Assembly (NCBI GenBank): GCA_009782565.1
Contig: WRIU01000003.1
Coordinates: 124,001 to 188,000, forward strand
Direction of reading: 5' to 3'
Source: Betaproteobacteria bacterium
GTDB taxonomy: Bacteria > Pseudomonadota > Gammaproteobacteria > Burkholderiales > Rhodocyclaceae
DNA: 64,000 nt
A model generated the notes under the pieces. That model was not told where the DNA came from. It saw only the letters and a program-made list of their open reading frames with translations, and ran no database searches. Each line of letters opens with the position of its first letter. The stretch's first letter is position 1. The translations under genes were made by a program, and so were the position numbers. Positions 1-64,000 of the stretch are shown here, piece after piece.

Positions 1-1322
1 AAGCGCGCTCGGCGGACGCACGCATCGCCCGCAACGAGGCCGGGCCACTCACCGGCATCCCGCTCGCCCACAAGGATGTGTTCTGTACCGAAGGCATATT
101 GACCACCTGCGCGTCCAGGATGCTGTCCAATTTCGTCAGTCCCTATGACGCCCATGTGGTGAGCCTGCTGAAACAGGCAGGTGCAGTGAGTCTGGGCAAG
201 ACCAACCTGGACGAGTTTGCGATGGGTTCATCGTGCGAGACTTCGTATTACGGGCCGGTCATCAACCCCTGGAAACCCGGCACTGTGGCCGGCGGATCTT
301 CGGGCGGTTCGGCGGCGGCGGTCGCTGCACGGCTCGTGCCCATTGCCACAGGAACCGACACCGGCGGTTCGGTGCGCCAGCCTGCGGCGTTCTGCGGCAT
401 TACCGGAATCAAGCCGACTTACGGGCTCGTCAGCCGCTACGGCACTATCGCTTGCGCCTCCTCGCTCGACCAGGGGGGCGCTTTCGGCGCTTCCGCCGAA
501 GACTGCGCGCTATTGCTCTCGTCCATGACCGGGTTCGATACGCGCGATTCGACCAGCCTCGACCGCCCGGTGGAAGATTACGCCGCCATCGTCGGAGCAA
601 GCGCGCCCGATGCCGCCCGCCCGCTCGGCGGACTCACCATCGGCGTGCCACGAGATTTCTTCTCCACGGGGTTGAACGATGAAATACGGACTACCGTCGA
701 AAACGCGCTGGCACAGTACCGCGCCCTGGGCGCGACGCTGCGCGACATCGACCTGCCCAATGTCCGTTTAGCGGTTCCAGCCTATTACGTTATCGCAATG
801 GCCGAGGCGTCGAGCAACCTTACTCGGTTCGACGGCGTGCGCTACGGGCATCGCGCCGCCGAATATACCGATCTCGTCGACATGTATTGCAAGAGCCGCA
901 GCGAGGGGTTCGGCGCAGAGGTGCAACGGCGCATCCTGACCGGGACTTTTGTGCTGTCGCACGGCTATTACGACGCCTATTACCTCCAGGCGCAGAAATT
1001 GCGGCGGCTGATTACCAGTGATTTCGAGCGCGCCTTTGCAGAATGCGACCTGATTGCCAGCCCAACTTCGCCCGCAACGGCCTGGGCTTTGGGCGCAATG
1101 AGCGATGACCCGGTGCAGATGTATCTGGGCGACATTTACACTTCGCCCGTCAACCTCGCCGGATTGCCGGGGCTTTCCCACCCTTGCGGGTTCAATGCCG
1201 CCGGGCTGCCGATCGGGCTGCAACTGATCGGCAACTATTTTTCCGAAGCGCGCCTATTGACCGCCGCCCACCGCTTCCAGCAGATCACCGACTGGCACCT
1301 GCGCCGCCCCCCGGTTGCCTGA
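1..1322 (+). CDS. gatA: Glutamyl-tRNA(Gln)/aspartyl-tRNA(Asn) amidotransferase subunit A (5' partial)
   Basis: GatA is the amidase subunit of the GatCAB complex. It hydrolyses glutamine and supplies ammonia to transamidate mischarged Glu-tRNA(Gln) and/or Asp-tRNA(Asn) in the cytoplasm. The open frame runs in from the window edge: the first full codon is at position 3, and amidase-like residues including LAHKD, which holds the catalytic lysine, precede the first internal ATG at 78. The glycine/serine-rich amidase signature [10 protein letters not shown], followed by [17 protein letters not shown], carries the Ser-cisSer pair. About 440 codons are present and roughly 45-50 N-terminal residues are off the window. 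gatB follows after 38 bp, the usual gatCAB order. Identification is secure; only the start is missing. Confidence 0.97.
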
Positions 1323-1360
1323 AGCACGCGCATCCCCGACACAACGGATAATGAATTGAA

Positions 1361-2821
1361 ATGAGCAGATCGGATTGGGAAGTCGTCATCGGGCTGGAAA
1401 TTCACGCCCAACTCAACACCGCCTCCAAGATTTTCTCAGGAGCCAGCACCGCGTTCGGCGCGCAACCCAACGCGCAGGCTTGCGCCGTGGATATCGGCCT
1501 TCCCGGCATGTTGCCGGTTTTGAACCGGGGCGCGGTCGAGCGCGCCATTCGTTTCGGCCTGGCCTTGGGGTCGCGCGTCGCGCCGAAAAGCATCTTCGCG
1601 CGCAAGAGCTATTTTTATCCCGACCTGCCCAACGGCTACCAGATCAGCCAATTTGAACTGCCGGTGGTACAGGGAGGCACCATCACAATCCGGGTCGGCG
1701 ACGGGGAAGACGCTTACGAAAAAGCCGTCCGCCTCACGCGCGCCCATCTCGAAGAAGACGCGGGCAAATCGCTGCACGAAGATTTTCACGGCATGAGCGG
1801 CATCGACCTCAACCGCGCGGGTACGCCGCTCCTGGAGATCGTCTCCGAACCCGACATGCGCTCTTCTGCCGAAGCAGTAGCCTACGCGCGCGCCATGCAC
1901 GCGCTGGTGCGCTGGATCGACATCTGCGACGGCAACATGCAGGAAGGCTCCTTCCGGTGCGATGCCAACGTCTCAGTGCGAAAAAAGGGCGCGGAGGCAC
2001 TCGGAACCCGGCGCGAAATAAAAAACCTCAACTCCTTCCGTTTCCTGCAACAGGCTATCGACTTCGAGGTCGGCTGGCAGATCGAAACGCTGGAAGACGG
2101 GGGGAACTTCGTCCAGGCCACCGTGCTCTTCGACCCTGCCACCGGACAGACGCGGATGATGCGTTCCAAGGAAGACGCGCACGATTACCGCTACTTCCCC
2201 GACCCCGACCTGCTGCCGTTGGTGATCGAGCCGGAATGGATCGAGCGGGTCAGGGCGACGATGCCCGAATTACCGGCAGCGATGAAAGCGCGCTTCGAGC
2301 GCGAACTGGGCCTGTCCGCTCAGGATGCCGATGCACTCACCGTTACCAAGGAAGTGGCGGATTACTTCCAGGCCGCCGTTGCTGCCGCTGGCGCGGCGCA
2401 TGCCAAACTCTGCGCCAACTGGGTGATGGGAGAACTTGCGGCACATCTGAACAAAGCCGGGCTGGAAATCGTTTGCGCGCCGGTCTCTCCCGCGCAACTG
2501 GCCGGACTGCTCCTGCGCGTCGCCGACGGCTCCATCTCCAACGCCATCGCGCGCAAGGTGTTCGAGGCGCTCTGGAATGGCGAAGGCGATGGGGCGGACG
2601 AAATCATCGAACGCCAGGGATTGAAGCAAGTCACCGACAGCGGCGAGATCGAAGCGATGATCGACGAGGCCATCGCCGCCAATCCGAAATCGGTCGAAGA
2701 ATTCCGCGCCGGCAAGGAAAAGGCGCTCAACGCCCTGGTCGGGCAGGTCATGAAAGCCAGCCGTGGCAAGGCCAACCCGGCTCAGGTCAACGAACTTATG
2801 CGGCGTAGGCTGTGTGTGTAA
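1361..2821 (+). CDS. gatB: Glutamyl-tRNA(Gln)/aspartyl-tRNA(Asn) amidotransferase subunit B
   Basis: GatB is the tRNA-binding and kinase/transamidase subunit of GatCAB: it phosphorylates the mischarged glutamate or aspartate and receives ammonia from GatA. The 486-residue length is normal. The N-terminal [12 protein letters not shown] and the internal [13 protein letters not shown] and [18 protein letters not shown] blocks are diagnostic. The C-terminal part (about 330-486) is the helical YqeY-like tail that binds the tRNA elbow, ending with the family's [12 protein letters not shown] segment. It lies 38 bp after gatA and is presumably in the same transcript. The presence of GatAB implies indirect Gln- or Asn-tRNA synthesis. 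That fits most non-enteric beta-proteobacteria, although I cannot see whether glnS or asnS is also present elsewhere. Confidence 0.98.
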
Positions 2822-2827
2822 TTGACA

Positions 2828-2855
2828 GGCGCGAGCCCGTGCGGTTTTTCGCGCC
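2828..2855 (+). terminator. Weak hairpin after gatB
   Basis: A 7-bp perfect stem (GGCGCGA / TCGCGCC) with a 14-nt loop starts 7 bp after the gatB stop codon. There is no T-run behind it, so intrinsic termination is uncertain. It is the only structure seen between gatB and the HIT gene. Confidence 0.25.
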
Positions 2856-2953
2856 GGAAGAGGCGACTTCGTAGTCTCCCGAATAAAGCCGTGCTATGGT
2901 GAATCGTGCTTGAAGTGTCGTAATCAGCAACTCAAAACCAACAAAAATCCAAC

Positions 2954-3376
2954 ATGGAGTGCCCGCTTTGCGTCATCAATCGGAACGAACTCATCTGGCA
3001 GGATGAGCGTTGCTGCGTCATTCCGGGTAATGATCCCGATTATCCAGGCTATTTCCGGGTCGTATGGGGTGAACACGTCTCCGAAATGAGCGATCTGGAC
3101 GCCCGTGCACGCCGTCATTTCATGGACGTAGTATTTGCTGTTGAAAGCAGTCTGCGCGCTCTAATGGTTCCTGACAAAATCAACCTGGCCAGCTTCGGCA
3201 ACAAGGTTCCGCACCTGCATTGGCACGTCATCGCGCGCTTTGCCGACGACCGCCATTTTCCAGAGTCCATCTGGGGCCAGGAACAACGCCAGGTTCCAAC
3301 ACGGAAGGCTCCCAGCTATGCTGCATTGGCTGCCCGTATAAGCTTTGATCTTGCCCAAATTTCAGTTAGTTGTTAA
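2954..3376 (+). CDS. HIT-family nucleotide hydrolase/transferase
   Basis: This is a 140-residue histidine-triad protein. HIT proteins hydrolyse or transfer nucleoside phosphoramidates, dinucleoside polyphosphates or adenylates through a histidine nucleophile. The signature HLHWHVI (residues 87-93) supplies the triad His87/His89/His91. The N-terminus ECPLC resembles the Cys pair of zinc-binding HIT members but lacks an obvious matching second pair, so zinc binding is doubtful. It stands alone between gatB and a PilZ-like gene, 38 bp before that gene's start. The substrate cannot be told from sequence; I assign the family only. Confidence 0.9.
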   Translation: MECPLCVINRNELIWQDERCCVIPGNDPDYPGYFRVVWGEHVSEMSDLDARARRHFMDVVFAVESSLRALMVPDKINLASFGNKVPHLHWHVIARFADDRHFPESIWGQEQRQVPTRKAPSYAALAARISFDLAQISVSC

Positions 3377-3414
3377 TAATTGTCAAAACACATTTTGCTT
3401 GCCTCGGAGCTTTC

Positions 3415-5055
3415 ATGGACTACAGCAACCCTGCACAATGCTTGGGTTTATTGCAGAATCTGCCGACCGACAACCCTACAGAACGGTTTTCCGTGCTGGC
3501 GGAGATCGTCGCCGGCCTGCTTGCCGCCCGGCCTTTGCCCGAACAACACCTCGAAGTTCTGGAGATGGCCCGCCCGTTGATCGACAAGGCACGGGCCAGG
3601 CTTTCCGGCCTCGATGGCGACGAACCGCTGCCTCCCGACAGCCAGCACAACGAGCTTTTGCTGAAGGTCATCAAGACATGGCACGACCTTTCGCGCTCTT
3701 ACGCCCTCATTGCCGCGCTGGATACCGAAACAGGGACCCTGAAGGATCAACGCGCATCGCTCGCGCAACGCCGCACGTACTACGCGGGCAAGGCCGTGTC
3801 CGAATACTATCGCGCGCACCGCGCCCTGCCCGCCGGTTTGTGGAAACAGGCACACGAATGCTTCATCGCTGCCGAGCAGGAAAACATTCATTCCACCCGC
3901 GTCTCCGACACGCTCAACGTCGTCTGGAAAGCGCAAAGCGCGCAGGAAGCCTATATCTCCATCCTGCTGCTCGATCTGGCTAACGCCTTCGGGCGTAGCG
4001 GGCAGGAATGGACATGGATTTGCCGCTGGGCAGAGCGTTTCGCGCCCTACTGCACCCTCAGCCCGGATATCGAGGGGCGCAAGCCCACGACTTATGGGCT
4101 GGATCTGACCTCCGACCACGGTTTGCGGCCGCTGGGCCTGCTGCATAAAGACTCGACCCCCCGCTATTTCGATTGCAACAAACTGGCAAGTCAAATCCAA
4201 TCCGTTTTCGCGCAGTTCAAGCAAGGGGTATCACCTTCTTCGCTCGGCCTCGGAGACGATTGCAGCGTCGATGCCAGCGCCCGCCTGTTGCTGTCGCTCT
4301 ACCGACCCTGGGGGCTGGCCTCTGCCGGACGGCGTTTCCCACGGCGGGGCAGCACAGGTGTGGTCGAATTGTGTGCCGAATGGCTCGCCATCGGCTTTCA
4401 CATCCAGGGCAAATTGTTTGAACAGCCCCGAAACAGCAACCAGCGTGCGACGACGAGCAGCCTGGGCTGTACGCACGACGAACTGGCGCTCCACGCCTTC
4501 GGCGAACGCGCGGCGGGCGTCGAAACCGAACTGACCCGGAACGGAAAGCGCAATTTCAGCCACCAGCACCTCGAAGCCGAGCGCCTCGGGCTGGTCTGCG
4601 AGCAATGGGAACTGCTCGACCAGTCGGTCGGCGGCTTCCGCTTGCAACAGCGTCCCCATGCGGAGCGTTTCTCGCATCATCAACTGGTGGGGTTGCGCCC
4701 GCACGACGGCGAATATTTTCTGCTCGGCCAGGTAAGCTGGCTGATGTTCCGCGAAGATGGCCTGCTCGAAGCGGGCATTCACGTCCTGCCCGGCCTGCCG
4801 CGAGTCACCGCTGCCCGCCAGCGCACCGAGTCCGACGACCTGCGCGAGCCCTACTCTCAGGCGTTCATGATCGAAGCCAGCGAAGTGCTCCAGATCACCG
4901 CCTCATTGATCCTGCCGGAAGGCTGGTACAAGACCAATGGTATTATTGAGGTTTTCGACGCGGGCCTCGAACGACGACTCAAGATGACCCAACTCTTGCT
5001 CAAGGGTCCAAATTTCGAGCAGATCGGCTTCACGGAACTTTCGGAACCCGCTTAA
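3415..5055 (+). CDS. Large PilZ-like protein, function unknown (paralogue 1)
   Basis: The predicted protein has 546 residues and no signal peptide or membrane segment. I chose ATG 3415 (CGGAG about 10 nt upstream) because the longer in-frame version adds only an unlikely 15-residue extension. The first 300 residues look mostly helical. Near residues 405-480 a beta-rich block carries DQSVGGF, matching the (D/N)xSxxG half of the PilZ c-di-GMP motif, followed by an L.G....V..W core. The same layout recurs in the gene at 14903-16426 (NESPGGY), so the two are distant paralogues. No clear RxxxR half-motif is seen, so c-di-GMP binding is unproven. A role in c-di-GMP signalling is inference. Confidence 0.6.
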
Positions 5056-5080
5056 AACGGCATTCATCGAGCCCTTTTCC

Positions 5081-5860
5081 ATGACAGACGCCTCCACCTC
5101 CCCTGCTTCCCCCGAACAGACCGAGTCCGGCCAGACCACACACTTTGGCTTCCAGACCGTCGCCGAGGAACTCAAGCAGAAGAAAGTGGCCGATGTCTTT
5201 TCCTCGGTAGCGCAAAAATACGACATCATGAATGATGTGATGTCCTTTGGCCTGCACCGGCTATGGAAGGCATTCACTATCGAACTAGCCGGAGTGCGCG
5301 AAGGCGACCGTGTGCTCGACGTTGCCGGTGGAACCGCCGACCTGTCGCTTGCTTTCGCGCGCAAGGTCGGCACACGCGGGCAAGTCTGGCTGACCGACAT
5401 CAACCATGCCATGCTGTCGCGCGGGCGGGACCGCCTCATCGACAAAGGTTTTTCCCTGCCGCTCACCCAGTGCGACGCCGAAAAACTCCCCTTTCCGGAA
5501 TCCAGCTTCGATTGCGTCACCGTCGCCTTCGGGCTACGCAACATGACCCACAAGGAAATCGCGCTGGCCGAAATGCGGCGGGTGCTGCGCCCCGGCGGCC
5601 GCTTGCTGGTACTGGAGTTCTCCCACGTCTGGAAACCCTTATCTCCTCTCTACGATCTCTATTCGTTCAAACTGCTGCCCTGGATGGGCGAAAAAGTGGC
5701 GGGCGACGCAGACAGCTACCGTTATCTCGCCGAATCCATCCGCATGCACCCCGAGCAGGAGGAATTAAAAACGATGATGGAACTCGCCGGTCTCAGCAAG
5801 GTCGATTATTTCAACCTCAGTGCCGGTATCGTTGCCATCCATCGCGGTTACCGGCTTTGA
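5081..5860 (+). CDS. ubiE: Ubiquinone/menaquinone C-methyltransferase UbiE
   Basis: UbiE is the SAM-dependent C-methyltransferase of ubiquinone (and menaquinone, where made) biosynthesis; it methylates the benzoquinol or naphthoquinol ring. The protein has 259 residues. Family blocks are [19 protein letters not shown], the SAM-binding [10 protein letters not shown] (about 85-95), NAAML-like acidic loop DINHAML, and [11 protein letters not shown]. The C-terminus keeps the usual [10 protein letters not shown] ending. The first 30 residues are a Ser/Thr/Pro-rich extension beyond the usual start. It follows the PilZ-like gene by 25 bp and precedes a cytochrome b561 gene by 40 bp, so a respiratory-membrane context is plausible. 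Confidence 0.97.
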
Positions 5861-5900
5861 GCCAGCCGAAAACGCCAGCGCGTTCGACAAGGAAGAAAAA

Positions 5901-6596
5901 ATGGAAAAACGGTATGTGAAAGTCTGGGACGTGCCGACCCGGGTTTTTCATTGGCTTTTGGTGTTATTGACCATTGCCGCGTTTGTCAGCGGGTTTCTGG
6001 GAGGCAGCCGCATCGACGTTCACGGCCAGCTCGGGCTGGCTATTGCCGGCTTGCTCGCGTTCCGCCTGGTATGGGGCGTGGTCGGCTCGACTTACGCCCG
6101 TTTTACCCAGTTCGTCCCAGGCCCTGCGCGGGTATTTGCCTATCTGCGCGGGCAATGGCATGGACTCGGGCACAACCCGCTCGGGGCGTTCTCGGTGCTT
6201 GCCTTTCTCGTATTGATGTCGTTCCAGGTAGTCAGCGGCCTGGTGTCGGATGACAACATCTCCTTTACCGGGCCTCTGAGGGCACTGGTGAGTTCAAGCA
6301 CCGCCGATTGGTTCACCGGGCTGCATAAACTCAATGCCTGGCTGATCGTGGGGCTGGTGAGTTTGCACACGCTCTCCATCATCTTCTATGCCGTGATCAA
6401 GAAGAACAACCTGCTGTTTCCCATGTTTACCGGCAATAAGGCTGTGGACGACCCCGCGCTGGAATCGGCACGCGGCGGCGGCTGGTTGGCGTTCGTCGTG
6501 GCCGTATTGATTGCCGTCGGCGCAGTCTGGATCGCCAACGGCGGCTTGAACCCGGCTCCGCCCCCTCCTCCGCCGCAAACGGCTCCGGCGTGGTAA
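5901..6596 (+). CDS. Cytochrome b561-type di-haem membrane protein
   Basis: This is an inner-membrane cytochrome b of the bacterial b561/Ni-hydrogenase b-subunit superfamily, expected to move electrons between quinol and a periplasmic partner. It has 231 residues from ATG 5901, preceded by AAGGAAG; the longer open frame overlaps ubiE and lacks such a site. It opens with VKVWDVPTRVFHWLL, typical of this family, and shows four hydrophobic helices. Candidate haem-ligand histidines sit in RVFHW, DVHGQ, GLHKL and SLHTL. The tail is a short helix followed by a run of prolines. No partner c-type cytochrome or hydrogenase is adjacent, so the donor and acceptor are unknown. Confidence 0.9.
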   Translation: MEKRYVKVWDVPTRVFHWLLVLLTIAAFVSGFLGGSRIDVHGQLGLAIAGLLAFRLVWGVVGSTYARFTQFVPGPARVFAYLRGQWHGLGHNPLGAFSVLAFLVLMSFQVVSGLVSDDNISFTGPLRALVSSSTADWFTGLHKLNAWLIVGLVSLHTLSIIFYAVIKKNNLLFPMFTGNKAVDDPALESARGGGWLAFVVAVLIAVGAVWIANGGLNPAPPPPPPQTAPAW

Positions 6597-6602
6597 GAGA
6601 GT

Positions 6603-6624
6603 TGCCTCTCTCAAGAGGGAGGCA
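6603..6624. repeat. Palindromic repeat, type A, after cytochrome b561
   Basis: A 10-bp stem with an AA loop (TGCCTCTCTC-AA-GAGGGAGGCA, one G-T wobble) lies 7 bp after the cytochrome stop codon. The core CCTCnCTCAAGAGGGAGGC recurs at 8812-8829, inside btuD. It could act as a weak terminator here. Confidence 0.6.
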
Positions 6625-6796
6625 GTTTCATCCACAAAACCGCGCCACAGGCGTACCCACTTTATCACCTCCCCCCTCTTCCCCTGCGTGTAGCTATAGG
6701 ACAAGGGACTTTGTGGGACTCGGCATGCAACTCGTCACCCCCTTGGGAAGAGTGAGTCCACTCCATTACACAGGCTACAGAGCCGAAACCACCCGG

Positions 6797-6834
6797 CCCC
6801 TTCGGGGCACCCTCTCCCGCTTGTCGGGAGAGGG
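6797..6834. repeat. Palindromic repeat, type B, overlapping the btuF leader
   Basis: A small CCCC-TTCG-GGGG hairpin (6797-6807) is followed by a 10-bp stem CCCTCTCCCG / CGGGAGAGGG (6810-6819 with 6825-6834). The same two-hairpin layout is seen at 51331-51364, and the second hairpin alone at 18780-18815. The right arm holds the purine-rich GAGAGGGG that serves as the btuF ribosome-binding site 9-15 nt before its ATG, so folding could limit translation. The DNA between 6625 and 6796 shows no gene or riboswitch I can recognise. Confidence 0.6.
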
Positions 6835-6843
6835 GAAAATAGA

Positions 6844-7650
6844 ATGAAAAACCTTATCGCCCTCCTCGTCTTTCTCATGGCGCCGGCGGCCTTTTCCCAG
6901 GCTCCGGTGCCTCAGCGTATCGTCTCGCTGGATTTATGTACGGATTGGATGCTGACCCTGCACGTTGGGCGGGAGCGCGTCGCGGCGCTCTCCCCGATGC
7001 AGCGCATCTCACAGCCTTTCCACCCTGCCCCCTGGATGAAAGGCGCTTGGCCCTCCCACGATGGGAGCCTGGAGAGCATCGCGCTCCACAAACCTGATCT
7101 CATCCTGACTGGGCAATACTCTGCCATAGGCCTACGCGAACAGTTGCGCCGCCTGGGTTTTCGGGTCGAAGTCCTGCCGCTGGCGACCACGCTCGAAGAG
7201 GTACGCGACTATGAGCGACAATTCCTCGCTTACGCAGGGTTGCCGCTTGATCGCACCAGCGACATACCGCCTGAACGGGCTCTCGGCAAAAAACGTCTGC
7301 TGCTGCTCGGCGCGAATGCCATCGGAACCGGCCGCAATACCTTTGAAGATGCCCTCATGACCCGCTCCGGCTGGCGCAACTATTTGCTTGATAACGGCCT
7401 CGTCCGGCTCGATCTCGAAAAAATCGCCCATGACCCGCCGGATGTCGTACTCTGGGCCGCCCCTTCCGGCGCGGCACTGGCAAACGCCTTTGCCGAACAC
7501 CCTCTCTGGCGGGCGCTTACCCCTTCACCGCTGCGCCTCGATACCGATTACTGGCGCTGGCAATGCCCCGGCCCCTGGAGTTGGGAACTCATACGGGAAC
7601 TCGACCGCCTTGCGCGAAAAAGCGATGAATGTGTAGCGAACATGCCATGA
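6844..7650 (+). CDS. btuF: Periplasmic corrinoid/siderophore-binding protein of an ABC importer
   Basis: This 268-residue protein has a clear N-terminal signal peptide (hydrophobic core LIALLVFLMAPAAF, likely cut after AFSQA). It belongs to the helical-backbone class of metal-chelate-binding proteins: RIVSLDLCTDWMLTL opens the mature domain and KPDLILTGQY marks the substrate cleft. It would deliver the chelate to the membrane permease encoded next, whose start codon overlaps its stop. The cobalamin assignment over a ferric siderophore rests mainly on the diverged adenosyltransferase homologue at the operon's 3' end. No TonB receptor or B12 riboswitch is visible nearby. Confidence 0.8.
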   Translation: MKNLIALLVFLMAPAAFSQAPVPQRIVSLDLCTDWMLTLHVGRERVAALSPMQRISQPFHPAPWMKGAWPSHDGSLESIALHKPDLILTGQYSAIGLREQLRRLGFRVEVLPLATTLEEVRDYERQFLAYAGLPLDRTSDIPPERALGKKRLLLLGANAIGTGRNTFEDALMTRSGWRNYLLDNGLVRLDLEKIAHDPPDVVLWAAPSGAALANAFAEHPLWRALTPSPLRLDTDYWRWQCPGPWSWELIRELDRLARKSDECVANMP

Positions 7651-8654
7651 AGTTCCTGAAAATAGCGAAAAAAATCCCGTCCTCCCCTGCCCTCTTCCTG
7701 GGGCTGCTGGCGGTTTTCTTCCTGTCGCTTACCGTCGGTTCCGCGCCTGTCCCCGTGCTGACCGGGCTGTTTGACTGGCTCACCGGCCAACCGGGCATTC
7801 CTGCCCTCGTCATGGGAGAAATTCGCCTGCCGCGTACCCTGCTCGCCCTTTCCGTCGGCGCGGCGCTGGGACTCTCCGGCGCAGCCCTGCAAGGCTTGTT
7901 ACGCAACCCCCTCGCCGACCCAAGCCTGACCGGCGCAAGCCAGGGCGCAGCCCTGGGAGCCGCTTCCGTTTTCTACTTTGCCCTTTTGCCGGGATTGGGC
8001 GTCTTTGCCCCTCTGCTGGCCGGATTGATCGGGGCGGGGCTGACACTCCTTCTCACCCTCTGGCTCGCCGGGCCGGGGCGTCCCGCTCTATTGCTGCTCG
8101 CGGGGCTTGCCATTGCCTCCCTCTCCGGCGCGGCGCTGGCCGCCGTGCTCAACTTCGCCCCCAATCCCTTCGCCATGCAGGAGCTTGTTTTCTGGTTGCT
8201 CGGTTCCGTTTCGGAACGCGGCATGGCGCATCTCGCCTTTCTCCTGCCCGCCCTCGTCATCGGCAGTTTGCTCATCTGGTGGCAGCGCCCATTGCTCGCC
8301 GCCCTCTCCCTTGGCGAACAGGTCGCCACCAGCCTGGGGCTGAACGTCCAGCGGGGCGGGCGTGTCATCGTTTTCGGAGCCGCGATTCTGGTCGGGGCTG
8401 CCGTGGCAACTGCCGGGAATATCGGTTTTGTCGGCCTCATCGCCCCTCATCTAGCCAGGCCGTTAGCGCAAAACCGCCCGGACCGCCTGCTCCTGCCCGC
8501 TGCCGCCATTGGCGCAACGCTCGTGCTGCTCGCGGATATTACCGTCCGCCTCATGCCGCCGGGTCGTGAAGTTCGTTTGGGCGTCCTCACCGCCCTCATC
8601 GGCGCGCCCCTCTTCATCCGGCTCATCTGGAAAATGCGAAGGGAATGGCTTTGA
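7647..8654 (+). CDS. btuC: FecCD/BtuC-family ABC permease
   Basis: This is the inner-membrane permease of the metal-chelate importer. It has 335 residues from ATG 7647, which overlaps the btuF stop as ATGA; a start 18 bp upstream is possible but less economical. Roughly ten hydrophobic helices are visible. The family blocks GEIRLPRTLLALSVGAALGLSGAALQGLLRNPLADP and NIGFVGLIAPHLAR are present, the latter being the cytoplasmic coupling region that contacts the ATPase. It works as a dimer with BtuD-type ATPases. Substrate class is inferred from operon context, with corrinoid the favoured choice and ferric siderophore the alternative. Confidence 0.88.
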   Translation: MKFLKIAKKIPSSPALFLGLLAVFFLSLTVGSAPVPVLTGLFDWLTGQPGIPALVMGEIRLPRTLLALSVGAALGLSGAALQGLLRNPLADPSLTGASQGAALGAASVFYFALLPGLGVFAPLLAGLIGAGLTLLLTLWLAGPGRPALLLLAGLAIASLSGAALAAVLNFAPNPFAMQELVFWLLGSVSERGMAHLAFLLPALVIGSLLIWWQRPLLAALSLGEQVATSLGLNVQRGGRVIVFGAAILVGAAVATAGNIGFVGLIAPHLARPLAQNRPDRLLLPAAAIGATLVLLADITVRLMPPGREVRLGVLTALIGAPLFIRLIWKMRREWL

Positions 8655-9397
8655 TCGAAACCCGGAACCTGACGCTGAAAAATCGACTCGACTCTGTCTC
8701 CTTCACGGCGGAGCCGGGTGAGATGCTCGCCGTCATCGGCCCGAACGGCGCGGGGAAATCCTCCCTGCTGCAATGTCTGGCTGGGTTGCTCCACGCTGAA
8801 AGTGGGCGACACCTCCCTCAAGAGGGAGGCGTTTTTCTCAACGGCACTCCCCTGCGTGCTTTCAAGCCCACTGACCGGGCGCGGCAAATCGGCTTCCTGC
8901 CGCAATTCTGCGACAGCGCATGGACGCTCGCCGTTGAGGAAATCGTCGCTTTGGGACGCTTGCCCTGGCATGACCGCGATGAGGCCGCCATCCGGCAAGC
9001 CATGCGGGAAACCGGAATCGAAGGCATGGCGCAGAAAAACATCAACCAGCTTTCCGGCGGCGAACAGGCGCGAGTGTGGCTTGCGCGGGTATTGGCGGGC
9101 GCGCCGTGCCTCATCCTCGCCGACGAACCCGTTGCCAGCCTCGATCTCTACTATCAGGCCAGAATCATGGATGTCCTGCGCCAACACGCCAGCGGCGAGG
9201 GATGCGTCATCCTTGCCATTCACGACCTCGCGCTAGCCGCCCGCTACTGTGACCGCTTCTGTCTGCTCAAACAGGGCCGCGTCCACGCTTTCGGCCCATC
9301 TGAAACCGTCCTGACCGAAGCGGCTCTGTCGGATGCCTTCGGAGTCCCCATCCACGTCGATCTCAATCACTCGCCTCCCATCATCCTGCCCGCCTGA
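8645..9397 (+). CDS. btuD: ABC importer ATPase with an in-frame palindromic insertion
   Basis: This is the ATP-hydrolysing subunit of the importer, 250 residues, overlapping the permease by 10 bp. Visible motifs are Walker A GPNGAGKSS (about 37-45), the Q-loop FLPQF, the signature LSGGEQARVWLARVLAG, Walker B LILADEP and the H-loop AIHDL. Between Walker A and the Q-loop, where homologues read roughly AGLL-P-SG-V-LNG, this protein has extra residues RHLPQEGG. These are encoded by a perfect DNA palindrome at 8812-8829. The insertion lies in the beta-subdomain and keeps the frame and all catalytic motifs, so the protein is probably still active. Confidence 0.88.
   Translation: MALIETRNLTLKNRLDSVSFTAEPGEMLAVIGPNGAGKSSLLQCLAGLLHAESGRHLPQEGGVFLNGTPLRAFKPTDRARQIGFLPQFCDSAWTLAVEEIVALGRLPWHDRDEAAIRQAMRETGIEGMAQKNINQLSGGEQARVWLARVLAGAPCLILADEPVASLDLYYQARIMDVLRQHASGEGCVILAIHDLALAARYCDRFCLLKQGRVHAFGPSETVLTEAALSDAFGVPIHVDLNHSPPIILPA
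8812..8829. repeat. Palindromic repeat, type A, inside btuD
   Basis: CCTCCCTC-AA-GAGGGAGG is a perfect 8-bp stem with an AA loop. It matches the core of the intergenic copy at 6603-6624, including the downstream GC-GTTT context. It is read in frame as part of the extra RHLPQEGG segment of BtuD. Confidence 0.7.
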
Positions 9398-9405
9398 ACA
9401 AGACT

Positions 9406-9975
9406 ATGAAACCCGAAAAAGACCTTTCCAAACTCTGCTGCTGCTATAGCTTTATCAACGACTCTGGCTGGCTGACCGATTACGAAGTCCTGACCGATGA
9501 ACTTTCCGCCCAACTCGGCATGGCGACCTCCGCCGCTGAGACGGACGCGGCATTAGCCGACCTCATCCCCGACCTCGACCGCCTCCAGGCGCTTGCCCTG
9601 CATGCCAACGGTTCCATCCGGGGGAAACTTGCCGTCACCGAAACCGATCTCGACTGGCTTCATGCGCGCTACGACCACTTTCGGCAGGAAATCGAAGCGC
9701 GGGAACCGGAACGCATGAAAAATTTCGTTCTTCCGCGCGGCCTTGCCCCCGTGCCGGAACTGCACCAGGCGCGATCTACCGCCAAGAAAGCGTTGCGCTG
9801 CCTCGTGCGCGTTAAAGAAGAAAACCGTTGGGAAATTCCCCCGGAAATCCCCCGCTTCCTCAACATGCTGTGTAACTTCTGCTTTCTGCTCACCGTGCTC
9901 GTCAACCAGCGCCGGGGAGTTGTCGAACCGGTTTTCGTCAGCCAAAGTTACCGGCTCAAAGCCCGGAACCCATAG
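9406..9975 (+). CDS. Diverged PduO-type cob(I)alamin adenosyltransferase homologue
   Basis: The protein has 189 residues and starts 8 bp after btuD, so it is probably in the same operon. Three segments follow the PduO-type ATP:cob(I)alamin adenosyltransferase order. YEVLTDELSAQLGMA matches the usual -GTVDELNA-LG-A helix. FVLPRGLAPVPELHQARSTAKKALR matches FVLPGG...LH-AR-V-RRAER. FLNMLCNFCFLLTVLVNQRRG matches the YLNRLSDLLF-LAR helix. The glycine-rich N-terminal ATP loop (TGD-G-T-L) is missing: the protein begins with a Cys-Cys-Cys-Tyr stretch. The RRAER catalytic block has also become KKALR. It may bind corrinoid without adenosylating it, or be a chaperone or sensor of the uptake system. Confidence 0.55.
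   Translation: MKPEKDLSKLCCCYSFINDSGWLTDYEVLTDELSAQLGMATSAAETDAALADLIPDLDRLQALALHANGSIRGKLAVTETDLDWLHARYDHFRQEIEAREPERMKNFVLPRGLAPVPELHQARSTAKKALRCLVRVKEENRWEIPPEIPRFLNMLCNFCFLLTVLVNQRRGVVEPVFVSQSYRLKARNP
9901..9950 (+). repeat. 50-bp direct repeat, copy 1 (in the adenosyltransferase homologue)
   Basis: This segment encodes VNQRRGVVEPVFVSQS near the end of the upstream gene. It matches 11607-11656 with about seven mismatches by eye. The two copies bracket the glycosyltransferase gene on the opposite strand. Confidence 0.75.
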
Positions 9976-9997
9976 CGTCCTCGATAACGCCGGTTTT

Positions 9998-11431
9998 TCA
10001 CGATGACGGCGGTGGGCAGGCTTCGCCGAAACCGAATACGGTCAGGACATTCTGGCGCTTGAGGTAAGGCTTGAATTCACGCACCTTGCAGTTTGCTTCT
10101 TGCGCTATCGCATCGAGATGATTGCTTTCCACAAGCAGCAGAAAGGATGTCTGCTGCGCCCGCATCTGATCCACTGCTGCCCGGTCAACAAGGGGAATCG
10201 TGCGCTTCGCGTAATAGATGGAACGCTCATCCAACGCCACATAGCCATACACCGGCATATCGCGCACCTCAGCCATCCATTGCTCGAACTGCGGCAATGC
10301 CACGGTTCGGTATTCAAACACACGCGCCTCAGCCACGGCGTAGAAACCTGCGTAGCCGACCGGCATGAGGAGGCCAAACGCGATCAGCAAACGCCGCCAC
10401 GCGGGCCGGGCCGTTTCCATGAGTTCGCCCAGGCGGTTTCCGGCAAGCAGCGCCAGCACGGGGTATGCAGGTAACATGTATTTGGCATGCTTGTCGCTGC
10501 TCACGGTGAAAATCAGCAAAGGCAAGACAACGGCAATCATCAGTACGATCAGCCTGTTGTCATTTTTCCAGCGCCGCCAGGTCGCCAGCGGCGCGACCAG
10601 CAGCAACAGGCTGACGGGCAGGAAATCGACCAGCATCCATCCGAAGTAGCTGTACAGCGGTTTGAAGGCCGTGCTGTGTACTTTGTTGAGGATGTCGCGC
10701 TGAAACGTAACCTGCCAGGTATCGAGGCCCATCAGCAAACTGACCGCCAGGAACCAGGAACCGCCGACCAGCAGGAATATCCCCCAACCCACCGGATCGC
10801 GCAGTACCTGCCAAGCCGCCCTGTCCCGAGAAACAAGCGCATAGGCCAGCAGCGGCAGCGTGACGAAAACCAGCACCGGCGGCCCTTTGGCGAGCGCGGC
10901 AAGGCCAAGCAGAAAATAACTCAACAATATCCAGCGGCGCTTTGCTTCCTCCTGCATGAAATGCAGCGCGGCAAGTAGTGCGCCGAAGCACAGGGCGGTC
11001 AGCAACATGTCAATTTCGGCGCGACGGGCGAACATGGCGAAACTGGCATTGGCAATGAGCAACTGCGCCGTAAATAGCGCTGCCCAGGAGCCAAAACGCC
11101 GCAGCGCGTAGCGATAGGCGGCGAACACCGCAGCGGAAGCGGCCAGCGCGAGCGGCAGGCGCACCGACCATTCGTTGACTTTGCCAAGCAGATGCGAGAC
11201 GGCTGTGGTGAGCCAGTACAGCAGCGGCGGCTTGGTGATGTACAGCTCGCCGTTGAGGCGTGGCAGCAGCCAGTCGCCGGTAGCAAACATGGCTTGCGTG
11301 GGGACGGCACGACGCCCTTCGTTAAAGGAAAGCAGGGCAATATCGCCCAAGCCCCAGAAAAAGCAGACGAAACCAACCAACAGGGTAAGCCAGCACAGAA
11401 TCTGCGGCGGCTCCTGCTTGCATGTCGTCAT
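9998..11431 (-). CDS. GT39/ArnT-like membrane glycosyltransferase
   Basis: This 477-residue polytopic protein belongs to the dolichyl-phosphate-mannose mannosyltransferase/ArnT superfamily, which moves a sugar from a polyprenyl-phosphate carrier to lipid A, protein or another acceptor on the periplasmic face. The first periplasmic loop reads FNEGRRAVPTQAMFATGDWLLPRLNG and then KPPLLYW, the family's substrate-site layout. The catalytic DE of ArnT appears here as NE, a variant worth noting. About eleven hydrophobic helices follow, then a soluble C-terminal domain (about 350-477). It is transcribed opposite to its neighbours and is bracketed by a 50-bp direct repeat, so it may be a late insertion. 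Acceptor and sugar are unknown. Confidence 0.85.
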   Translation of the reverse strand: MTTCKQEPPQILCWLTLLVGFVCFFWGLGDIALLSFNEGRRAVPTQAMFATGDWLLPRLNGELYITKPPLLYWLTTAVSHLLGKVNEWSVRLPLALAASAAVFAAYRYALRRFGSWAALFTAQLLIANASFAMFARRAEIDMLLTALCFGALLAALHFMQEEAKRRWILLSYFLLGLAALAKGPPVLVFVTLPLLAYALVSRDRAAWQVLRDPVGWGIFLLVGGSWFLAVSLLMGLDTWQVTFQRDILNKVHSTAFKPLYSYFGWMLVDFLPVSLLLLVAPLATWRRWKNDNRLIVLMIAVVLPLLIFTVSSDKHAKYMLPAYPVLALLAGNRLGELMETARPAWRRLLIAFGLLMPVGYAGFYAVAEARVFEYRTVALPQFEQWMAEVRDMPVYGYVALDERSIYYAKRTIPLVDRAAVDQMRAQQTSFLLLVESNHLDAIAQEANCKVREFKPYLKRQNVLTVFGFGEACPPPSS

Positions 11432-11600
11432 TGCCGGATCGTCCTCGGGCTTTGGAAAGGGCCAGCGGCACGGGTGCGGGCTGTCGCGGGCGAGTACAAG
11501 GACGCGGAGCGAGGCATCATGAAGTGTTTTCTCATGGAAAAGGCGATTCTTCGCGCCATGGCAGACCTTCGGCTACTCGATGGTGGCGCGCGCGCCGCGA

Positions 11601-11657
11601 TGGATTATCAACCAGCGCAAGGGAATTGTCGAACCGGCTTTCATCAGCCAGAGTTAG
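11601..11657 (+). pseudogene. 3'-end fragment of an adenosyltransferase-homologue gene
   Basis: Read from 11601, the plus strand gives INQRKGIVEPAFISQS followed by a stop. This parallels VNQRRGVVEPVFVSQS near the C-terminus of the gene at 9406-9975. The upstream sequence does not resemble the rest of that gene. The reverse strand is also open here, so the repeat could be a non-coding element that the gene happens to include. Confidence 0.5.
11607..11656 (+). repeat. 50-bp direct repeat, copy 2
   Basis: It aligns without gaps to 9901-9950, with about seven mismatches. It ends one base before the left end of the miniature inverted-repeat element. Confidence 0.75.
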
Positions 11658-11808
11658 GTAGTGTCTCAGTTTGAATTTCATGGTGTTGTAGGGGCGGATG
11701 GCAATCCGCCCACCATCGTAAATATCCGCGATCCGCCAACGGTTCGACGGGGCGATTGCCATCGCCCCCTACAGAAAATCGTCTCAAATATTCAAAATGA
11801 GACACTAC
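11658..11808. mobile_element. Miniature inverted-repeat element (151 bp) with TTAG target duplication
   Basis: The ends are near-perfect inverted repeats: GTAGTGTCTCAGTTTGAAT at the left, and at the right the complement of GTAGTGTCTCATTTTGAAT. The four bases TTAG flank it on both sides (11654-11657 and 11809-11812), as expected for a target-site duplication. The interior is itself an imperfect palindrome (GTAGGGGCGGAT...ATCGCCCCCTAC), so the whole unit could fold into one long hairpin. It encodes nothing and must have been moved by a transposase supplied elsewhere. Confidence 0.85.
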
Positions 11809-11877
11809 TTAGAGTTATCTTAAAGTGACTCTTTATCATTAAAATTGTAGAATGAAAAGTTTAACTATCCGAATAAT

Positions 11878-13665
11878 ATGGACACCATGCCCTCCTCCGT
11901 TCAAGCCTCTGACCAGCCTGGTGCTTCAGACCGACACCTTTCTGGAAAACGCATCGACTGGGTCGGGCTCGGTTTGCTGTTTCTGTTTTTCTGGTATTTT
12001 TCCGGTGTCGTGCAAGCCTTGCTGATACCGTCGTCGGGGTATGAAGGTTCTCGCCGTGCGCTCTTTATGAGCTTCATATGGCTTGCCCCGGTTTTACTTT
12101 TTCCCCGGTTTACGAAACAAATCAGCGCCATTATTGGCATCGTTCTTTGGGCGGTTTCGGTCATTAGTTTGAGTTATTGGGTTATTTACGGAACTGAATT
12201 TTCTCAGAGCATTATTTTCATCATTCTGGAAACAAATACCCAGGAATCCAAAGAGTTTCTAAACCAATACGTTAGCTTTCCCCTTCTGGCTGGAGTCGCT
12301 GTTTATACTTTGCTTGCCTTCCTGCTCTGGAAACGTTTACGCCCAGTACATTTATCACGCCCTTACGCAATTGGTGTAGCATCTGCTGTACTTGTTTTGA
12401 ATTTTGGATCGCCTTACGTAGACTGTGTGACCGACAAGGCGACTTTTGAAGCGGCGACGAACAAGTTATTCAGAAGGATGGAGCCTGCTGCGCCGTGGCA
12501 GTTCTTGACGGGATATTTCCAATTCCGGATTCAGATCAAAAATGTACAGCATTTCCTGAGCAACAATTCTTCCCTGCCCCCATTGGATAATCTCGCAGAT
12601 CGATCCGAGGATACGCCGCGCACATTGGTCATGGTCATCGGAGAATCCACCACCAGCCGACGCATGAGCCTGTACGGATATCCGCGCAAAACCACCCCAA
12701 GGCTGGATGCGTTGAAAGAAAATGGTGAATTGTTTGCTTTCAGTAATGTCATTGCCCCGCGCCCCTACACGACCAGAACCTTGCAGCAGGTCTTGAGCTT
12801 TGCCAACCAGGAAGAACCGAATCGTTACCTGACCGAACCGAACATGATGAATCTCATGAAGCAGGCGGGTTACAAAATTTTCTGGGTATCAAACCAGCAA
12901 ACCATCGCCATGGGTACTGCTTTGCTGACCGCATTTTCGCAACAAGCAGACATCACGAAGTACCTGAACAATCATCGTGCACGAACCGCAGGGCTACCGG
13001 ATCAGGTGGTCTTTGAGCCTTTCACCAAAATCCTGTCCGATCCTGCACCGAAAAAATTCATCGTGTTGCACTTACTTGGCACACATTCGAATTTTTCCAT
13101 GCGCTATCCGAAGGAATATAACGTATTTACCGAACGCGATCATGTGCCGGAAAATTTGTCGGGCAGCAAATTGGAAACGTTCAACAGTTACGATAACGCC
13201 GTGCTCTACAACGATTTTGTTATCGCCAGCCTGATAGATATTCTTTCAAAAAATCAGCCAAACAGTTTTTTGGTCTACTTTTCCGACCACGGCGAAGAGG
13301 TTTTCAATGATCCCACCCATACGGTGATGGGGCGAAACGAGGACAAGCCGACTATGGATATGTACGCGATTCCTTTCGTACTCTGGATGTCGCCTGAGTG
13401 GAGGAAAACGCACACATCCGCATCCAGTTTTGATTCGATGCTTGATAGGCCTTACAGCAATACTGATTTCATCCATACCTGGTCCGATCTCGCGGGATTG
13501 AGCTATGATCGTTTTCAACCCGAAAAGAGCTTGGTCAATCCGGATTTCAAACCACACACCCGCTGGATCGGCAATCCGGAGGTCAAAAACGGTTTACGCG
13601 ACTTCGATGCCACTGTAATGAACAAATCTATTCTGCCATCAAAAGCATCGGCGGCAAAACAGTAA
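11878..13665 (+). CDS. Phosphoethanolamine transferase (CptA/EptA-type sulfatase fold)
   Basis: This 595-residue inner-membrane enzyme is expected to transfer phosphoethanolamine from phosphatidylethanolamine to lipopolysaccharide core or lipid A. After a 25-residue polar lead come five hydrophobic helices (to about residue 180), then a periplasmic alkaline-phosphatase-like domain. VMVIGESTTSRRMSLYGYPRKTTP holds the metal-binding Glu, RPYTTRTL holds the nucleophile threonine region, and YFSDHGEEV supplies the metal-binding Asp/His. The spacing and the SRRMSLYGY block resemble CptA more than EptA. Base composition is visibly more AT-rich than the flanking genes, hinting at transfer. It directly follows a MITE. 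Resistance to cationic peptides is inference from the family. Confidence 0.85.
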   Translation: MDTMPSSVQASDQPGASDRHLSGKRIDWVGLGLLFLFFWYFSGVVQALLIPSSGYEGSRRALFMSFIWLAPVLLFPRFTKQISAIIGIVLWAVSVISLSYWVIYGTEFSQSIIFIILETNTQESKEFLNQYVSFPLLAGVAVYTLLAFLLWKRLRPVHLSRPYAIGVASAVLVLNFGSPYVDCVTDKATFEAATNKLFRRMEPAAPWQFLTGYFQFRIQIKNVQHFLSNNSSLPPLDNLADRSEDTPRTLVMVIGESTTSRRMSLYGYPRKTTPRLDALKENGELFAFSNVIAPRPYTTRTLQQVLSFANQEEPNRYLTEPNMMNLMKQAGYKIFWVSNQQTIAMGTALLTAFSQQADITKYLNNHRARTAGLPDQVVFEPFTKILSDPAPKKFIVLHLLGTHSNFSMRYPKEYNVFTERDHVPENLSGSKLETFNSYDNAVLYNDFVIASLIDILSKNQPNSFLVYFSDHGEEVFNDPTHTVMGRNEDKPTMDMYAIPFVLWMSPEWRKTHTSASSFDSMLDRPYSNTDFIHTWSDLAGLSYDRFQPEKSLVNPDFKPHTRWIGNPEVKNGLRDFDATVMNKSILPSKASAAKQ

Positions 13666-13685
13666 GTCTGGGACGGAATACGGTC

Positions 13686-14915
13686 ATGTCTGCGCGGACA
13701 CTCCACCATTCGCTACGCGATTTCGTCGTGCTTTTCTATGAGCGTTTCCGGGCAACCCAGTGTTTGCAGGTTGCCGGCAGCCTGACCTATACCACCCTGC
13801 TCGCCCTGGTTCCGCTCATTACCGTGACGTTCATGGCTTTCGGCCATCTGCCGGGAATGGGGGACATCGAGGCTTCCCTCAGGGACTTCCTGCTGGAGAA
13901 CATGCTTCCGGAAAAGGCTGGCAGCATCATCACGACTTACGCGCTGGAGTTTTCCGAAAAAGCGAGCCAGTTGACCCTGATCGGCATCGTGATGCTGGCA
14001 GTGACCGCGCTGTTGCTGCTGGCAACCATCGAACAGGTGTTCAACAGTATCTGGGGGGTGCGCCAACCGCGCCCACTGTTGCTTCGCATCACCGTCTATT
14101 GGTTCGTACTCACGCTCGGCCCGCCCATCCTCGGCGGCAGCATTGCCGCTACGGGTTATCTGGTCAGTCTTTCGATGCAGTGGTCGCCGGACATGAACTG
14201 GCTTGGCCCGTATTCTGCCCGGCTGCTGGCACCGCTCCTGCTGAGTGTGCTGTTCGTCTTCCTGTATTACGCCGTGCCGAACCACAAGGTGCGTTTTATG
14301 CACGCGCTGGCCGGGGGACTGGCAGCAGCGGTGGTTTTTTCCCTGATGCAGCGCGCTTTCGGGCTCTTCATTGCCCGTTTCCCCACGTATACGCTGGTGT
14401 ACGGGACGTTCGCAGCCTTGCCTATTTTTCTCGTCTGGCTGTATTCGTCCTGGATCGTGGTGCTGCTCGGGGCACTGATGGCCGCGACCTTGCCCGTTTT
14501 CGCCGAACGGCGGCGGGTCGTGACGCCTTTTCCCGGCTGCGAAGCGTGGGCGGCGGTGACGATCTTGACTCAACTGGCTCGCGCCCAAGGCGATGGCTGT
14601 CCGATCAGCTTCGAGGCATTGCGCGAGCAGGCGCCCCTGTCCGAGTATCACGCTGAAGACGTGCTCGGCAAACTGGCCGAGGCCGGATGGGTAAGCCGCA
14701 CCGATGAGGGCGATTGGGTGCTCATCCGCGCGCCGGATCAAATCCTGTTGGCTGAAATCGTCCGCCGTTTCGCGCTCGATGCCGAGGCGTGGAAATGCGC
14801 CACTGGAACGTCAGGCGAGGAAGGCGGCGGCATCGCGCATCGGCTGGAAGATGGGCTGCGCTTTGGCGACGAAACCCTGGCCGGGCTGGTTTCCGGCCAC
14901 GATCACTTGGCGTAG
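13686..14915 (+). CDS. yihY: YihY/UPF0761 family inner-membrane protein
   Basis: The 409-residue protein belongs to the YihY (formerly 'RNase BN') family of polytopic membrane proteins, whose role is not settled. The family-defining start AGSLTYTTLLALVPLITVTF is at about 29-48. About six membrane helices follow to residue 270, including the IEQVFNSIWGV block and the YGTFAALPIFLVWLYSSWIVVLLGA segment. The C-terminal 130 residues are soluble and look like a winged-helix fold (AWAAVTILTQLARA, then DVLGKLAEAGWV). It starts 20 bp after the phosphoethanolamine transferase, and its 3' end overlaps the convergent PilZ-like gene by 13 bp. Confidence 0.88.
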   Translation: MSARTLHHSLRDFVVLFYERFRATQCLQVAGSLTYTTLLALVPLITVTFMAFGHLPGMGDIEASLRDFLLENMLPEKAGSIITTYALEFSEKASQLTLIGIVMLAVTALLLLATIEQVFNSIWGVRQPRPLLLRITVYWFVLTLGPPILGGSIAATGYLVSLSMQWSPDMNWLGPYSARLLAPLLLSVLFVFLYYAVPNHKVRFMHALAGGLAAAVVFSLMQRAFGLFIARFPTYTLVYGTFAALPIFLVWLYSSWIVVLLGALMAATLPVFAERRRVVTPFPGCEAWAAVTILTQLARAQGDGCPISFEALREQAPLSEYHAEDVLGKLAEAGWVSRTDEGDWVLIRAPDQILLAEIVRRFALDAEAWKCATGTSGEEGGGIAHRLEDGLRFGDETLAGLVSGHDHLA

Positions 14916-16426
14916 GGATCGATCTCGAACTGGAAAATCTCGATGGTGGCCGTCTGCATGTCGAGCCCGAATGCCGAACCTTGGGCGAGATACAGATTCC
15001 CGGCAGCCTCATGCACCATCACGAACTGGTTCGATACGTAAGTGCCCGTTTCGGTCACGAGGGCGCGATGCTCATGAGAGCCTGTACCCTGCTGCATCAT
15101 CAAGGCCGGGGTCAGTACGTCGTTGCCGCGAAAGCAGATCAATACCGGAGTAAACCCCCGCCCAAGCGCTTGCAAACCCAGTTCGATCTGCTGCGGGCTG
15201 TCGGTCCGTACCCAGCGAACCATACAGACAGCCCATTCTTGCGACGCTTCACGCCGCAAGGCAACGACAGCCCCTGCCGACAGGCTGCGGTGTACGCCTC
15301 CCACGCATAAAATGGCGTAACCGCCGGGGCTTTCGTTGTAGACCGTCCATTCGTCCGCCGCAACCGGGGCGTTGCGCCCCATCGCCCACACGTTTTTCAG
15401 GCCGACGCAGACTTGCACTGTGTAATGTTGGCGGACGCGCACCTCAACACGCTCTGGAACGATTGACCATTGCTCGCGCAACCGGCGCAGCAAGGAAAGA
15501 ATTTCGGTCGGGGTCAGACCCAAGGGCAAAATGGCGGAGCCGACTTCGAGAATTTCGCTATCGCCGCTCTTACGCGCGCTCACGTCGAGATCGAGCAACC
15601 CTTTTTCGAGCCAGAGAATCTGCACGTCGATGCGGTGAACGATTTCTTCCGTGCTGAAATAGATCGCTTCGGCCCCTTTTTCCGGCATACGCCGCACACA
15701 GGCCACAGGAGGCATGTCCTGGTTCGGGTCGAACCAATAGCCTGCCCCCTCTGGAGGAAATGGGACGGTGGCCAGCACCAGATCGCCCCCGATGGTTTCC
15801 AGGTAATCGAACAGCCATTGCTGCTCGCGCGCCGTCAGGCTTTCCGTCTGGCTTACCGACATGACCAGCAGGCGCTTGTAAAGCAGGCCGACCCTCGCGG
15901 GTTGCGGCTCGGCAGAATCATCTTTCAGGTGCTCGTATTGGCCGGAGGAAATCCAGGCATCGTGGATGCGTTGCCACAAACCGAACGGGGGCGCGGCACC
16001 AAGCAAAGCACTCAGGAGATAAGTTTCGCCCAGCGCTCCCAAGGCAAAATTGCACAATTCGGTCATCCCCGCTTGCCGGGTTGAGAGCTTCTGATGCCGT
16101 ATGTCATCGTACAGCGCCCTCAACTGGCTGGAAAAGCCAAAGAGGGTTTCGATCAGGCCGAACGCCTTGGCATGCAGTTCGTTGGGAGCCGGTAACGTAT
16201 GCGTCAACAGACCGGGGCGAAAACGCCCGCAAATATCTTTGGCGCGCTGGCAGAGCAAGCTTGACACTTCCTGGCGTTGTGAAACCGGCATGCCCCCGGC
16301 AGCCGAGGCAACGGCTCCAACACAGCGGCTCAGTTCCGCCAGTTCGGCATCGAGATCGTCACCAGGCTCGCCAGAAAGCCAGGACAACACCTCCTGCAAA
16401 GGGTCGATGGAAGGCTCAACCATCAT
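14903..16426 (-). CDS. Large PilZ-like protein, function unknown (paralogue 2)
   Basis: The 507-residue protein has no signal peptide or membrane span. It parallels the gene at 3415-5055: a helical N-terminal 250 residues, then a beta-rich region with WTVYNESPGGYAI at about 368-380, where N-E-S-P-G-G fits the (D/N)xSxxG PilZ half-motif. A V.W core and an LGLQALGRGF segment follow, echoing [10 protein letters not shown] and the later [11 protein letters not shown] of the paralogue. Family function is unknown to me. The 3' end overlaps yihY tail-to-tail, and its 5' end faces the rpsP promoter region. Candidate roles are c-di-GMP reception or a degenerate, ligand-free PilZ scaffold. Confidence 0.55.
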   Translation of the reverse strand: MMVEPSIDPLQEVLSWLSGEPGDDLDAELAELSRCVGAVASAAGGMPVSQRQEVSSLLCQRAKDICGRFRPGLLTHTLPAPNELHAKAFGLIETLFGFSSQLRALYDDIRHQKLSTRQAGMTELCNFALGALGETYLLSALLGAAPPFGLWQRIHDAWISSGQYEHLKDDSAEPQPARVGLLYKRLLVMSVSQTESLTAREQQWLFDYLETIGGDLVLATVPFPPEGAGYWFDPNQDMPPVACVRRMPEKGAEAIYFSTEEIVHRIDVQILWLEKGLLDLDVSARKSGDSEILEVGSAILPLGLTPTEILSLLRRLREQWSIVPERVEVRVRQHYTVQVCVGLKNVWAMGRNAPVAADEWTVYNESPGGYAILCVGGVHRSLSAGAVVALRREASQEWAVCMVRWVRTDSPQQIELGLQALGRGFTPVLICFRGNDVLTPALMMQQGTGSHEHRALVTETGTYVSNQFVMVHEAAGNLYLAQGSAFGLDMQTATIEIFQFEIDPYAK

Positions 16427-16559
16427 GCGAACACACGGAAATGTTTATTTTTGCCATTTTCACATTCTATGTGAGTTCCCGCTGCCAGGAATCATTCAAG
16501 CTCAGTCTGGCAGCAAATACTTAACGAAATGCTACGAGGGCGCGCCGACCAATGGCGTC

Positions 16560-16588
16560 TTGCCATACCGCAGCAGAAGTCGTATCAT
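16560..16588 (+). promoter_or_regulatory. Likely sigma-70 promoter of the rpsP operon
   Basis: TTGCCA (16560-16565) and TATCAT (16583-16588) are separated by 17 bp, about 40 bp upstream of the rpsP start. It is the best match in the rpsP leader. Confidence 0.5.
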
Positions 16589-16627
16589 ATTATGTTTTCC
16601 AGTGTTAATTGCCAGGGGAAGTTTAAG

Positions 16628-16891
16628 ATGGTTGTTATTCGTCTTGCCCGAGGTGGCGCCAAGAAGCGTCCATTCTACAACATCATCGTTGCCGATTCGC
16701 GTAATCGGCGTGATGGCCGCTTCATCGAGCGCGTCGGCTTCTATAACCCGGTTGCTTCCGGCGTGGGGCAGTCGCTTTCTCTCGACACCGCGCGCCTTGC
16801 CTATTGGGAACAGAACGGCGCTGCCTTGTCGCCAACCGTCGCCCGTCTGGTCAAGCAGAACGCTAAGGCCGCCCAGCAAGCGGCCGCCTGA
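16628..16891 (+). CDS. rpsP: 30S ribosomal protein S16
   Basis: S16 is an assembly protein of the small ribosomal subunit body. It has 87 residues from ATG 16628 behind [33 protein letters not shown] is the canonical N-terminus, so the longer open frame from 16529 is not used. It is first gene of the conserved rpsP-rimM-trmD-rplS operon and lies 17 bp before rimM. A good promoter sits at 16560-16588. Confidence 0.98.
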
Positions 16892-16908
16892 GCGGGGGCA
16901 TAGCCCGC

Positions 16909-17415
16909 ATGGTCGTGCTGGGGCGCGTCGTAGCCCCTTTCGGCGTCAAGGGCTGGCTCAAAATTCAGCCCTTCGGCGACGATCCGCTGTCGTGGAGGAA
17001 AATGCCCCATTGGTGGCTGGCTCCCGAATCCGAAATGCCAGACGAACAATGGGCACGGTACGCATTGCGCGATTGCCAAGCGCACGGCAAGGGCTTGGTT
17101 GCCTGCCTCGACGGCATTGCCGACCGCAACGCGGCGGAACTGCTTTCCGGCTGGTACATTGCCGCGCCGCGCGAATTCTTGCCCCAACCCGAAGAAAACG
17201 AATACTACTGGGGCGACCTCGTCGGCATGGCGGTACGTGACGAAGCGGGCGAACTGCTTGGCGAAGTCACGGGGCTGCTTTCCACGGGCGCGCACGACGT
17301 ACTCCAGGTAAGGGACGGTGAGATGGAACGTCTGATTCCGTTCGTGGCCGCTTACGTGCTGGATGTCGATCTCGCTGCCCGGTCAATCCGCACGGCTTGG
17401 CAGAAAGACTGGTGA
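16909..17415 (+). CDS. rimM: Ribosome maturation factor RimM
   Basis: RimM binds ribosomal protein S19 and helps mature the 30S head. The protein has 168 residues. The N-terminal beta-barrel starts [18 protein letters not shown], and the C-terminal PRC-barrel has YYWGDLVGM and HDVLQV...RLIPFV, both diagnostic. It sits in the standard position between rpsP and trmD, 7 bp before the chosen trmD start. Confidence 0.97.
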
Positions 17416-17422
17416 GGCAGCC

Positions 17423-18244
17423 ATGCAGGGAAAGGAAACCACATCGACGTCCACAATCATCGCATCGACAACGCGGCGTTACGATGCGATCACCCTCTTC
17501 CCGGAAATGTTCACAGCTCTCACCGGCAGCGGCATTACGCGCCGGGCGCTGGAACGTGGCTTGTACCGCATTGCTTTCCACGACCCGCGCGAATTCACGA
17601 ATGACGCGCACCGCACGGTCGACGACCGTCCTTACGGGGGCGGCCCCGGCATGGTGATGCTGGCCGAACCGTTGGTGCAAGCCATCGGACGGGCGCGGCA
17701 AAGCCAGCTTGATGCAGCAGGCTCCGCCGGGCCGGTCATCTACCTGTCGCCGCAAGGCGCACCGCTCACACACGCCAAGATCCTGGAACTGGCCCAGTTG
17801 CCGGGGCTGATCCTGCTTTGCGGGCGCTACGAAGGCGTCGACCAGCGTCTGCTCGACCGCGAAGTGGATGAAGAAATCTCGCTCGGCGATTTCGTTCTCT
17901 CAGGGGGCGAACTGGCGGCAATGGCGCTCATCGACGCTATCGTCCGCCAGTTGCCGGGCGCGCTGAACGATGCCGAATCGGCGCAGGAAGACTCTTTCGT
18001 GGCCGGATTGCTCGATTGCCCGCACTACACGCGGCCGGAAATTTTCGATGACGAACAGGTTCCGGAAGTCCTGCTCTCCGGCAACCACGCCCTCATTCGC
18101 CGCTGGCGGCTCAAACAGGCCTTGGGCCGCACATGGCTACGCCGTCCAGAACTACTTGCACAAAGGGGGGTAAATGAGGAAGAATCGCGCCTCTTGGAAG
18201 AATTCCAAAAGGAGTACGACAGGAAAACCCGTATGGCTGTTTGA
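17423..18244 (+). CDS. trmD: tRNA (guanine-37-N1)-methyltransferase
   Basis: TrmD methylates G37 next to the anticodon and so prevents +1 frameshifting. It is a dimeric SPOUT enzyme. The protein has 273 residues from ATG 17423. [14 protein letters not shown], the catalytic [11 protein letters not shown]-type loop (here [13 protein letters not shown]), and [12 protein letters not shown] with [11 protein letters not shown] of the trefoil knot are all present. The usual protein starts almost at the YDAI segment. Here about 19 Thr/Ser-rich residues precede it, and no better start is seen closer in. It is part of the rpsP operon. Confidence 0.97.
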
Positions 18245-18342
18245 GCACAACCCGGTTTTCCAATGACAAACCGCGCGCACCAGGCTTCGCCCTGCTCTAC
18301 GCGCCAGGCCACAGGCCATTGAACGATATGGAGTCCATGAAA

Positions 18343-18738
18343 ATGAACCTGATCCAACAACTCGAACAAGAAGAAATTACCCGACTGACCGTCAGCAAGA
18401 CCATCCCCGACTTCTCCCCCGGCGACACCGTGGTGGTGCAGGTCAAGGTCAAGGAAGGTTCGCGCGAGCGTCTGCAAGCCTACGAAGGCGTGGTGATTGC
18501 CAAGCGCAATCGCGGCCTCAACTCCTCCTTCATCGTTCGCAAGATTTCTTCCGGCGAAGGCGTGGAGCGGACGTTCCAGACCTATTCCCCGCTGCTGGCC
18601 GCGATTGAAGTCAAGCGCCGGGGCGACGTGCGCCGCGCCAAGCTCTACTACCTGCGAAGCCGTTCCGGCAAGTCCGCCAGAATCAAAGAAAAACTCGACT
18701 ACAAAGCCGCTGCGGCCAAGAAACGAGTTTCTGCTTAA
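18343..18738 (+). CDS. rplS: 50S ribosomal protein L19
   Basis: L19 sits at the 30S-50S interface. It has 131 residues from ATG 18343, preceded by GGAG at 18330-18333; alternative ATGs at 18328 and 18337 are less well spaced. [12 protein letters not shown] is the canonical N-terminus, and PGDTVVV and [11 protein letters not shown] are conserved blocks. The C-terminal [15 protein letters not shown] tail is lysine-rich, as in other proteobacteria. It is the last gene of the rpsP-rimM-trmD-rplS operon, with a strong palindrome 41 bp after its stop. Confidence 0.98.
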
Positions 18739-18779
18739 ACACGGGCTTTGATTTAAGTGTGTATTTCTATGGATGTTCT

Positions 18780-18815
18780 CCCCCTCTCCCGCCCCTTCTG
18801 GGCAGGGAGAGGGGG
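18780..18815. repeat. Palindromic repeat, type B, after rplS
   Basis: An 11-bp perfect stem CCCCCTCTCCC / GGGAGAGGGGG (18780-18790 with 18805-18815) encloses a smaller GCCC-TTCT-GGGC hairpin. It shares the CCTCTCCCG core with 6810-6834 and 51346-51364. In this position it may also end rpsP operon transcription, although no T-run follows. Confidence 0.65.
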
Positions 18816-18863
18816 ATGAGCGCATTGCGCCTGCACATCACCTGAAATACAGGGCTTTTCAAC

Positions 18864-19379
18864 ATGAAACAACTCCGCATCCTCGCTGCCCTGGCCGCCG
18901 TGGCTCTCATTGCCGCTGGCGTTTTCGTCTACTTCGAGAAGCCCCTTGCTCCTGAAGTAAGTTTTACGATCCTGCAAGGTGGCAAGGCCGATACTGTCCG
19001 CCTCGATACGGCCTCGCTGCGCGGCAAGGTGACGCTGGTCAGTTTCTGGGCCACGACCTGCTCGACCTGCATCGAAGAAATGCCGGATTTGGCCGACACC
19101 TACAAGAAATTTGCCGAGCGCGGGCTGGATATCATCGCCGTAGCGATGGAATACGACCCGGAACCGCAGGTTCGCGCCTATGCGGAAAAGGCCGCGCTGC
19201 CGTTCAAGGTGGCGCTGGATCGCGACGGCGAAGTGGCGCTCAATTTCCAAGGCGTACGCATGACGCCGACGGCCTTCCTCATTGACCGCCAAGGCCGCAT
19301 CGTGCACAAGTACCTGGGCAAGCCCGACTTCGGCGCATTACATGCGCTGCTCGAAAAGCTGCTGGCCGAATCGGCCTGA
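18864..19379 (+). CDS. TlpA/ResA-like membrane-anchored thioredoxin
   Basis: This 171-residue protein has an N-terminal signal anchor (hydrophobic 5-24) and a periplasmic thioredoxin fold of the TlpA/AhpC-TSA class. The redox motif is CSTC (Cys66/Cys69) in VSFWATTCSTCIEEMP, and the cis-proline block is MTPTAFLIDRQG. Family members reduce apocytochrome or copper-site disulphides or provide general periplasmic thiol reduction. It stands alone between rplS and the convergent Sel1-repeat gene, so the partner cannot be read from context. Confidence 0.9.
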   Translation: MKQLRILAALAAVALIAAGVFVYFEKPLAPEVSFTILQGGKADTVRLDTASLRGKVTLVSFWATTCSTCIEEMPDLADTYKKFAERGLDIIAVAMEYDPEPQVRAYAEKAALPFKVALDRDGEVALNFQGVRMTPTAFLIDRQGRIVHKYLGKPDFGALHALLEKLLAESA

Positions 19380-19458
19380 CTTCTCCGCTCGTAGGAGAAA
19401 GTACCCCGAAGTATCTGTGCACTAAGCAACACACAGACAACCTTCCTCTATCGAGATT

Positions 19459-21612
19459 TTATTTCTTCATCTTTTGAAGAAGCTCCTGCACCTCTTTGTC
19501 TCCCTGTTCCGCTGCCTTCTTAATCCACTTCGCCGCTTCCGCATCATCCTGGGTAACACCCTTGCCTTTGGCATACATCGCCCCAAGATAGTATTGAGCC
19601 AGTGCATCTCCCTGCTCCGCCGCTTTTCTGTACCACTTCACGGCTTCTACATCATCCTGGGGAACGCCCTGGCCTTTGGCGTACAGCGCCCCAAGGTAAA
19701 ACTGCGATATTGCATGTCCCTGTTCCGCCGCTTTTCTGTACCATTTCGCAGCTTCCACATCATCCTTGGCAACACCGAGTCCATTGATATACTCATTCCC
19801 AAGAAAATATTGCGCCACCACATGTCCTTGCTCTGCCGCCAATTTGTGCCACTTTGCGGCTTCCACATTGTCCTTGGGAACCTTCAGGCCATCGGCATAA
19901 ATCGCTCCAAGAAGGCTTTGCGCTATCGCATATCCCTGTTCCGCAGATTTTCTGTACCACTTCACTGCCTCCGCAGGATTTCGCGCAACGCCTTGACCTT
20001 CGTCATACATCATCCCGACGTAAAATTGCGCGACTACGTTTCCCTGTTCAGCCGCTTGCAAACACTGTTTCCGCGTTTCAGGAGTATCCTGCTTGAGCGT
20101 TCTTATTTGGCAAATACGATTCACCAGAGAATGGTTTTCCATCTCTTGAAGAATCATCCGCGCTTTCTCGTCTCCCTGTTCTGCCGCTTTTTTTAACCGA
20201 TTCACCGCCTCCACAGAAAAATTCTCTATCTCCCGAAGAGCGGCCTTCGCGTTCTCATCCCCTTGTTCTGCCGCTTTTTTTAACCACTTCACCGCCTCCA
20301 CAGGATTCCGTGCAACACCACGACCTGTGACGTACATCACCCCAAGCATGCCTTGTGCCTCTGCGTTTCCCTGTTCTGCCGCTTTTGTAAGCCACTTCAC
20401 CGCTTCAGCATCATTTTTTGCAACACCCAGACCTTTGGCATACATCACACCAAGGTTGTATTGCGCTATCGCATATCCATGTTCCGCAGATTTTCTAGTC
20501 CACTTCAACGCTTCCGCATCGTCCTTCGCAATGCCCCGACCTGTGGCATACATCGCCCCAAGGTTGCCTTGTGCCTCTGCGCTTCCCTGTTCTGCCGCTT
20601 TTTTCCACCACTTTACCGCTTCCACATCATCCCGCGCGACGCCTCGACCTGTGGCATACATCGTTCCAAGGTTGATTTGTGCAAACACCTCTCCTTGTTC
20701 TGCCGCTTTTCTCCACCACTTCACCGCTTCCACACCATCCCGCGCAATGCCTCGACCTTCGGCATACATCGTTCCAAGGTTGGTTTGTGCCTCTGCGTCT
20801 CCCTGTTCTGCCGCTTTTCTGTACCACTTCACGGTTTCTGCATCATCCTGAGTAACACCCTGGCCTCTGGCATAGGCTTTTCCAAAGAAGGTTAGTGCCG
20901 CTAGGAATCCTTGTTCCGCAGGCTCCCTTAGCCACTTCGCCGCTTCGGCATAATCTTGTGCAACGCCCCGACCCTCAGCGTACATAAAACCAAGGTTGTA
21001 TTTCCCAAGTACAAGCCCGTTTTCCGCCGCCTTTCTGAACCACTTTAAGGCTTCCGCATCATCCTTGCCGACACCTTCGCCTAACTTGTACATCGCTCCA
21101 AGGTTGGTTTGTGCAAACCAATTCCCTTGCTCGGCTGATTTCCTGTACCACTTTGCCGCTTCCGCTAAATCCTGCCCAACACCCTTACCTTGCGAATACA
21201 TCAACCCAAGGCTAAATTGAGCGTCTGCATTACCTTGATCCGCAGCCTTTCTATACCACTTCACAGCTTCCGCATCATTTTGTGGGACGAGTTGCCCTGT
21301 GGAATAAATTGCGCCAAGGTTTTCTTGTGCTTCCGCATGCCCCTGCTCTGCCGCCAACCGACAATTTTTTAGTGTTTCGTCAGTGGCGGGTTTCTCTAAG
21401 TATGTCCGGCAAATCTCTAGTTCCGGAGAGGAGTTTTCTGTCCGCGTTACACATGGAATACCCGTCATCGTCCGGCAAACCTTTGGTTCCGGAGAGGGGT
21501 TTTCACCATAAGCCAGCAATGGGAACATTGCCAACATCCCCACTGCGATCCTTGCCTTTATCCGTTTTGCCCTCATCGTTGTTGCGATCGATGCCATGAT
21601 GCCGTCCTTCAA
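19459..21612 (-). CDS. Secreted Sel1-like repeat protein (about 15 full repeats)
   Basis: The 717-residue protein starts at 21612, or at an internal ATG 21597. An N-terminal signal-like segment (GMLAMFPLLAYG) suggests export. A short Cys/Thr-rich lead is followed by about fifteen full 36-residue Sel1 repeats and three shortened ones. The consensus is AAEQG-A-AQ-LG-MYA-GRGVA-DD-EAVKWYRK. A break after the tenth repeat (ENFSVEAVNRLKK, then a segment with two cysteines) separates the first ten from the last five. Sel1 solenoids usually act as protein-binding scaffolds; nothing here names the partner. It is probably co-transcribed with the DUF3298-like and dciA genes upstream (35 bp gap). Confidence 0.9.
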   Translation of the reverse strand: MKDGIMASIATTMRAKRIKARIAVGMLAMFPLLAYGENPSPEPKVCRTMTGIPCVTRTENSSPELEICRTYLEKPATDETLKNCRLAAEQGHAEAQENLGAIYSTGQLVPQNDAEAVKWYRKAADQGNADAQFSLGLMYSQGKGVGQDLAEAAKWYRKSAEQGNWFAQTNLGAMYKLGEGVGKDDAEALKWFRKAAENGLVLGKYNLGFMYAEGRGVAQDYAEAAKWLREPAEQGFLAALTFFGKAYARGQGVTQDDAETVKWYRKAAEQGDAEAQTNLGTMYAEGRGIARDGVEAVKWWRKAAEQGEVFAQINLGTMYATGRGVARDDVEAVKWWKKAAEQGSAEAQGNLGAMYATGRGIAKDDAEALKWTRKSAEHGYAIAQYNLGVMYAKGLGVAKNDAEAVKWLTKAAEQGNAEAQGMLGVMYVTGRGVARNPVEAVKWLKKAAEQGDENAKAALREIENFSVEAVNRLKKAAEQGDEKARMILQEMENHSLVNRICQIRTLKQDTPETRKQCLQAAEQGNVVAQFYVGMMYDEGQGVARNPAEAVKWYRKSAEQGYAIAQSLLGAIYADGLKVPKDNVEAAKWHKLAAEQGHVVAQYFLGNEYINGLGVAKDDVEAAKWYRKAAEQGHAISQFYLGALYAKGQGVPQDDVEAVKWYRKAAEQGDALAQYYLGAMYAKGKGVTQDDAEAAKWIKKAAEQGDKEVQELLQKMKK

Positions 21613-21646
21613 CGATAATTTGCTGCCCGTTCGGCAGTGGATGCCG

Positions 21647-22609
21647 TCAATTCCCCGCCGTCAACTCCCTGCCCGGAATCTGTTCCAGGATGTCGGGGTG
21701 GATGATGTTTTGCAAACGATCTTTTTCCACGAAGATTTCCGGGGAGCCGAAAGGTCGCGGGCCAACTTCATTCGTGGCAAAACGGAATATCAGCCCCCCT
21801 TCCGCGATGCGCCAATTCTTGTTCACGCTAAAGGCATATGACGGGTTGGCGAGATGCAACCAGATGGCTTTTTCCGGTAATTTCCGTTCCGTTTTCAGCC
21901 AGGCGCGAAAAGACGTCCGCTGAAGGTTTTCGAGGGCTTTTTCCCGACCGGGCAGGATGAGGTTGTCAAATGTCAAAATCTTGCGTGTGCGAATATCGAC
22001 CACGATGAAACCACCCGACGGACCAGATGGACGGGCATCGTATTGCTGGCGCAATTCATGCTCGAACGCAAATTGCAGATATGAGCCGAAAATCTCTGGA
22101 CGGGGAAATCTTTCCGAAGAGAGGGAATCCTTATCGTAACCTGTCAGTTTCGCGGTAAATTCGATGACAGGAGGGTTTTCCACACTGCCATATTCACCGC
22201 CTTTTCGTACCAGGTTCGCCAATTTTCCTTCGTAGAGGGCTTCCCCACCTTTGCGGGCTGGTGTCTCCTCCAGCCGCTCGGCAAACATCGGCAGGATGAC
22301 GGACTGGGCTATCAACTGGTTCAGCCAAGGCGTTTTTTTGTATAGCGGATACATCAGCCGCGCGCGGGAACAGTTGTCCACCTTCCACTCCCCTTTCTCC
22401 CACTCTTCCTTTTTTTTCCTGAAATTTTTGGGACAAAGGCTGACCGTCAGGGTTTTGAAGGTCGGGCGCGTCAGTTCTTCCGAGATAATTGTTTTTTTCT
22501 CCGTGCGAACTTTCCCCGCCGCGCAAACCGTCCCGGAAAAAAGCATCAGGCAGGCCAGCGTCACAAACGCGGCCAAGCACGGGCTGGGACGGAAAAAGGG
22601 AAATCTCAT
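21647..22609 (-). CDS. Exported DUF3298/RsiV-like protein
   Basis: The 320-residue protein begins at ATG 22609, which overlaps the dciA stop as ATGA, with a clear signal peptide (PCLAAFVTLACLMLFSGTVCAA). The longer open frame to 22936 only overlaps dciA out of frame. The C-terminal 120 residues match the DUF3298 layout: IRTRKILTFDNLILPG, then AFSVNKNWRIAEGGLIFRFATNEVGPRPFGSPEIFV and a final IIHPDIL. In RsiV this domain binds lysozyme. Whether this protein binds lysozyme is unknown, but an LprI-domain protein (another inhibitor-type family) is also encoded in this window. Confidence 0.65.
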   Translation of the reverse strand: MRFPFFRPSPCLAAFVTLACLMLFSGTVCAAGKVRTEKKTIISEELTRPTFKTLTVSLCPKNFRKKKEEWEKGEWKVDNCSRARLMYPLYKKTPWLNQLIAQSVILPMFAERLEETPARKGGEALYEGKLANLVRKGGEYGSVENPPVIEFTAKLTGYDKDSLSSERFPRPEIFGSYLQFAFEHELRQQYDARPSGPSGGFIVVDIRTRKILTFDNLILPGREKALENLQRTSFRAWLKTERKLPEKAIWLHLANPSYAFSVNKNWRIAEGGLIFRFATNEVGPRPFGSPEIFVEKDRLQNIIHPDILEQIPGRELTAGN

Positions 22610-23052
22610 GCTTCCAGTCCGGGAGATGATGAACGTCGCACGAGAGTTTCCAGCGCGGCGCGCAAGGGGGCATCCATTGGCAGGGAGGCGGCAAAGGTTT
22701 CTATCTGCATACGCGCGGCACTTGAAATGATTCTTGCCTCTGAGATTCGACGCGTGGGGGAAGGTTCCGACAGCCCCACCTTGACCTGGATGCGCTGCAA
22801 GGGGTAACCGGCACGCGCAAAATGATCGAGCAGGGAGGGAAGCATCTGTTTGAGCCGCACCGCAACGGCGCTGCCACGGGCACTGATGGTCAGTACATCC
22901 TCCTTCAGATTGGCAACGTGGCAAGCGTTCGCACACTGCGCCGGGAGGGCTGGCGCGAGCACACGCTGCATGCGCCCGAGACGAGCGGCATGATCCTGGA
23001 GGCGGGCAAGCGGCGTATCGCGTCCAAGGAAGCGGTGTAACAGGGTACTCAT
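22606..23052 (-). CDS. dciA: DciA-type (DUF721) replicative helicase loader
   Basis: The 148-residue DUF721 protein matches DciA, the ancestral DnaB loader used by bacteria that lack DnaC. The conserved core (about 35-95) includes [21 protein letters not shown] and [17 protein letters not shown], an alpha/beta unit related to KH/DnaA-domain III surfaces. A disordered Arg/Ser-rich tail follows. Its divergent position next to secA is common in beta-proteobacteria. The window shows no helicase gene, so the role rests on the family. Confidence 0.75.
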
Positions 23053-23127
23053 CGAGTGGGTCGCTCCGGGCAGGCGAACATTGACATGATAAACTATTTA
23101 TTTTTCCGTATCGCCAAATCCCACTCT

Positions 23128-25851
23128 ATGATTACCGGCCTGCTCAAAAAAGTATTCGGTTCGCGCAACGATCGACTGATCCGTCAGTATTCCCGCACTG
23201 TAGCGCGTATCAACGAACTCGAACCCTCGCTCTCGGCGCTCACTGACGAAGCGCTTGCCGCCAAAACCGTTGAATTCAGGCAACGCCTCGCGCAGGGCGA
23301 AACACTCGACGCCCTGCTGCCGGAAGCGTTCGCCGTGGTGCGGGAGGCAGGCAAACGGACGCTCGGCCAGCGCCATTACGATGTCCAGTTGATAGGCGGC
23401 ATGGTACTTCACGCGGGCAAAATATCGGAAATGCGAACCGGCGAAGGCAAGACACTGGTTGCCACGCTGGCGGCCTATCTCAACGCCTTGCCCGGTAAGG
23501 GTGTGCACATCGTCACCGTCAATGACTACCTCGCCAACCGCGACGCGGAATGGATGGGGCAAATCTACGGATTCCTCGGCCTCACGACGGGCTGCAACCT
23601 GGCGCGCCTGAGCCACGACGAGAAGCAGAAAGCCTACGCGGCAGACATCACCTACGGAACCAACAACGAGTTCGGTTTCGACTACCTGCGCGACAACATG
23701 GTCTATTCGGCAACCGACCGGGTACAGCGCGGACAACCCTACGCCATCGTCGACGAAGTGGACTCCATCCTCATCGACGAGGCGCGTACACCGCTCATCA
23801 TCTCCGGTCAGGCCGAGGATCACACCGATCTGTACGTGAAGATGAATGAAGTCGCCCCGCGCCTGAAGAAACAGGAAGGCGAAGGCGACAATGTGACCGT
23901 ACCCGGCGACTACACCGTCGACTTGAAGGCCCATCAGGTGCTGCTCACCGAACAGGGGCACGAGTCCGCCGAAGGCTTGCTGGTCAAGATGGGGCTGCTG
24001 GCCGACGGGGCGGGGCTTTACGACCCGGCTAACATTCTGCTCGTGCATCACCTGTACGCTGCCCTGCGCGCCCATGTGCTGTTCCACAAGGATCAGCACT
24101 ACGTGGTGCAGAATGACGAAATCGTCATCGTCGACGAATTCACGGGGCGTTTGATGACGGGGCGGCGCTGGTCGGAAGGGCTGCATCAGGCGGTCGAAGC
24201 CAAGGAAGGCGTCAAGGTGCAGTCCGAGAACCAGACGCTGGCTTCCATCACTTTCCAGAATTACTTCCGCATGTATGGGAAACTCGCGGGCATGACCGGC
24301 ACTGCCGATACCGAAGCCTACGAATTTCACTCGATCTACGGGCTGGAAACGGTTGTGGTTCCCACCAACCGTCCCTCGAAGCGCACGGACTCCAACGACA
24401 AGGTCTACCGCACCGCGAAAGAAAAATGGTCAGCCGTCATCGAAGACATCCGCGATTGCGTCAAGCGTGGTCAGCCGACGCTGGTGGGCACGACCTCCAT
24501 CGAGAACAATGAATTTCTCTCCGGGCTGCTGAAGAAAGAAGGCATCCGGCACGAAGTGCTCAACGCCAAACAACATGAGCGCGAAGCCGAGATCATCGCG
24601 CAGGCCGGTTTGCCGGGTCAGGTCACGATTGCCACCAACATGGCGGGACGGGGAACGGACATCGTGCTGGGCGGCAACATCGACAAGAAAATAGCCACAA
24701 TCCGCTCAGACGAGCAGCCGGAAACCGGGAAGGAAGAAACCATTACCTCCCTGCGTGCCGAATGGCAGGTTGTTCACGACAAGGTCATCGCGGCAGGCGG
24801 CTTGCACATCATCGGGACCGAACGCCACGAATCGCGCCGTATCGACAACCAGTTGCGCGGTCGCTCAGGCCGTCAGGGCGACCCCGGATCGAGCCGTTTC
24901 TACCTTTCCCTGGAAGACCCGCTGTTGAAAATTTTTGCCGGGGAGCGCCTGAACGCCATCATGGTGCGGCTGAAAATGCCCGAAGGCGAAGCCATCGAAC
25001 ACGCGATGGTGACGCGCTCGCTCGAATCGGCGCAACGCAAGGTGGAACAACGCAACTTCGACATCCGCAAACAACTGCTCGAATACGACGACGTTGCCAA
25101 CGACCAGCGCAAGGTCATCTACAAGAACCGTAACGAACTGCTCGAAAGCGAAGACGTGTCCGACACCGTGCGCGGCATGCGCCACGAAGTGTTGAAGAAT
25201 CTTTTCCGCCTCTACGTCCCGGAAGAAAGCGTCGAAGAACAATGGGATATCCCCGCGCTCGAACGGGCGCTGGCGGACCTTCTTCTGCCGATGCCGGTTG
25301 GGGAATGGATCAAGGCCGAACCTGCCATCGACGATACGGCCATTCTCGTTCGCATTGCCGAAGCGGCAGACGCCGCATACCGGCAGAAAACCGAAATGCT
25401 CGACCCGGTGGGCTGGCACCAATTCGAGCGCAACATCACCCTCAACAACCTCGACAACCTCTGGCGCGAACACTTGGCCGCGCTCGACCTGCTGCGCCAA
25501 GGCATTCACCTGCGTGGTTACGCGCAGAAAAATCCCAAGCAGGAATACAAGCGCGAGGCCTTCCAACTTTTCGGCAATCTGGTCGATGCCTGGAGCCAGG
25601 AAACTTCCCGCATGCTTCTCACCGTCCAGATTCGCACCGAAGCCGCCGAGGAACAACTGGCTGCTGCCGAAGCTCCACCACGCACCGCAAACATCCGTTA
25701 CCAACACGCGGACTATGATGAGGCACTTGCCTCCGCCGGAACATCCAGGCCGCGTTCTCCGGCGACGGCCGGACCGAAAGTCGGGCGCAACGACCCCTGC
25801 CCCTGCGGTTCGGGCAAAAAATACAAACACTGCCATGGCAGTCTGAACTGA
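23128..25851 (+). CDS. secA: Preprotein translocase ATPase SecA
   Basis: SecA drives post-translational export through SecYEG. It has 907 residues from ATG 23128 ([16 protein letters not shown] is the standard N-terminus; a 24-residue in-frame extension is ignored). Visible are Walker A MRTGEGKT, the DEAD-type [20 protein letters not shown], motif [34 protein letters not shown], and the helical wing/scaffold. The C-terminus has the zinc-binding [19 protein letters not shown] that contacts SecB. The ribosome-binding site before 23128 is poor, which would fit the translational autoregulation known for secA. argJ follows by 18 bp. Confidence 0.99.
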
Positions 25852-25869
25852 CTGATTCAAAGGCCGATC

Positions 25870-27108
25870 ATGGCTGTCAATCTGAAAACACCCAACCCCG
25901 CCGACCTGTTGCCCGTTCCCGGCGTACGGCTCGGTGTGGCGCAGGCAGGCATCCGCAAGGCCAATCATTACGACCTCACGGTTATCGAATTGTCTCCTGG
26001 TAGCCGGGTTGCGGGCGTCTTCACCCGGAACCGTTTCTGCGCCGCGCCGGTCACGGTCTGCCGGAAACACCTTCAGAATGGCAACATTCGCGCTTTGGTC
26101 ATCAATACCGGCAACGCCAACGCCGGAACCGGCGAACAGGGATTGAGTGATACCCGCGCCACCTGCAAGGCGCTGGCGGGCATCCTCGGCATCGACGCAG
26201 ATCAAGTATTGCCGTTTTCCACCGGCGTCATCCTTGAGCCGCTGCCAATGGAACGCCTGCTTGCGGGGCTGCCGCATGCGGTAGCCGACTTGCGGACGGA
26301 TTCATGGTTCGATGCCGCACACGCGATCATGACCACCGACACGCTCGCCAAGGCGGTCTCGGAACAGATCGCCCTTGGCGGCAAAACCATCACGATCACC
26401 GGCATGTCCAAGGGCGCAGGCATGATTCGCCCGAACATGGCGACCATGCTCGGCTTCATCGCCTGCGACGCGGCAATCAGCCAATCCCTGCTCGAAGCCA
26501 TTACCCTTGAGGCGACGGACGCATCGTTCAATAGCATCACCGTCGACGGCGACACATCGACCAACGACTCTTTCATCGTCATTGCCACCGGCCAGGCGGG
26601 CAACGCTGAAATCATAGACGCCGCCAGCGATGAAGCCCGCGCGCTCGCCCATGCCATCACCTCGGCCGCCATCCGGCTGGCGCAATCCATCGTCCGTGAT
26701 GGCGAAGGCGCGACCAAATTCATGAGCGTCGCGGTCGAAGGCGGGACAACCCGCGAGGAATGCCGCCTTGTCGCCTACGCCATAGCGCACTCGCCGCTGG
26801 TCAAGACCGCTTTTTTCGCATCCGACCCCAACCTTGGGCGCATCCTCGCCGCAATTGGCTATGCGGGCATCGACGATCTCGACGTGGAACGCCTGCGGGT
26901 CTGGCTCGGCAACCCGGAAGAAGAAACGCTGGTCGCCGAACATGGAGGCCGCGCAGCGGGCTTCATTGAGGAAACCGGCGCGCGGATCATGAAACACGCT
27001 GAACTCACCGTACGTGTCGACCTCGCACGCGGGCAGGCGAAGGCCACGGTCTGGACCTGCGATCTCTCCTACGACTATGTAAAGATTAACGCCGACTACC
27101 GTTCGTGA
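25870..27108 (+). CDS. argJ: Bifunctional glutamate N-acetyltransferase / ornithine acetyltransferase
   Basis: ArgJ recycles the acetyl group between N-acetylornithine and glutamate in arginine synthesis (and may also start the cycle with acetyl-CoA). The proenzyme has 412 residues and cuts itself before the conserved threonine of the [21 protein letters not shown] block (about 178-198), giving alpha and beta chains. [11 protein letters not shown] and [16 protein letters not shown] are further family blocks. It sits directly after secA, an order common in beta-proteobacteria. Regulation is not evident. Confidence 0.98.
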
Positions 27109-27132
27109 ATCGTTGACCCAATTTTTACTGTA

Positions 27133-27161
27133 ATGACACTAAATAAAAGGCCTGATAATAT
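27133..27161 (+). promoter_or_regulatory. Candidate sigma-70 promoter for the ZorA/ZorB-like pair
   Basis: ATGACA (27133-27138) and TAATAT (27156-27161) are 17 bp apart in a locally AT-rich stretch between argJ and 27309. This would leave an untranslated leader of about 140 nt and make the pair independent of argJ. Confidence 0.4.
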
Positions 27162-27308
27162 TTTCCGGGGTTCCGGACAAACCGTTTTTCCGCTAACGTT
27201 ACTCACCATCGACGCCCATTCTCTCCGATTCGGCGCCGGTCTTTCTGTTGAACATGTGTTGGGCGTAATCCCCGTCACTCGTGGCGAGGGAGCTCAAAAG
27301 CCGGGATC

Positions 27309-30300
27309 ATGAACGTCAAATATCTCTTTCTCTCTGCGGTTCTCTTGCTGATTATCACAGCCGTGATCGGCGTGTCTCTCGGCTTATCCGAACCCTGGTT
27401 CTGGCTGATCGTTCCGCTGGGGGTTTTAGCCCTTTACACCGGACTGGGAGTGACGACCCGCCAGCGGGAACTTTCAAACGAGAACTTCGGCGATTCGTGC
27501 TATTACCTCGGCTTCATCGCTACCATCGTCTCGCTTTCCGCCTGCCTGTACGACATGCAGGACTCCTCCATGCAGTGGGCCACCATCGCGCAAAGATTCG
27601 GGGTCGCTCTGGTCAGTACCGTCGCCGGCCTCATTACCCGGCTCTACTACGTCGGCTTCAAGCCCAATCTCGTAGACGCAATGGACAATGCCGAAGAAAA
27701 CGCCATCACTGCCGCGCGCAAGCTGTACCGTCAGTTGAACGAGGCGCTGGCGAACATGCAGAATTTCAGCACCCAACTCGGAGACGCCTCCCGCGACGCG
27801 GTCACGCGCATCTCCAAGAGCGCCGATACGGCAGTGACGGAATTCTCCCTCAACGTCACGAGCGTAGCCGAGAAAAGCATCAAAGGCATCACCAATTCCC
27901 TCACTGAGCTGACGCAATCGAACAGGGATACGGTCACCCGTTCCATGACCAACATCGACGTGGCTGGAAAGAAGCTGGCCAATTCCATAAACAACTACAC
28001 GGATGCGGTCGAGAAGCGGCTGAGGGAAGGTATCGTGCTCCCCGACGACTACTTCGTCAGCGCGCTCCAAAAACCGGTAGGCAACCTTGGTATCAGCATC
28101 GCGCAAACAACGCAGGACCTGATGTCCCTGACCGAAAACGTCGCTACCTCCCTCAACAGCCTCCGCCCTGCCCTGGCCGAAGTACGCGAACGATCCACCG
28201 AGATCGGGGACGCGCTGGGCCATGTCATCAAACTGGCCAAGGAGCAGGAAACCATCCTCGTGAATTCCAGGGGGCAGGCTGAAACGATGGAAGCCATTGC
28301 CCAATCCCTGAATTCCGCGCAGGACAACGTCGATCAACTGTCGGGCGCGGTCGTGACCCAAACCGATGTGTTGAGCAAGTACGTGCAAGTCAGCCAGCAG
28401 CAGCAAAGCGCGATGATCGCCTCGATCAAGACCTTGGGCGAATCGCTGAACAAGCATGTCGAGAGCAGCGGCAAGCAATACACCGAAATGTCGGAAACGG
28501 TAACGACCCAGGCCAGGGAAGTTTCCCGCTACGTCACCGCCAGCCAGCAACAGCAGTCCGAGATGACAACCGCGCTCACCGCTCAGGGGGCAGCCCTGGC
28601 CGAACAGATCGAAGCCAGCCGCAAGCAATTTGCCGACACATCGGCCACGGTGCTGGCCCAAAGCGAGGCGCTGTCTCAAAACATCGAGCAGCAGACACGG
28701 CTTTCATCCGCCGTTTCCGCTCAGACCGAGGCGTTGACGCAGCAGATCGACCTGTCCCGGAAACAGCAGGCCGAATTGTCCGAAATGGCGATTGCCCAGA
28801 GCCGCGCCTTGACCGAATCCCTCGAAAACAATCGACAACAGCAGTCGGAAGCGGCCTCCGCGTTCACCACGCAAACCGAGGCGCTGGCCAAGCACATCGA
28901 CGCCAACACTCAGCACTATGCCGAGGTATCCGGCGCAGTCACCGCCCAGGGCGAGGCGCTGAACAGGTTCATCGAAAGCGGCCAGCAACAGCACGGCGCG
29001 GTTCTGACCGAAATTTCCACCCAGGGCAAAGCACTGGCTCAAAATATTGAGCAGCAAGCTCAGATAACAGCCGCAGTCCAGACCCAGGCTCAAATCCTGG
29101 AGCGCCAGACCGAGAGCAGCCATAAGCAATACAATGAAATCTCGTCTGCTGTCATCTCCCATACCCAGGCGCTGGCTCGCTACGTCGAGGCCAGCCAGAA
29201 ACAACAGCTCGAAGCCTCGGCCGCCATCGCCTCGCAGAGCGAATCGCTTGCACAGCAGGTCGACGTAAGCCGTGAGCAGTTCGCGGAACTGTCCGCCACG
29301 GTGATCGCCCAGGGCAAACAACAGGCCGATCTGACGAACGCAGCCACGGCTCAGGCTCAGACGTTGATTCAATACGTCGAAACCAGCCAGAAGCAACTGC
29401 TCGATGCCTCGGCAGCGACCGCCTCGCAAAGCGAAACTCTCAGGGCGCATGTCGACATGAGCCGTGAGCAATACGCCGAACTGTCGTCTTCGGTCGTCGC
29501 TCAGGGACAGGCGCTGGCTCGGCAGATCGAAGCCGACCAGCGGCAGCACGAAATACTCACGCAATTTGTCGAAAGCAACAAAAGGCAGCATGCCGAAGCC
29601 TCGGCAGCGGTCATCGCGCAATCCGAAGCCCTGGTTCAGTACGTCGAAACCAACCAGAAGCAGTATGCCGACGTCTCCACCGTCATCGTCACCCAGACCG
29701 AAGCGCTATCCCGGAACATCGAACTCTCCCGTCAGCAGCATGCCGACGTTTCAGCCGCCTTCGCCACCCAGAGCCAGGCGCTCAAGCAGTTCGTCGAGGA
29801 CAGCCGCAGCCAGTATTCCGACATCTCAAGCGTGGTCGTCGCCCAAAGCCATGCCATGACCAAACAGGCCGAGACCAACCAGCATCAGTACACCGAAACC
29901 CTGAGCGCCATTACCGCGCAAAGCGATGCTCTGCTCCAGCACGTCGAAAACAGCAGGAAACACTACGACGAACTGTCAGAAACGCTCCTTGCCCAAGGCA
30001 ATGCCCTGGCCGAAAACGCCGAAACTGCCCGTAGGCAGCATGAAGAAATGTCCGCCTCGGCCATCTCCCAATCCCGCGCGCTGGCGCAGTATCTCGATGA
30101 CAGCCATAAACAGCAGACCGAAATGATTGCCGCCATCGCAACGCAGGGCCAGGTGCTGTCCAGCCAGATCGAAGACAGCAAAAAACACTACGATGCCGTA
30201 TCCGCCGCAGTCATTGCCCAGAGCCAGGCCATCGAGGCATCCCAAGGGCAACAGGGCGAAATATCGGCCGAGATACTCGCTCAGGGACAAACTTTGGCCC

Positions 30301-30998
30301 AATACATCGACACGGCGCAAAAACAGTACCGGGGCATGGAAGCCTCGCTCGCCGCCCAAGGCGAGGCGCTGACCGGCCAGATCGAAATCAGCCAGAAACA
30401 ATACGACGGGCTGATCGCGCACATCGATGCCACTCAGAAGCGATATACCGACATATCGGAGGCCGTCATCTCCCAAAGCCAGTCCCTGGCTCAACAGATC
30501 GAGAACAACCGCAAGCAGCAGGCCGACATCTCCAGCACGATCATGTCCCAGAACCGGGCGCTGACGCAGCACATCGAAACCAGCCAGAAGCAATACGCTG
30601 AAGCCTCTGCCGCAATGCTCAAGCAGGGACAGGCCATCGAAGCTGGCCGCGTCCAGCAAACCGAAATGTCCGCCACAGTCATTACGCAGAGCAAAGCCTT
30701 GACTCAACAACTCGATACCAGCCAGAAACAGTACAGCGACATCTCTTCTGTCATCATGGCGCAAAACCAGGCCGTGAAGCAGATTATCGAGGCCAGCCGC
30801 TTGCAGCAGGAACAGATCATCGAAATCAACCGCTCCCAGCAAGAAGAAATGTCATCCGCGTTCCAAGAGCAAGCCCGTCTGTTATCCGAACAAATCCAGC
30901 AATCGAACAAGGAACTCTCGCTTATCAAGCAAGCACTCCTGGCGATGCGCCGATATTTCCAGGAACAGGCGAGTGGCGGCGCAACTGACAGGCAGTAA
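27309..30998 (+). CDS. MotA/ExbB/ZorA-like membrane protein with giant 25-residue-repeat coiled-coil tail
   Basis: The protein has 1,229 residues. Four hydrophobic helices lie at about 4-25, 30-48, 63-81 and 92-115. The last two, YYLGFIATIVSLSACL and FGVALVSTVAGLITRLYYV, resemble the pore helices of MotA/TolQ/ExbB/ZorA proton channels, including the small and hydroxyl residues in ALVSTVAGL. A linker (116-349) leads into a tail from about 350 to 1,200 made of some 33 units. The unit consensus is (A/S/T)Q(S/G/T)-AL-Q-IE-S-KQY-E-S--(V/I) with a 25-residue period. There is no C-terminal domain. The partner gene follows by 37 bp. By analogy with ZorA the tail would project into the cytoplasm. Function is unknown; defence, motor or envelope-sensing roles are all inference. 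Confidence 0.7.
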   Translation: MNVKYLFLSAVLLLIITAVIGVSLGLSEPWFWLIVPLGVLALYTGLGVTTRQRELSNENFGDSCYYLGFIATIVSLSACLYDMQDSSMQWATIAQRFGVALVSTVAGLITRLYYVGFKPNLVDAMDNAEENAITAARKLYRQLNEALANMQNFSTQLGDASRDAVTRISKSADTAVTEFSLNVTSVAEKSIKGITNSLTELTQSNRDTVTRSMTNIDVAGKKLANSINNYTDAVEKRLREGIVLPDDYFVSALQKPVGNLGISIAQTTQDLMSLTENVATSLNSLRPALAEVRERSTEIGDALGHVIKLAKEQETILVNSRGQAETMEAIAQSLNSAQDNVDQLSGAVVTQTDVLSKYVQVSQQQQSAMIASIKTLGESLNKHVESSGKQYTEMSETVTTQAREVSRYVTASQQQQSEMTTALTAQGAALAEQIEASRKQFADTSATVLAQSEALSQNIEQQTRLSSAVSAQTEALTQQIDLSRKQQAELSEMAIAQSRALTESLENNRQQQSEAASAFTTQTEALAKHIDANTQHYAEVSGAVTAQGEALNRFIESGQQQHGAVLTEISTQGKALAQNIEQQAQITAAVQTQAQILERQTESSHKQYNEISSAVISHTQALARYVEASQKQQLEASAAIASQSESLAQQVDVSREQFAELSATVIAQGKQQADLTNAATAQAQTLIQYVETSQKQLLDASAATASQSETLRAHVDMSREQYAELSSSVVAQGQALARQIEADQRQHEILTQFVESNKRQHAEASAAVIAQSEALVQYVETNQKQYADVSTVIVTQTEALSRNIELSRQQHADVSAAFATQSQALKQFVEDSRSQYSDISSVVVAQSHAMTKQAETNQHQYTETLSAITAQSDALLQHVENSRKHYDELSETLLAQGNALAENAETARRQHEEMSASAISQSRALAQYLDDSHKQQTEMIAAIATQGQVLSSQIEDSKKHYDAVSAAVIAQSQAIEASQGQQGEISAEILAQGQTLAQYIDTAQKQYRGMEASLAAQGEALTGQIEISQKQYDGLIAHIDATQKRYTDISEAVISQSQSLAQQIENNRKQQADISSTIMSQNRALTQHIETSQKQYAEASAAMLKQGQAIEAGRVQQTEMSATVITQSKALTQQLDTSQKQYSDISSVIMAQNQAVKQIIEASRLQQEQIIEINRSQQEEMSSAFQEQARLLSEQIQQSNKELSLIKQALLAMRRYFQEQASGGATDRQ

Positions 30999-31035
30999 CG
31001 GACTGACAGGCGATTTATTTTGAGACGGGCGACCG

Positions 31036-32169
31036 ATGTATAGAGGCAACGACAGCGTTTTCAGGTTTTCCCTGATCGGAATCGCGTTCATTTTCATTTT
31101 CTTCCTGCTGATCGTATTCAGCCGGATGTATACCGACACGAGCATGGTACGCACGGAGACGCTCGTCCGCCTGGATCAGCAGCAGGAAGGTGCCTTACCC
31201 CTTGCACAGCAGGAAGCGTTTGAAGTCGCCCGGCAGGAACTTCAAGACCAACTCTCGGAGGAAGGCATCAACGCCAATGAGGTCATCCGCGCCCTGCTCG
31301 ACAAGGCAAAAATGGAAACCGAGCTCGCTACCGCGAAAAAACGGATACAGGAACTCGGCGCGCAACTGATGGGGTTAAACGAAGCCAGGAAAGTACTGAC
31401 GCAGACAAGCAGGACCCCCGTTCTGGACGGGACGAGCGCAGAACTGCTGGTTTCAGCGCTCGAACTGCACGCCCGGTTGGAGCAGGAATTTCTGTCAACG
31501 ACGCCCAGCGCAGATAAACTCACCGACAGCGAGATCATCTCCAGGGCGTTAGCAGCCGTTTATTTCAAAAGGAACATCGAAACCCTGGTCGAAAGGGAAC
31601 TCGGCCTGCCACTCGTACCAGGACAAGACCCTGCGTGGGAACAATGGTTGCTTACCGACTCGCAATCGTTCAAATCACTGCTGGCCGAATCAGCCACAAG
31701 CAGAGCAATCGGTGGAGGAAGCGCATCACGCGCAACGGACGGCGGGAACAGCGCCCTGCGCGCGCAAATTGCTTTTTTGCGCGCCCGCCTGGAAGGGCAT
31801 GGCGACAGAGCTACCCCGCCTTGCTGGTTCGACAGCGCGGGCAGGGCTCAACTCCTTCTCTCCATTGAATTATCATTGCCGCGCTCTGGCTCCACCAACA
31901 TCAACAACGTCAACGTCACAGTCAAGCCCGCCTGGCCGCCTGGGCGAGAAAACAGCGCGCGAGCCATACCCGGCATCAAACAGATAAACAGTAACCAGCC
32001 CTACACTTACGCCAATTTCAAGGAAGAACTCGCCCACAACATCGCCCAGCACGGCGGCCAACAGTGCCGTTACTCCGTGCAAGTGTCAGACAAGCTGAGA
32101 AGAGGCATGCTTTCCGAGAAGATTCACAAAGACCTTGAAACCTTTTTTCATCTGGCCGGTTCGGGCTGA
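31036..32169 (+). CDS. Single-pass MotB/ExbD/ZorB-position membrane partner
   Basis: The 377-residue protein has a short polar N-terminus (MYRGNDSV), one hydrophobic helix (about 10-29) and the rest presumably periplasmic. This is the MotB/ExbD/ZorB topology, and it directly follows the channel-like gene. An acidic residue (Asp6) lies just before the helix, close to where the proton-carrying Asp sits in MotB/ExbD. Residues 35-125 are predicted coiled coil. A low-complexity Gly/Ser linker (about 222-245) leads to a C-terminal domain with PPCWFDSAGRAQLLLSIEL and a final CRYSVQVSD...LETFFHL. I do not recognise an OmpA-like peptidoglycan-binding motif, so ZorB/MotB equivalence is topological only. 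Confidence 0.6.
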   Translation: MYRGNDSVFRFSLIGIAFIFIFFLLIVFSRMYTDTSMVRTETLVRLDQQQEGALPLAQQEAFEVARQELQDQLSEEGINANEVIRALLDKAKMETELATAKKRIQELGAQLMGLNEARKVLTQTSRTPVLDGTSAELLVSALELHARLEQEFLSTTPSADKLTDSEIISRALAAVYFKRNIETLVERELGLPLVPGQDPAWEQWLLTDSQSFKSLLAESATSRAIGGGSASRATDGGNSALRAQIAFLRARLEGHGDRATPPCWFDSAGRAQLLLSIELSLPRSGSTNINNVNVTVKPAWPPGRENSARAIPGIKQINSNQPYTYANFKEELAHNIAQHGGQQCRYSVQVSDKLRRGMLSEKIHKDLETFFHLAGSG

Positions 32170-32362
32170 AGTTTCTCTGGCGCGCGCAAATTATTTTCGG
32201 AGTCGCGATACGGCATGAAACGGCTCCCCCGTGCCTCAGGGCTGTACAAAATTGAATAATTTTCGGTAAGATCGGAGCATTTTTTTAAGGCATCATTATG
32301 GATAATCGTCCTGCCGCGCTCATCAAAGCATAGTTTCCATGTAAGCCATACCCCCTTGCTCG

Positions 32363-33064
32363 ATGCTCGATACCGTCCGAACCATCGAAACCCCAGAAGG
32401 CGTGAACATCCGCTTGCGCTTGGCCGGGCCGGTGCCGCGCGCGTTGGCCTATTTGCTTGATTCTTTCATCCGTGCCGTTGTCTGGTTGGTGTCATTTATA
32501 TTTTTTGTTCGATTCGGCAATTTCGGCCTCGGTATCTGGTTGATCGGCATTTTTCTGCTTGAGTGGTTTTATCCGGTGTTGTTCGAGGTCTACGCGCAAG
32601 GGGCGACACCGGGAAAACAAGCATTGGGTTTGGCCGTCTTGCAGGACGACGGCGTACCGGTCGGCTGGTCGGCTTCCGTGGTTCGCAATTTGCTGCGTAC
32701 CGTTGATTTTTTGCCGTCGTTTTACGCCTTTGGGCTGTGTTCGGTGCTTCTGAACCGTGACTTCAAGCGGCTGGGCGACATCGTGGCGAAAACCATTGTC
32801 GTCCATCGAAGCAAACCCAGGGTGCCGCAAAAACTCCCGCCGGGGCGAGCATTGCCACTCCCAATCGGGCTTTCTTCGCCCGAACAGCAACTGATCGTTG
32901 CTTTTGCCGCCAGAGTTCCCCGGCTAACATGGGACCGCGCACAAGAACTGGCACGGATTCTCGACTCCACAAACGGTCAACACACCCATGCCACGCTCCA
33001 CACTGACGTGGTTTCCCTGATCGGCTACGCGCAGCATATCGTCGGGGAGCGTGAACCTTCATGA
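32363..33064 (+). CDS. RDD-family membrane protein
   Basis: The 233-residue protein carries an RDD domain: the first helix region GPVPRALAYLLDSFIRA holds the Arg and Asp residues, then QGATPGKQALGLAV, and RNLLRTVDFLP after it. About three helices lie in the first 150 residues and a soluble tail follows (150-233). It begins a run of seven overlapping genes ending in DUF58, and its stop overlaps the next start. The 190 bp upstream hold an AT-rich patch (32240-32270) with TAAGAT as a possible -10, and no other gene. Confidence 0.88.
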   Translation: MLDTVRTIETPEGVNIRLRLAGPVPRALAYLLDSFIRAVVWLVSFIFFVRFGNFGLGIWLIGIFLLEWFYPVLFEVYAQGATPGKQALGLAVLQDDGVPVGWSASVVRNLLRTVDFLPSFYAFGLCSVLLNRDFKRLGDIVAKTIVVHRSKPRVPQKLPPGRALPLPIGLSSPEQQLIVAFAARVPRLTWDRAQELARILDSTNGQHTHATLHTDVVSLIGYAQHIVGEREPS

Positions 33065-34107
33065 CGCCCAATGAATTCACCCGTCGTCACGAACAGGAAT
33101 GGGAACAACTCGAAGCACTGATCGCCGCACGTTCCGGACGCGGATCAGCCAAACGGAGCCATCGAAAATACTACCCGGAGATGCCAGACGATTCAGGCAT
33201 GAATCGCACGGAGGAACAAACGGTGGATCAAACCGTTTTTCCTTCGCTATACCGTCGGGTTTGCCTGCATCTGGCCCTGGCGCGCGAAAGGCATTATCCA
33301 TCTGCATTGATCGACCGACTCGACCGCCTTACGCTGTCCGGACACCAGGCGTTTTACAGTGCGCGTTCCCGTCTGCTGCACAATATCGCCCAGTTCGCCG
33401 TTCATGATTTTCCCACACTGATCCGCGAACACGCGCGCCTATTCTGGTTTGCCAGCGCGCTACTTTACCTGCCAGCTCTGCTCATGGGCCTGTTGGTTCA
33501 CTTCCAGCCGGAAATGGTCTACAGCCTCCTCAACCACGATAATGTGCGCGAGTTGGAAGAAATGTACCGTGCCGGTGGCGCGATTGAACCAGAAACCGGT
33601 TCGGGGCGTGCTGCCGACCAAAACTTCAAGATGCTCGGTTTTTATGTCCGCAATAATATTTCAATCGGTTTTCAATGCTTTGCTTCCGGCATCCTGTTTG
33701 GATTGGGCACACTTTTCTTTCTGAGCTTGAATGGTCTGATTTTCGGCGCAGTTTCGGCGCACCTGATCCATCAGGGATCGGCTGAGCGCTTTTTCCAGTT
33801 CGTCATCGCGCATGGTGCTTTTGAACTAACCGCTATCGTGCTTTGCGGTATGGCTGGCCTGCTGCTTGGTCGCGCGCTGATTTCGCCAGGACGGCGGCGG
33901 CGCAGCGAGGCGCTGGCTCACGCAGCGAACCCTGCAGTGCGAATCGTCTTCGGTGCCACGGCCATGCTGCTGATTGCTGCATTCATCGAAGCCTTCTGGT
34001 CTTCCGGCACCTATTTGCCGCCCACAGGAAAATTCATCGTTGGTGGATTGCTTTGGGTACTGGTTGCCGCTTACTTCCTGTTCATGGGGGCACGCCGTGC
34101 GCCCTGA
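33061..34107 (+). CDS. Stage II sporulation protein M-like (SpoIIM/DUF95) membrane protein
   Basis: This 348-residue protein is in a non-sporulating context. Its first 120 residues are a soluble helical region, with about six hydrophobic helices after that. The block FYVRNNISIGFQCFASGILFGLGTLFFLSLNGLIFG, followed by IAHGAFELTAIVLCGMAGLLLG, is the SpoIIM/DUF95 signature. Such genes recur in MoxR-DUF58 operons in many gram-negative bacteria; the role is unknown. It overlaps the RDD gene by 4 bp and the next gene by 11 bp. Confidence 0.88.
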   Translation: MTPNEFTRRHEQEWEQLEALIAARSGRGSAKRSHRKYYPEMPDDSGMNRTEEQTVDQTVFPSLYRRVCLHLALARERHYPSALIDRLDRLTLSGHQAFYSARSRLLHNIAQFAVHDFPTLIREHARLFWFASALLYLPALLMGLLVHFQPEMVYSLLNHDNVRELEEMYRAGGAIEPETGSGRAADQNFKMLGFYVRNNISIGFQCFASGILFGLGTLFFLSLNGLIFGAVSAHLIHQGSAERFFQFVIAHGAFELTAIVLCGMAGLLLGRALISPGRRRRSEALAHAANPAVRIVFGATAMLLIAAFIEAFWSSGTYLPPTGKFIVGGLLWVLVAAYFLFMGARRAP

Positions 34108-34873
34108 TGCCCTGACCGTCAAAATCCGCGCGCGCGCGCACTGGGAAGCGGTCGACCTCGGTTTGGCGCTGGTGCAGAAATATTGGCGAAATCTGTACGC
34201 AGCCTGGCTCGTCGTCATACTTCCGGTTGTTTTTTTGGAACTGCTGCTTTATCTGAACCGCAACGGCGGCGGCAGGTACGACTTGCTCCTGCTATGGTGG
34301 CTGAAGCCGCTTTACGATCGGGTGATTCTGCACGTCCTGAGCCGCGCCGTTTTCGGCGAAACAGTCGACTGGCGCGGTACCCTACGCGCCATCCCAGGCT
34401 TGTTGTGGCACTCCGGCCTGTTTCGCGCCTTGACCTGGGGGCGCTTCACGCCCCGGCGCAGTTTCAAGCTGCCAATATGGCAACTTGAAGGCGTCACCGG
34501 ACAGGTTCGCAGCAAGCGCCTGTCCGCGTTGAAAGGGCGCGGGGCCATCCGGCTGATTTTTGTGTGCAGCATTTTTGAAATGATCCTGTTATTCGGCATG
34601 CTGGGCCTTCTCTTCATGATGCTGCCGCCTGAATTCATCCCGACGCACCCGGACTCGATTTTAGATTTTTTGACTGACAATAAGGCATCGTCCTGGTTCG
34701 AAGCAATCTATGGCTTCTGCTACCTGCTCGCGGTCAGCATCATCGAACCGTTTTACGTCGCGGCCGGGTTCATGCTATATCTCAATCAGCGCACCGAACT
34801 CGAAGGTTGGGACATCGAGTTGGGTTTTCGTACACTGGCCGCCCGCCTTGAAGCGCAGCAAACCCAGCCATGA
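34097..34873 (+). CDS. Membrane protein of the MoxR/DUF58 operon, unknown family
   Basis: I place the start at GTG 34097 (GGGGG at 34086-34090), which overlaps the SpoIIM-like gene by 11 bp and gives 258 residues. The upstream part of the open frame is a shadow of SpoIIM. Three to four hydrophobic segments are visible: YAAWLVVILPVVFLELLLYL, the long IRLIFVCSIFEMILLFGMLGLLFMML, and a helix near FCYLLAVSIIEPFYVAAGF. WRGTLRAIPGLL and ELEGWDIELGFR lie between and after them. The position between SpoIIM-like and DUF4129 genes is typical for a conserved but unnamed subunit of these operons. Confidence 0.75.
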   Translation: MRPDALTVKIRARAHWEAVDLGLALVQKYWRNLYAAWLVVILPVVFLELLLYLNRNGGGRYDLLLLWWLKPLYDRVILHVLSRAVFGETVDWRGTLRAIPGLLWHSGLFRALTWGRFTPRRSFKLPIWQLEGVTGQVRSKRLSALKGRGAIRLIFVCSIFEMILLFGMLGLLFMMLPPEFIPTHPDSILDFLTDNKASSWFEAIYGFCYLLAVSIIEPFYVAAGFMLYLNQRTELEGWDIELGFRTLAARLEAQQTQP

Positions 34874-35691
34874 AGCCATTTGCTTCGTTCATCCCGCGAT
34901 GCCTCAATACCTGCCTGCTATCCGGCCTGCTTTTATCCGGCTCGATATCTGCACAAACGATCGACGCACCGCTTCCGGTATCAGTCTCCAGTCAAGCCGG
35001 CCCGGCTTATGTCACCGAGGCGCGAAAAGCCATCGACGCCGTCCTTGCAGAGCCTGAATTCGACCGAACCCAAACCATCAAAGTACCGAAATTAAAAACG
35101 TCACCCACCGATAAGAAAAAAAGTTTTTTTGATACTTTTTTTAAATGGCTCGAAAAACTCCTTCGTAACAATAAAAACGATCTCCGCGAATTGCCCGAAG
35201 GGAGCAGTCCTTTTGCCAAGTTCGGGCAAGTTGTTTTGTGGTTGCTGGTATTCGGTCTGATCGTATTGCTGATGATCTATGCAAAACACTGGCTGCCTTT
35301 TTTCGGCTGGCGGCGTTCCCGCGCTGGCTCATTGCCCCCGGTTCAGCAGACCGACAGTGCCCTTGAATTCAGCGAAACGCTACCGGAAGACATCGTCACG
35401 GCAACCGAACGCTGTTGGGAGGAAGGCAAAAAAGACAAAGCGTTGAGCTTGCTTTATCGCGGGGCAATCGAACTGTTGACGACGTACCACCGGGTCGATC
35501 TGCCGCAAGGTGCCACGGAAGAAGAAATACGTCTGCTCGTCGGCAGAGCCATGCCTTCTCTCAAGGACGATTTTGGCAATATCGCGCGCGCCTGGCTCCG
35601 TTTGGCCTACGCGCACAGACCGCCTGCGGACATCATCGACCTGCTGGCGGGATTCGGCCGTCTTCGGCAAGCCGGAGAAGCAGCGGCATGA
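34870..35691 (+). CDS. DUF4129 domain membrane protein
   Basis: The 273-residue protein has a signal-like N-terminus (CLNTCLLSGLLLSGSISAQ), a polar region, one membrane helix at about 121-139 (VVLWLLVFGLIVLLMIYAKHW) and a C-terminal cytoplasmic DUF4129 domain. That domain shows KDKALSLLYRGAIELLTTYHRVDLPQGATEEE, in which the helical pattern resembles a short TPR-like unit. It overlaps both flanking genes by 4 bp (ATGA). Its function in the MoxR operon is unknown. Confidence 0.85.
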   Translation: MKPFASFIPRCLNTCLLSGLLLSGSISAQTIDAPLPVSVSSQAGPAYVTEARKAIDAVLAEPEFDRTQTIKVPKLKTSPTDKKKSFFDTFFKWLEKLLRNNKNDLRELPEGSSPFAKFGQVVLWLLVFGLIVLLMIYAKHWLPFFGWRRSRAGSLPPVQQTDSALEFSETLPEDIVTATERCWEEGKKDKALSLLYRGAIELLTTYHRVDLPQGATEEEIRLLVGRAMPSLKDDFGNIARAWLRLAYAHRPPADIIDLLAGFGRLRQAGEAAA

Positions 35692-37007
35692 AAATATCCG
35701 TCTGGAAACTCATCAGTTGGCTGCCGTTATTGCTTTTACTGGCACTTTGCCTGTGGATCTTCAATAGCGTCGAATACGTCGAAGAGAAAATAACCGTCGG
35801 TTTTCAAGGATCCGCGGCGCGTAACCCATTGCTCGCCGCCGGTCGGCTGTCCGAGCGTTACGGCGCGACCGCGCGCTATGTTTCCGCTTACACCAAGCCT
35901 CCCTTATCCGGCACCACGCTGGTATTTACCGCGCCGCGCGACCGGCTTACGCCGGAGCAAAACGGTGCATTACTGGACTGGGTTGCAAAAAAGGGCGGCC
36001 ACCTGCTCGTTTCCCCGCAATATCAGAGCCAAGATATACGCCACATGAAGCGCAAAAGAAATAAAACGGATCAAGATCCGTTGCTGGACTCATTTGGAAT
36101 CTCCGTCAAGTACTTTCCTGAAAGCGATAGTAAACAACAGCTACCCGCAACCGGGGAACCTTCTGCTGAACCAGAACAGTATCCACGCAATCCGGATGGT
36201 GCTTCCGAACCCTACTCCTATCTGCTGCGGCAAATCATCCACCCGGCACTGAAGCCCCAAATCATCGAATTGCCCGACGGGACCCGTCTGAAAGCCGGTT
36301 TCGATTCGCAATGGCGGCTTGAAGACATTGATGGAAACAGCGATTGGCGGATTTCGGACCCATCCGCAAACGCAAGAAAGCACAAAAATAAAGGCGACTA
36401 TGGCCTCAGCTATAAATATGGCGAAGGGCGCGTTACGGTTCTTGCCAATCTCGATTTCATCAACAATGGCGCGATTGGCAACGACGATCACGCTGCACTT
36501 TTTGCCTATCTGGTTTCATTGGCGAAAGGCCAGGACATCTGGTTTGTTCACGGTACCGACGTACCTGCGCTCTGGCGCTGGCTCGTCGACTATGCCGGGG
36601 CGGTTCTCATTGCCGCCGCCCTGCTGTTGATCGCCTGGCTGTGGATGATCTCGCGGCGTTTTGGCCCCTTGCTGCCTGCCCGTTCTGTCGTACGCCGCAG
36701 TATCGTCGAACATGTAGCTGCCAGCGCGCGTTATTTATGGCGCTGCAAACAGGGGCAAGCGCTTTACCGGATACTTTGCGACGATTTTTATAAACGGGCT
36801 TACCTGCGCCATCCTCATTGGAGCCGGTTATCCGTACCGGAGTTGAATCGACAGATCGTCCTTTTCGTGCACGAAACCCGGATTCCGCAATTCTCCAGCC
36901 TGACTGAACATGCTGTCGGACATCTGCTCGACACCAGCCTCCCCCGCAACGAAAACCAGTTTGCCGCCGACTCACAGCTTTTAGACATCCTTCGGAATAA
37001 ACTATGA
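35688..37007 (+). CDS. DUF4350 domain membrane protein
   Basis: The 439-residue protein starts at ATG 35688, overlapping the DUF4129 stop as ATGA. An N-terminal helix (LISWLPLLLLLALCLWIF) is followed by a periplasmic region with ARNPLLAAGRLSERYGATARYV, the DUF4350 signature that resembles a glutamine-amidotransferase-like fold. A second helix lies at about 300-322 (AGAVLIAAALLLIAWLWMI) and a cytoplasmic tail of about 110 residues closes it. It is the usual neighbour of MoxR ATPases in this operon type. An insert rich in Lys/Asp/Glu (about 118-165) breaks the periplasmic domain. Confidence 0.85.
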   Translation: MKISVWKLISWLPLLLLLALCLWIFNSVEYVEEKITVGFQGSAARNPLLAAGRLSERYGATARYVSAYTKPPLSGTTLVFTAPRDRLTPEQNGALLDWVAKKGGHLLVSPQYQSQDIRHMKRKRNKTDQDPLLDSFGISVKYFPESDSKQQLPATGEPSAEPEQYPRNPDGASEPYSYLLRQIIHPALKPQIIELPDGTRLKAGFDSQWRLEDIDGNSDWRISDPSANARKHKNKGDYGLSYKYGEGRVTVLANLDFINNGAIGNDDHAALFAYLVSLAKGQDIWFVHGTDVPALWRWLVDYAGAVLIAAALLLIAWLWMISRRFGPLLPARSVVRRSIVEHVAASARYLWRCKQGQALYRILCDDFYKRAYLRHPHWSRLSVPELNRQIVLFVHETRIPQFSSLTEHAVGHLLDTSLPRNENQFAADSQLLDILRNKL

Positions 37008-38029
37008 ACGACACCTCTGCTCAAAACATGCCTACCCCGGAACCTCCAGCCCCTATGATTGCCATGCAGGAGAATCTGGAAAAAATCTATCGCCTCGCGC
37101 AACGCGTGAGAGAAGAGATCAGCCGTGCGCTGATCGGCCAGGAAGCCGCGTTGCATCACACGCTAATTGCCCTGTTCGCTGGCGGGCATGTGCTGATCGA
37201 AGGGGTTCCGGGCTTGGGAAAAACCCTGCTTTTCCGCGCGCTGGCGCAAACTTTCAACGGCAGCTTTTCGCGTATCCAGTTTACGCCCGACCTGATGCCA
37301 TCGGATGTCACCGGCCATGCGCTTTACGATTTCAAGGCGCAGGAATTCAGAATCCGCCGCGGCCCGGTATTCGCTCACCTGCTGCTGGCCGATGAAATCA
37401 ACCGCGCGCCAGCCAAAACCCAGGCCGCACTGCTCGAAGCCATGCAGGAACAACAAGTCACCATCGAAGGCGAGGCGTATGCCCTGCCGCGCCCGTTCAT
37501 GGTCATGGCGACACAGAACCCGATTGAACAGGAAGGCACTTATCCGCTGCCGGAAGCGCAACTCGACCGCTTTCTGTTCAAGGTGCTCATCGACTACCCG
37601 ACGTTCGACGAAGAGCGGCGCATGCTTGAGACAGTCACACGCAACCAGGTTGGCGATGCCCTCAATGTCGCTGCCGTACAGACCATCATTTCGCCACAGG
37701 CGATTGCGTCAATCCAGCAAATTACGGCACAGATCACCGTTGACTCGCGCATCGCCGATTATGCTACACGCATAGTAAGGGCTACGCGCGATTGGACGGG
37801 CTTCCTGATCGGCGCGGGGCCGCGTGGCTCGATTGCGCTGATCCGCGCGGCCCGGGCTGCCGCCGTGCTGGCCGAGCGCGATTTTGTCACCCCGGATGAC
37901 ATCAAAACCGTCGCGCTACCCGCGTTGCGTCACCGCGTCACCCTATCACCGGATTTCGAAATGGAAGGCCGCAAAGCCGACCAGTTGCTCAATGCCCTGC
38001 TCGAACACGTCGAAGCGCCGCGCCAATGA
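37004..38029 (+). CDS. MoxR-family AAA+ ATPase
   Basis: MoxR AAA+ ATPases act as chaperones, often activating proteins with VWA-type domains. This one has 341 residues. Walker A is GVPGLGKT (about 67-74), Walker B is LLLADEINRAPAKTQAALLEAMQE, and sensor 1 is FMVMATQNPIEQEGTYPLPEAQLDRF, all textbook MoxR. The C-terminal lid has RGSIALIRAARAAAVLAERDFVTPDDIK. It is flanked by DUF4350 and DUF58 genes with 4-bp overlaps, so the DUF58 protein is the likely partner. Confidence 0.95.
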   Translation: MNDTSAQNMPTPEPPAPMIAMQENLEKIYRLAQRVREEISRALIGQEAALHHTLIALFAGGHVLIEGVPGLGKTLLFRALAQTFNGSFSRIQFTPDLMPSDVTGHALYDFKAQEFRIRRGPVFAHLLLADEINRAPAKTQAALLEAMQEQQVTIEGEAYALPRPFMVMATQNPIEQEGTYPLPEAQLDRFLFKVLIDYPTFDEERRMLETVTRNQVGDALNVAAVQTIISPQAIASIQQITAQITVDSRIADYATRIVRATRDWTGFLIGAGPRGSIALIRAARAAAVLAERDFVTPDDIKTVALPALRHRVTLSPDFEMEGRKADQLLNALLEHVEAPRQ

Positions 38030-39333
38030 GACCTGCTCCCCGCCTGTTCTGGCTCCTTGCCGGATGGTTGGCCTGGGCCGTGCTTGCCTCCTTCTGGCCG
38101 GAACTGGTCACGCCCTGGGCGGCTGGCGGCATCGTGCTTTTGCTGCTCGTTGCGCTGGATGGCTGGCAAGCGTGGCGTAAAACACCACCGCGCATCGCCC
38201 GCAAGGCGGCTCATTCCCTGCCGGTCGGCGCTTGGCACGAAGTCCTGCTTGAGATCGACAATCCACTGCCTCGAAAGAGCGTCATCCGCATTTTCGACCA
38301 TTATCCATCGGCCTGCGAGATGGAGGGTTTGCCATTTACCTTTACCCTCGCGCCGCAAACCCGCGCCAAGGCACCCTACCGCTTGCGCTTCACGGCGCGC
38401 GGCGAGCATTCTTTCGCCGGTATCGAGGCACTGGTCGATTCCCCGTTCGGCCTCCTGCGCCGCCGCGTGTTCATTGATGCGCCGCATCGTGCACGCGTCT
38501 ATCCCAATTTTGCCGCCATAGCCAAATACGCCCTGCTCGCTACCGATAATCACCTGAGCCAAATCGGCGTGCGCCAGCGCCGCCGCCGTGGCGAAGGGAT
38601 GTCTTTCCACCAGTTGCGCGAATACCGCGAAGGCGATACGCCGCGCCAGATTGACTGGAAAGCCACTGCCCGCGTCAATAAACTGACTTCCCGCGAATAC
38701 CAGGACGAACGCGACCAACAGATCATGTTCCTGCTCGATTGCGGCAACCGCATGCGCGCCAGGGAAGAAGGGGCGCTGTCACATTTCGACGAGGCACTCA
38801 ACGCGCTATTGCTGCTCGCTCACGTTGCCTTGCGGCAGGGCGATGCCGTTGGCTGCATGAGTTTCGGCCACGACACCCGCCTGATTCCCGCGCGTAAGGG
38901 CCATGCCACATTGAATGTTCTGATGGAGCGGCTCTTCGACCTGGAACCGGGCAGCAACTCGCCCGATTACCGTAGCGCAGCCACGCACATCGCGCAAACC
39001 GTACGCAAACGCTCGCTCGTGCTGATCCTGACCAATCTGCGCGACGAAGACGATGAGGAACTACGCGATGCCATCGCAGTGCTGCGCCGTCGCCATCTAG
39101 TATTGCTGGCCAGCCTGCGCGAAACTGCCGTGCAACATCTGATCGAGAAACCGCGCAACACGTTCGAGGCTGCGCTCGAAGCCGCTGCCGCGCTACAATA
39201 CATCGGCATCCGCTCTGCTGCCATTGAACGACTGAGACGCAGTGGTGCACATGTGCTCGACGTCACTCCAACGGCGCTGCCGATCGCGCTGGTCAACCGC
39301 TATCTGGACTTCAAACGTAGCGGTGCCTTATAG
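38026..39333 (+). CDS. DUF58 (VWA-like) protein, putative MoxR partner
   Basis: The 435-residue protein has one or two hydrophobic N-terminal helices (LFWLLAGWLAWAVLASF, GIVLLLLVALDG) and an Ig-like middle. The DUF58 signature is YREGDTPRQIDWKATAR (about 201-217). A VWA-like domain follows with MFLLDCGNRMRA, where D-x-G-x-x-M replaces the classical DxSxS MIDAS, and LVLILTNLRDEDDEEL. Loss of the strict MIDAS is common in DUF58. It ends the seven-gene operon; the rsfS start lies 62 bp further. Confidence 0.92.
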   Translation: MRPAPRLFWLLAGWLAWAVLASFWPELVTPWAAGGIVLLLLVALDGWQAWRKTPPRIARKAAHSLPVGAWHEVLLEIDNPLPRKSVIRIFDHYPSACEMEGLPFTFTLAPQTRAKAPYRLRFTARGEHSFAGIEALVDSPFGLLRRRVFIDAPHRARVYPNFAAIAKYALLATDNHLSQIGVRQRRRRGEGMSFHQLREYREGDTPRQIDWKATARVNKLTSREYQDERDQQIMFLLDCGNRMRAREEGALSHFDEALNALLLLAHVALRQGDAVGCMSFGHDTRLIPARKGHATLNVLMERLFDLEPGSNSPDYRSAATHIAQTVRKRSLVLILTNLRDEDDEELRDAIAVLRRRHLVLLASLRETAVQHLIEKPRNTFEAALEAAAALQYIGIRSAAIERLRRSGAHVLDVTPTALPIALVNRYLDFKRSGAL

Positions 39334-39395
39334 AAACCCGGCCAAGCGGTAATATCAGCCTTTACAACCCCTTTCATCCACAGCATGAATGAAGA

Positions 39396-39755
39396 ATGAA
39401 CATATCCGACCTGGAACAGATCGTCATCAACGCCCTTGAGGACATCAAAGCGCGTGACATCGAAGTCATCGACACTTCCCGCCTCACCTCACAATTTGAG
39501 CGCATCATCGTTGCCAGCGGCGATTCCGGCCGACAGACACGGGCGCTCGCGCACAATGTTCTGGATCGCGCGTACTCGGCGGGAATCAAGCCGCTCGGCA
39601 TCGAAGGCGAGGAGAACGGCGAGTGGGTGCTGGTCGATCTGGGTGAAATCGTGGTTCATGTCATGCAGCCCGCCATCCGCGCCTATTACCGTCTCGAAGA
39701 ACTCTGGACAACCGCCCTGCCCCACCGCACCGCCACGAACACCGCAGGAGCATGA
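39396..39755 (+). CDS. rsfS: Ribosomal silencing factor RsfS
   Basis: RsfS binds ribosomal protein L14 and blocks 30S-50S joining when nutrients are short. The 119-residue protein shows the family blocks IEVIDTSRLTSQFERIIVASGDSGRQ and GEENGEWVLVDLGEIVVHVMQP. It is followed after 3 bp by rlmH, a pairing conserved across bacteria. The usual upstream nadD is absent here, replaced by the MoxR operon. Confidence 0.97.
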   Translation: MNISDLEQIVINALEDIKARDIEVIDTSRLTSQFERIIVASGDSGRQTRALAHNVLDRAYSAGIKPLGIEGEENGEWVLVDLGEIVVHVMQPAIRAYYRLEELWTTALPHRTATNTAGA

Positions 39756-39758
39756 AAC

Positions 39759-40229
39759 GTGAGGCTTGTCGTCGTCGCCGTCGGCCATCGCATGCCCGCC
39801 TGGACTCAAGCCGGTTTCGATGACTTCGCCCGCCGCATGCCGCGTGAGTTGCCGCTTGAACTGATCGAGGTCAAAGCCGAAGCGCGCAACGCAGGGAAAA
39901 CGCCGCTGATGATGATGGAAGCCGAAGCAGCCCGCATCGAAGCCGCCCTGCCGCCGCGTTGCCGCAGGGTGGTCCTCGATGAACGTGGTACTGATTTCAC
40001 CAGCATGGCGCTGGCGCGTCGCCTTGAAGAATGGCGTGGCGGCGGCGAGGATATCGCTTTCATCATCGGCGGGCCGGATGGCCTCGCCCCGGCGTTCAAG
40101 GCACTCGCGCATGAATCCATCCGGCTTTCCAGCCTCACCCTGCCCCACGCGCTCGTGCGCCCGTTGCTTGCCGAAGCGCTCTACCGGGCATGGAGCATCA
40201 CGCGCCACCATCCCTATCATCGTGAGTAA
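39759..40229 (+). CDS. rlmH: 23S rRNA (pseudouridine-1915-N3)-methyltransferase
   Basis: RlmH is the SPOUT enzyme that methylates pseudouridine 1915 in helix 69 of 23S rRNA on the 70S ribosome. It has 156 residues and starts at GTG 39759, just after the rsfS stop; no ATG fits the family start [13 protein letters not shown]. Signatures are [12 protein letters not shown] and the knot [11 protein letters not shown], with the C-terminal [20 protein letters not shown] and HPYHRE ending. It lies 3 bp before maf. Confidence 0.97.
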
Positions 40230-40232
40230 GAG

Positions 40233-40895
40233 ATGAGAGAAGTGTCAATCGCACCAGCGACTCTTTCCAGCATCTATCTTGCCTCTTCCAGCCCTCGCCG
40301 CCGTGATCTGCTGCACCAGATCGGCGTACAGTTCGACGTGCTGGCTTTTCGCTCCGGCGAACGCGGCCTGGACGTCGATGTCGACGAAACGCCGCTTCTG
40401 GGCGAATCTCCTGAGCGCTACGTTGAGCGCGTGGCACTCAGCAAAGCACATGCCGGCATGCGACGGTCGCTCTGGCGCGGACTACCGCGCCATCCTGTGT
40501 TGGCAGCCGATACCGTAATCAATATCGATGGCTGCATCATCGGCAAACCTGTCGACGCCGACGACGCAAACGCCATTCTTTGGCGTCTCTCCGGTCGCAG
40601 CCACCACGTCCTGACCGCTATCGCAATCAGCAACGGCAGGCGCACCCAATCGCGCCTCTCAGTAAGCGAAGTAACATTCCGCCCACTCACCCAGGACGAC
40701 ATCCGCCGCTACATTGCGACTGGCGAGCCGATGGACAAAGCGGGAGCCTACGGCATACAGGGCCGCGCGGCGGCCTTCATCACGGAAATCCGTGGCAGCT
40801 ACTCCGGCATCATGGGATTGCCGCTGTTCGAGACAGCTTCCCTGCTGGAAGTTTTCGGTTATCAATACGAACCTGCCGAAAACATTACGCCCTAA
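40233..40895 (+). CDS. maf: Maf-family nucleotide pyrophosphatase (YhdE type)
   Basis: Maf proteins hydrolyse non-canonical or pyrimidine nucleoside triphosphates. This 220-residue member has YLASSSPRRRDLLHQIGV, the catalytic VLAADTVINIDG (Asp of the active site), and a C-terminal DKAGAYGIQGRAAAFITEIRGSYSGIMGLPLFET typical of the dTTP/UTP-specific YhdE branch. The stop codon overlaps that of the convergent decarboxylase by 4 bp. A second Maf protein, of the YceF branch, is encoded at 63107-63703. Confidence 0.95.
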   Translation: MREVSIAPATLSSIYLASSSPRRRDLLHQIGVQFDVLAFRSGERGLDVDVDETPLLGESPERYVERVALSKAHAGMRRSLWRGLPRHPVLAADTVINIDGCIIGKPVDADDANAILWRLSGRSHHVLTAIAISNGRRTQSRLSVSEVTFRPLTQDDIRRYIATGEPMDKAGAYGIQGRAAAFITEIRGSYSGIMGLPLFETASLLEVFGYQYEPAENITP

Positions 40896-43138
40896 CCGTC
40901 CCTTACGCAGTCGACGTAATACCTGCCATCCTCCCCTTTCACCAACCCGTGAATGTCCGTCTCGAAACCGGGGAATGCGGCGTTGAAGTCGCGCGCAAAG
41001 GCAAGGTAGCGAACGATGATGGCGTTGAAACGCTCGCCCGGAATGAGCAGCGGGATACCCGGCGGATAGGGCGTCACCAGCATTGCCGTCACCCGCCCTT
41101 CCAGATCGTCGAGCCTCACCCGCTCGATTTCGCGGTGTGCCATGCGGGCAAAGGCATCAGCAGGCTTCATGACCGGAGTCATGTCGGAGAGATACATCTC
41201 GGTGGTCAGGCGCGCGACATCGTGCTTCTTGTAGAACTGGTGTATCTCGTCACACAACTCTTTGAGGCCGACCCGCTCATATTTCGGATGCCGCGCGATG
41301 AATTCGGGCATCACGCGCCATAGCGGTTGATTGCTGTCGTAGTCGTCCTTGAATTGCTGCAACTCTGTGAGCATCGTATTCCAGCGGCCTTTGGTGATGC
41401 CGATGGTAAACATGATGAAGAACGAATACAGCCCGGTTTTTTCAACGATGATGCCGTGTTCGGCCAGATACTTGGTGACGATTGCGGCCGGGATGCCGGC
41501 ATGGTCGGCAAAGTCGCCATCGACATCGAGCCCCGGCGTGATGATGGTGGCCTTGATCGGGTCGAGCATATTGAACCCCGGCGCAAGGTCGCCGAAACCG
41601 TGCCAGCGTTCGTTGGCGCGCAGCATCCAATCCTCTTGGTTGAGCAAGCTGTCGTCGTCGAGATGATCCGAACCCCAAACCTGAAACCACCAGTCATTCA
41701 TGCCATAGTCGCCGCCCACTTTCCGCATGGCGCGGCGGAACTCGATGGCTTCGGCCAGCGACTCATTGACCAGCGCCGTCCCGCCGGGCGCTTCCATCAT
41801 CGCCGCTGCCACGTCGCAGGACGCGATAATCGCGTACTGCGGCGAAGTCGATGTGTGCATCAAATAGGCTTCATTGAAGATGTCGCGGTCGAGTTGACGG
41901 GTCTCTGAATTTTGCACAAGGATTTGGGAGGCCTGCGACAATCCGGCGAGCAACTTGTGGGTCGATTGGGTAGAGAAAACCATCGAATCCCGGCATCGCG
42001 GACGCCCTTCGCCTATGGCGTGATAATCGCCGTAGAAGTCGTGGAAGGCCGCATGCGGCAACCAGGCTTCGTCGAAATGCAGGGTGTCGATGTGACCGTC
42101 GAGCATCTGCTTGATGGTCTCGACGTTGTAGATCACCCCGTCGTAAGTCGACTGCGTAATGGTCAGGATGCGCGGTTTCTTATTCTTTGCCTCACGCGCA
42201 AAGGGGTTGGCTTCGATCTTCTTTTGGATGTTTTCAATGCGGAATTCTTCCAGCGGAATCGGGCCGATGATGCCGTAGTGATTGCGGGTCGGAGTCAGGA
42301 AAACCGGAACTGCGCCGGTCATGACAATAGAATGCAGCACCGATTTATGGCAGTTGCGATCCACCACCACGATGTCGCCGGGTGCGACCGCCGTATGCCA
42401 CACCATCTTGTTCGATGTCGACGTGCCGTTGGTAACGAAATAAAGATGGTCGCAATTAAAGATACGCGCCGCGTTGCGCTCGGAAGCCGCTACCGGGCCG
42501 GTGTGATCGAGTAATTGACCGAGTTCGTCGACCGCGTTGCACACATCGGCGCGCAACATGTTCTCGCCGAAAAACTGGTGGAACATCTGCCCGACCGGGC
42601 TTTTCAGGAAAGCGACGCCGCCCGAGTGCCCGGGGCAGTGCCAGGAATAGGAACTGTCGGCGGCGTAATGGGTTAGCGCGCGGAAAAACGGCGGCGGCAG
42701 CGAATCGAGATAATGCTTGGCCTCCCGCACCACGTAGCGGGCGATGAACTCCGGCGTGTCCTCGAACATGTGGATGAAGCCGTGCAACTCGCGCAGCACA
42801 TCGTTCGGAATATGCCGGGCGGTGCGGGTTTCGCCGTAGAGGAAGATAGGGATGTCGGTATTGCGGCGGCGGATAGCCTCGACGAACGCGCGCAAATCGT
42901 CGATGGCCTTGTCCGCAGCCTCGCGCGAAGTGAATTCATCGTCGTCGATGGACAGGATGAAGGCCGAGGCTCGGCTTTGCTGCTGCGCGAATGCGGTCAG
43001 GTCGCCGTAGCTGGTCACGCCCAGCACGTCCATGTCTTCCTTCCCGATGGCTTCGACCAGGGCGCGAATGTCCAGCCCGGAAGCGTTGTCGGATCGGAAG
43101 TCCTCGTCAATGATGATGATCGGGAAGTTGAATCGCAT
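40892..43138 (-). CDS. PLP-dependent Orn/Lys/Arg decarboxylase
   Basis: This is a class III (prokaryotic Orn/Lys/Arg) decarboxylase of 748 residues, with an N-terminal flavodoxin-like wing domain, the PLP core and a C-terminal domain. The PLP lysine sits in STQSTHKLLAGLSQ (about residue 385), the Asp that pairs with the pyridine nitrogen lies in LHFDEAWLPHAAF, and SYSWHCPGHSGG is the family's substrate-side block. The product is a diamine (cadaverine, putrescine or agmatine) depending on substrate, which I cannot decide. It shares a strand with dcd (44 bp upstream), a beta-proteobacterial pairing. Acid-response regulation is known for some relatives but nothing in this sequence shows it. Confidence 0.92.
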   Translation of the reverse strand: MRFNFPIIIIDEDFRSDNASGLDIRALVEAIGKEDMDVLGVTSYGDLTAFAQQQSRASAFILSIDDDEFTSREAADKAIDDLRAFVEAIRRRNTDIPIFLYGETRTARHIPNDVLRELHGFIHMFEDTPEFIARYVVREAKHYLDSLPPPFFRALTHYAADSSYSWHCPGHSGGVAFLKSPVGQMFHQFFGENMLRADVCNAVDELGQLLDHTGPVAASERNAARIFNCDHLYFVTNGTSTSNKMVWHTAVAPGDIVVVDRNCHKSVLHSIVMTGAVPVFLTPTRNHYGIIGPIPLEEFRIENIQKKIEANPFAREAKNKKPRILTITQSTYDGVIYNVETIKQMLDGHIDTLHFDEAWLPHAAFHDFYGDYHAIGEGRPRCRDSMVFSTQSTHKLLAGLSQASQILVQNSETRQLDRDIFNEAYLMHTSTSPQYAIIASCDVAAAMMEAPGGTALVNESLAEAIEFRRAMRKVGGDYGMNDWWFQVWGSDHLDDDSLLNQEDWMLRANERWHGFGDLAPGFNMLDPIKATIITPGLDVDGDFADHAGIPAAIVTKYLAEHGIIVEKTGLYSFFIMFTIGITKGRWNTMLTELQQFKDDYDSNQPLWRVMPEFIARHPKYERVGLKELCDEIHQFYKKHDVARLTTEMYLSDMTPVMKPADAFARMAHREIERVRLDDLEGRVTAMLVTPYPPGIPLLIPGERFNAIIVRYLAFARDFNAAFPGFETDIHGLVKGEDGRYYVDCVRDG

Positions 43139-43182
43139 CTCGGTTTCCCCGGCGGACAGACAATGCCGCCCTCTGTGTGTCT

Positions 43183-43749
43183 TTAAATCTTCGGCAAAGT
43201 AACGCCAATCTGCCCCTGATACTTGCCGCCGCGATCTTTATACGAGGTTTCGCACACTTCATCGGATTCGAAGAACAGCACCTGCGCGCAACCCTCGCCC
43301 GCGTAGATTTTGGCGGGCAGCGGAGTCGTGTTCGAGAATTCCAGTGTAACGAAGCCTTCCCACTCCGGCTCGAAGGGAGTCACGTTCACGATGATGCCGC
43401 AACGCGCATAGGTGCTCTTACCCAGGCACACCGTAAGTACATTGCGCGGAATGCGGAAATACTCGACCGTGCGCGCCAGCGCGAAGGAATTGGGCGGGAT
43501 AATGCAGACTTCGGCGTCGATCTCCACGAAAGACTTGGGATCGAACGCCTTGGGGTCGACGACCGTGGAATTGATGTTGGTAAAAACCTTGAACTCCGGG
43601 GCGCAGCGAATATCGTAGCCGTAACTGGACGTGCCGTAAGAGACGATCTTGCGCCCCTCGACCTCCCGCACCAGATGCGGCTCGAACGGCTCGATCATGC
43701 CGTGCTGTTCGGCCATGCGGCGAATCCAGCGGTCGGATTTGATGGACAT
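43183..43749 (-). CDS. dcd: dCTP deaminase
   Basis: Dcd converts dCTP to dUTP and feeds thymidylate synthesis. The 188-residue protein begins at ATG 43749 ([13 protein letters not shown]), not the longer frame. Family blocks are [38 protein letters not shown] and [23 protein letters not shown], including the catalytic Glu. It lies in the same direction as the decarboxylase downstream. The 189-bp gap to sir2 upstream shows no gene and only a weak GC hairpin near 43913-43926. Confidence 0.97.
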
Positions 43750-43938
43750 TGTGCTTCGCTCCAAGGCTGCTTTAAAAAGCGCGTAGTGTATGCGCGAGGG
43801 CGGGGAATGCAAGAGAAAAACGCCGGGACTGGAAAAACCTTTGACCTGCGAGCAACACCGTCCGGCACTGCTCCCTGGCCTCCCCTGCACATGAGTCGCA
43901 AGCTGCGGTGAACGCGCGTTTTCGCGCCATGCTCCGAC

Positions 43939-44790
43939 TTACGTTTCGGCAGGTAAAAAACCAGTCTCCACCAATGCCGACCGGATGCCTTCGAGTGCGG
44001 CGAGCGCCCCCATCGGTACACCGATATGCTTCGGCGAGGAAACAACTTTCGAGTCACGCAGATTGATACGGATGAGAGGGAAACCGCTACGCTCGCTCAT
44101 CATGCGAACCGTGGCAACGGACTTGCCCGCGCCCAGTTCGATCACGACGGGGTTCGATGCCGCTTCGCACCAAGCCGCAAAACGCGCTTCCTGCCGACCG
44201 CTACGCCATTCCAGCCAGTTCCAGTCGTTGAACATCAGGATGTTGGGCCGCGCCAACTCGCCGCAATTCGGGCAGCTTGGCCACGGCGGCGCAAGACGGC
44301 AGGTAGAAGGGTCGACAACTGGCTCGAACCCCTCCGCAGGCCAGATGCGGTCCGAACAGGGCGTGGCGCATTGCAGGTGATGGATCGAGCCGTGCACCTC
44401 GCAAATTGTCTCGTAGGCAAAGCCCGCTTTCTGGAAATGCCCATCCACATTGCTGGTAAACACGAAGGCTCCATCCGGCAAACGCGCCGCAATTTCCCGC
44501 AGGATAGTGAAACCATGATGCGGCTCCGCTTCCCGGTAGTGTTGCAGACGATGCCCATAAAACCCCCAGGCAAGGCCGGGATCGCGCGCAAACGCCCGTG
44601 GATTGGCGATTTCCTCGAAACGCAGCCTTGCTTGCCGCAAAGGCGGATAAGCACGCCAGAACCCTTCAGGCCCCCGAAAATCGGCTAACCCCGAATCAAC
44701 GCCCATCCCTGCGCCAGCAGCAATGAGCAGGCCGGAAGACCGAGCGATCCGCTCGGCACAGCGGAGGAAAAGAGAGGCGTCGGAAATCAT
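43939..44790 (-). CDS. Variant Sir2-family NAD+-dependent protein
   Basis: The 283-residue protein has a Rossmann-like Sir2 core. GAGMGVDSGLADFRG (about 26-40) replaces the usual GAGIS--SGIPDFRG, TSNVDGHFQKAGF matches TQNID-LH--AG, and the catalytic histidine is in CEVHGSIHHLQC. Two Cys pairs (C-ATPC and CPNC) could hold zinc. Instead of the acyl-lysine-binding RP-VV-FGE-- loop it has RPNILMFNDWNWLEWR, and GAGKSVATV replaces GTSL-V-P. It may be a deacylase with altered substrate or an NAD+-consuming enzyme. It diverges from uvrA across 107 bp. Confidence 0.85.
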   Translation of the reverse strand: MISDASLFLRCAERIARSSGLLIAAGAGMGVDSGLADFRGPEGFWRAYPPLRQARLRFEEIANPRAFARDPGLAWGFYGHRLQHYREAEPHHGFTILREIAARLPDGAFVFTSNVDGHFQKAGFAYETICEVHGSIHHLQCATPCSDRIWPAEGFEPVVDPSTCRLAPPWPSCPNCGELARPNILMFNDWNWLEWRSGRQEARFAAWCEAASNPVVIELGAGKSVATVRMMSERSGFPLIRINLRDSKVVSSPKHIGVPMGALAALEGIRSALVETGFLPAET

Positions 44791-44837
44791 GATTCGATGG
44801 TATCAGGACAGGAAACCATATCAAGTCAGGTTCTTGT

Positions 44838-44867
44838 TTGCGGGGAATTCAGATTCTCTTTTATAGT
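44838..44867 (+). promoter_or_regulatory. Possible uvrA promoter
   Basis: TTGCGG (44838-44843) and TATAGT (44862-44867) are 18 bp apart, 30 bp before the uvrA start. I looked for a LexA (SOS) box of the CTGT-N8-ACAG type in this interval and did not see one. Confidence 0.35.
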
Positions 44868-44897
44868 GCGTAATTTACCTGCCGTGCCGATCCCGAC

Positions 44898-47744
44898 ATG
44901 GACTCAATCCACATTCGCGGTGCCCGTACCCATAACCTGAAGAACATCAGCCTCGACCTGCCGCGCAACCGGCTCACGGTCGTAACCGGCCTGTCTGGTT
45001 CGGGCAAGTCGTCGCTGGCGTTCGACACGCTCTACGCCGAGGGGCAGCGGCGCTACGTGGAATCCCTCTCCGCCTACGCCCGCCAGTTCCTGCAACTGAT
45101 GGAAAAGCCGGATGTCGACCTGATCGAAGGGCTCTCACCGTCCATCGCCATCGAGCAGAAGGCCGCCAGCCACAATCCGCGCTCCACGGTCGGAACCGTC
45201 ACGGAAATCCATGACTACCTGCGCTTGCTCTATGCCCGCGCGGGGACTCCGCACTGCCCCCGTCACCCCGACCGGACGCTGGACGCGCAAAGCGTGACGC
45301 AAATGGTCGATCAGGTATTGGCGTTGCCTGTCGATTCCCGTGTGATGATCCTCGCGCCGGTACTGACAGGCCGGAAAGGCGAGCAGCAGGAATTGCTCGC
45401 CAGCCTCGCGGCGCAGGGTTTCGTGCGCGCGCGGATCGACGGTGCCATTGTCGACCTGGACGAGCCACCGCCGCTGAACAAAAACCGCCGCCACGAGATC
45501 GAGATCGTCATCGACCGCCTGCGTGTGCGCCCCGAACTGCGCGGCAGGTTGGCCGAATCGTTCGAGACGGCGCTTGCGTACAGCGACGGTCGCGCAATCG
45601 CGGTGGAAATGGACGGCGGCAGGGAATACCCGTTTTCGGCCCGCTTTGCCTGCCCGGTGTGCGACTTCGCCCTGCCCGCGCTGGAACCGCGCCTGTTCTC
45701 GTTCAATAACCCGGCGGGCGCATGCCCACGTTGCGACGGCCTCGGGCAAATCGCGTTTTTCGACCCGCAACGGGTCGTCGCCCACCCGGAACTTTCATTA
45801 GCCGCTGGAGCCATCCGGGGTTGGGACAGGCGCAACCAGTTTTATTTCCAGATGATCGAATGCCTGGCCGCGCATTACGGGTTCGATGCCGAGACGCCCT
45901 TCAACGGCCTGCCGAAAAAAGCGCGGGAGGCCGTGCTCCACGGCTCGGGAGATGAGCGCATCGCGTTCCTTTATTTTTCCGACAAGGGGCGCACGGTCAC
46001 GAAATCGCATCCGTTCGAGGGAATCATCCCCAACATGGAGCGGCGTTTCCGCGATACCGACTCGGTACTGGTGCGCGAAGAATTGTTGAAATACCGCGCC
46101 AGCCGCCCCTGCCCGGACTGCGGCGGCGCGCGCCTGACCCCGGCGGCCCGGCATGTGCTGGTTGGGAACCTGTCGCTGCCCAAGGTCGCCGCCCTGCCGC
46201 TGTCGCGCTGCCTGGCATTTTTCAAGGACTTGCAACTCGAAGGGCAACGCGCGCTCATCGCCGACAAAATCGTCCGGGAAATCACCGCGCGCCTAGGGTT
46301 TCTGGACAATGTCGGCCTCGGCTACCTAAGCCTGGAGCGCGCCGCCGACACCCTTTCCGGCGGAGAAGCGCAGCGTATCCGGCTGGCAAGCCAGATCGGA
46401 TCGGGACTCACCGGGGTCATGTACGTGCTCGACGAACCTTCCATCGGCCTGCACCAGCGCGACAATGGCCGCCTGATGGAAACCCTGGGCCGGTTGCGCG
46501 ATCTCGGCAACACGGTGATCGTCGTCGAACACGACGAAGAGGCCATGCGCGCCGCCGACCATCTCGTCGACATGGGCCCTGGCGCGGGCGAAACCGGCGG
46601 AGAGGTCATCGCCAGCGGCACGCCCGAGGCGGTCATCGAGAACCCCGCCTCCGTCACCGGCGCATGGCTCGCAGGGCGACGCAGGATTGCGCTGCCCACG
46701 CGGCGCGTCCCGATGGATGCCGCGCGCCTCATCCGCATCGTCGGCGCGAGCGGCAACAACCTGAAAAGGCTCGACGTCGACATCCCCATCGGGCTTTTCG
46801 TTTGCGTCACCGGCGTTTCAGGTTCGGGCAAATCCACGCTCATCAACGACACCCTGAGCGCGGCAGCCAGCAGCCAACTCAACGGCGCAAATATCGAAGC
46901 CGCGCCGCACAAAGACATCCACGGGCTTGACCTGCTCGACAAGGTGATCTGCGTCGATCAATCCCCAATCGGGCGCACCCCGCGCTCCAACCCCGCCACC
47001 TACACCGGCCTGATGACTCCCATCCGCGAACTTTTCTCCGGCGTACCCGAAGCCAAGGCGCGCGGATATGGGCCGGGGCGTTTCTCGTTCAACGTGAGGG
47101 GGGGGCGCTGCGAAGCCTGCCAGGGCGACGGCATGATCAAGGTGGAAATGCACTTTTTGCCCGACATGTATGTCCCCTGCGACCGTTGCCGGAGCCAGCG
47201 TTACAACGCCGAGACGCTGGAAATCTGTTACAAGGGCCGCAACATTTACGAAGTGCTGGAGATGACCGTCGACCAGGCGCATGACTTTTTCTCCGCCGTG
47301 CCGATCATCGCGCGCAAGCTCGAAACCCTGGCCGATGTCGGACTCGGCTACATCCGCCTCGGCCAGAGCGCCACCACGCTGTCCGGCGGCGAAGCGCAGC
47401 GGGTCAAGCTCGCGCTCGAACTCTCCAAACGCGACACGGGGCGCACGCTCTACATCCTCGACGAGCCGACCACCGGCCTGCATTTCCAGGACATCGAACT
47501 ACTGTTGCGCGTTCTGACCCGTTTGCGCGACAACGGAAACACCATCATCGTCATCGAGCACAATCTCGACGTCATCAAAACGGCAGACTGGATCATCGAC
47601 CTCGGCCCTGAAGGCGGCAACGACGGAGGCACGCTCGTCTGTGCCGGTACACCGGAATCCGTCGCCGCCTGCGCGCAAAGCCATACGGGGCAATATCTGG
47701 CGAAGGCGCTGGAGCGGGCGCAAAGTCCGGATAGATTAGCGTGA
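44898..47744 (+). CDS. uvrA: Excinuclease ABC subunit A
   Basis: UvrA is the damage-sensing ATPase dimer of nucleotide excision repair and hands damaged DNA to UvrB. The 948-residue length is normal. It has two ABC modules: Walker [15 protein letters not shown] (about 31-44) and [14 protein letters not shown] (about 638), and two [11 protein letters not shown] signatures. The zinc fingers (CPVCDFALP...[13 protein letters not shown] and [11 protein letters not shown]...[10 protein letters not shown]) are intact. The last 216 bp before the final few codons recur at 49995-50210, so the present C-terminus ([11 protein letters not shown]) may have been swapped in when the downstream islet arrived. 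Confidence 0.99.
47505..47720 (+). repeat. 216-bp direct repeat, copy 1 (uvrA 3' end)
   Basis: It aligns without gaps to 49995-50210 with about a dozen mismatches by eye, mostly at third codon positions. The two copies frame a 2.3-kb accessory segment. Confidence 0.92.
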
Positions 47745-47764
47745 ATAGATGCTGTAAGGGCAGG

Positions 47765-48019
47765 CTACTCCGGCGGTTTGAGCAAAACCCAAACAGGGAC
47801 ATCCAGCGCCAAAGCCAATCGCTCAATGTTCGAGAGTGAGACGTTCCAGCGCGAGCGCTCTACGGCTGAAACATAGGTACGATCAAGATCGCATTCCAAC
47901 GCCAACCGTTCCTGTGACCAGCCCTTTTTCACTCGTTTTAACCGAACCCAATATGCCAAAACCTCGCGTAAGTTGGCAGGGTCAGGGAGACAGGCGGGAG
48001 GGGAAGGCTTTGCAGACAC
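47765..48019 (-). CDS. XRE-family helix-turn-helix regulator
   Basis: An 84-residue Cro/C1-type DNA-binding protein starting at GTG 48019. The HTH covers about 20-77: VRLKRVKKGWSQERLALECDLDRTYVSAVERSRWNVSLSNIERLALALDVPVWVLL. This compact layout is common among restriction-modification C proteins and autonomous islet regulators. It is the first gene inside the segment bounded by the duplicated uvrA 3' ends and points away from the LprI-domain gene. A consensus -35 starts right at its own start codon, so it may repress the divergent gene, itself, or both. Confidence 0.85.
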   Translation of the reverse strand: MSAKPSPPACLPDPANLREVLAYWVRLKRVKKGWSQERLALECDLDRTYVSAVERSRWNVSLSNIERLALALDVPVWVLLKPPE

Positions 48020-48052
48020 TTGACAATCATCAGCGTCATGCTATGTTTACAT
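48020..48052 (+). promoter_or_regulatory. Promoter of the LprI-domain gene with candidate operator
   Basis: A consensus TTGACA (48020-48025) and TATGTT (48042-48047) are 16 bp apart. The palindrome ATGT-TT-ACAT (48043-48052) overlaps the -10 and is a candidate site for the adjacent XRE regulator. The operator is inference from position and symmetry alone. Confidence 0.45.
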
Positions 48053-48127
48053 CTACGGAGTTTGCTTCAACATTTGTTTTATCACGACACTAAAGCGTAA
48101 TCAGCCTTGGTCACTAAGGAGATTGTG

Positions 48128-49618
48128 ATGGGTAGTAAATACAAGTATTGCAGATTGTCAGGCTATGAGGGAAGTTGTCGCAAGAGTCCAAGCTCAGTTC
48201 ATGAATACATCGAAAATGAAAAAAAGCACGAATTCTGTGAAAAATCAGCTTATTGTTCTACAGTTCGATCAAAAAATACCGGCATGGCAGAAGCGCGAAT
48301 CATAGATTTGCCAAGACTTTTTTTAGAGAAAATATCCAACATCAAAATTCACTCATATTTTAACAATACCATTGTACAAACTGTTTTTCTTGTTATTGTT
48401 TGTACATTTATTGCAGGATGCGGAAAAAATTCATTAATGAAAAATATGGATGGCGAATGGAAAGGAGACTTGTTTTCTGTGACAATTTGGCATGATACGA
48501 AGAACAATAGAGTGTTAATGCGCGCATCAGTTTTTGATAATACAGGCACCAGCAGTTGCAAAATATCAAAACTGGACACTGAAAAATCTTCAGTATACTT
48601 ACTATGTAATGCCGATAAACCAGAAGAAATCACTGTTATCACATATAAAGCGGGAAGTAACAATTTATCCGCTTCTTTGGTGATGACGGATCAGAAAAAC
48701 TCACACACTCTTATAAAAGTACGCGAATTGCTCGATATTGATTATCCAAGTATGCAGCAGGAACTGGCAAGAGGTGAAAATAATGCCCAGATAGAACGAA
48801 TGAAGGGATACAAACCTACATCCCCTGTGTCGGAAGAAAAAACTTTACAATCTTTCATGCAAGACTTTTCTGGGAGATGGAAAAGTGACATGTTGGATGG
48901 GAATCCAGATGGCCTCATCAATGCCTACAATGTACAAGGCAAACCATTAATCGTTGGAGTTGGAATAAAGGAAGAGACTTATATTCCATTTTTTGATGCT
49001 AAATATGACGCGGCAGCGGACATGATCACCGCAAAAGGTCATGATAAAAACACACTGTTTTCATTATCACGTGTATTTAATTCAAATAAAACAGGCGTTC
49101 GTTTCGTGCTGGCTGAAGGGACTTCCAATAAATGGGAACTCTCTTGGGACGGTTCATTTCATGAAAGCGACGTTTCTCCAAAAATCAATCCTTATGACTC
49201 TTCTACCATAAATCAGACGAGCAAATCTGTTCCTTCAGTTGAACAGAAAAACGATTCATACACTCCGACTGAAATAAAATCAGACAATGACTTCAAAACA
49301 TTTGTCCAGCCAACCCCTAGTTTTGACTGCCAAAAAGCGGCAAATTTCGTAGAAAAATCTATTTGCAGTAATCCATTACTTGCCAAGTATGACCGAGCGT
49401 TATCTGAAAATTATTCACATATGAAAGCCGCAAATATTGGAGAAAGTGCACAGCAAGACTTGCGTAAAACCCAAAAAGAATGGCTTGCACAACGGAATGC
49501 TTGCACTACGGAAAACTGCATCATGACCTACTACACCAGCAGACTGAATGCCATGTGCTCATATCCGGTTATCAGCGGAGCTTTTCCGATCTGTCTGACC
49601 GCAGAAGAGATCAAATAA
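48128..49618 (+). CDS. Membrane-anchored protein with C-terminal LprI-like domain
   Basis: The 496-residue protein starts at ATG 48128, seven bases after AGGAG; an in-frame ATG 21 bp earlier is less likely. It begins with a Cys-rich polar segment of about 80 residues (YKYC, GSC, FC, YC), then a hydrophobic helix ending in a lipobox-like CTFIAGCGKNS. An internal ATG near 48284 would turn this into a shorter lipoprotein precursor. Two beta-rich modules follow, both with a G-W-K/S core (MDGEWKGDLFSVTIW and FSGRWKSDMLDGN). The C-terminal 95 residues are an LprI/DUF1311-type domain (FDCQKAANFVEKSICSNPLLAKYDRALSENY...LRKTQKEWLAQRNAC). Base composition is strikingly AT-rich versus the neighbours. 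Some LprI-family proteins inhibit lysozyme. Confidence 0.75.
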   Translation: MGSKYKYCRLSGYEGSCRKSPSSVHEYIENEKKHEFCEKSAYCSTVRSKNTGMAEARIIDLPRLFLEKISNIKIHSYFNNTIVQTVFLVIVCTFIAGCGKNSLMKNMDGEWKGDLFSVTIWHDTKNNRVLMRASVFDNTGTSSCKISKLDTEKSSVYLLCNADKPEEITVITYKAGSNNLSASLVMTDQKNSHTLIKVRELLDIDYPSMQQELARGENNAQIERMKGYKPTSPVSEEKTLQSFMQDFSGRWKSDMLDGNPDGLINAYNVQGKPLIVGVGIKEETYIPFFDAKYDAAADMITAKGHDKNTLFSLSRVFNSNKTGVRFVLAEGTSNKWELSWDGSFHESDVSPKINPYDSSTINQTSKSVPSVEQKNDSYTPTEIKSDNDFKTFVQPTPSFDCQKAANFVEKSICSNPLLAKYDRALSENYSHMKAANIGESAQQDLRKTQKEWLAQRNACTTENCIMTYYTSRLNAMCSYPVISGAFPICLTAEEIK

Positions 49619-49790
49619 TACCTCATCAGGCAAATTTTCCATCAAAGAGAAAATTGGTGACTGGATTGCCGACACTTTCATCTAACTATTGCAGTGCCTA
49701 CACACGGAAGTTCGTGTTCTCGGCGCAGAACTTGGAAGCCCTCAGAGCATGTTCAGAGGGCTTGCCTCTTAACAAAAAAGGAGGAACATC

Positions 49791-49988
49791 GTGAAGAAAA
49801 TCTTAGATTGGTTGAATGGTCTAGTTGGTTCTGTTTGGCTTTGGATATGGTTTGTAGTAAGTACTGTTAACGGCATAATAGCTCATATGCAAGCCGAGTC
49901 GATTATGCACCAGATTTATGCAGAATTACAGATGCTACAAGCATGCATAGTCCTCTGTGCTCTTTACATAGTAAAAGACCGATCCTGA
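49791..49988 (+). CDS. Small two-helix membrane protein
   Basis: This 65-residue protein starts at GTG 49791 behind a very strong AAAAGGAGGA site, which supports it as a real gene. Two hydrophobic stretches are visible (about 12-30, GSVWLWIWFVVSTVNGII, and 45-59, LQACIVLCALYIV) with a short polar link. It is AT-rich like the LprI-domain gene and ends 6 bp before the second uvrA copy begins. No family is recognised. Size and context would fit a phage- or islet-type accessory protein. The 170 bp between it and the LprI-domain gene hold nothing recognisable. Confidence 0.7.
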   Translation: MKKILDWLNGLVGSVWLWIWFVVSTVNGIIAHMQAESIMHQIYAELQMLQACIVLCALYIVKDRS

Positions 49989-49994
49989 CTTTTG

Positions 49995-50228
49995 CTGCGC
50001 GTCCTCACCCGCTTGCGCGACAACGGAAACACCATCATCGTCATCGAGCACAACCTCGACGTCATCAAAACGGCAGACTGGATCATCGACCTCGGTCCTG
50101 AAGGCGGCAACGACGGAGACACGCTCGTCTGTGCCGGCACGCCGGAGTCCGTCGCCGTCTGCGCGCAAAGCCATACGGGGCAATATCTGGCGAAGGCGCT
50201 GGAACGGGCGAAAGGTATTTCTTCGTAA
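49995..50228 (+). pseudogene. Detached uvrA 3'-end fragment (216-bp direct repeat, copy 2)
   Basis: The fragment reads [20 protein letters not shown] and continues as the last ABC-module segment of UvrA, with its own ending LERAKGISS and a stop at 50226-50228. It differs from 47505-47720 at about twelve of 216 positions, only two of which change an amino acid (Gly to Asp, Ala to Val). There is no start codon or ribosome-binding site that would make it a gene. It is most likely the original uvrA end, displaced by an incoming segment that carried a replacement end. Confidence 0.85.
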
Positions 50229-50320
50229 GGATTCTCTGAACAGCCCGAAAATTTTCGGCGTGAAGGTGTTTTGGGGATTGCCCAAGCAGCAAAATGAAAC
50301 CGGTTTGTGGCCTTTTACGT

Positions 50321-50352
50321 GGGGAACAGGGGGTTTCTCCCCCTGATTCCCC
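50321..50352 (-). terminator. Strong hairpin after maoC
   Basis: GGGGAA-AGGGGG and CCCCCT-TTCCCC arms (50321-50333 with 50339-50352) fold with a TTTCT loop. It lies 10 bp beyond the maoC stop codon on the minus strand and could end that transcript. No T-run follows. Confidence 0.45.
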
Positions 50353-50362
50353 CTCTATCAGA

Positions 50363-50800
50363 TCAGCGTTTCGGCAGCAGGATTTGCGCTTCGCCGACAG
50401 TAACTTCGTTATCGCCAACCGTGCAGACGGTAGAAAGCGTTGCGCGCCGTTTATCGGCTTCGAGGGCGGTGACGGTGACGCGAGTAACGACAGTATCGCC
50501 AATCCGTACCGGAGCCTTGAATTTCACCGACTGCGAGAGATAAATCGTACCGGGGCCGGGCAGTTTGGTGCCGATCACGGTCGAGATGTAGGAAACCGAG
50601 AGAATGCCGTGGGCGATACGCCCCTTGAACATGGTGCTGGCAGCAAATTCCTCATCGACGTGCACGGGATTGCTGTCCCCTGAGACCCCGGCAAAAGCAA
50701 GGATGTCGGCTTCGGAAACGGTGCGGGCGATGGATGCGGTCTGACCCACCTTCAGATCTTCAAAATTGTAGAGATAAACTTCAGAAAAATCGCGCGACAT
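50363..50800 (-). CDS. MaoC-like hotdog-fold (R)-enoyl-CoA hydratase
   Basis: A 145-residue single hotdog domain beginning at ATG 50800, with AGGAG 8 nt upstream; the open frame extends further but lacks such a site. The hydratase motif FAGVSGDSNPVHVDEEFA (about 36-53) holds the catalytic Asp and His. AHGILSVSYISTVIG is the hydratase helix. Proteins of this type make (R)-3-hydroxyacyl-CoA, for example for polyhydroxyalkanoate, or hydrate enoyl-CoA in acid catabolism. Neighbours do not decide between these roles. Confidence 0.88.
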   Translation of the reverse strand: MSRDFSEVYLYNFEDLKVGQTASIARTVSEADILAFAGVSGDSNPVHVDEEFAASTMFKGRIAHGILSVSYISTVIGTKLPGPGTIYLSQSVKFKAPVRIGDTVVTRVTVTALEADKRRATLSTVCTVGDNEVTVGEAQILLPKR

Positions 50801-50918
50801 ATTGATGCTCCTCTTGTAGTGTGGTGACTTTTCCAGCGTCGTGCTGGAAAGGCTAAAAGCATAGCGCATCAATGGCGCGGCGGCTACGCCGCGCAAAGCT
50901 TGGGTAAGCCGAGCCGAT

Positions 50919-51227
50919 TTACCCGACGATACGGACGGTGGAACCGCCGATTTCGTACTGCCCTCCGGTAAGCGCGTGGCATCGGGTGACGCGCAGGTGC
51001 GTCACCAGCGGCGGGCGTTCCATCTTGTCGTCTGTGGGGGAAGCAATCACGACTTCAACGACTTCGCCTTCGCTGGGGACGTAGCTGGCGCGTAAGGTCA
51101 TCCCACTCACGCTCAACTCGATACATTCCGCAGAGACTTCTTCGCCTTCGTTTAAGCGAATATGGGCGGAACACCCGATGGGAATGCGACGGTCCAGGCG
51201 GCGGTCTCGCGGGGAAGCGTAATCCAT
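50919..51227 (-). CDS. Small single-domain PilZ protein
   Basis: The 102-residue protein is a stand-alone PilZ domain. RDRRLDRRIPIGCSA holds the RxxxR-type arginines that grip c-di-GMP. CIELSVSGMTL follows in the place of (D/N)xSxxG but with Glu as the acidic residue. A VTHLRVTRCHALTGGQYEIG strand pair closes the barrel. It probably binds c-di-GMP, though the Glu substitution could weaken this. It lies 118 bp upstream of maoC on the same strand. Confidence 0.8.
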   Translation of the reverse strand: MDYASPRDRRLDRRIPIGCSAHIRLNEGEEVSAECIELSVSGMTLRASYVPSEGEVVEVVIASPTDDKMERPPLVTHLRVTRCHALTGGQYEIGGSTVRIVG

Positions 51228-51330
51228 GATCGGCCTCAGGAGTCAGGTTGAAGACAAAAGCCATTGTAGCGTTTGCGTGTCTGCTGACCGTGACCGAGGT
51301 CACAGGGTAGCGACGCTGAACCCACTTCCA

Positions 51331-51364
51331 CCCCTTCGGGACCCCCTCTCCCGCAAGCGGGAGG
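51331..51364. repeat. Palindromic repeat, type B, upstream of the PilZ gene
   Basis: CCCC-TTCG-GG (51331-51340) is followed by CTCCCGC-AA-GCGGGAG (51348-51354 with 51357-51363). The order and spacing of the two hairpins match 6797-6834. The copy lies about 105 bp upstream of the PilZ gene and 120 bp beyond the ychF stop. Confidence 0.65.
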
Positions 51365-51484
51365 AAAGGGATTTTCTCTTCGGTTTTTACCAAGAGTCTT
51401 GGGAAGCAAACATGATAGAGAACATGTCATCTTCTTGAGATCATTTGGAAAAACTGCGAGATCATGAATAGACCGAGAACAGGC

Positions 51485-52576
51485 TCAGACGTTGAACAAA
51501 AAGTTCATCACATCCCCATCCTTCACTACGTAGTCCTTGCCTTCGGCGCGCATCTTGCCCGCTTCTTTCGCGCCCGCTTCGCCCTTGTAGTGGATGAAAT
51601 CCTCGAAGGTGATGGTTTGCGCGCGGATGAAACCGCGCTCGAAATCGGTATGGATGACGCCCGCAGCCTGGGGGGCGGTGTCGCCGACGTGGATCGTCCA
51701 GGCGCGTACTTCCTTTGGCCCCACCGTAAAGTAGGTTTGCAGGCCAAGGAGTTTGTAACCGGCGCGGATCAGGCGGTCCAGGCCGGGTTCGTGAAGATTC
51801 ATGGATTCAAGGAAGTCCATTTTGTCCGCGTCGTCGAGGTCGGCAATCTCGGCTTCGATGGCGGCGCACAGGGCGACGGTTTCCGCGCCCTCGTCGGCCG
51901 CGCGCCGTTGCACGGTTTCGAGATAGGGATTGCCGGTGAATCCGTCTTCGGCCACGTTGGCGGCGTAGAGCACGGGTTTATCGGTGATGAGGCACAGCGG
52001 CTTGATGAGGGCTCGCTCTTCCCTGGCAAGCGCCAGGGCGCGCACCGCGCCACCGGCGTCGAGTTGGGCGAGGCACTTTTCCAGCACGGCAAGTATGGCC
52101 TTGGCTTCCTTGTCGCCCGCTCCGGCAGGGCGCTTGTAGCGGGTAATGGCCTTATCAACGGTCGCCAGATCGGCCAACGCGAGTTCGGTGTCGATGGTTT
52201 CGATGTCCCGTATGGGGTCGATGTTGCCGGAGACGTGCACGACGTTTTCGTCGGCAAAGCAGCGGACGACGTGCACGATGGCGTCGGTTTCGCGGATATT
52301 GGCCAGGAACTGGTTGCCCAGCCCTTCCCCCTTGGACGCGCCCGCAACCAGCCCGGCGATGTCGACGAACTCGACGATGGCGGGCTGGATTTTTTGCGGT
52401 TTGGCAATGTCGGCCAGTTGCGTAAGGCGCGCGTCGGGCACTTCGACGATGCCGACGTTGGGTTCGATGGTGCAGAACGGATAGTTGGCCGCGTCAATCC
52501 CCGCCTTGGTAAGGGCGTTGAAAAGGGTGGATTTTCCAACGTTGGGCAGGCCAACGATGCCGCATTTGAGGCTCAT
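51485..52576 (-). CDS. ychF: Ribosome-binding ATPase YchF (OLA1 family)
   Basis: YchF is an Obg-related P-loop protein that prefers ATP, binds ribosomes and affects oxidative stress tolerance. It has 363 residues. Motifs are G1 [15 protein letters not shown] (about 8-22), [32 protein letters not shown] and the C-terminal TGS-like domain with [39 protein letters not shown]. The start overlaps the pth stop by 4 bp, the classical pth-ychF arrangement. Confidence 0.98.
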
Positions 52577-53241
52577 GGGGTTTCCTTATTGTCGGCAGAG
52601 CCGGAAATGGGGGCGGGGGTTTCCGGGGATGGAGCCGGTTTCGGGGGCTTGGGACGGGCATTCAGGCGTTGCGCGGCTTTTTCCCAGTCGCCACGCGCCA
52701 ATAAGGGCCAGACGGCCAGCGCGCGGTCGATGGCCTCGAAAATAGAATCCCGCTCTTCCTGCCGAGGGGGCTTGAGAACGTAGTTGGTCACTTCGTTGCG
52801 GTCGCCGGGATGGCCGATGCCGATACGCAAGCGCCAGTAATCCGGAACCCCAAGATGGGCGGTAGCGTCCTTGAGGCCGTTGTGCCCACCGGGGCCGCCG
52901 CCGAATTTGAGGCGCAACTGCCCTGGGGGAAGATCAAGCTCATCGTGGATGACGAGAATTTCATCCGGGAGGATGCGGTAGAAGTGCGCCAGCGCGACAA
53001 TAGACTGCCCGGATCTGTTCATGAAGGTTTGCGGCATGAGCAGCCACGACGGCGGGCGTGATTCTTCGCGCAAGGGGGCGACAAAGCCGTGAAAACGGGA
53101 CTCAAACGAAAAACGCGCGCCCAGATCGTAGGCCAGCCCCTCGCAAAACCAAAACCCGGCGTTGTGCCGGGTTTTGGCATATTCCGCGCCGGGGTTGCCG
53201 AGGCCGACAATGAGCCGGGGAACAGATGCCGCCGTCGCCAT
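52573..53241 (-). CDS. pth: Peptidyl-tRNA hydrolase
   Basis: Pth frees tRNA from peptidyl-tRNA that drops off ribosomes. It has 222 residues from ATG 53241; a TTG start 21 bp upstream would add only seven residues. [24 protein letters not shown] carries the catalytic His, and MNRSGQS and [12 protein letters not shown] are conserved. The last 30 residues are a Pro-rich extension ([19 protein letters not shown]) beyond the usual end. It sits between rplY and ychF, tightly linked to both. Confidence 0.97.
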
Positions 53242-53270
53242 TGTTGTTGGATGCCTCGGCAACGCAGCCT

Positions 53271-53894
53271 TCAGGCCGCAGGTTCGGAGCCAGCGGCCTC
53301 TTCGGCAGCAGCATCGGCGGCCGCGTCGAGACGGCTTTGCTGTGCGCTGACAACCACGGGGTCGGTATCGGTGTGATGACCGAGTTCAACGCCTTCGGGT
53401 AGCTTCAGGTGCGAGACGTGCAGCGATTGGCCGGCTTCGAGATTGGCGAGATCGACGGCGATGTACTCGGGCAAGTCCTTGGGCAGGCACTTGACATCGA
53501 GTTCGGTCATAACCTGTGCAATGAGGCAGCCGCCAAGTTTGACCGCCGGGGAAATTTCACCGTTGATGAAGTGCAACGGAACCTTGATGTGCAGCGCCTG
53601 TTCAGCGTCGATGCGCTGGAAGTCGATGTGCAGCGCCTGCATCTTGTACGGATGCCACTGGGTGTCACGCAGAACCACTGTCTCCTTGAGGCCGTCGACT
53701 TCCGCCGTGAGAAGCGTGGAGTGGAAGGCTTCCTTCTTGAGCAGGTGGAAGAGATCGTTGTGGTTCATGACGATAGGGGTGGCGTCCTTGCCGCCCCCAT
53801 AGATGATGCCCGGCAGTTGCCCCGCGCGGCGCAGGCGGCGGCTCGCACTCGATCCCTGCTGTTCGCGGCGGGTAGCTTTGAAAGTAATGCTCAT
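53271..53894 (-). CDS. rplY: 50S ribosomal protein L25/general stress protein Ctc
   Basis: The 207-residue protein is the long, two-domain L25/Ctc form that binds 5S rRNA, unlike the short form of E. coli. The N-terminal domain has SASRRLRRAGQLPGIIYGG, and the C-terminal TL5/Ctc barrel carries VPLHFINGEISPAVKLGG. The Ala-rich tail (LDAAADAAAEEAAGSEPAA) is poorly conserved. It lies between prs and pth in the usual order. Confidence 0.96.
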   Translation of the reverse strand: MSITFKATRREQQGSSASRRLRRAGQLPGIIYGGGKDATPIVMNHNDLFHLLKKEAFHSTLLTAEVDGLKETVVLRDTQWHPYKMQALHIDFQRIDAEQALHIKVPLHFINGEISPAVKLGGCLIAQVMTELDVKCLPKDLPEYIAVDLANLEAGQSLHVSHLKLPEGVELGHHTDTDPVVVSAQQSRLDAAADAAAEEAAGSEPAA

Positions 53895-53955
53895 GTTTTA
53901 CAACTCCTGTAAAAATCCCGCCCGCGACCAGGCGGGGATGAAAAAAACCTTTCGT

Positions 53956-54909
53956 TCATCCTTCGACAAAGAGGGAAGAAACGGACTCCTCGTTGCTGAT
54001 TCGCAGCATGGTGTCGGCAAGGATAGTGGCGACCGAAACCTGGCGGATGAGCGGGCAAGCAAGCGCGTCTTCGCGCAGGGGGATAGTATCCGTCACGACA
54101 ATGCCGTCGAGCGAGGATACGCTGATGCGTTCAACCGCATTGCCAGAGAGTACCGCGTGAGTGCAGTAAGCGAGCACCTGGCGCGCGCCGTGTTCCTTGA
54201 GGGCATCGGCCGCCTTGCACAGGGTGCCTGCGGTGTCGACGATGTCGTCCATGATGACGCAGGTACGGTTCTCGACTTCACCGATGATGTTCATGACTTC
54301 GGCCACGTTGGCCTTGGGGCGGCGTTTGTCGATGATTGCCATGTCGCACTCCAGCCGCTTGGCAAAGGCGCGGGCGCGCAGCACACCACCAACATCGGGA
54401 GAAACAACCAGTAAATTTTCGTACTTTTTTTGCCTGAGATCGGCAAGCAGCGTCGGGGAGGCGTAGACGTTGTCGACCGGGATGTCGAAGAACCCCTGTA
54501 TCTGGTCGGCATGCAGGTCCATCGTCAGCAGACGGTTGACCCCCGCAGCCTGGAGCATGTTGGCTACGAGCTTGGAGGTAATCGGGACGCGTGTCCCGCG
54601 CGGGCGGCGATCCTGCCGCGCGTAGCCGAAGTAAGGAATGGCAGCGGTGATGCGGCGAGCCGAAGCGCGTTTGAAGGCATCGACCATCACCAGCAGTTCC
54701 ATCAGGTTTTCATTGATGGGCGCGCAGGTGGGTTGGAGGATGAAAACATCTTCGCCACGCACGTTCTCATGGAGTTCAATCTGCACTTCGCCATCGGAGA
54801 AGCGGTTTATCGTTGCCGCGCCAAGCGAAATACCCAACCGACGGGCGACATCCGCCGCGAGTTTGGGGTTGGCGTTACCGGTAAAGACCATCAGGTTGCC
54901 GGATGGCAT
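53956..54909 (-). CDS. prs: Ribose-phosphate pyrophosphokinase
   Basis: Prs makes PRPP from ribose-5-phosphate and ATP for nucleotide, His and Trp synthesis. It has 317 residues. [10 protein letters not shown] at the N-terminus, the flexible-loop [12 protein letters not shown], the PRPP loop [12 protein letters not shown], and the C-terminal [13 protein letters not shown] are diagnostic. It lies 61 bp before rplY and follows the hairpin after tRNA-Gln. Confidence 0.98.
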
Positions 54910-54971
54910 AACGACTGCTCCAGTGGCGGTTCAGTAAAAGCTTAAACTGAGCGCGCCGTCAAAAAGCGACA

Positions 54972-54997
54972 CGGGCAGACCTAGAGGGGTCTGCCCG
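54972..54997 (-). terminator. Terminator hairpin after tRNA-Gln
   Basis: A perfect 10-bp stem CGGGCAGACC / GGTCTGCCCG with a 6-nt loop lies 11 bp downstream of the tRNA 3' end on the minus strand. A T5 run follows 6 nt beyond the stem. It may separate ispE/tRNA transcripts from prs or mark the tRNA 3' end. Confidence 0.6.
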
Positions 54998-55008
54998 CCA
55001 TGACAGGG

Positions 55009-55082
55009 CTGGGGAGGAAGGATTCGAACCCTCGAATGCCGGAATCAAAATCCGGTGCCTTGACCAACTTGGCGACTCCCCA
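55009..55082 (-). tRNA. tRNA-Gln (anticodon TTG)
   Basis: A complete 74-nt cloverleaf reads on the minus strand: acceptor TGGGGAG pairs with CTCCCCA, D-arm GCC/GGC, anticodon stem CCGGA/TCCGG with loop TTTTGAT (anticodon TTG), variable CATTC, and T-arm GAGGG-TTCGAAT-CCTTC. The discriminator is G73. The next bases are CCC, so the terminal CCA is not encoded. Only one base lies between its 5' end (55082) and the ispE stop codon (55084-55086). Confidence 0.97.
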
Positions 55083-55083
55083 T

Positions 55084-55986
55084 TTAAAAACCTTTCACGT
55101 CTCCAAACCGCAGACCGAGCATCGGATGCCGCGCCAAACTCTCCACTTGCCAAGCTTGCCAGCGCGCCGGACATTGCCCAACGATCCGCGCCGCATGCTC
55201 GGATGAATCAACAGGGGCAAAAACACACGCGCCCGCACCGGTCATCCGCGCCGGGGCAAATTGCCCAAGCCATGAAAGTGCTTCCTTTATTTCCGGGAAG
55301 AGTTCGCAGGCAACCGGCTGCAAATCGTTGTGGGAGCAATCCAACGTGAAGCTATCTATGTTAATTGGAGGCGTATTTCGCGTCAAGTCTGGCGAAGCGA
55401 AAATCCGTGCAGTCGGCACATTGATGCCGGGGGCGAGCACGACATAGCAAGCAGGGGGCAATGTGATCGATTGCAGGATTTCGCCGATGCTTTCGGCAAA
55501 AGCGTCGCGCCCGAAGAGGAAGAAAGGCACATCCGCGCCAAGAGTCATGCCAATTTCATGCAGCCGGATTGGACCGAGCCGCGTATTCCAGAGACGGTCG
55601 AGCGCCATCAGGGTGGTGGCGGCATCCGAACTGCCGCCGCCAAGCCCGCCCCCCAGGGGAAGGCGTTTGTGCACGGTAATATCGGCTCCGAATGGGCAAT
55701 CGGCGGCCTGTTGCAAGGCCTGCGCCGCGCGTATGCAGAGATCGGTTTCTTCCGGCACACCGGCAACGGCATCCGTGCGGTGGATTTTGCCGTCTTTGCG
55801 TATGGTGAAATCGAGGGTATCCCCCCAGTCGAGCAGACGGAAGACCGATTGCAACAGATGGTAGCCGTCGGCGCGCCGGCCAACGACATGCAGGAAAAGG
55901 TTGAGTTTGGCCGGAGCTGGACAGCCTTCAAACCGGCCGGGCGAGGGCAAAACCGGCGGCATCATCCGTGCGGGAGGCATTATCAT
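55084..55986 (-). CDS. ispE: 4-diphosphocytidyl-2-C-methyl-D-erythritol kinase
   Basis: IspE is the fourth enzyme of the MEP isoprenoid pathway, a GHMP-family kinase. It has 300 residues from ATG 55986, which overlaps the lolB stop as ATGA; earlier starts give a slightly longer lead. PAPAKLNLFLHVVGRRADGYHLLQS and the GHMP ATP loop LPLGGGLGGGSSDAA are clear, and MTGAGACVFAP closes the active site. tRNA-Gln begins one base after its stop, so the tRNA must be cut from the ispE transcript or have its own promoter inside ispE. Confidence 0.97.
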   Translation of the reverse strand: MIMPPARMMPPVLPSPGRFEGCPAPAKLNLFLHVVGRRADGYHLLQSVFRLLDWGDTLDFTIRKDGKIHRTDAVAGVPEETDLCIRAAQALQQAADCPFGADITVHKRLPLGGGLGGGSSDAATTLMALDRLWNTRLGPIRLHEIGMTLGADVPFFLFGRDAFAESIGEILQSITLPPACYVVLAPGINVPTARIFASPDLTRNTPPINIDSFTLDCSHNDLQPVACELFPEIKEALSWLGQFAPARMTGAGACVFAPVDSSEHAARIVGQCPARWQAWQVESLARHPMLGLRFGDVKGF

Positions 55987-56615
55987 GGCATCTCCACTTT
56001 CCATCGGTCGACAACCAGCCGCAGACGGAATTCTCCACGGGAAATGTCGACGAGGCGCGGCAGGGCTTCCGGGGATTCATCCTGGTAGCCAAGGTAGTCG
56101 ATGATCCAGCCCCGGTCGATGAGGCGCGCGGGACGACCCCGCACGTCGAGCGAGCGCACTTCGCCATCACCGGGCGGCGCGGCCTGCACCCAAGCGGCCA
56201 GGCGCTCAGGCGGCAGACCCGCTTCGGCGGCGCCGGGGAGCAATACCGGAACGAGGTCGGCGACCTGTGGGGCGTATCGGCGTTCGCCGTTGGCAAGCAA
56301 AACTTCCGCGCCGTCCGGGCCAGAGTCGATTTGAGCGACGATTTGCCCGAGCGGGCTGGAGACTGTCCAGCGATCCATTCCGATACGGCGCTCCCAATCC
56401 AAGCGCCCTGAGGCGGACTGCTTGCCGTCGCTGGCAGACAAACGGCCCGATAGCGAGAAAGCGTCGAACGTTTGCCGCGCTACGGGATCTAGCGCCGGAG
56501 CAGGCGGGTTGAGGGCGCAAGCGGATGTCAGGACGCCAACGGCCAAGCCTGCTATCCAGGCGCGAAAGGCATGGACGGTGATGCCCGGACGAAGCGGTAA
56601 ACAGAGGTTGTTCAA
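55983..56615 (-). CDS. lolB: Outer-membrane lipoprotein receptor LolB
   Basis: LolB accepts lipoproteins from LolA and inserts them into the inner leaflet of the outer membrane; it is itself a lipoprotein. The protein has 210 residues with a signal peptide (IAGLAVGVLTSAC) whose lipobox LTSAC places the lipidated Cys at about 33. FDAFSLSGRLSASDGKQSASGRLDWER and the C-terminal RGWIIDYLGYQDESPEALPRLVDI are typical. It overlaps ispE and the TPR gene by 4 bp each. Confidence 0.93.
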   Translation of the reverse strand: MNNLCLPLRPGITVHAFRAWIAGLAVGVLTSACALNPPAPALDPVARQTFDAFSLSGRLSASDGKQSASGRLDWERRIGMDRWTVSSPLGQIVAQIDSGPDGAEVLLANGERRYAPQVADLVPVLLPGAAEAGLPPERLAAWVQAAPPGDGEVRSLDVRGRPARLIDRGWIIDYLGYQDESPEALPRLVDISRGEFRLRLVVDRWKVEMP

Positions 56616-58495
56616 CGTTTTTTACCCGAAACTTTCTTACCCGGCTTCTTCTCCGGAGCCTGATACAGCCGACGGATTGTCTTTTCCAGAGTGGCATTGC
56701 CGGGATGCGCGGCCTTCGCGTCATCGAGGATGCGGCGGGCTTCATCGGCACGGTTCAGTTGCCAGAGCACTTCACCAAGGTGCGCGGCGATTTCAGGGTC
56801 AGCGCGCAGGGCATAGGCTTGTTCAAGCCGCTCCAGCGCGCCATCGGGGTCGCCGCGCTTGAAGCGCACCCAACCCATGCTGTCGAGGATATACGCGTCC
56901 CTTGGAAGAATTCCCAAAGCGCGGGCGATCAGTGCTTCGGCTTCTTCCAAGCGTTGCCCACGGTCAGCCAGCGAGTAACCGAGCGCGTTATAGGCATGCG
57001 CGTATTCGGGAGCCAAAGCGATCAGCTTACGCAACCGCCCTTCCATGATTTCGTACAGGCCGAGGCGTTCGGCAAGCATGGCAGATTCATAGAGCAGGTC
57101 ATTGTCGTCGGGATGCTCGCGCAGGGCATTATTGATAAGATCAAACGCCTGCCGGACACGCCCCACTTCCACGAGCAACTGGGTTTCGGTGAGCAGGTAA
57201 CGGCGCTGGATGCTTGGATTCGGGGCGTCGCGCAGGAGCTTGCGGGCCTGGTCGATATGGCCTTCCTTTGCCAGGCTCTGTGCGCTGCGGATGCGCGCTT
57301 CGGTGGCATACCCGCCAGGGCTCACGGCATCGAACCATTTTCGTGCGGCAGCATATTCACCGCGGTCAGAAGCTATTTTGCCGAGTTGAAGCCGGATGAG
57401 ATCGGCTTGCGGATGACCGGAGACCAATAACTTTTTCAACAACGGCTCAGCAGTAGCGGTATCGCCAAGCTCGGCGGAAAGCATGGCAACGGTATAGAGC
57501 AGGTCACGGTCGTCGGGCGTGGCGGCAAGCAGGGTATTGAATTCGTTGCGCGCGGCAGCGAGCTTGTTGGCAGCGATCAGGCTGCGGGCATAGGCAAGCC
57601 GGAGTTCACGGTTGTTCGGCTCTTGTGCCAGCGCGGCCCTAAGCATCACATTGGCCTGATCCGCCGCACCGGCTTCGACCAGGATATGGGTTTTGATCAT
57701 CAGCGCCGGCAACCAGTTGGGGCGCAGTTCGAGGGCGCGGTCAATCGCGCCCGTCGCTTCCATCGGGCGTTTGGCGATGATGGCGGCCTGGGCGCGCGCG
57801 AAATGAGCCTCGGGGTATGTGAGATAAGGTTCGGTCACACGATAGATGAGACTCTTTGTCACATCCTTGTTTTCGGCTTTTGAGAGGGCGCGGTTGAGCC
57901 CCAACAGGTTGGGGGCGAGTCTCCCCGGATTCTGAGCCAAGGTACGCGCCAAGGCTTCCTGAATCTTATCAATGGCGGGACTGTGGCCGCGTTCGACATA
58001 GTCCGCGAACTGGCGGGCTTCTTTCGAGTGGGGGGCAACTTCGATCCACAGCCGCGCAGCCTCGGCGATGAGTGGAGCTTCCTTCGACCGGGAAGCTATA
58101 TACGCGGCGCGGTGGGCGATGCGCGGGTCACGCGTCTTGCGCGCGAGTGTGAGGTAGGCTTGCGCCGATTCCCGGAACTGGCCGCGCGTAGCGGCAATTT
58201 CGGCGAGCAAAAAATCCTGGAGCGTTTCCGCGCTCAGTTCCTGGGCAGGAAATTCACCTGGGTCTTCGATGACAGACAGATCGGCGGCATCAGCACCGGG
58301 TATGTCGGCCTCTTCATTGGAGTCATCTTCATCTTCATCGCCGTCCGGGCTGTTCACGTCATCCAGGTTGACGCCCGTGTCCGTGTTGAATTCAAGCAAG
58401 CCCCCAGGGTCTTCCGCAGACACGGGCGCAACTGGCAGACAAAACGCCAGAATGGCTCCAAGAAACATCACAATACGAGCTAGCGGGAGCTTCAT
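56612..58495 (-). CDS. Exported tetratricopeptide-repeat protein
   Basis: The 627-residue protein has a signal peptide (FLGAILAFCLPVAPVSAEDP), a highly acidic segment (about 40-70), then a long array of TPR-type helices. Clear units are FARAQAAIIAKRPMEATGAIDRALELRPNW and YAHAYNALGYSLADRGQRLEEAEALIARALGILP. A lysine-rich tail (KKPGKKVSGKKR) ends it. Orthologues in many beta-proteobacteria occupy this spot upstream of lolB, and are thought to act in envelope assembly, although I know of no proven role. It follows fabG on the same strand after 16 bp. Confidence 0.9.
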   Translation of the reverse strand: MKLPLARIVMFLGAILAFCLPVAPVSAEDPGGLLEFNTDTGVNLDDVNSPDGDEDEDDSNEEADIPGADAADLSVIEDPGEFPAQELSAETLQDFLLAEIAATRGQFRESAQAYLTLARKTRDPRIAHRAAYIASRSKEAPLIAEAARLWIEVAPHSKEARQFADYVERGHSPAIDKIQEALARTLAQNPGRLAPNLLGLNRALSKAENKDVTKSLIYRVTEPYLTYPEAHFARAQAAIIAKRPMEATGAIDRALELRPNWLPALMIKTHILVEAGAADQANVMLRAALAQEPNNRELRLAYARSLIAANKLAAARNEFNTLLAATPDDRDLLYTVAMLSAELGDTATAEPLLKKLLVSGHPQADLIRLQLGKIASDRGEYAAARKWFDAVSPGGYATEARIRSAQSLAKEGHIDQARKLLRDAPNPSIQRRYLLTETQLLVEVGRVRQAFDLINNALREHPDDNDLLYESAMLAERLGLYEIMEGRLRKLIALAPEYAHAYNALGYSLADRGQRLEEAEALIARALGILPRDAYILDSMGWVRFKRGDPDGALERLEQAYALRADPEIAAHLGEVLWQLNRADEARRILDDAKAAHPGNATLEKTIRRLYQAPEKKPGKKVSGKKR

Positions 58496-58511
58496 GACAG
58501 CTTCCTCAAAA

Positions 58512-59267
58512 TCATGTTACATACATGCCACCATTGACATGCAGTGTCGTCCCAGTGATGTAGGCCGCTGCCGGTGAAGCGAGAAACGCCACAGCGCAAG
58601 CAATCTCCTCCGGATTGCCGAGACGGCCCAGCGGGATGTTGCTCAAAAGGGAATCGCGCACTGCCTGCGGCAGCCCTTGGGTCATCTGGGTATCAATGAA
58701 ACCCGGCGCGACGCAATTGACGGTGATGTTGCGGCTGCCCAGTTCCCTGGCGAGCGAACGGCTCATCCCCGCCACGCCGGCCTTGGAGGCAGCGTAATTG
58801 GCCTGTCCCGGATTGCCGGTGCTGCCCACCACCGAAGTAATGTTGATGATGCGGCCCGCGCGCGCCTTCATCATGCCGCGCATCACCAGGCGCGACATTC
58901 GGAACACCGCCTTGAGATTGACGTCGATGACGGCATCCCATTCCTCATCTTTCATACGCATGGCGAGGTTGTCCTGGGTAATGCCCGCATTGTTGACCAG
59001 GATGCCGACCGTGCCGAATTCTTTTTCGATTCCCGCAACGGCCTGCTCACAGGCCGAACTGTCGGTAACATCAAGCACTATTCCCGCACCCTTTATCCCG
59101 GCACCCGAAAACGCCTGGGTCAATTCTGCGGCGGCCTCCTGCGTGATGGCCGTGCCGATCACGACCGCTCCCTGCCGCCCAAGTTCAAACGCCACCGCGC
59201 GGCCAATACCGCGCATCGCACCCGTTACCAGTGCAAGTTGCCCTTCGAGCGAGTAACTCATATTCAT
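58512..59267 (-). CDS. fabG: 3-oxoacyl-ACP reductase FabG
   Basis: FabG reduces 3-oxoacyl-ACP with NADPH in fatty-acid elongation. It is 251 residues, or 249 from the second ATG at 59261. The NADPH loop TGAMRGIGRAVA, NNAG (in ILVNNAGITQDN), the catalytic Ser/Tyr/Lys in SVVGSTGNPGQANYAASKAG and the GFIDTQMT loop are intact. The first ATG overlaps the fabD stop as ATGA. In many proteobacteria acpP and fabF come next; here a TPR gene does instead. Confidence 0.97.
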   Translation of the reverse strand: MNMSYSLEGQLALVTGAMRGIGRAVAFELGRQGAVVIGTAITQEAAAELTQAFSGAGIKGAGIVLDVTDSSACEQAVAGIEKEFGTVGILVNNAGITQDNLAMRMKDEEWDAVIDVNLKAVFRMSRLVMRGMMKARAGRIINITSVVGSTGNPGQANYAASKAGVAGMSRSLARELGSRNITVNCVAPGFIDTQMTQGLPQAVRDSLLSNIPLGRLGNPEEIACAVAFLASPAAAYITGTTLHVNGGMYVT

Positions 59268-60199
59268 TCCATCCCCATTTCCGCCAATATCTGTTCCAGG
59301 CTCGCCGCGTCATGCAGCGCCCCCCCTTCCACATCCTTGCTGATCCGCCGGGTCATGGCAGCCAGCACCTTGCCAGGGCCGCACTCGATGACGCGGGTCA
59401 ATCCACGCGCGGTCATCGCCGTCACGGACTCGATCCAGCGTACCGGCGAAAACGCCTGCCGCACGAGCGCGTCGCGTATCTTCTCGGGATCATCCTGGAC
59501 AGCAACATCGACATTGTTGAGCACGTCGATTTCCGGCTTGGAGATTCGTACCGTCGCCAGCCGTTCGCGCAAGCGTTCCGCCGCCGGTTTCATCAGGGCG
59601 CAATGAAAAGGCGCGGACACCGGCAATAGCACCGCGCGCTTCGCGCCCTTTGCGGTGGCAAGCGTCATCGCACGTTCCACCGCAGCTTTGGCTCCGGCGA
59701 TCACAATCTGCCCCGGCATGTTGAGATTGGCGGCATCCACGACTTCACCCCGCGCCGCTTCGGCACAGGTTGCGCGCACGTCCTCGATGTCCAGCCCCAT
59801 GAGCGCTGCCATTGCGCCCTCCCCTTCCGGCACGGCCTCCTGCATCGCCTGGGCGCGGAACCTCACCAACGGCACGGCATCGGCAAAGGACAAGGCGCCT
59901 GCTGCCACCAGCGCCGAATATTCGCCCAGGCTATGCCCAGCCACCAAAGCCGGTCTGGAACCTCCCGCCGCCAGCCAGGCGCGATACACAGCCACACCGG
60001 CGGTCAGCATCAGGGGTTGGGTATTGACGGTCAGAGCCAGACGCTCCGCCGGACCAACCGAGGCCATTTGCCACAAATCCTCGCCAAGCGCCTCAGAGGC
60101 TTCAGCGAAAGTTTCACGAATGGCTGATGAATCGCCATAGCTCTCCATCATGCCGACGGATTGCGAACCCTGACCGGGAAAGACCAATGCGAAAGCCAT
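59264..60199 (-). CDS. fabD: Malonyl-CoA:ACP transacylase FabD
   Basis: FabD loads malonyl groups onto ACP. It has 311 residues from ATG 60199 (MAFALVFPGQGSQSVGM), with GGAAAAAG upstream; a TTG start in frame further up is rejected. The nucleophile serine is in VAGHSLGEYSALVAAG and the catalytic histidine in VSAPFHCALMKPAA. It lies 41 bp after fabH and overlaps fabG by 4 bp. Confidence 0.97.
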   Translation of the reverse strand: MAFALVFPGQGSQSVGMMESYGDSSAIRETFAEASEALGEDLWQMASVGPAERLALTVNTQPLMLTAGVAVYRAWLAAGGSRPALVAGHSLGEYSALVAAGALSFADAVPLVRFRAQAMQEAVPEGEGAMAALMGLDIEDVRATCAEAARGEVVDAANLNMPGQIVIAGAKAAVERAMTLATAKGAKRAVLLPVSAPFHCALMKPAAERLRERLATVRISKPEIDVLNNVDVAVQDDPEKIRDALVRQAFSPVRWIESVTAMTARGLTRVIECGPGKVLAAMTRRISKDVEGGALHDAASLEQILAEMGME

Positions 60200-60240
60200 A
60201 TCTTTTTCCGTTGATTCAAAAGAACCGGCATCCTGGCCGG

Positions 60241-61206
60241 TCAAACGTCAATAAGTGCCGCGCCCCAGGCAAACCCCCCGCCGATCCCTTCGAGCACGAT
60301 CCGTTGACCGGGGCGGATGCGGCCGTCGCGTACCGCGCAATCGAGCGCAAGCGGAATCGAAGCCGCCGAAGTATTGCCGTGAATGCCGACCGTCGTCACC
60401 ACCTTTTCCATCGGCAATCCTAGATGCTTGGCCGAAGACTGGATGATACGGATATTGGCCTGATGCGGAACAAACCAGTCGATGCTCTCCTGCGGCACGC
60501 CTGCCAAATTGATGACTTCCCGCATCACTTCGTCCAGCGCCTTGACCGCAAACTTGAAGACCGTCTGCCCGTTCATGCGAAGGAAGGGGTCCCCCATCAC
60601 CTGGCCTCCGGCAACATTGCCGGGAACCCAGAGGTCTGGATGATGGCTGCCGTCCGCGTGGAGCGCCATGGCGCGCACACCAGGCTCATCCGACGCTTCC
60701 AGCACCACCGCACCCGCTCCATCGCCGAACAGCACACAGGTACTGCGGTCGGTCCAATCGAGGATGCGCGAAAACACCTCAGCGCCGATGACCAACGCCC
60801 GCCGGTGGCTGCCCGAACGGATGAACTTTTCTGCGGTAGCCAGCGCGTAAACGAAACCACAGCAGACCGCCTGCACATCGAAAGCCGCACAGTTGTTTCT
60901 GATGCCAAGCCCGGCCTGCACCAGCGTCGCCGTACTCGGAAAGATGAAATCGGGGGTCGACGTCGCAACAATGATGAGGTCGATGTCGGCGGAGGAGCAA
61001 CCGGCAGCCTCAATAGCTTGCCGCGCAGCGATCAGCGCCAGGTCGCTCGAATTAGTGCCGGGTGCGGCAAAGTGGCGGGCACGAATCCCGGTACGGACCG
61101 TCACCCACTCATCCGAAGTGTCGATGCCGCGCCTGACCAGGTCATCATTCGTAACCGGTTCCCCCGGTAAATGGCTGCCTGTTCCGGCAATTCTGGCAAA
61201 GATCAT
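60241..61206 (-). CDS. fabH: 3-oxoacyl-ACP synthase III FabH
   Basis: FabH starts fatty-acid synthesis by condensing acetyl-CoA with malonyl-ACP. It has 321 residues and the Cys-His-Asn triad: Cys in [17 protein letters not shown], His in [10 protein letters not shown], and Asn in [26 protein letters not shown] is the typical C-terminal block. The start overlaps the plsX stop as ATGA. Confidence 0.98.
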
Positions 61207-62228
61207 GCGTTCTCCCCGTTGGTGCTCATCATTGTCTCCATCCTGTCCTGGATGCGCTGGATCAGGTTGTTGGCAACGGCATCGGCAGCCCGGCCAAGCG
61301 CCTGCTCAAAAGCATACGTGTCGGCCGACCCATGGCTCTTCAGCACCACGCCACCGCGTAGCCCAAGCAGCACCGCACCATTGTAGTGACCGGGATTTGC
61401 CCGGTTCTTGAACCTTTTGAGCACTGGCATCGCCACCAACCCCATCAGCATCGAAAGCGGCCCGCTCCTGACTTCATCGCGCAAAAAGGTTGCAAGCATC
61501 TTCAGCAGCCCCTCGCTGGTCTTGAGCGCCACGTTACCGGCGAAACCATCGCAGACCACGACATCGGTCGTCCCCCTGAAGATGTCATCCCCTTCAACGT
61601 AGCCGTGGTAATTGAGGCTACTCACGCGCAATAGCTCAGATGCGCGTTTGGTCAGTTCGTTCCCCTTGATCTCCTCGGTTCCGACATTGAGCAGCCCCAC
61701 CGTCGGACGCTCATTATGGTCGAGCGCCGCCGCCAGCATCGAACCCATGATCCCAAATTCAAACAGGTGCTCAGGAGTGCAGTCGACATTACCCCCCAGG
61801 TCAAGGACATAAGTATGCCCCTTGATCGTTGGCAACGCGAAACAGATCGCCGGACGGTCGACGCCAGGAAACGTTTTCAGCGCGAAACGGGAAATCATCA
61901 CCAGCGCGCCGGTATTGCCCGCCGACACCGCAGCCTGAGCCTGGCCGTTCTTGACCAGATGGAGTGCCACGCGCATCGAAGAATCCCTTTTCGCGCGTAT
62001 GCTCGTAGGCGGTTCGTCCATTTCCACCACCTGAGTGGCATTATGAATGTGCAACCGCGATCTCAGTCTGGACTGAGCACCTTCCACCAGGGGAGCCAAT
62101 TCTTCCTCGCGCCCGACGAGAATCGCCTCGGCATCGGGATGCGTATTCAAAAAGGCCAGCGTCGCCGGTACGGTAACGGCCGGGCCGTAATCGCCCCCCA
62201 TGCAATCAATTGCAATGGTAGTATTCAT
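61203..62228 (-). CDS. plsX: Phosphate acyltransferase PlsX
   Basis: PlsX converts acyl-ACP to acyl-phosphate for PlsY in phospholipid synthesis. The protein has 341 residues from ATG 62228 ([20 protein letters not shown]), with GAGGGA upstream. [30 protein letters not shown] and [14 protein letters not shown] are conserved. It is the first enzyme gene after rpmF in the yceD-rpmF-plsX-fabH-fabD-fabG run, linking ribosome and lipid genes as in many proteobacteria. Confidence 0.98.
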
Positions 62229-62312
62229 TACTCCCTCGTATGACAAGTAAGGGACGAAAAAAACGGCGAGGGCATACGCACCTGCGCCGATTTCCGGATT
62301 CCCGGACGAAAC

Positions 62313-62492
62313 TTACTCGTCCTTGCCCTTTGTCACCTTCCGGCCACGATAAAAGCCGTTCGGGCTGATGTGATGCCGCAGGTGAACTTCACCCGTAGTC
62401 GGCTCGACGGCCAGCGGCGGCGCGCTCAGAAAATCATGAGCGCGGTGCATGCCGCGCTTGGACGGAGACTTTTTGTTCTGTTGTACAGCCAT
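62313..62492 (-). CDS. rpmF: 50S ribosomal protein L32
   Basis: The 59-residue protein from ATG 62492 ([22 protein letters not shown]) is a typical L32, a small 50S protein near the exit-tunnel side. The zinc-binding cysteines of some L32 forms are absent: the usual positions read [13 protein letters not shown], which is the cysteine-free C-minus type. A longer in-frame open frame overlaps yceD and is not used. It sits between yceD and plsX. Confidence 0.97.
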
Positions 62493-62515
62493 GAAACACT
62501 CCTGAATTACAAAAT

Positions 62516-63043
62516 TCACTTGTTCCGCAAGCCAGCGAGCGCAGCAAAAGGCAATTGCCCGCATACGCAGCCATTCGCTCCCGCCGCCTCCGGCATCCCG
62601 CAATCAGGATGCCTGGGCGCTATCGGCAACGCGAGGATGATTTCATCCTCAACCAGCGACAACACATCGAACTGGCCATCGCCGTCAACCTCGACCGCGT
62701 CAACCTCGTCGTTCTCCAACTCATCATCAGGCAAATCCTGCCCGACACGAACCGGCAACAAGGTCGCCCTGATCGCCAGATTCCAATCCAGCCCACCGAG
62801 GCAACGCTGGCAACGCAACACCAGCCGCCCGTCCGTGACGAGATCAAGCCTGGGCTTGCCCTCGGCATCGAGGCTGCCAGAAAGCTGCCAGCACACCATG
62901 CCTTCATCATCAGCAAGCCGATCGGAAAGCCGCGTAAGGCGCGCCACCGGCACTTCGCCTTTCAACGCGCCGCTACTGGCGGCAAACCGGAAAACGTCAA
63001 TGATGCGAGGTGCGCCGGCTCCGGCGCTGTCTTGCTCGAACAT
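62516..63043 (-). CDS. yceD: YceD/DUF177 family protein
   Basis: The 175-residue DUF177 protein is the standard gene before rpmF and is thought to act in 23S rRNA accumulation. [14 protein letters not shown] holds the two-Cys motif, and the acidic segment [24 protein letters not shown] follows, then [16 protein letters not shown], all family features. The C-terminal Cys-rich tail ([15 protein letters not shown]) is an additional Cys group not typical in E. coli YceD. Confidence 0.92.
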
Positions 63044-63106
63044 AAGCAGATAATAGTATTATTCTTTCCTCTTCCTGTCAAAACAACCACAAATTTCGCA
63101 CTCGGC

Positions 63107-63703
63107 ATGAACGTACGTCCCTCCCTTCCTTGCCTCGTTCTCGCCTCGACCTCAATCTATCGCCGCCAGTTGCTCGAACGCTTCGGATTGCCTTTCGAGG
63201 CATCCAGCCCGCAAGTCGATGAAACCCGCCTGCCCGGCGAAGCCCCCGAACGTCTCGCCCAACGGCTGGCGCTCGCAAAGGCGCGCGATGTCTCCCGCAA
63301 ACATCCTGGCGCGCTTATCATCGGCAGCGACCAGGTAGCCGCCCTTGGCACAGAGATTTTCGGCAAACCCGGCTCAATCGAAAACGCGGCCTCCCAACTG
63401 CAACGCATGAGCGGGCAGGAAGTGCTCTTCCATACCGCCGTCGCCCTCATCGACGGGCGCAGCGGACGCGAGCAGCACGAAACCGTCCTCACCCGTGTGC
63501 GCTTCCGCCCCTTGAGCAAACCCGAAATCCGCCGCTATCTCGAACGTGAACCGGCACTCGACTGCGCGGGCAGCGCTAAATGCGAAGGATTGGGCATCAC
63601 GCTGCTCGACGCGCTCTCAGGAGACGACCCCACCGCCCTCATCGGACTGCCCCTGATCGCGCTTGCCCGCATGCTCCGCGCGGCAGGCGTGGAACTGCCG
63701 TGA
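63107..63703 (+). CDS. Maf-family nucleotide pyrophosphatase (YceF type)
   Basis: The 198-residue protein starts at ATG 63107, since the upstream open frame is antisense to yceD. CLVLASTSIYRRQLLERFGLPFEASSPQVDE, the active-site IIGSDQVAALG and RYLEREPALDCAGSAKCEGLGITLL place it in the YceF branch, which prefers m7GTP in E. coli. It lies divergent from yceD as usual. It overlaps the next gene by 4 bp (GTGA). Confidence 0.95.
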   Translation: MNVRPSLPCLVLASTSIYRRQLLERFGLPFEASSPQVDETRLPGEAPERLAQRLALAKARDVSRKHPGALIIGSDQVAALGTEIFGKPGSIENAASQLQRMSGQEVLFHTAVALIDGRSGREQHETVLTRVRFRPLSKPEIRRYLEREPALDCAGSAKCEGLGITLLDALSGDDPTALIGLPLIALARMLRAAGVELP

Positions 63704-64000
63704 ACGCGCCAGACGCAAACAATGGCGCTCTCATCCTCATTCCCACCAGCCTGGGCGAAGCGCCCTGGACGGATTTCCTTCCCGCCTCCGCACAATCGCG
63801 CGCCATCAATATCCGTCATTTCGTGGTCGAAAACGCCCGCGCCGCCCGCGCCCACCTGAAGCGCATCGAATTTCCAGGCAGCTTGCGCGACACCGACATC
63901 CGCGAACTGCCCGCCGAGGGCGATAACGGCGAACTGGATGCCTTGCTTGCCCCAGTATTTAAGGGCGAAAACGTCGGCCTGATGTCGGACGCGGGCTGCC
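63700..64000 (+). CDS. RsmI-like SAM-dependent methyltransferase (3' partial)
   Basis: The frame opens at GTG 63700, which overlaps the maf stop, and runs off the window end after about 100 codons. ALILIPTSLGEAP, HFVVENARAARAHLKRI and the final NVGLMSDAGC match the N-terminal half of RsmI/tetrapyrrole-methylase-fold enzymes, where LMSDAGCP is the nucleotide-binding loop. It looks like the shorter RsmI paralogue found beside maf in many beta-proteobacteria, not canonical RsmI. Substrate unknown. Confidence 0.85.
   Translation, partial: MNAPDANNGALILIPTSLGEAPWTDFLPASAQSRAINIRHFVVENARAARAHLKRIEFPGSLRDTDIRELPAEGDNGELDALLAPVFKGENVGLMSDAGC

Follow-up and report, generated by a model that had tools for sequence, protein, structure and literature searches.

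Genes A and B, which adjoin in a 64,000-nucleotide stretch of contig WRIU01000003.1 (the window), are homologous to a gene pair found mostly within a four-gene operon; relative to these short-tailed relatives the pairing is kept, conserved membrane residues are lost, the tail of A has grown, and both genes are under purifying selection. Our preferred explanation, which we hold at just short of an even chance, is that a complex of the motor type ceased to be coupled to ions and turned into a cytoplasmic rod anchored in the envelope. In its fullest form the proposal is more tentative: the pair may be a natural, genus-wide 5:2 ion motor that is permanently off, its proton-carrying residue and partner genes gone, in which selection maintains a membrane-anchored five-helix bundle reaching at least 130 nm into the cytoplasm and acting as an internal strut or ruler, and whose source would be an unnamed energised four-gene system found partly beside defence genes.

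Gene A (27309-30998, forward strand, as are all features below) encodes 1229 amino acids with four membrane helices; after a gap of 37 bp (30999..31035), gene B (31036-32169) encodes 377 amino acids with one membrane helix. Residues 1-118 of A (27309..27662) form a putative MotA/ExbB-like pore part with a conserved FGDSCYYLG motif and helices at residues 3-24, 29-50, 57-82 and 90 to about 118; the AlphaFold2 model continues the last as a long helix, with block means of pLDDT of 72 to 91 over residues 1-120. A first cytoplasmic helical part, modelled at low confidence, follows at residues 119-345 (27663..28343) and holds a PDDYF element that occurs in short-tailed relatives too. The repeat tail occupies residues 346-1207 (28344..30929), and the C-terminal end and stop codon positions 30930..30998. 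In B, a single N-terminal membrane helix (residues 7-31, 31054..31128) leads in the AlphaFold2 model to a long, presumably periplasmic helical part (residues 32-255, 31129..31800) and a C-terminal alpha/beta domain (residues 256-377 and stop, 31801..32169). This domain is confidently modelled over residues about 260-377, carries a conserved Cys263-Trp264 and Cys344, and on inspection of its fold weakly favours a TolR/ExbD likeness. Upstream of the pair lie secA and argJ, and downstream RDD, SpoIIM, DUF4129, DUF4350, MoxR-type AAA_3 and DUF58 genes. Open reading frames and models thus bear out the layout given in the preliminary description: a four-helix protein, a single-pass partner 37 bp on, flanks of argJ and a MoxR cluster, and no ZorC, ZorD or ZorE at the locus.

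The tail of A is built of 25-residue repeats with the consensus AAVAAQSEALAQQIETSQKQYAELS. Similarity at a lag of 25 residues is 1.16, against -0.34 in 500 shuffles (z 22.6), none of which reaches the observed value. There are 31 repeat units over residues 269-1207, 28 of them scoring >60 and spanning residues 346 to 1171. The 862 residues from 346 to 1207 contain neither proline nor cysteine and as one helix would measure 129 nm (862 x 0.15 nm), in agreement with the earlier estimate of a tail of about 850 residues and around 120 nm. No clear coiled-coil period emerged from a Fourier test of the tail's apolar residues: relative power was weak at 3.5 to 3.67 residues (0.1 to 4.2) and, among the periods tried, highest at 5.0 residues (11.2). 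The cytoplasmic part of A comprises about 350 residues in short-tailed proteins versus about 1100, mostly 25-residue repeats, in long-tailed ones.

A can be assigned to the MotA/ExbB superfamily through these short-tailed homologues rather than through a match of the window protein itself. Pfam MotA_ExbB (PF01618) matches the N-terminus of A in all 22 short-tailed relatives with E values no worse than 0.1, the best being 7.2e-7; among the bit scores shown, those of L042 (22.8) and L059 (15.8) are under the curated cut-off of 22.9. Eighteen of the 22 relatives lie within the four-gene operon, and a 19th operon is interrupted by a contig end. Operon and window share homologous, adjacent A and B genes; the window differs in lacking genes 1 and 2 and the Glu at B position 15, and in a tail about three times longer. 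Genes 1 and 2 went unmatched in 20 of the 21 genus genomes, the window's included, and the full operon occurs in G006 only. Three short-tailed loci (L039, L052 and L057) consist of two genes, without genes 1 and 2, and keep the Glu, so gene loss and Glu loss were not one event; these loci rule out a link between two-gene organisation as such and loss of the Glu.

The libraries searched contain no named system corresponding to the four-gene operon; profiles of genes 1 and 2 match no named family and reach at best E 0.078 against the PDB, and gene 2 of L042 has no match among 50,697 phage records. An LLVDxTDP stretch in gene 2 suggested a von Willebrand A type domain, an identification that no tool supported. 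Neither the operon nor the long-tailed pair appeared in a literature search that included parts of PMC11890865, PMC12505986 and PMC9389320, and either may yet be in print.

Both genes are present in all 12 genus genomes with completeness of 90% or more and contamination of 5% or less, and in the 15 other genus loci with both on one contig the gap between them is 14 to 42 bp. A and B also adjoin in the short-tailed relatives, in line with the fixed pairing that the preliminary description looked for. In a tree built from the first 300 residues of 37 A proteins, the long-tailed rows, 15 in all, fall into one clade (100/100) with the short-tailed L036 and L041 as its sister (joint clade support 100/98), and L036 belongs to the same genus as the long-tailed clade; the tree thus indicates that the long-tailed form arose once.

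The two groups differ in their membrane helices. Position 15 of B is Glu in 22/22 short-tailed members, and in 3/3 alphaproteobacterial operon members, and is Gly in 17/17 long-tailed members (Gly15 in the window, 31078..31080). From its place and conservation, Glu15 probably corresponds to the motor Asp; in an automatic alignment that includes the genus's own ExbD proteins, the two stand 3 columns apart. The acidic residue earlier expected of a channel is therefore missing from B's helix throughout the long-tailed clade, and in the window no other acidic residue is found in the N-terminal part of that helix. Position 14 of A (Leu14 in the window, 27348..27350) is Lys in all 22 short-tailed members and never in the 15 long-tailed proteins, which have Leu (5), Gln (5), Glu (4) or Ser (1). 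Two threonines of A that are universal in the short-tailed group, Thr72 (27522..27524) and Thr104 (27618..27620), persist in 9/15 and 4/15 long-tailed proteins respectively, and the window keeps both.

Long-tailed counts are of 17 B and 15 A proteins, since L024 and L035 lack the N-terminal part of A at contig ends; G013, in which the start of A lies on another contig (L088), was left out. L038 and L039 are one locus, and the former was excluded from the tree and residue counts; likewise L040 is L036, and L087 repeats L052. The B of L046 is broken across two frames: its N-terminal part is included in the residue counts, and alignment A6 omits it together with the alphaproteobacterial B proteins. 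Outside the 22 short-tailed relatives stand L086 (genome G269, four genes) and L107, both with a visible Glu; other extra relatives, in which the search pattern found no B, were left out of the Glu count. The genus-wide pair, the relatives in four-gene operons and the loss of the acidic residue from B's helix were all additional to the preliminary description.

We propose a complex of the MotAB/ExbBD/ZorAB type in which A is the wheel protein and B the axle protein, and which would share a common ancestor with an energised four-gene system. Because the carboxylate of B has become Gly, the membrane Lys of A is lost, the threonines of A have drifted in most members and neither gene 1 nor gene 2 remains, the genus's complex very probably no longer uses the ion gradient. 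Five copies of A and two of B would then span the inner membrane as an immobile anchor. The C-terminal domain of B would lie in the periplasm, and the tails would be bundled into a cytoplasmic rod that may reach 130 nm or more and act as a stationary strut, a spacer or a scaffold for docking. Unlike MotA/MotB, ExbB/ExbD and TolQ/TolR, the pair combines a giant repeat tail with the absence of a conserved carboxylate. The genus retains its own MotB genes (13/13 genomes tested) and ExbD/TolR genes (12/12).

Certain residues speak against a static strut. The clade-wide Asp62 and Asp82 of helix 3 of A (15/15) and the window's Thr72 and Thr104 may provide some ion pathway, and Asp62, Ser63, Gly107 and Arg111 are invariant in both groups, with Arg96 nearly so. 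The complex could still be ion-driven, with another group (for example Asp62 of A and a water at the Gly of B) carrying the ion and the tail transmitting rotation or a conformational change to the cytoplasm, in keeping with the stand-alone motor or sensor of the preliminary description. This possibility gains, and the strut loses, from the weak periodicity of the tail and from acidic residues in part of the long-tailed clade (Glu at A position 14 in 4/15 and at position 48 in 7/15). We nevertheless consider continued ion drive rather unlikely: every long-tailed member has lost the conserved Glu in the membrane helix of B while the A threonines drift, and no acidic residue common to the clade replaces it, the sole new clade-wide charge inside the membrane helices being Arg/Lys10 at the start of B's helix.

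The pair had been described as a ZorA/ZorB-like proton-channel module. The likeness stands in so far as both systems join a MotA-type membrane part and a long helical cytoplasmic tail to a one-helix partner with a periplasmic part, and in so far as the short-tailed relatives match the MotA_ExbB family. The pair is not Zorya, given that no ZorC, ZorD or ZorE adjoins it and that B's helix has no acidic residue. The PADLOC ZorA match to A is weak (E 0.077) and covers the cytoplasmic part only (residues 123-349); A is 1.7 to 2.5 times the length of two PDB ZorA chains (8qyd, 729 aa; 8qyk, 495 aa); and A-B differs from ZorA/ZorB in being genus-wide and, in the window, in adjoining housekeeping genes. 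PF15611, which we take to mark ZorC, exceeds its cut-off in none of 13 genomes, with one weak match in G008.

The pair might instead be a stand-alone envelope defence module that senses cell-wall damage and signals through its tail as the Zorya motor does, with no nuclease partner. Short-tailed loci often adjoin defence-type genes: in a check of 10 of the 109 flank proteins, hand-picked for looking defence-like, nine, from 8 of 20 loci, matched PADLOC models at 1e-5 or better, some only through helicase- or SMC-type models. Unpicked scans of 20 of the 21 short-tailed loci outside the genus (L039 omitted) and of 14 long-tailed loci matched 144 PADLOC models from 109 flank ORFs and 15 models from 68, respectively, a rough comparison in that the totals are of models rather than proteins and the sets differ in size and organisms. 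A few of the 15 matched strongly, among them RT_UG29, at 3e-47 in one protein flanking a long-tailed locus. We judge a defence role for the long-tailed pair improbable. It is carried genus-wide, argJ lies upstream in all seven loci of the window's subclade that hold the start of A, its flanks match few defence models, and the ZorC domain is over its cut-off in none of 13 genomes. In the portion of PMC11890865 covered, moreover, Zorya defence requires both the ZorA tail and ZorB D24, a conserved Asp of the membrane helix.

Searches with the window proteins themselves were largely silent. A alone has no significant family or PDB match (Pfam, PADLOC, NCBIfam, PDB), and B yielded chance-level rows in Pfam, PADLOC and NCBIfam, with no OmpA row at E 1 in the Pfam search. 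The one exception, an NCBIfam match of B residues 42-113 to replication factor C (E 0.00013; 21 bits against a cut-off of 317), we take to be coiled-coil noise. PDB profile searches gave matches dominated by coiled coils for A residues 1-330, none for the short-tailed membrane part alone, and a best E of 0.021 for B; Foldseek, run on both models, found nothing with an E value of 0.001 or lower. Since A lacks a match of its own and designed bundles are among its model's best structural matches, A could be an unrelated coiled-coil membrane scaffold that resembles MotA by chance; this we think very improbable, as every close homologue matches MotA_ExbB and is coupled to a partner with one helix, which carries an OmpA family annotation in two of the three alphaproteobacterial operons examined.

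It also counts against the strut that the pair evolves faster than its neighbour argJ (identities of 55-91% over the first 260 residues of A and 46-85% in B, against 84-93%). In four pairs, dN/dS lay between 0.13 and 0.23 in A and between 0.19 and 0.30 in B, values that place both genes under purifying selection, and it was 0.10 in the repeat tail of the window pair. That A-B is a functionless, decaying remnant of the four-gene operon, as the loss of two genes and a conserved Glu might suggest, is scarcely credible, since dN/dS is far below 1 in each of the four pairs; in 15 genomes, moreover, the frame of A stays open for 1043 to 1342 codons, and the clade has conserved positions of its own (B Tyr2, Arg3, Trp201 and Trp204, each in 17/17).

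In the systems covered by the sources consulted, the MotAB/ZorAB family is regarded as driven by ions. A selected A-B pair in which the key residue has been replaced would show the value of the scaffold without ion flow, and the long-tailed clade is a natural experiment on which residues matter. The four-gene relatives are a candidate for defence screening, and the very long repeat tail offers a testable case of an envelope-anchored cytoplasmic rod.

The window's pair is an ORF of 1229 aa (A, 27309-30998, + strand), a MotA/ExbB/ZorA-like membrane protein with a repeat tail, followed after 37 bp by an ORF of 377 aa (B, 31036-32169, + strand), its one-helix partner. Both ORFs and their spacing are as the preliminary description gave them, and it was also right about the flanks, argJ and a MoxR operon: secA and argJ are the upstream neighbours of A, and downstream of B come RDD, SpoIIM, an ORF without family, DUF4129, DUF4350, a MoxR-type ATPase and DUF58. 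The window lies on contig 3, in a genome of 2.27 Mb; ARAGORN detected a single tRNA gene within the window, tRNA-Gln (ttg) at 55007-55082.

Profiles of A and B matched in 17 and 18, respectively, of 21 genus genomes, and each matched in all 12 of at least 90% completeness and at most 5% contamination. Neither matched in G002, G016 or G020, genus assemblies of 260 to 340 contigs that are each either less than 90% complete or 9% contaminated. As to pairing, for which a survey of homologues had been proposed, A lies immediately 5' of B in 16 of 18 fetched genus loci (G028 counted), and the contigs of the other two begin inside the A tail. argJ is directly upstream in 7/7 loci of the window's subclade that include the start of A and absent there in L027, L033, L034, L036 and L037, the other genus loci with at least 4 kb of upstream sequence (contig ends cut the upstream side of the rest), so the position is inherited in the subclade rather than fixed in the genus. 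At L027:364-2973 the pair adjoins dnaN and dnaA (by reading), and at L041:1-3668 a four-gene operon adjoins dnaN (Pfam) and gyrB (by reading), both near the replication origin. The family is seldom met outside the genus. In the family sample 14 genomes out of 297 matched (11 of the window's genus, 3 of other genera), and, leaving out the window's genome, so did 3 of 369 in the class sample, one by a doubtful and broken match, and 7 of 398 in the phylum sample.

A genome scan yielded 36 loci: 14 long-tailed and one short-tailed from the genus, and 21 others, all short-tailed. Long-tailed A measures 1043 to 1342 aa (median 1216, n=15) and short-tailed A 423 to 575 aa (median 480, n=22). All 22 short-tailed A proteins match Pfam MotA_ExbB at E <=0.1 (best 7.2e-7); L042 falls just below, and L059 below, Pfam's own cut-off. 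In 18 of the 22 short-tailed loci the genes form an operon in the order gene 1, gene 2, A, B (L042:3714-8760; also L040, L041, L043-L051, L053-L056, L058 and L059), made up of a multi-helix gene 1 (~480 aa), a gene 2 (~268 aa) with a conserved LCPxSGPxGH and LLVDxTDP stretch, MotA-like A and one-helix B. Three loci (L039, L052, L057) have A and B alone, and the contig of L073 begins inside gene 2. At L058:3732-5164, from Caviibacterium, gene 1 is split into ORFs of 167 and 309 aa. Pfam, NCBIfam and PADLOC gave only chance-level rows and no family for genes 1 and 2, which within the genus occur in one genome, G006, among 21. Gene 2 also matched on 24 alphaproteobacterial plasmids, with the four-gene order in 3/3 examined (L118, L119, L120); B carries the annotation OmpA family protein on two of them (L118, L119), which suggests that its C-terminal domain differs between branches.

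A thermonuclease (SNase) recurs beside the operon, matched by 3 of 109 flank ORFs of short-tailed loci and placed by reading at L048:2962-3687, L049:8690-9214 and L053:2997-3563; two of the three plasmid operons also have an annotated SNase next to them (L119:3813-4478, L120:10101-10793), and the gene may be a fifth member. Restriction or helicase genes also lie beside the operon in several loci. With PADLOC at 1e-5, 9 of 10 hand-picked flank proteins matched, spread over 8 of 20 short-tailed loci, among them type III restriction enzymes (L042, L052); several others matched helicase or SMC-type models only. Unpicked scans gave 144 models from 109 flank ORFs at 20 short-tailed loci and 15, a few strong, from 68 at 14 long-tailed loci, a rough comparison, as the scans count models rather than proteins and the two sets differ in size and organisms.

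In a tree built from the N-terminal 300 residues of 37 A proteins (midpoint root, for drawing only), the 15 long-tailed rows form a single clade (support 100/100) whose sister is L036 plus L041 (100/98 for the clade that unites them with it). Both of these loci are short-tailed and have the four-gene operon, and L036 comes from G006, inside the window's genus. B position 15 is Gly in 17/17 long-tailed proteins and Glu in 22/22 short-tailed ones. Lys14 in helix 1 of A, present in 22/22 short-tailed proteins, is found in 0/15 long-tailed ones (Leu 5, Gln 5, Glu 4, Ser 1), and Phe71, Thr72 and Thr104, likewise 22/22, are kept in 0, 9 and 4 of 15. Unchanged in every A of both groups are Asp62, Ser63, Cys64, Tyr65, Tyr66, Leu67, Gly107 and Arg111; Cys263, Trp264 and Cys344 of B are kept in 17/17 long-tailed and 21, 21 and 22 of 22 short-tailed proteins. 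The alphaproteobacterial proteins (3/3) keep the Glu of B and the helix 4 Ser-Thr of A, without the Lys. Conserved anew in the long-tailed clade are B Tyr2, Arg3, Trp201, Trp204 and Glu361 (17/17), and part of it has new acids at A Glu14 (4/15) and Glu48 (7/15).

The tail of window A carries a 25-residue repeat over residues 346-1207 (lag-25 similarity 1.16 vs -0.34, sd 0.066, in 500 shuffles), and 31 units, 28 scoring >60, can be placed over residues 269-1207. Its consensus, AAVAAQSEALAQQIETSQKQYAELS, is mostly apolar at positions 3, 10, 14 and 24 and small or mixed at 7, 17 and 21, a spacing of 4-3-4-3-4-3-4, or three heptads plus a 4-residue step. By established coiled-coil geometry such a pattern would give a nearly straight coil. 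A Fourier test on apolar residues counts against a coiled coil: for periods of 3.5 to 3.67 residues the power was weak (0.1 to 4.2), and at 5.0 it reached 11.2. The 862 residues 346-1207 contain no proline or cysteine; as one helix they would measure a calculated 129 nm, and everything after helix 4 ~167 nm.

For the window compared with its closest sister, dN/dS is 0.13 for A, 0.10 for its repeat tail and 0.19 for B, and in three further pairs A gave 0.13 to 0.23 and B 0.25 to 0.30; the value of 1.8 for residues 1-40 of B in the window pair comes from 40 codons with dS 0.04, too little silent change to read. The pair evolves faster than the adjoining argJ.

In ExbD the ion site is a membrane Asp facing a Ser/Thr ring. 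The same arrangement, with the ring formed by A subunits, is described for MotB and ZorB in two papers (PMC11890865, PMC9389320), the first of which adds that Zorya defence requires both ZorB D24 and the ZorA tail (PMC11890865). From its place and conservation, Glu15 of short-tailed B is probably the equivalent of the motor Asp; automatic alignment to ExbD proteins encoded in the genus itself sets the two three columns apart. By analogy with MotB and ZorB, ion drive is expected of the short-tailed relatives, which have the Glu and intact Thr positions, and not of the window's clade. Window A itself keeps Thr72 and Thr104, so the claim that ion coupling was lost rests on B. MotB (13/13 genomes tested) and ExbD/TolR (12/12) are encoded separately in the genus, so the pair need not replace them.

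Selection retains A and B together with the tail and periplasmic domain, which makes a mechanical or architectural role, that of an anchored rod, the likeliest function of the window's pair; A and B would act as a membrane-anchored rod without ion drive. The fold family is already known, and the libraries and accessible literature searched held no member without the carboxylate and with so long a tail. Within that known family, and as far as these sources extend, the novelty of the pair lies in its missing carboxylate together with the length of its tail.
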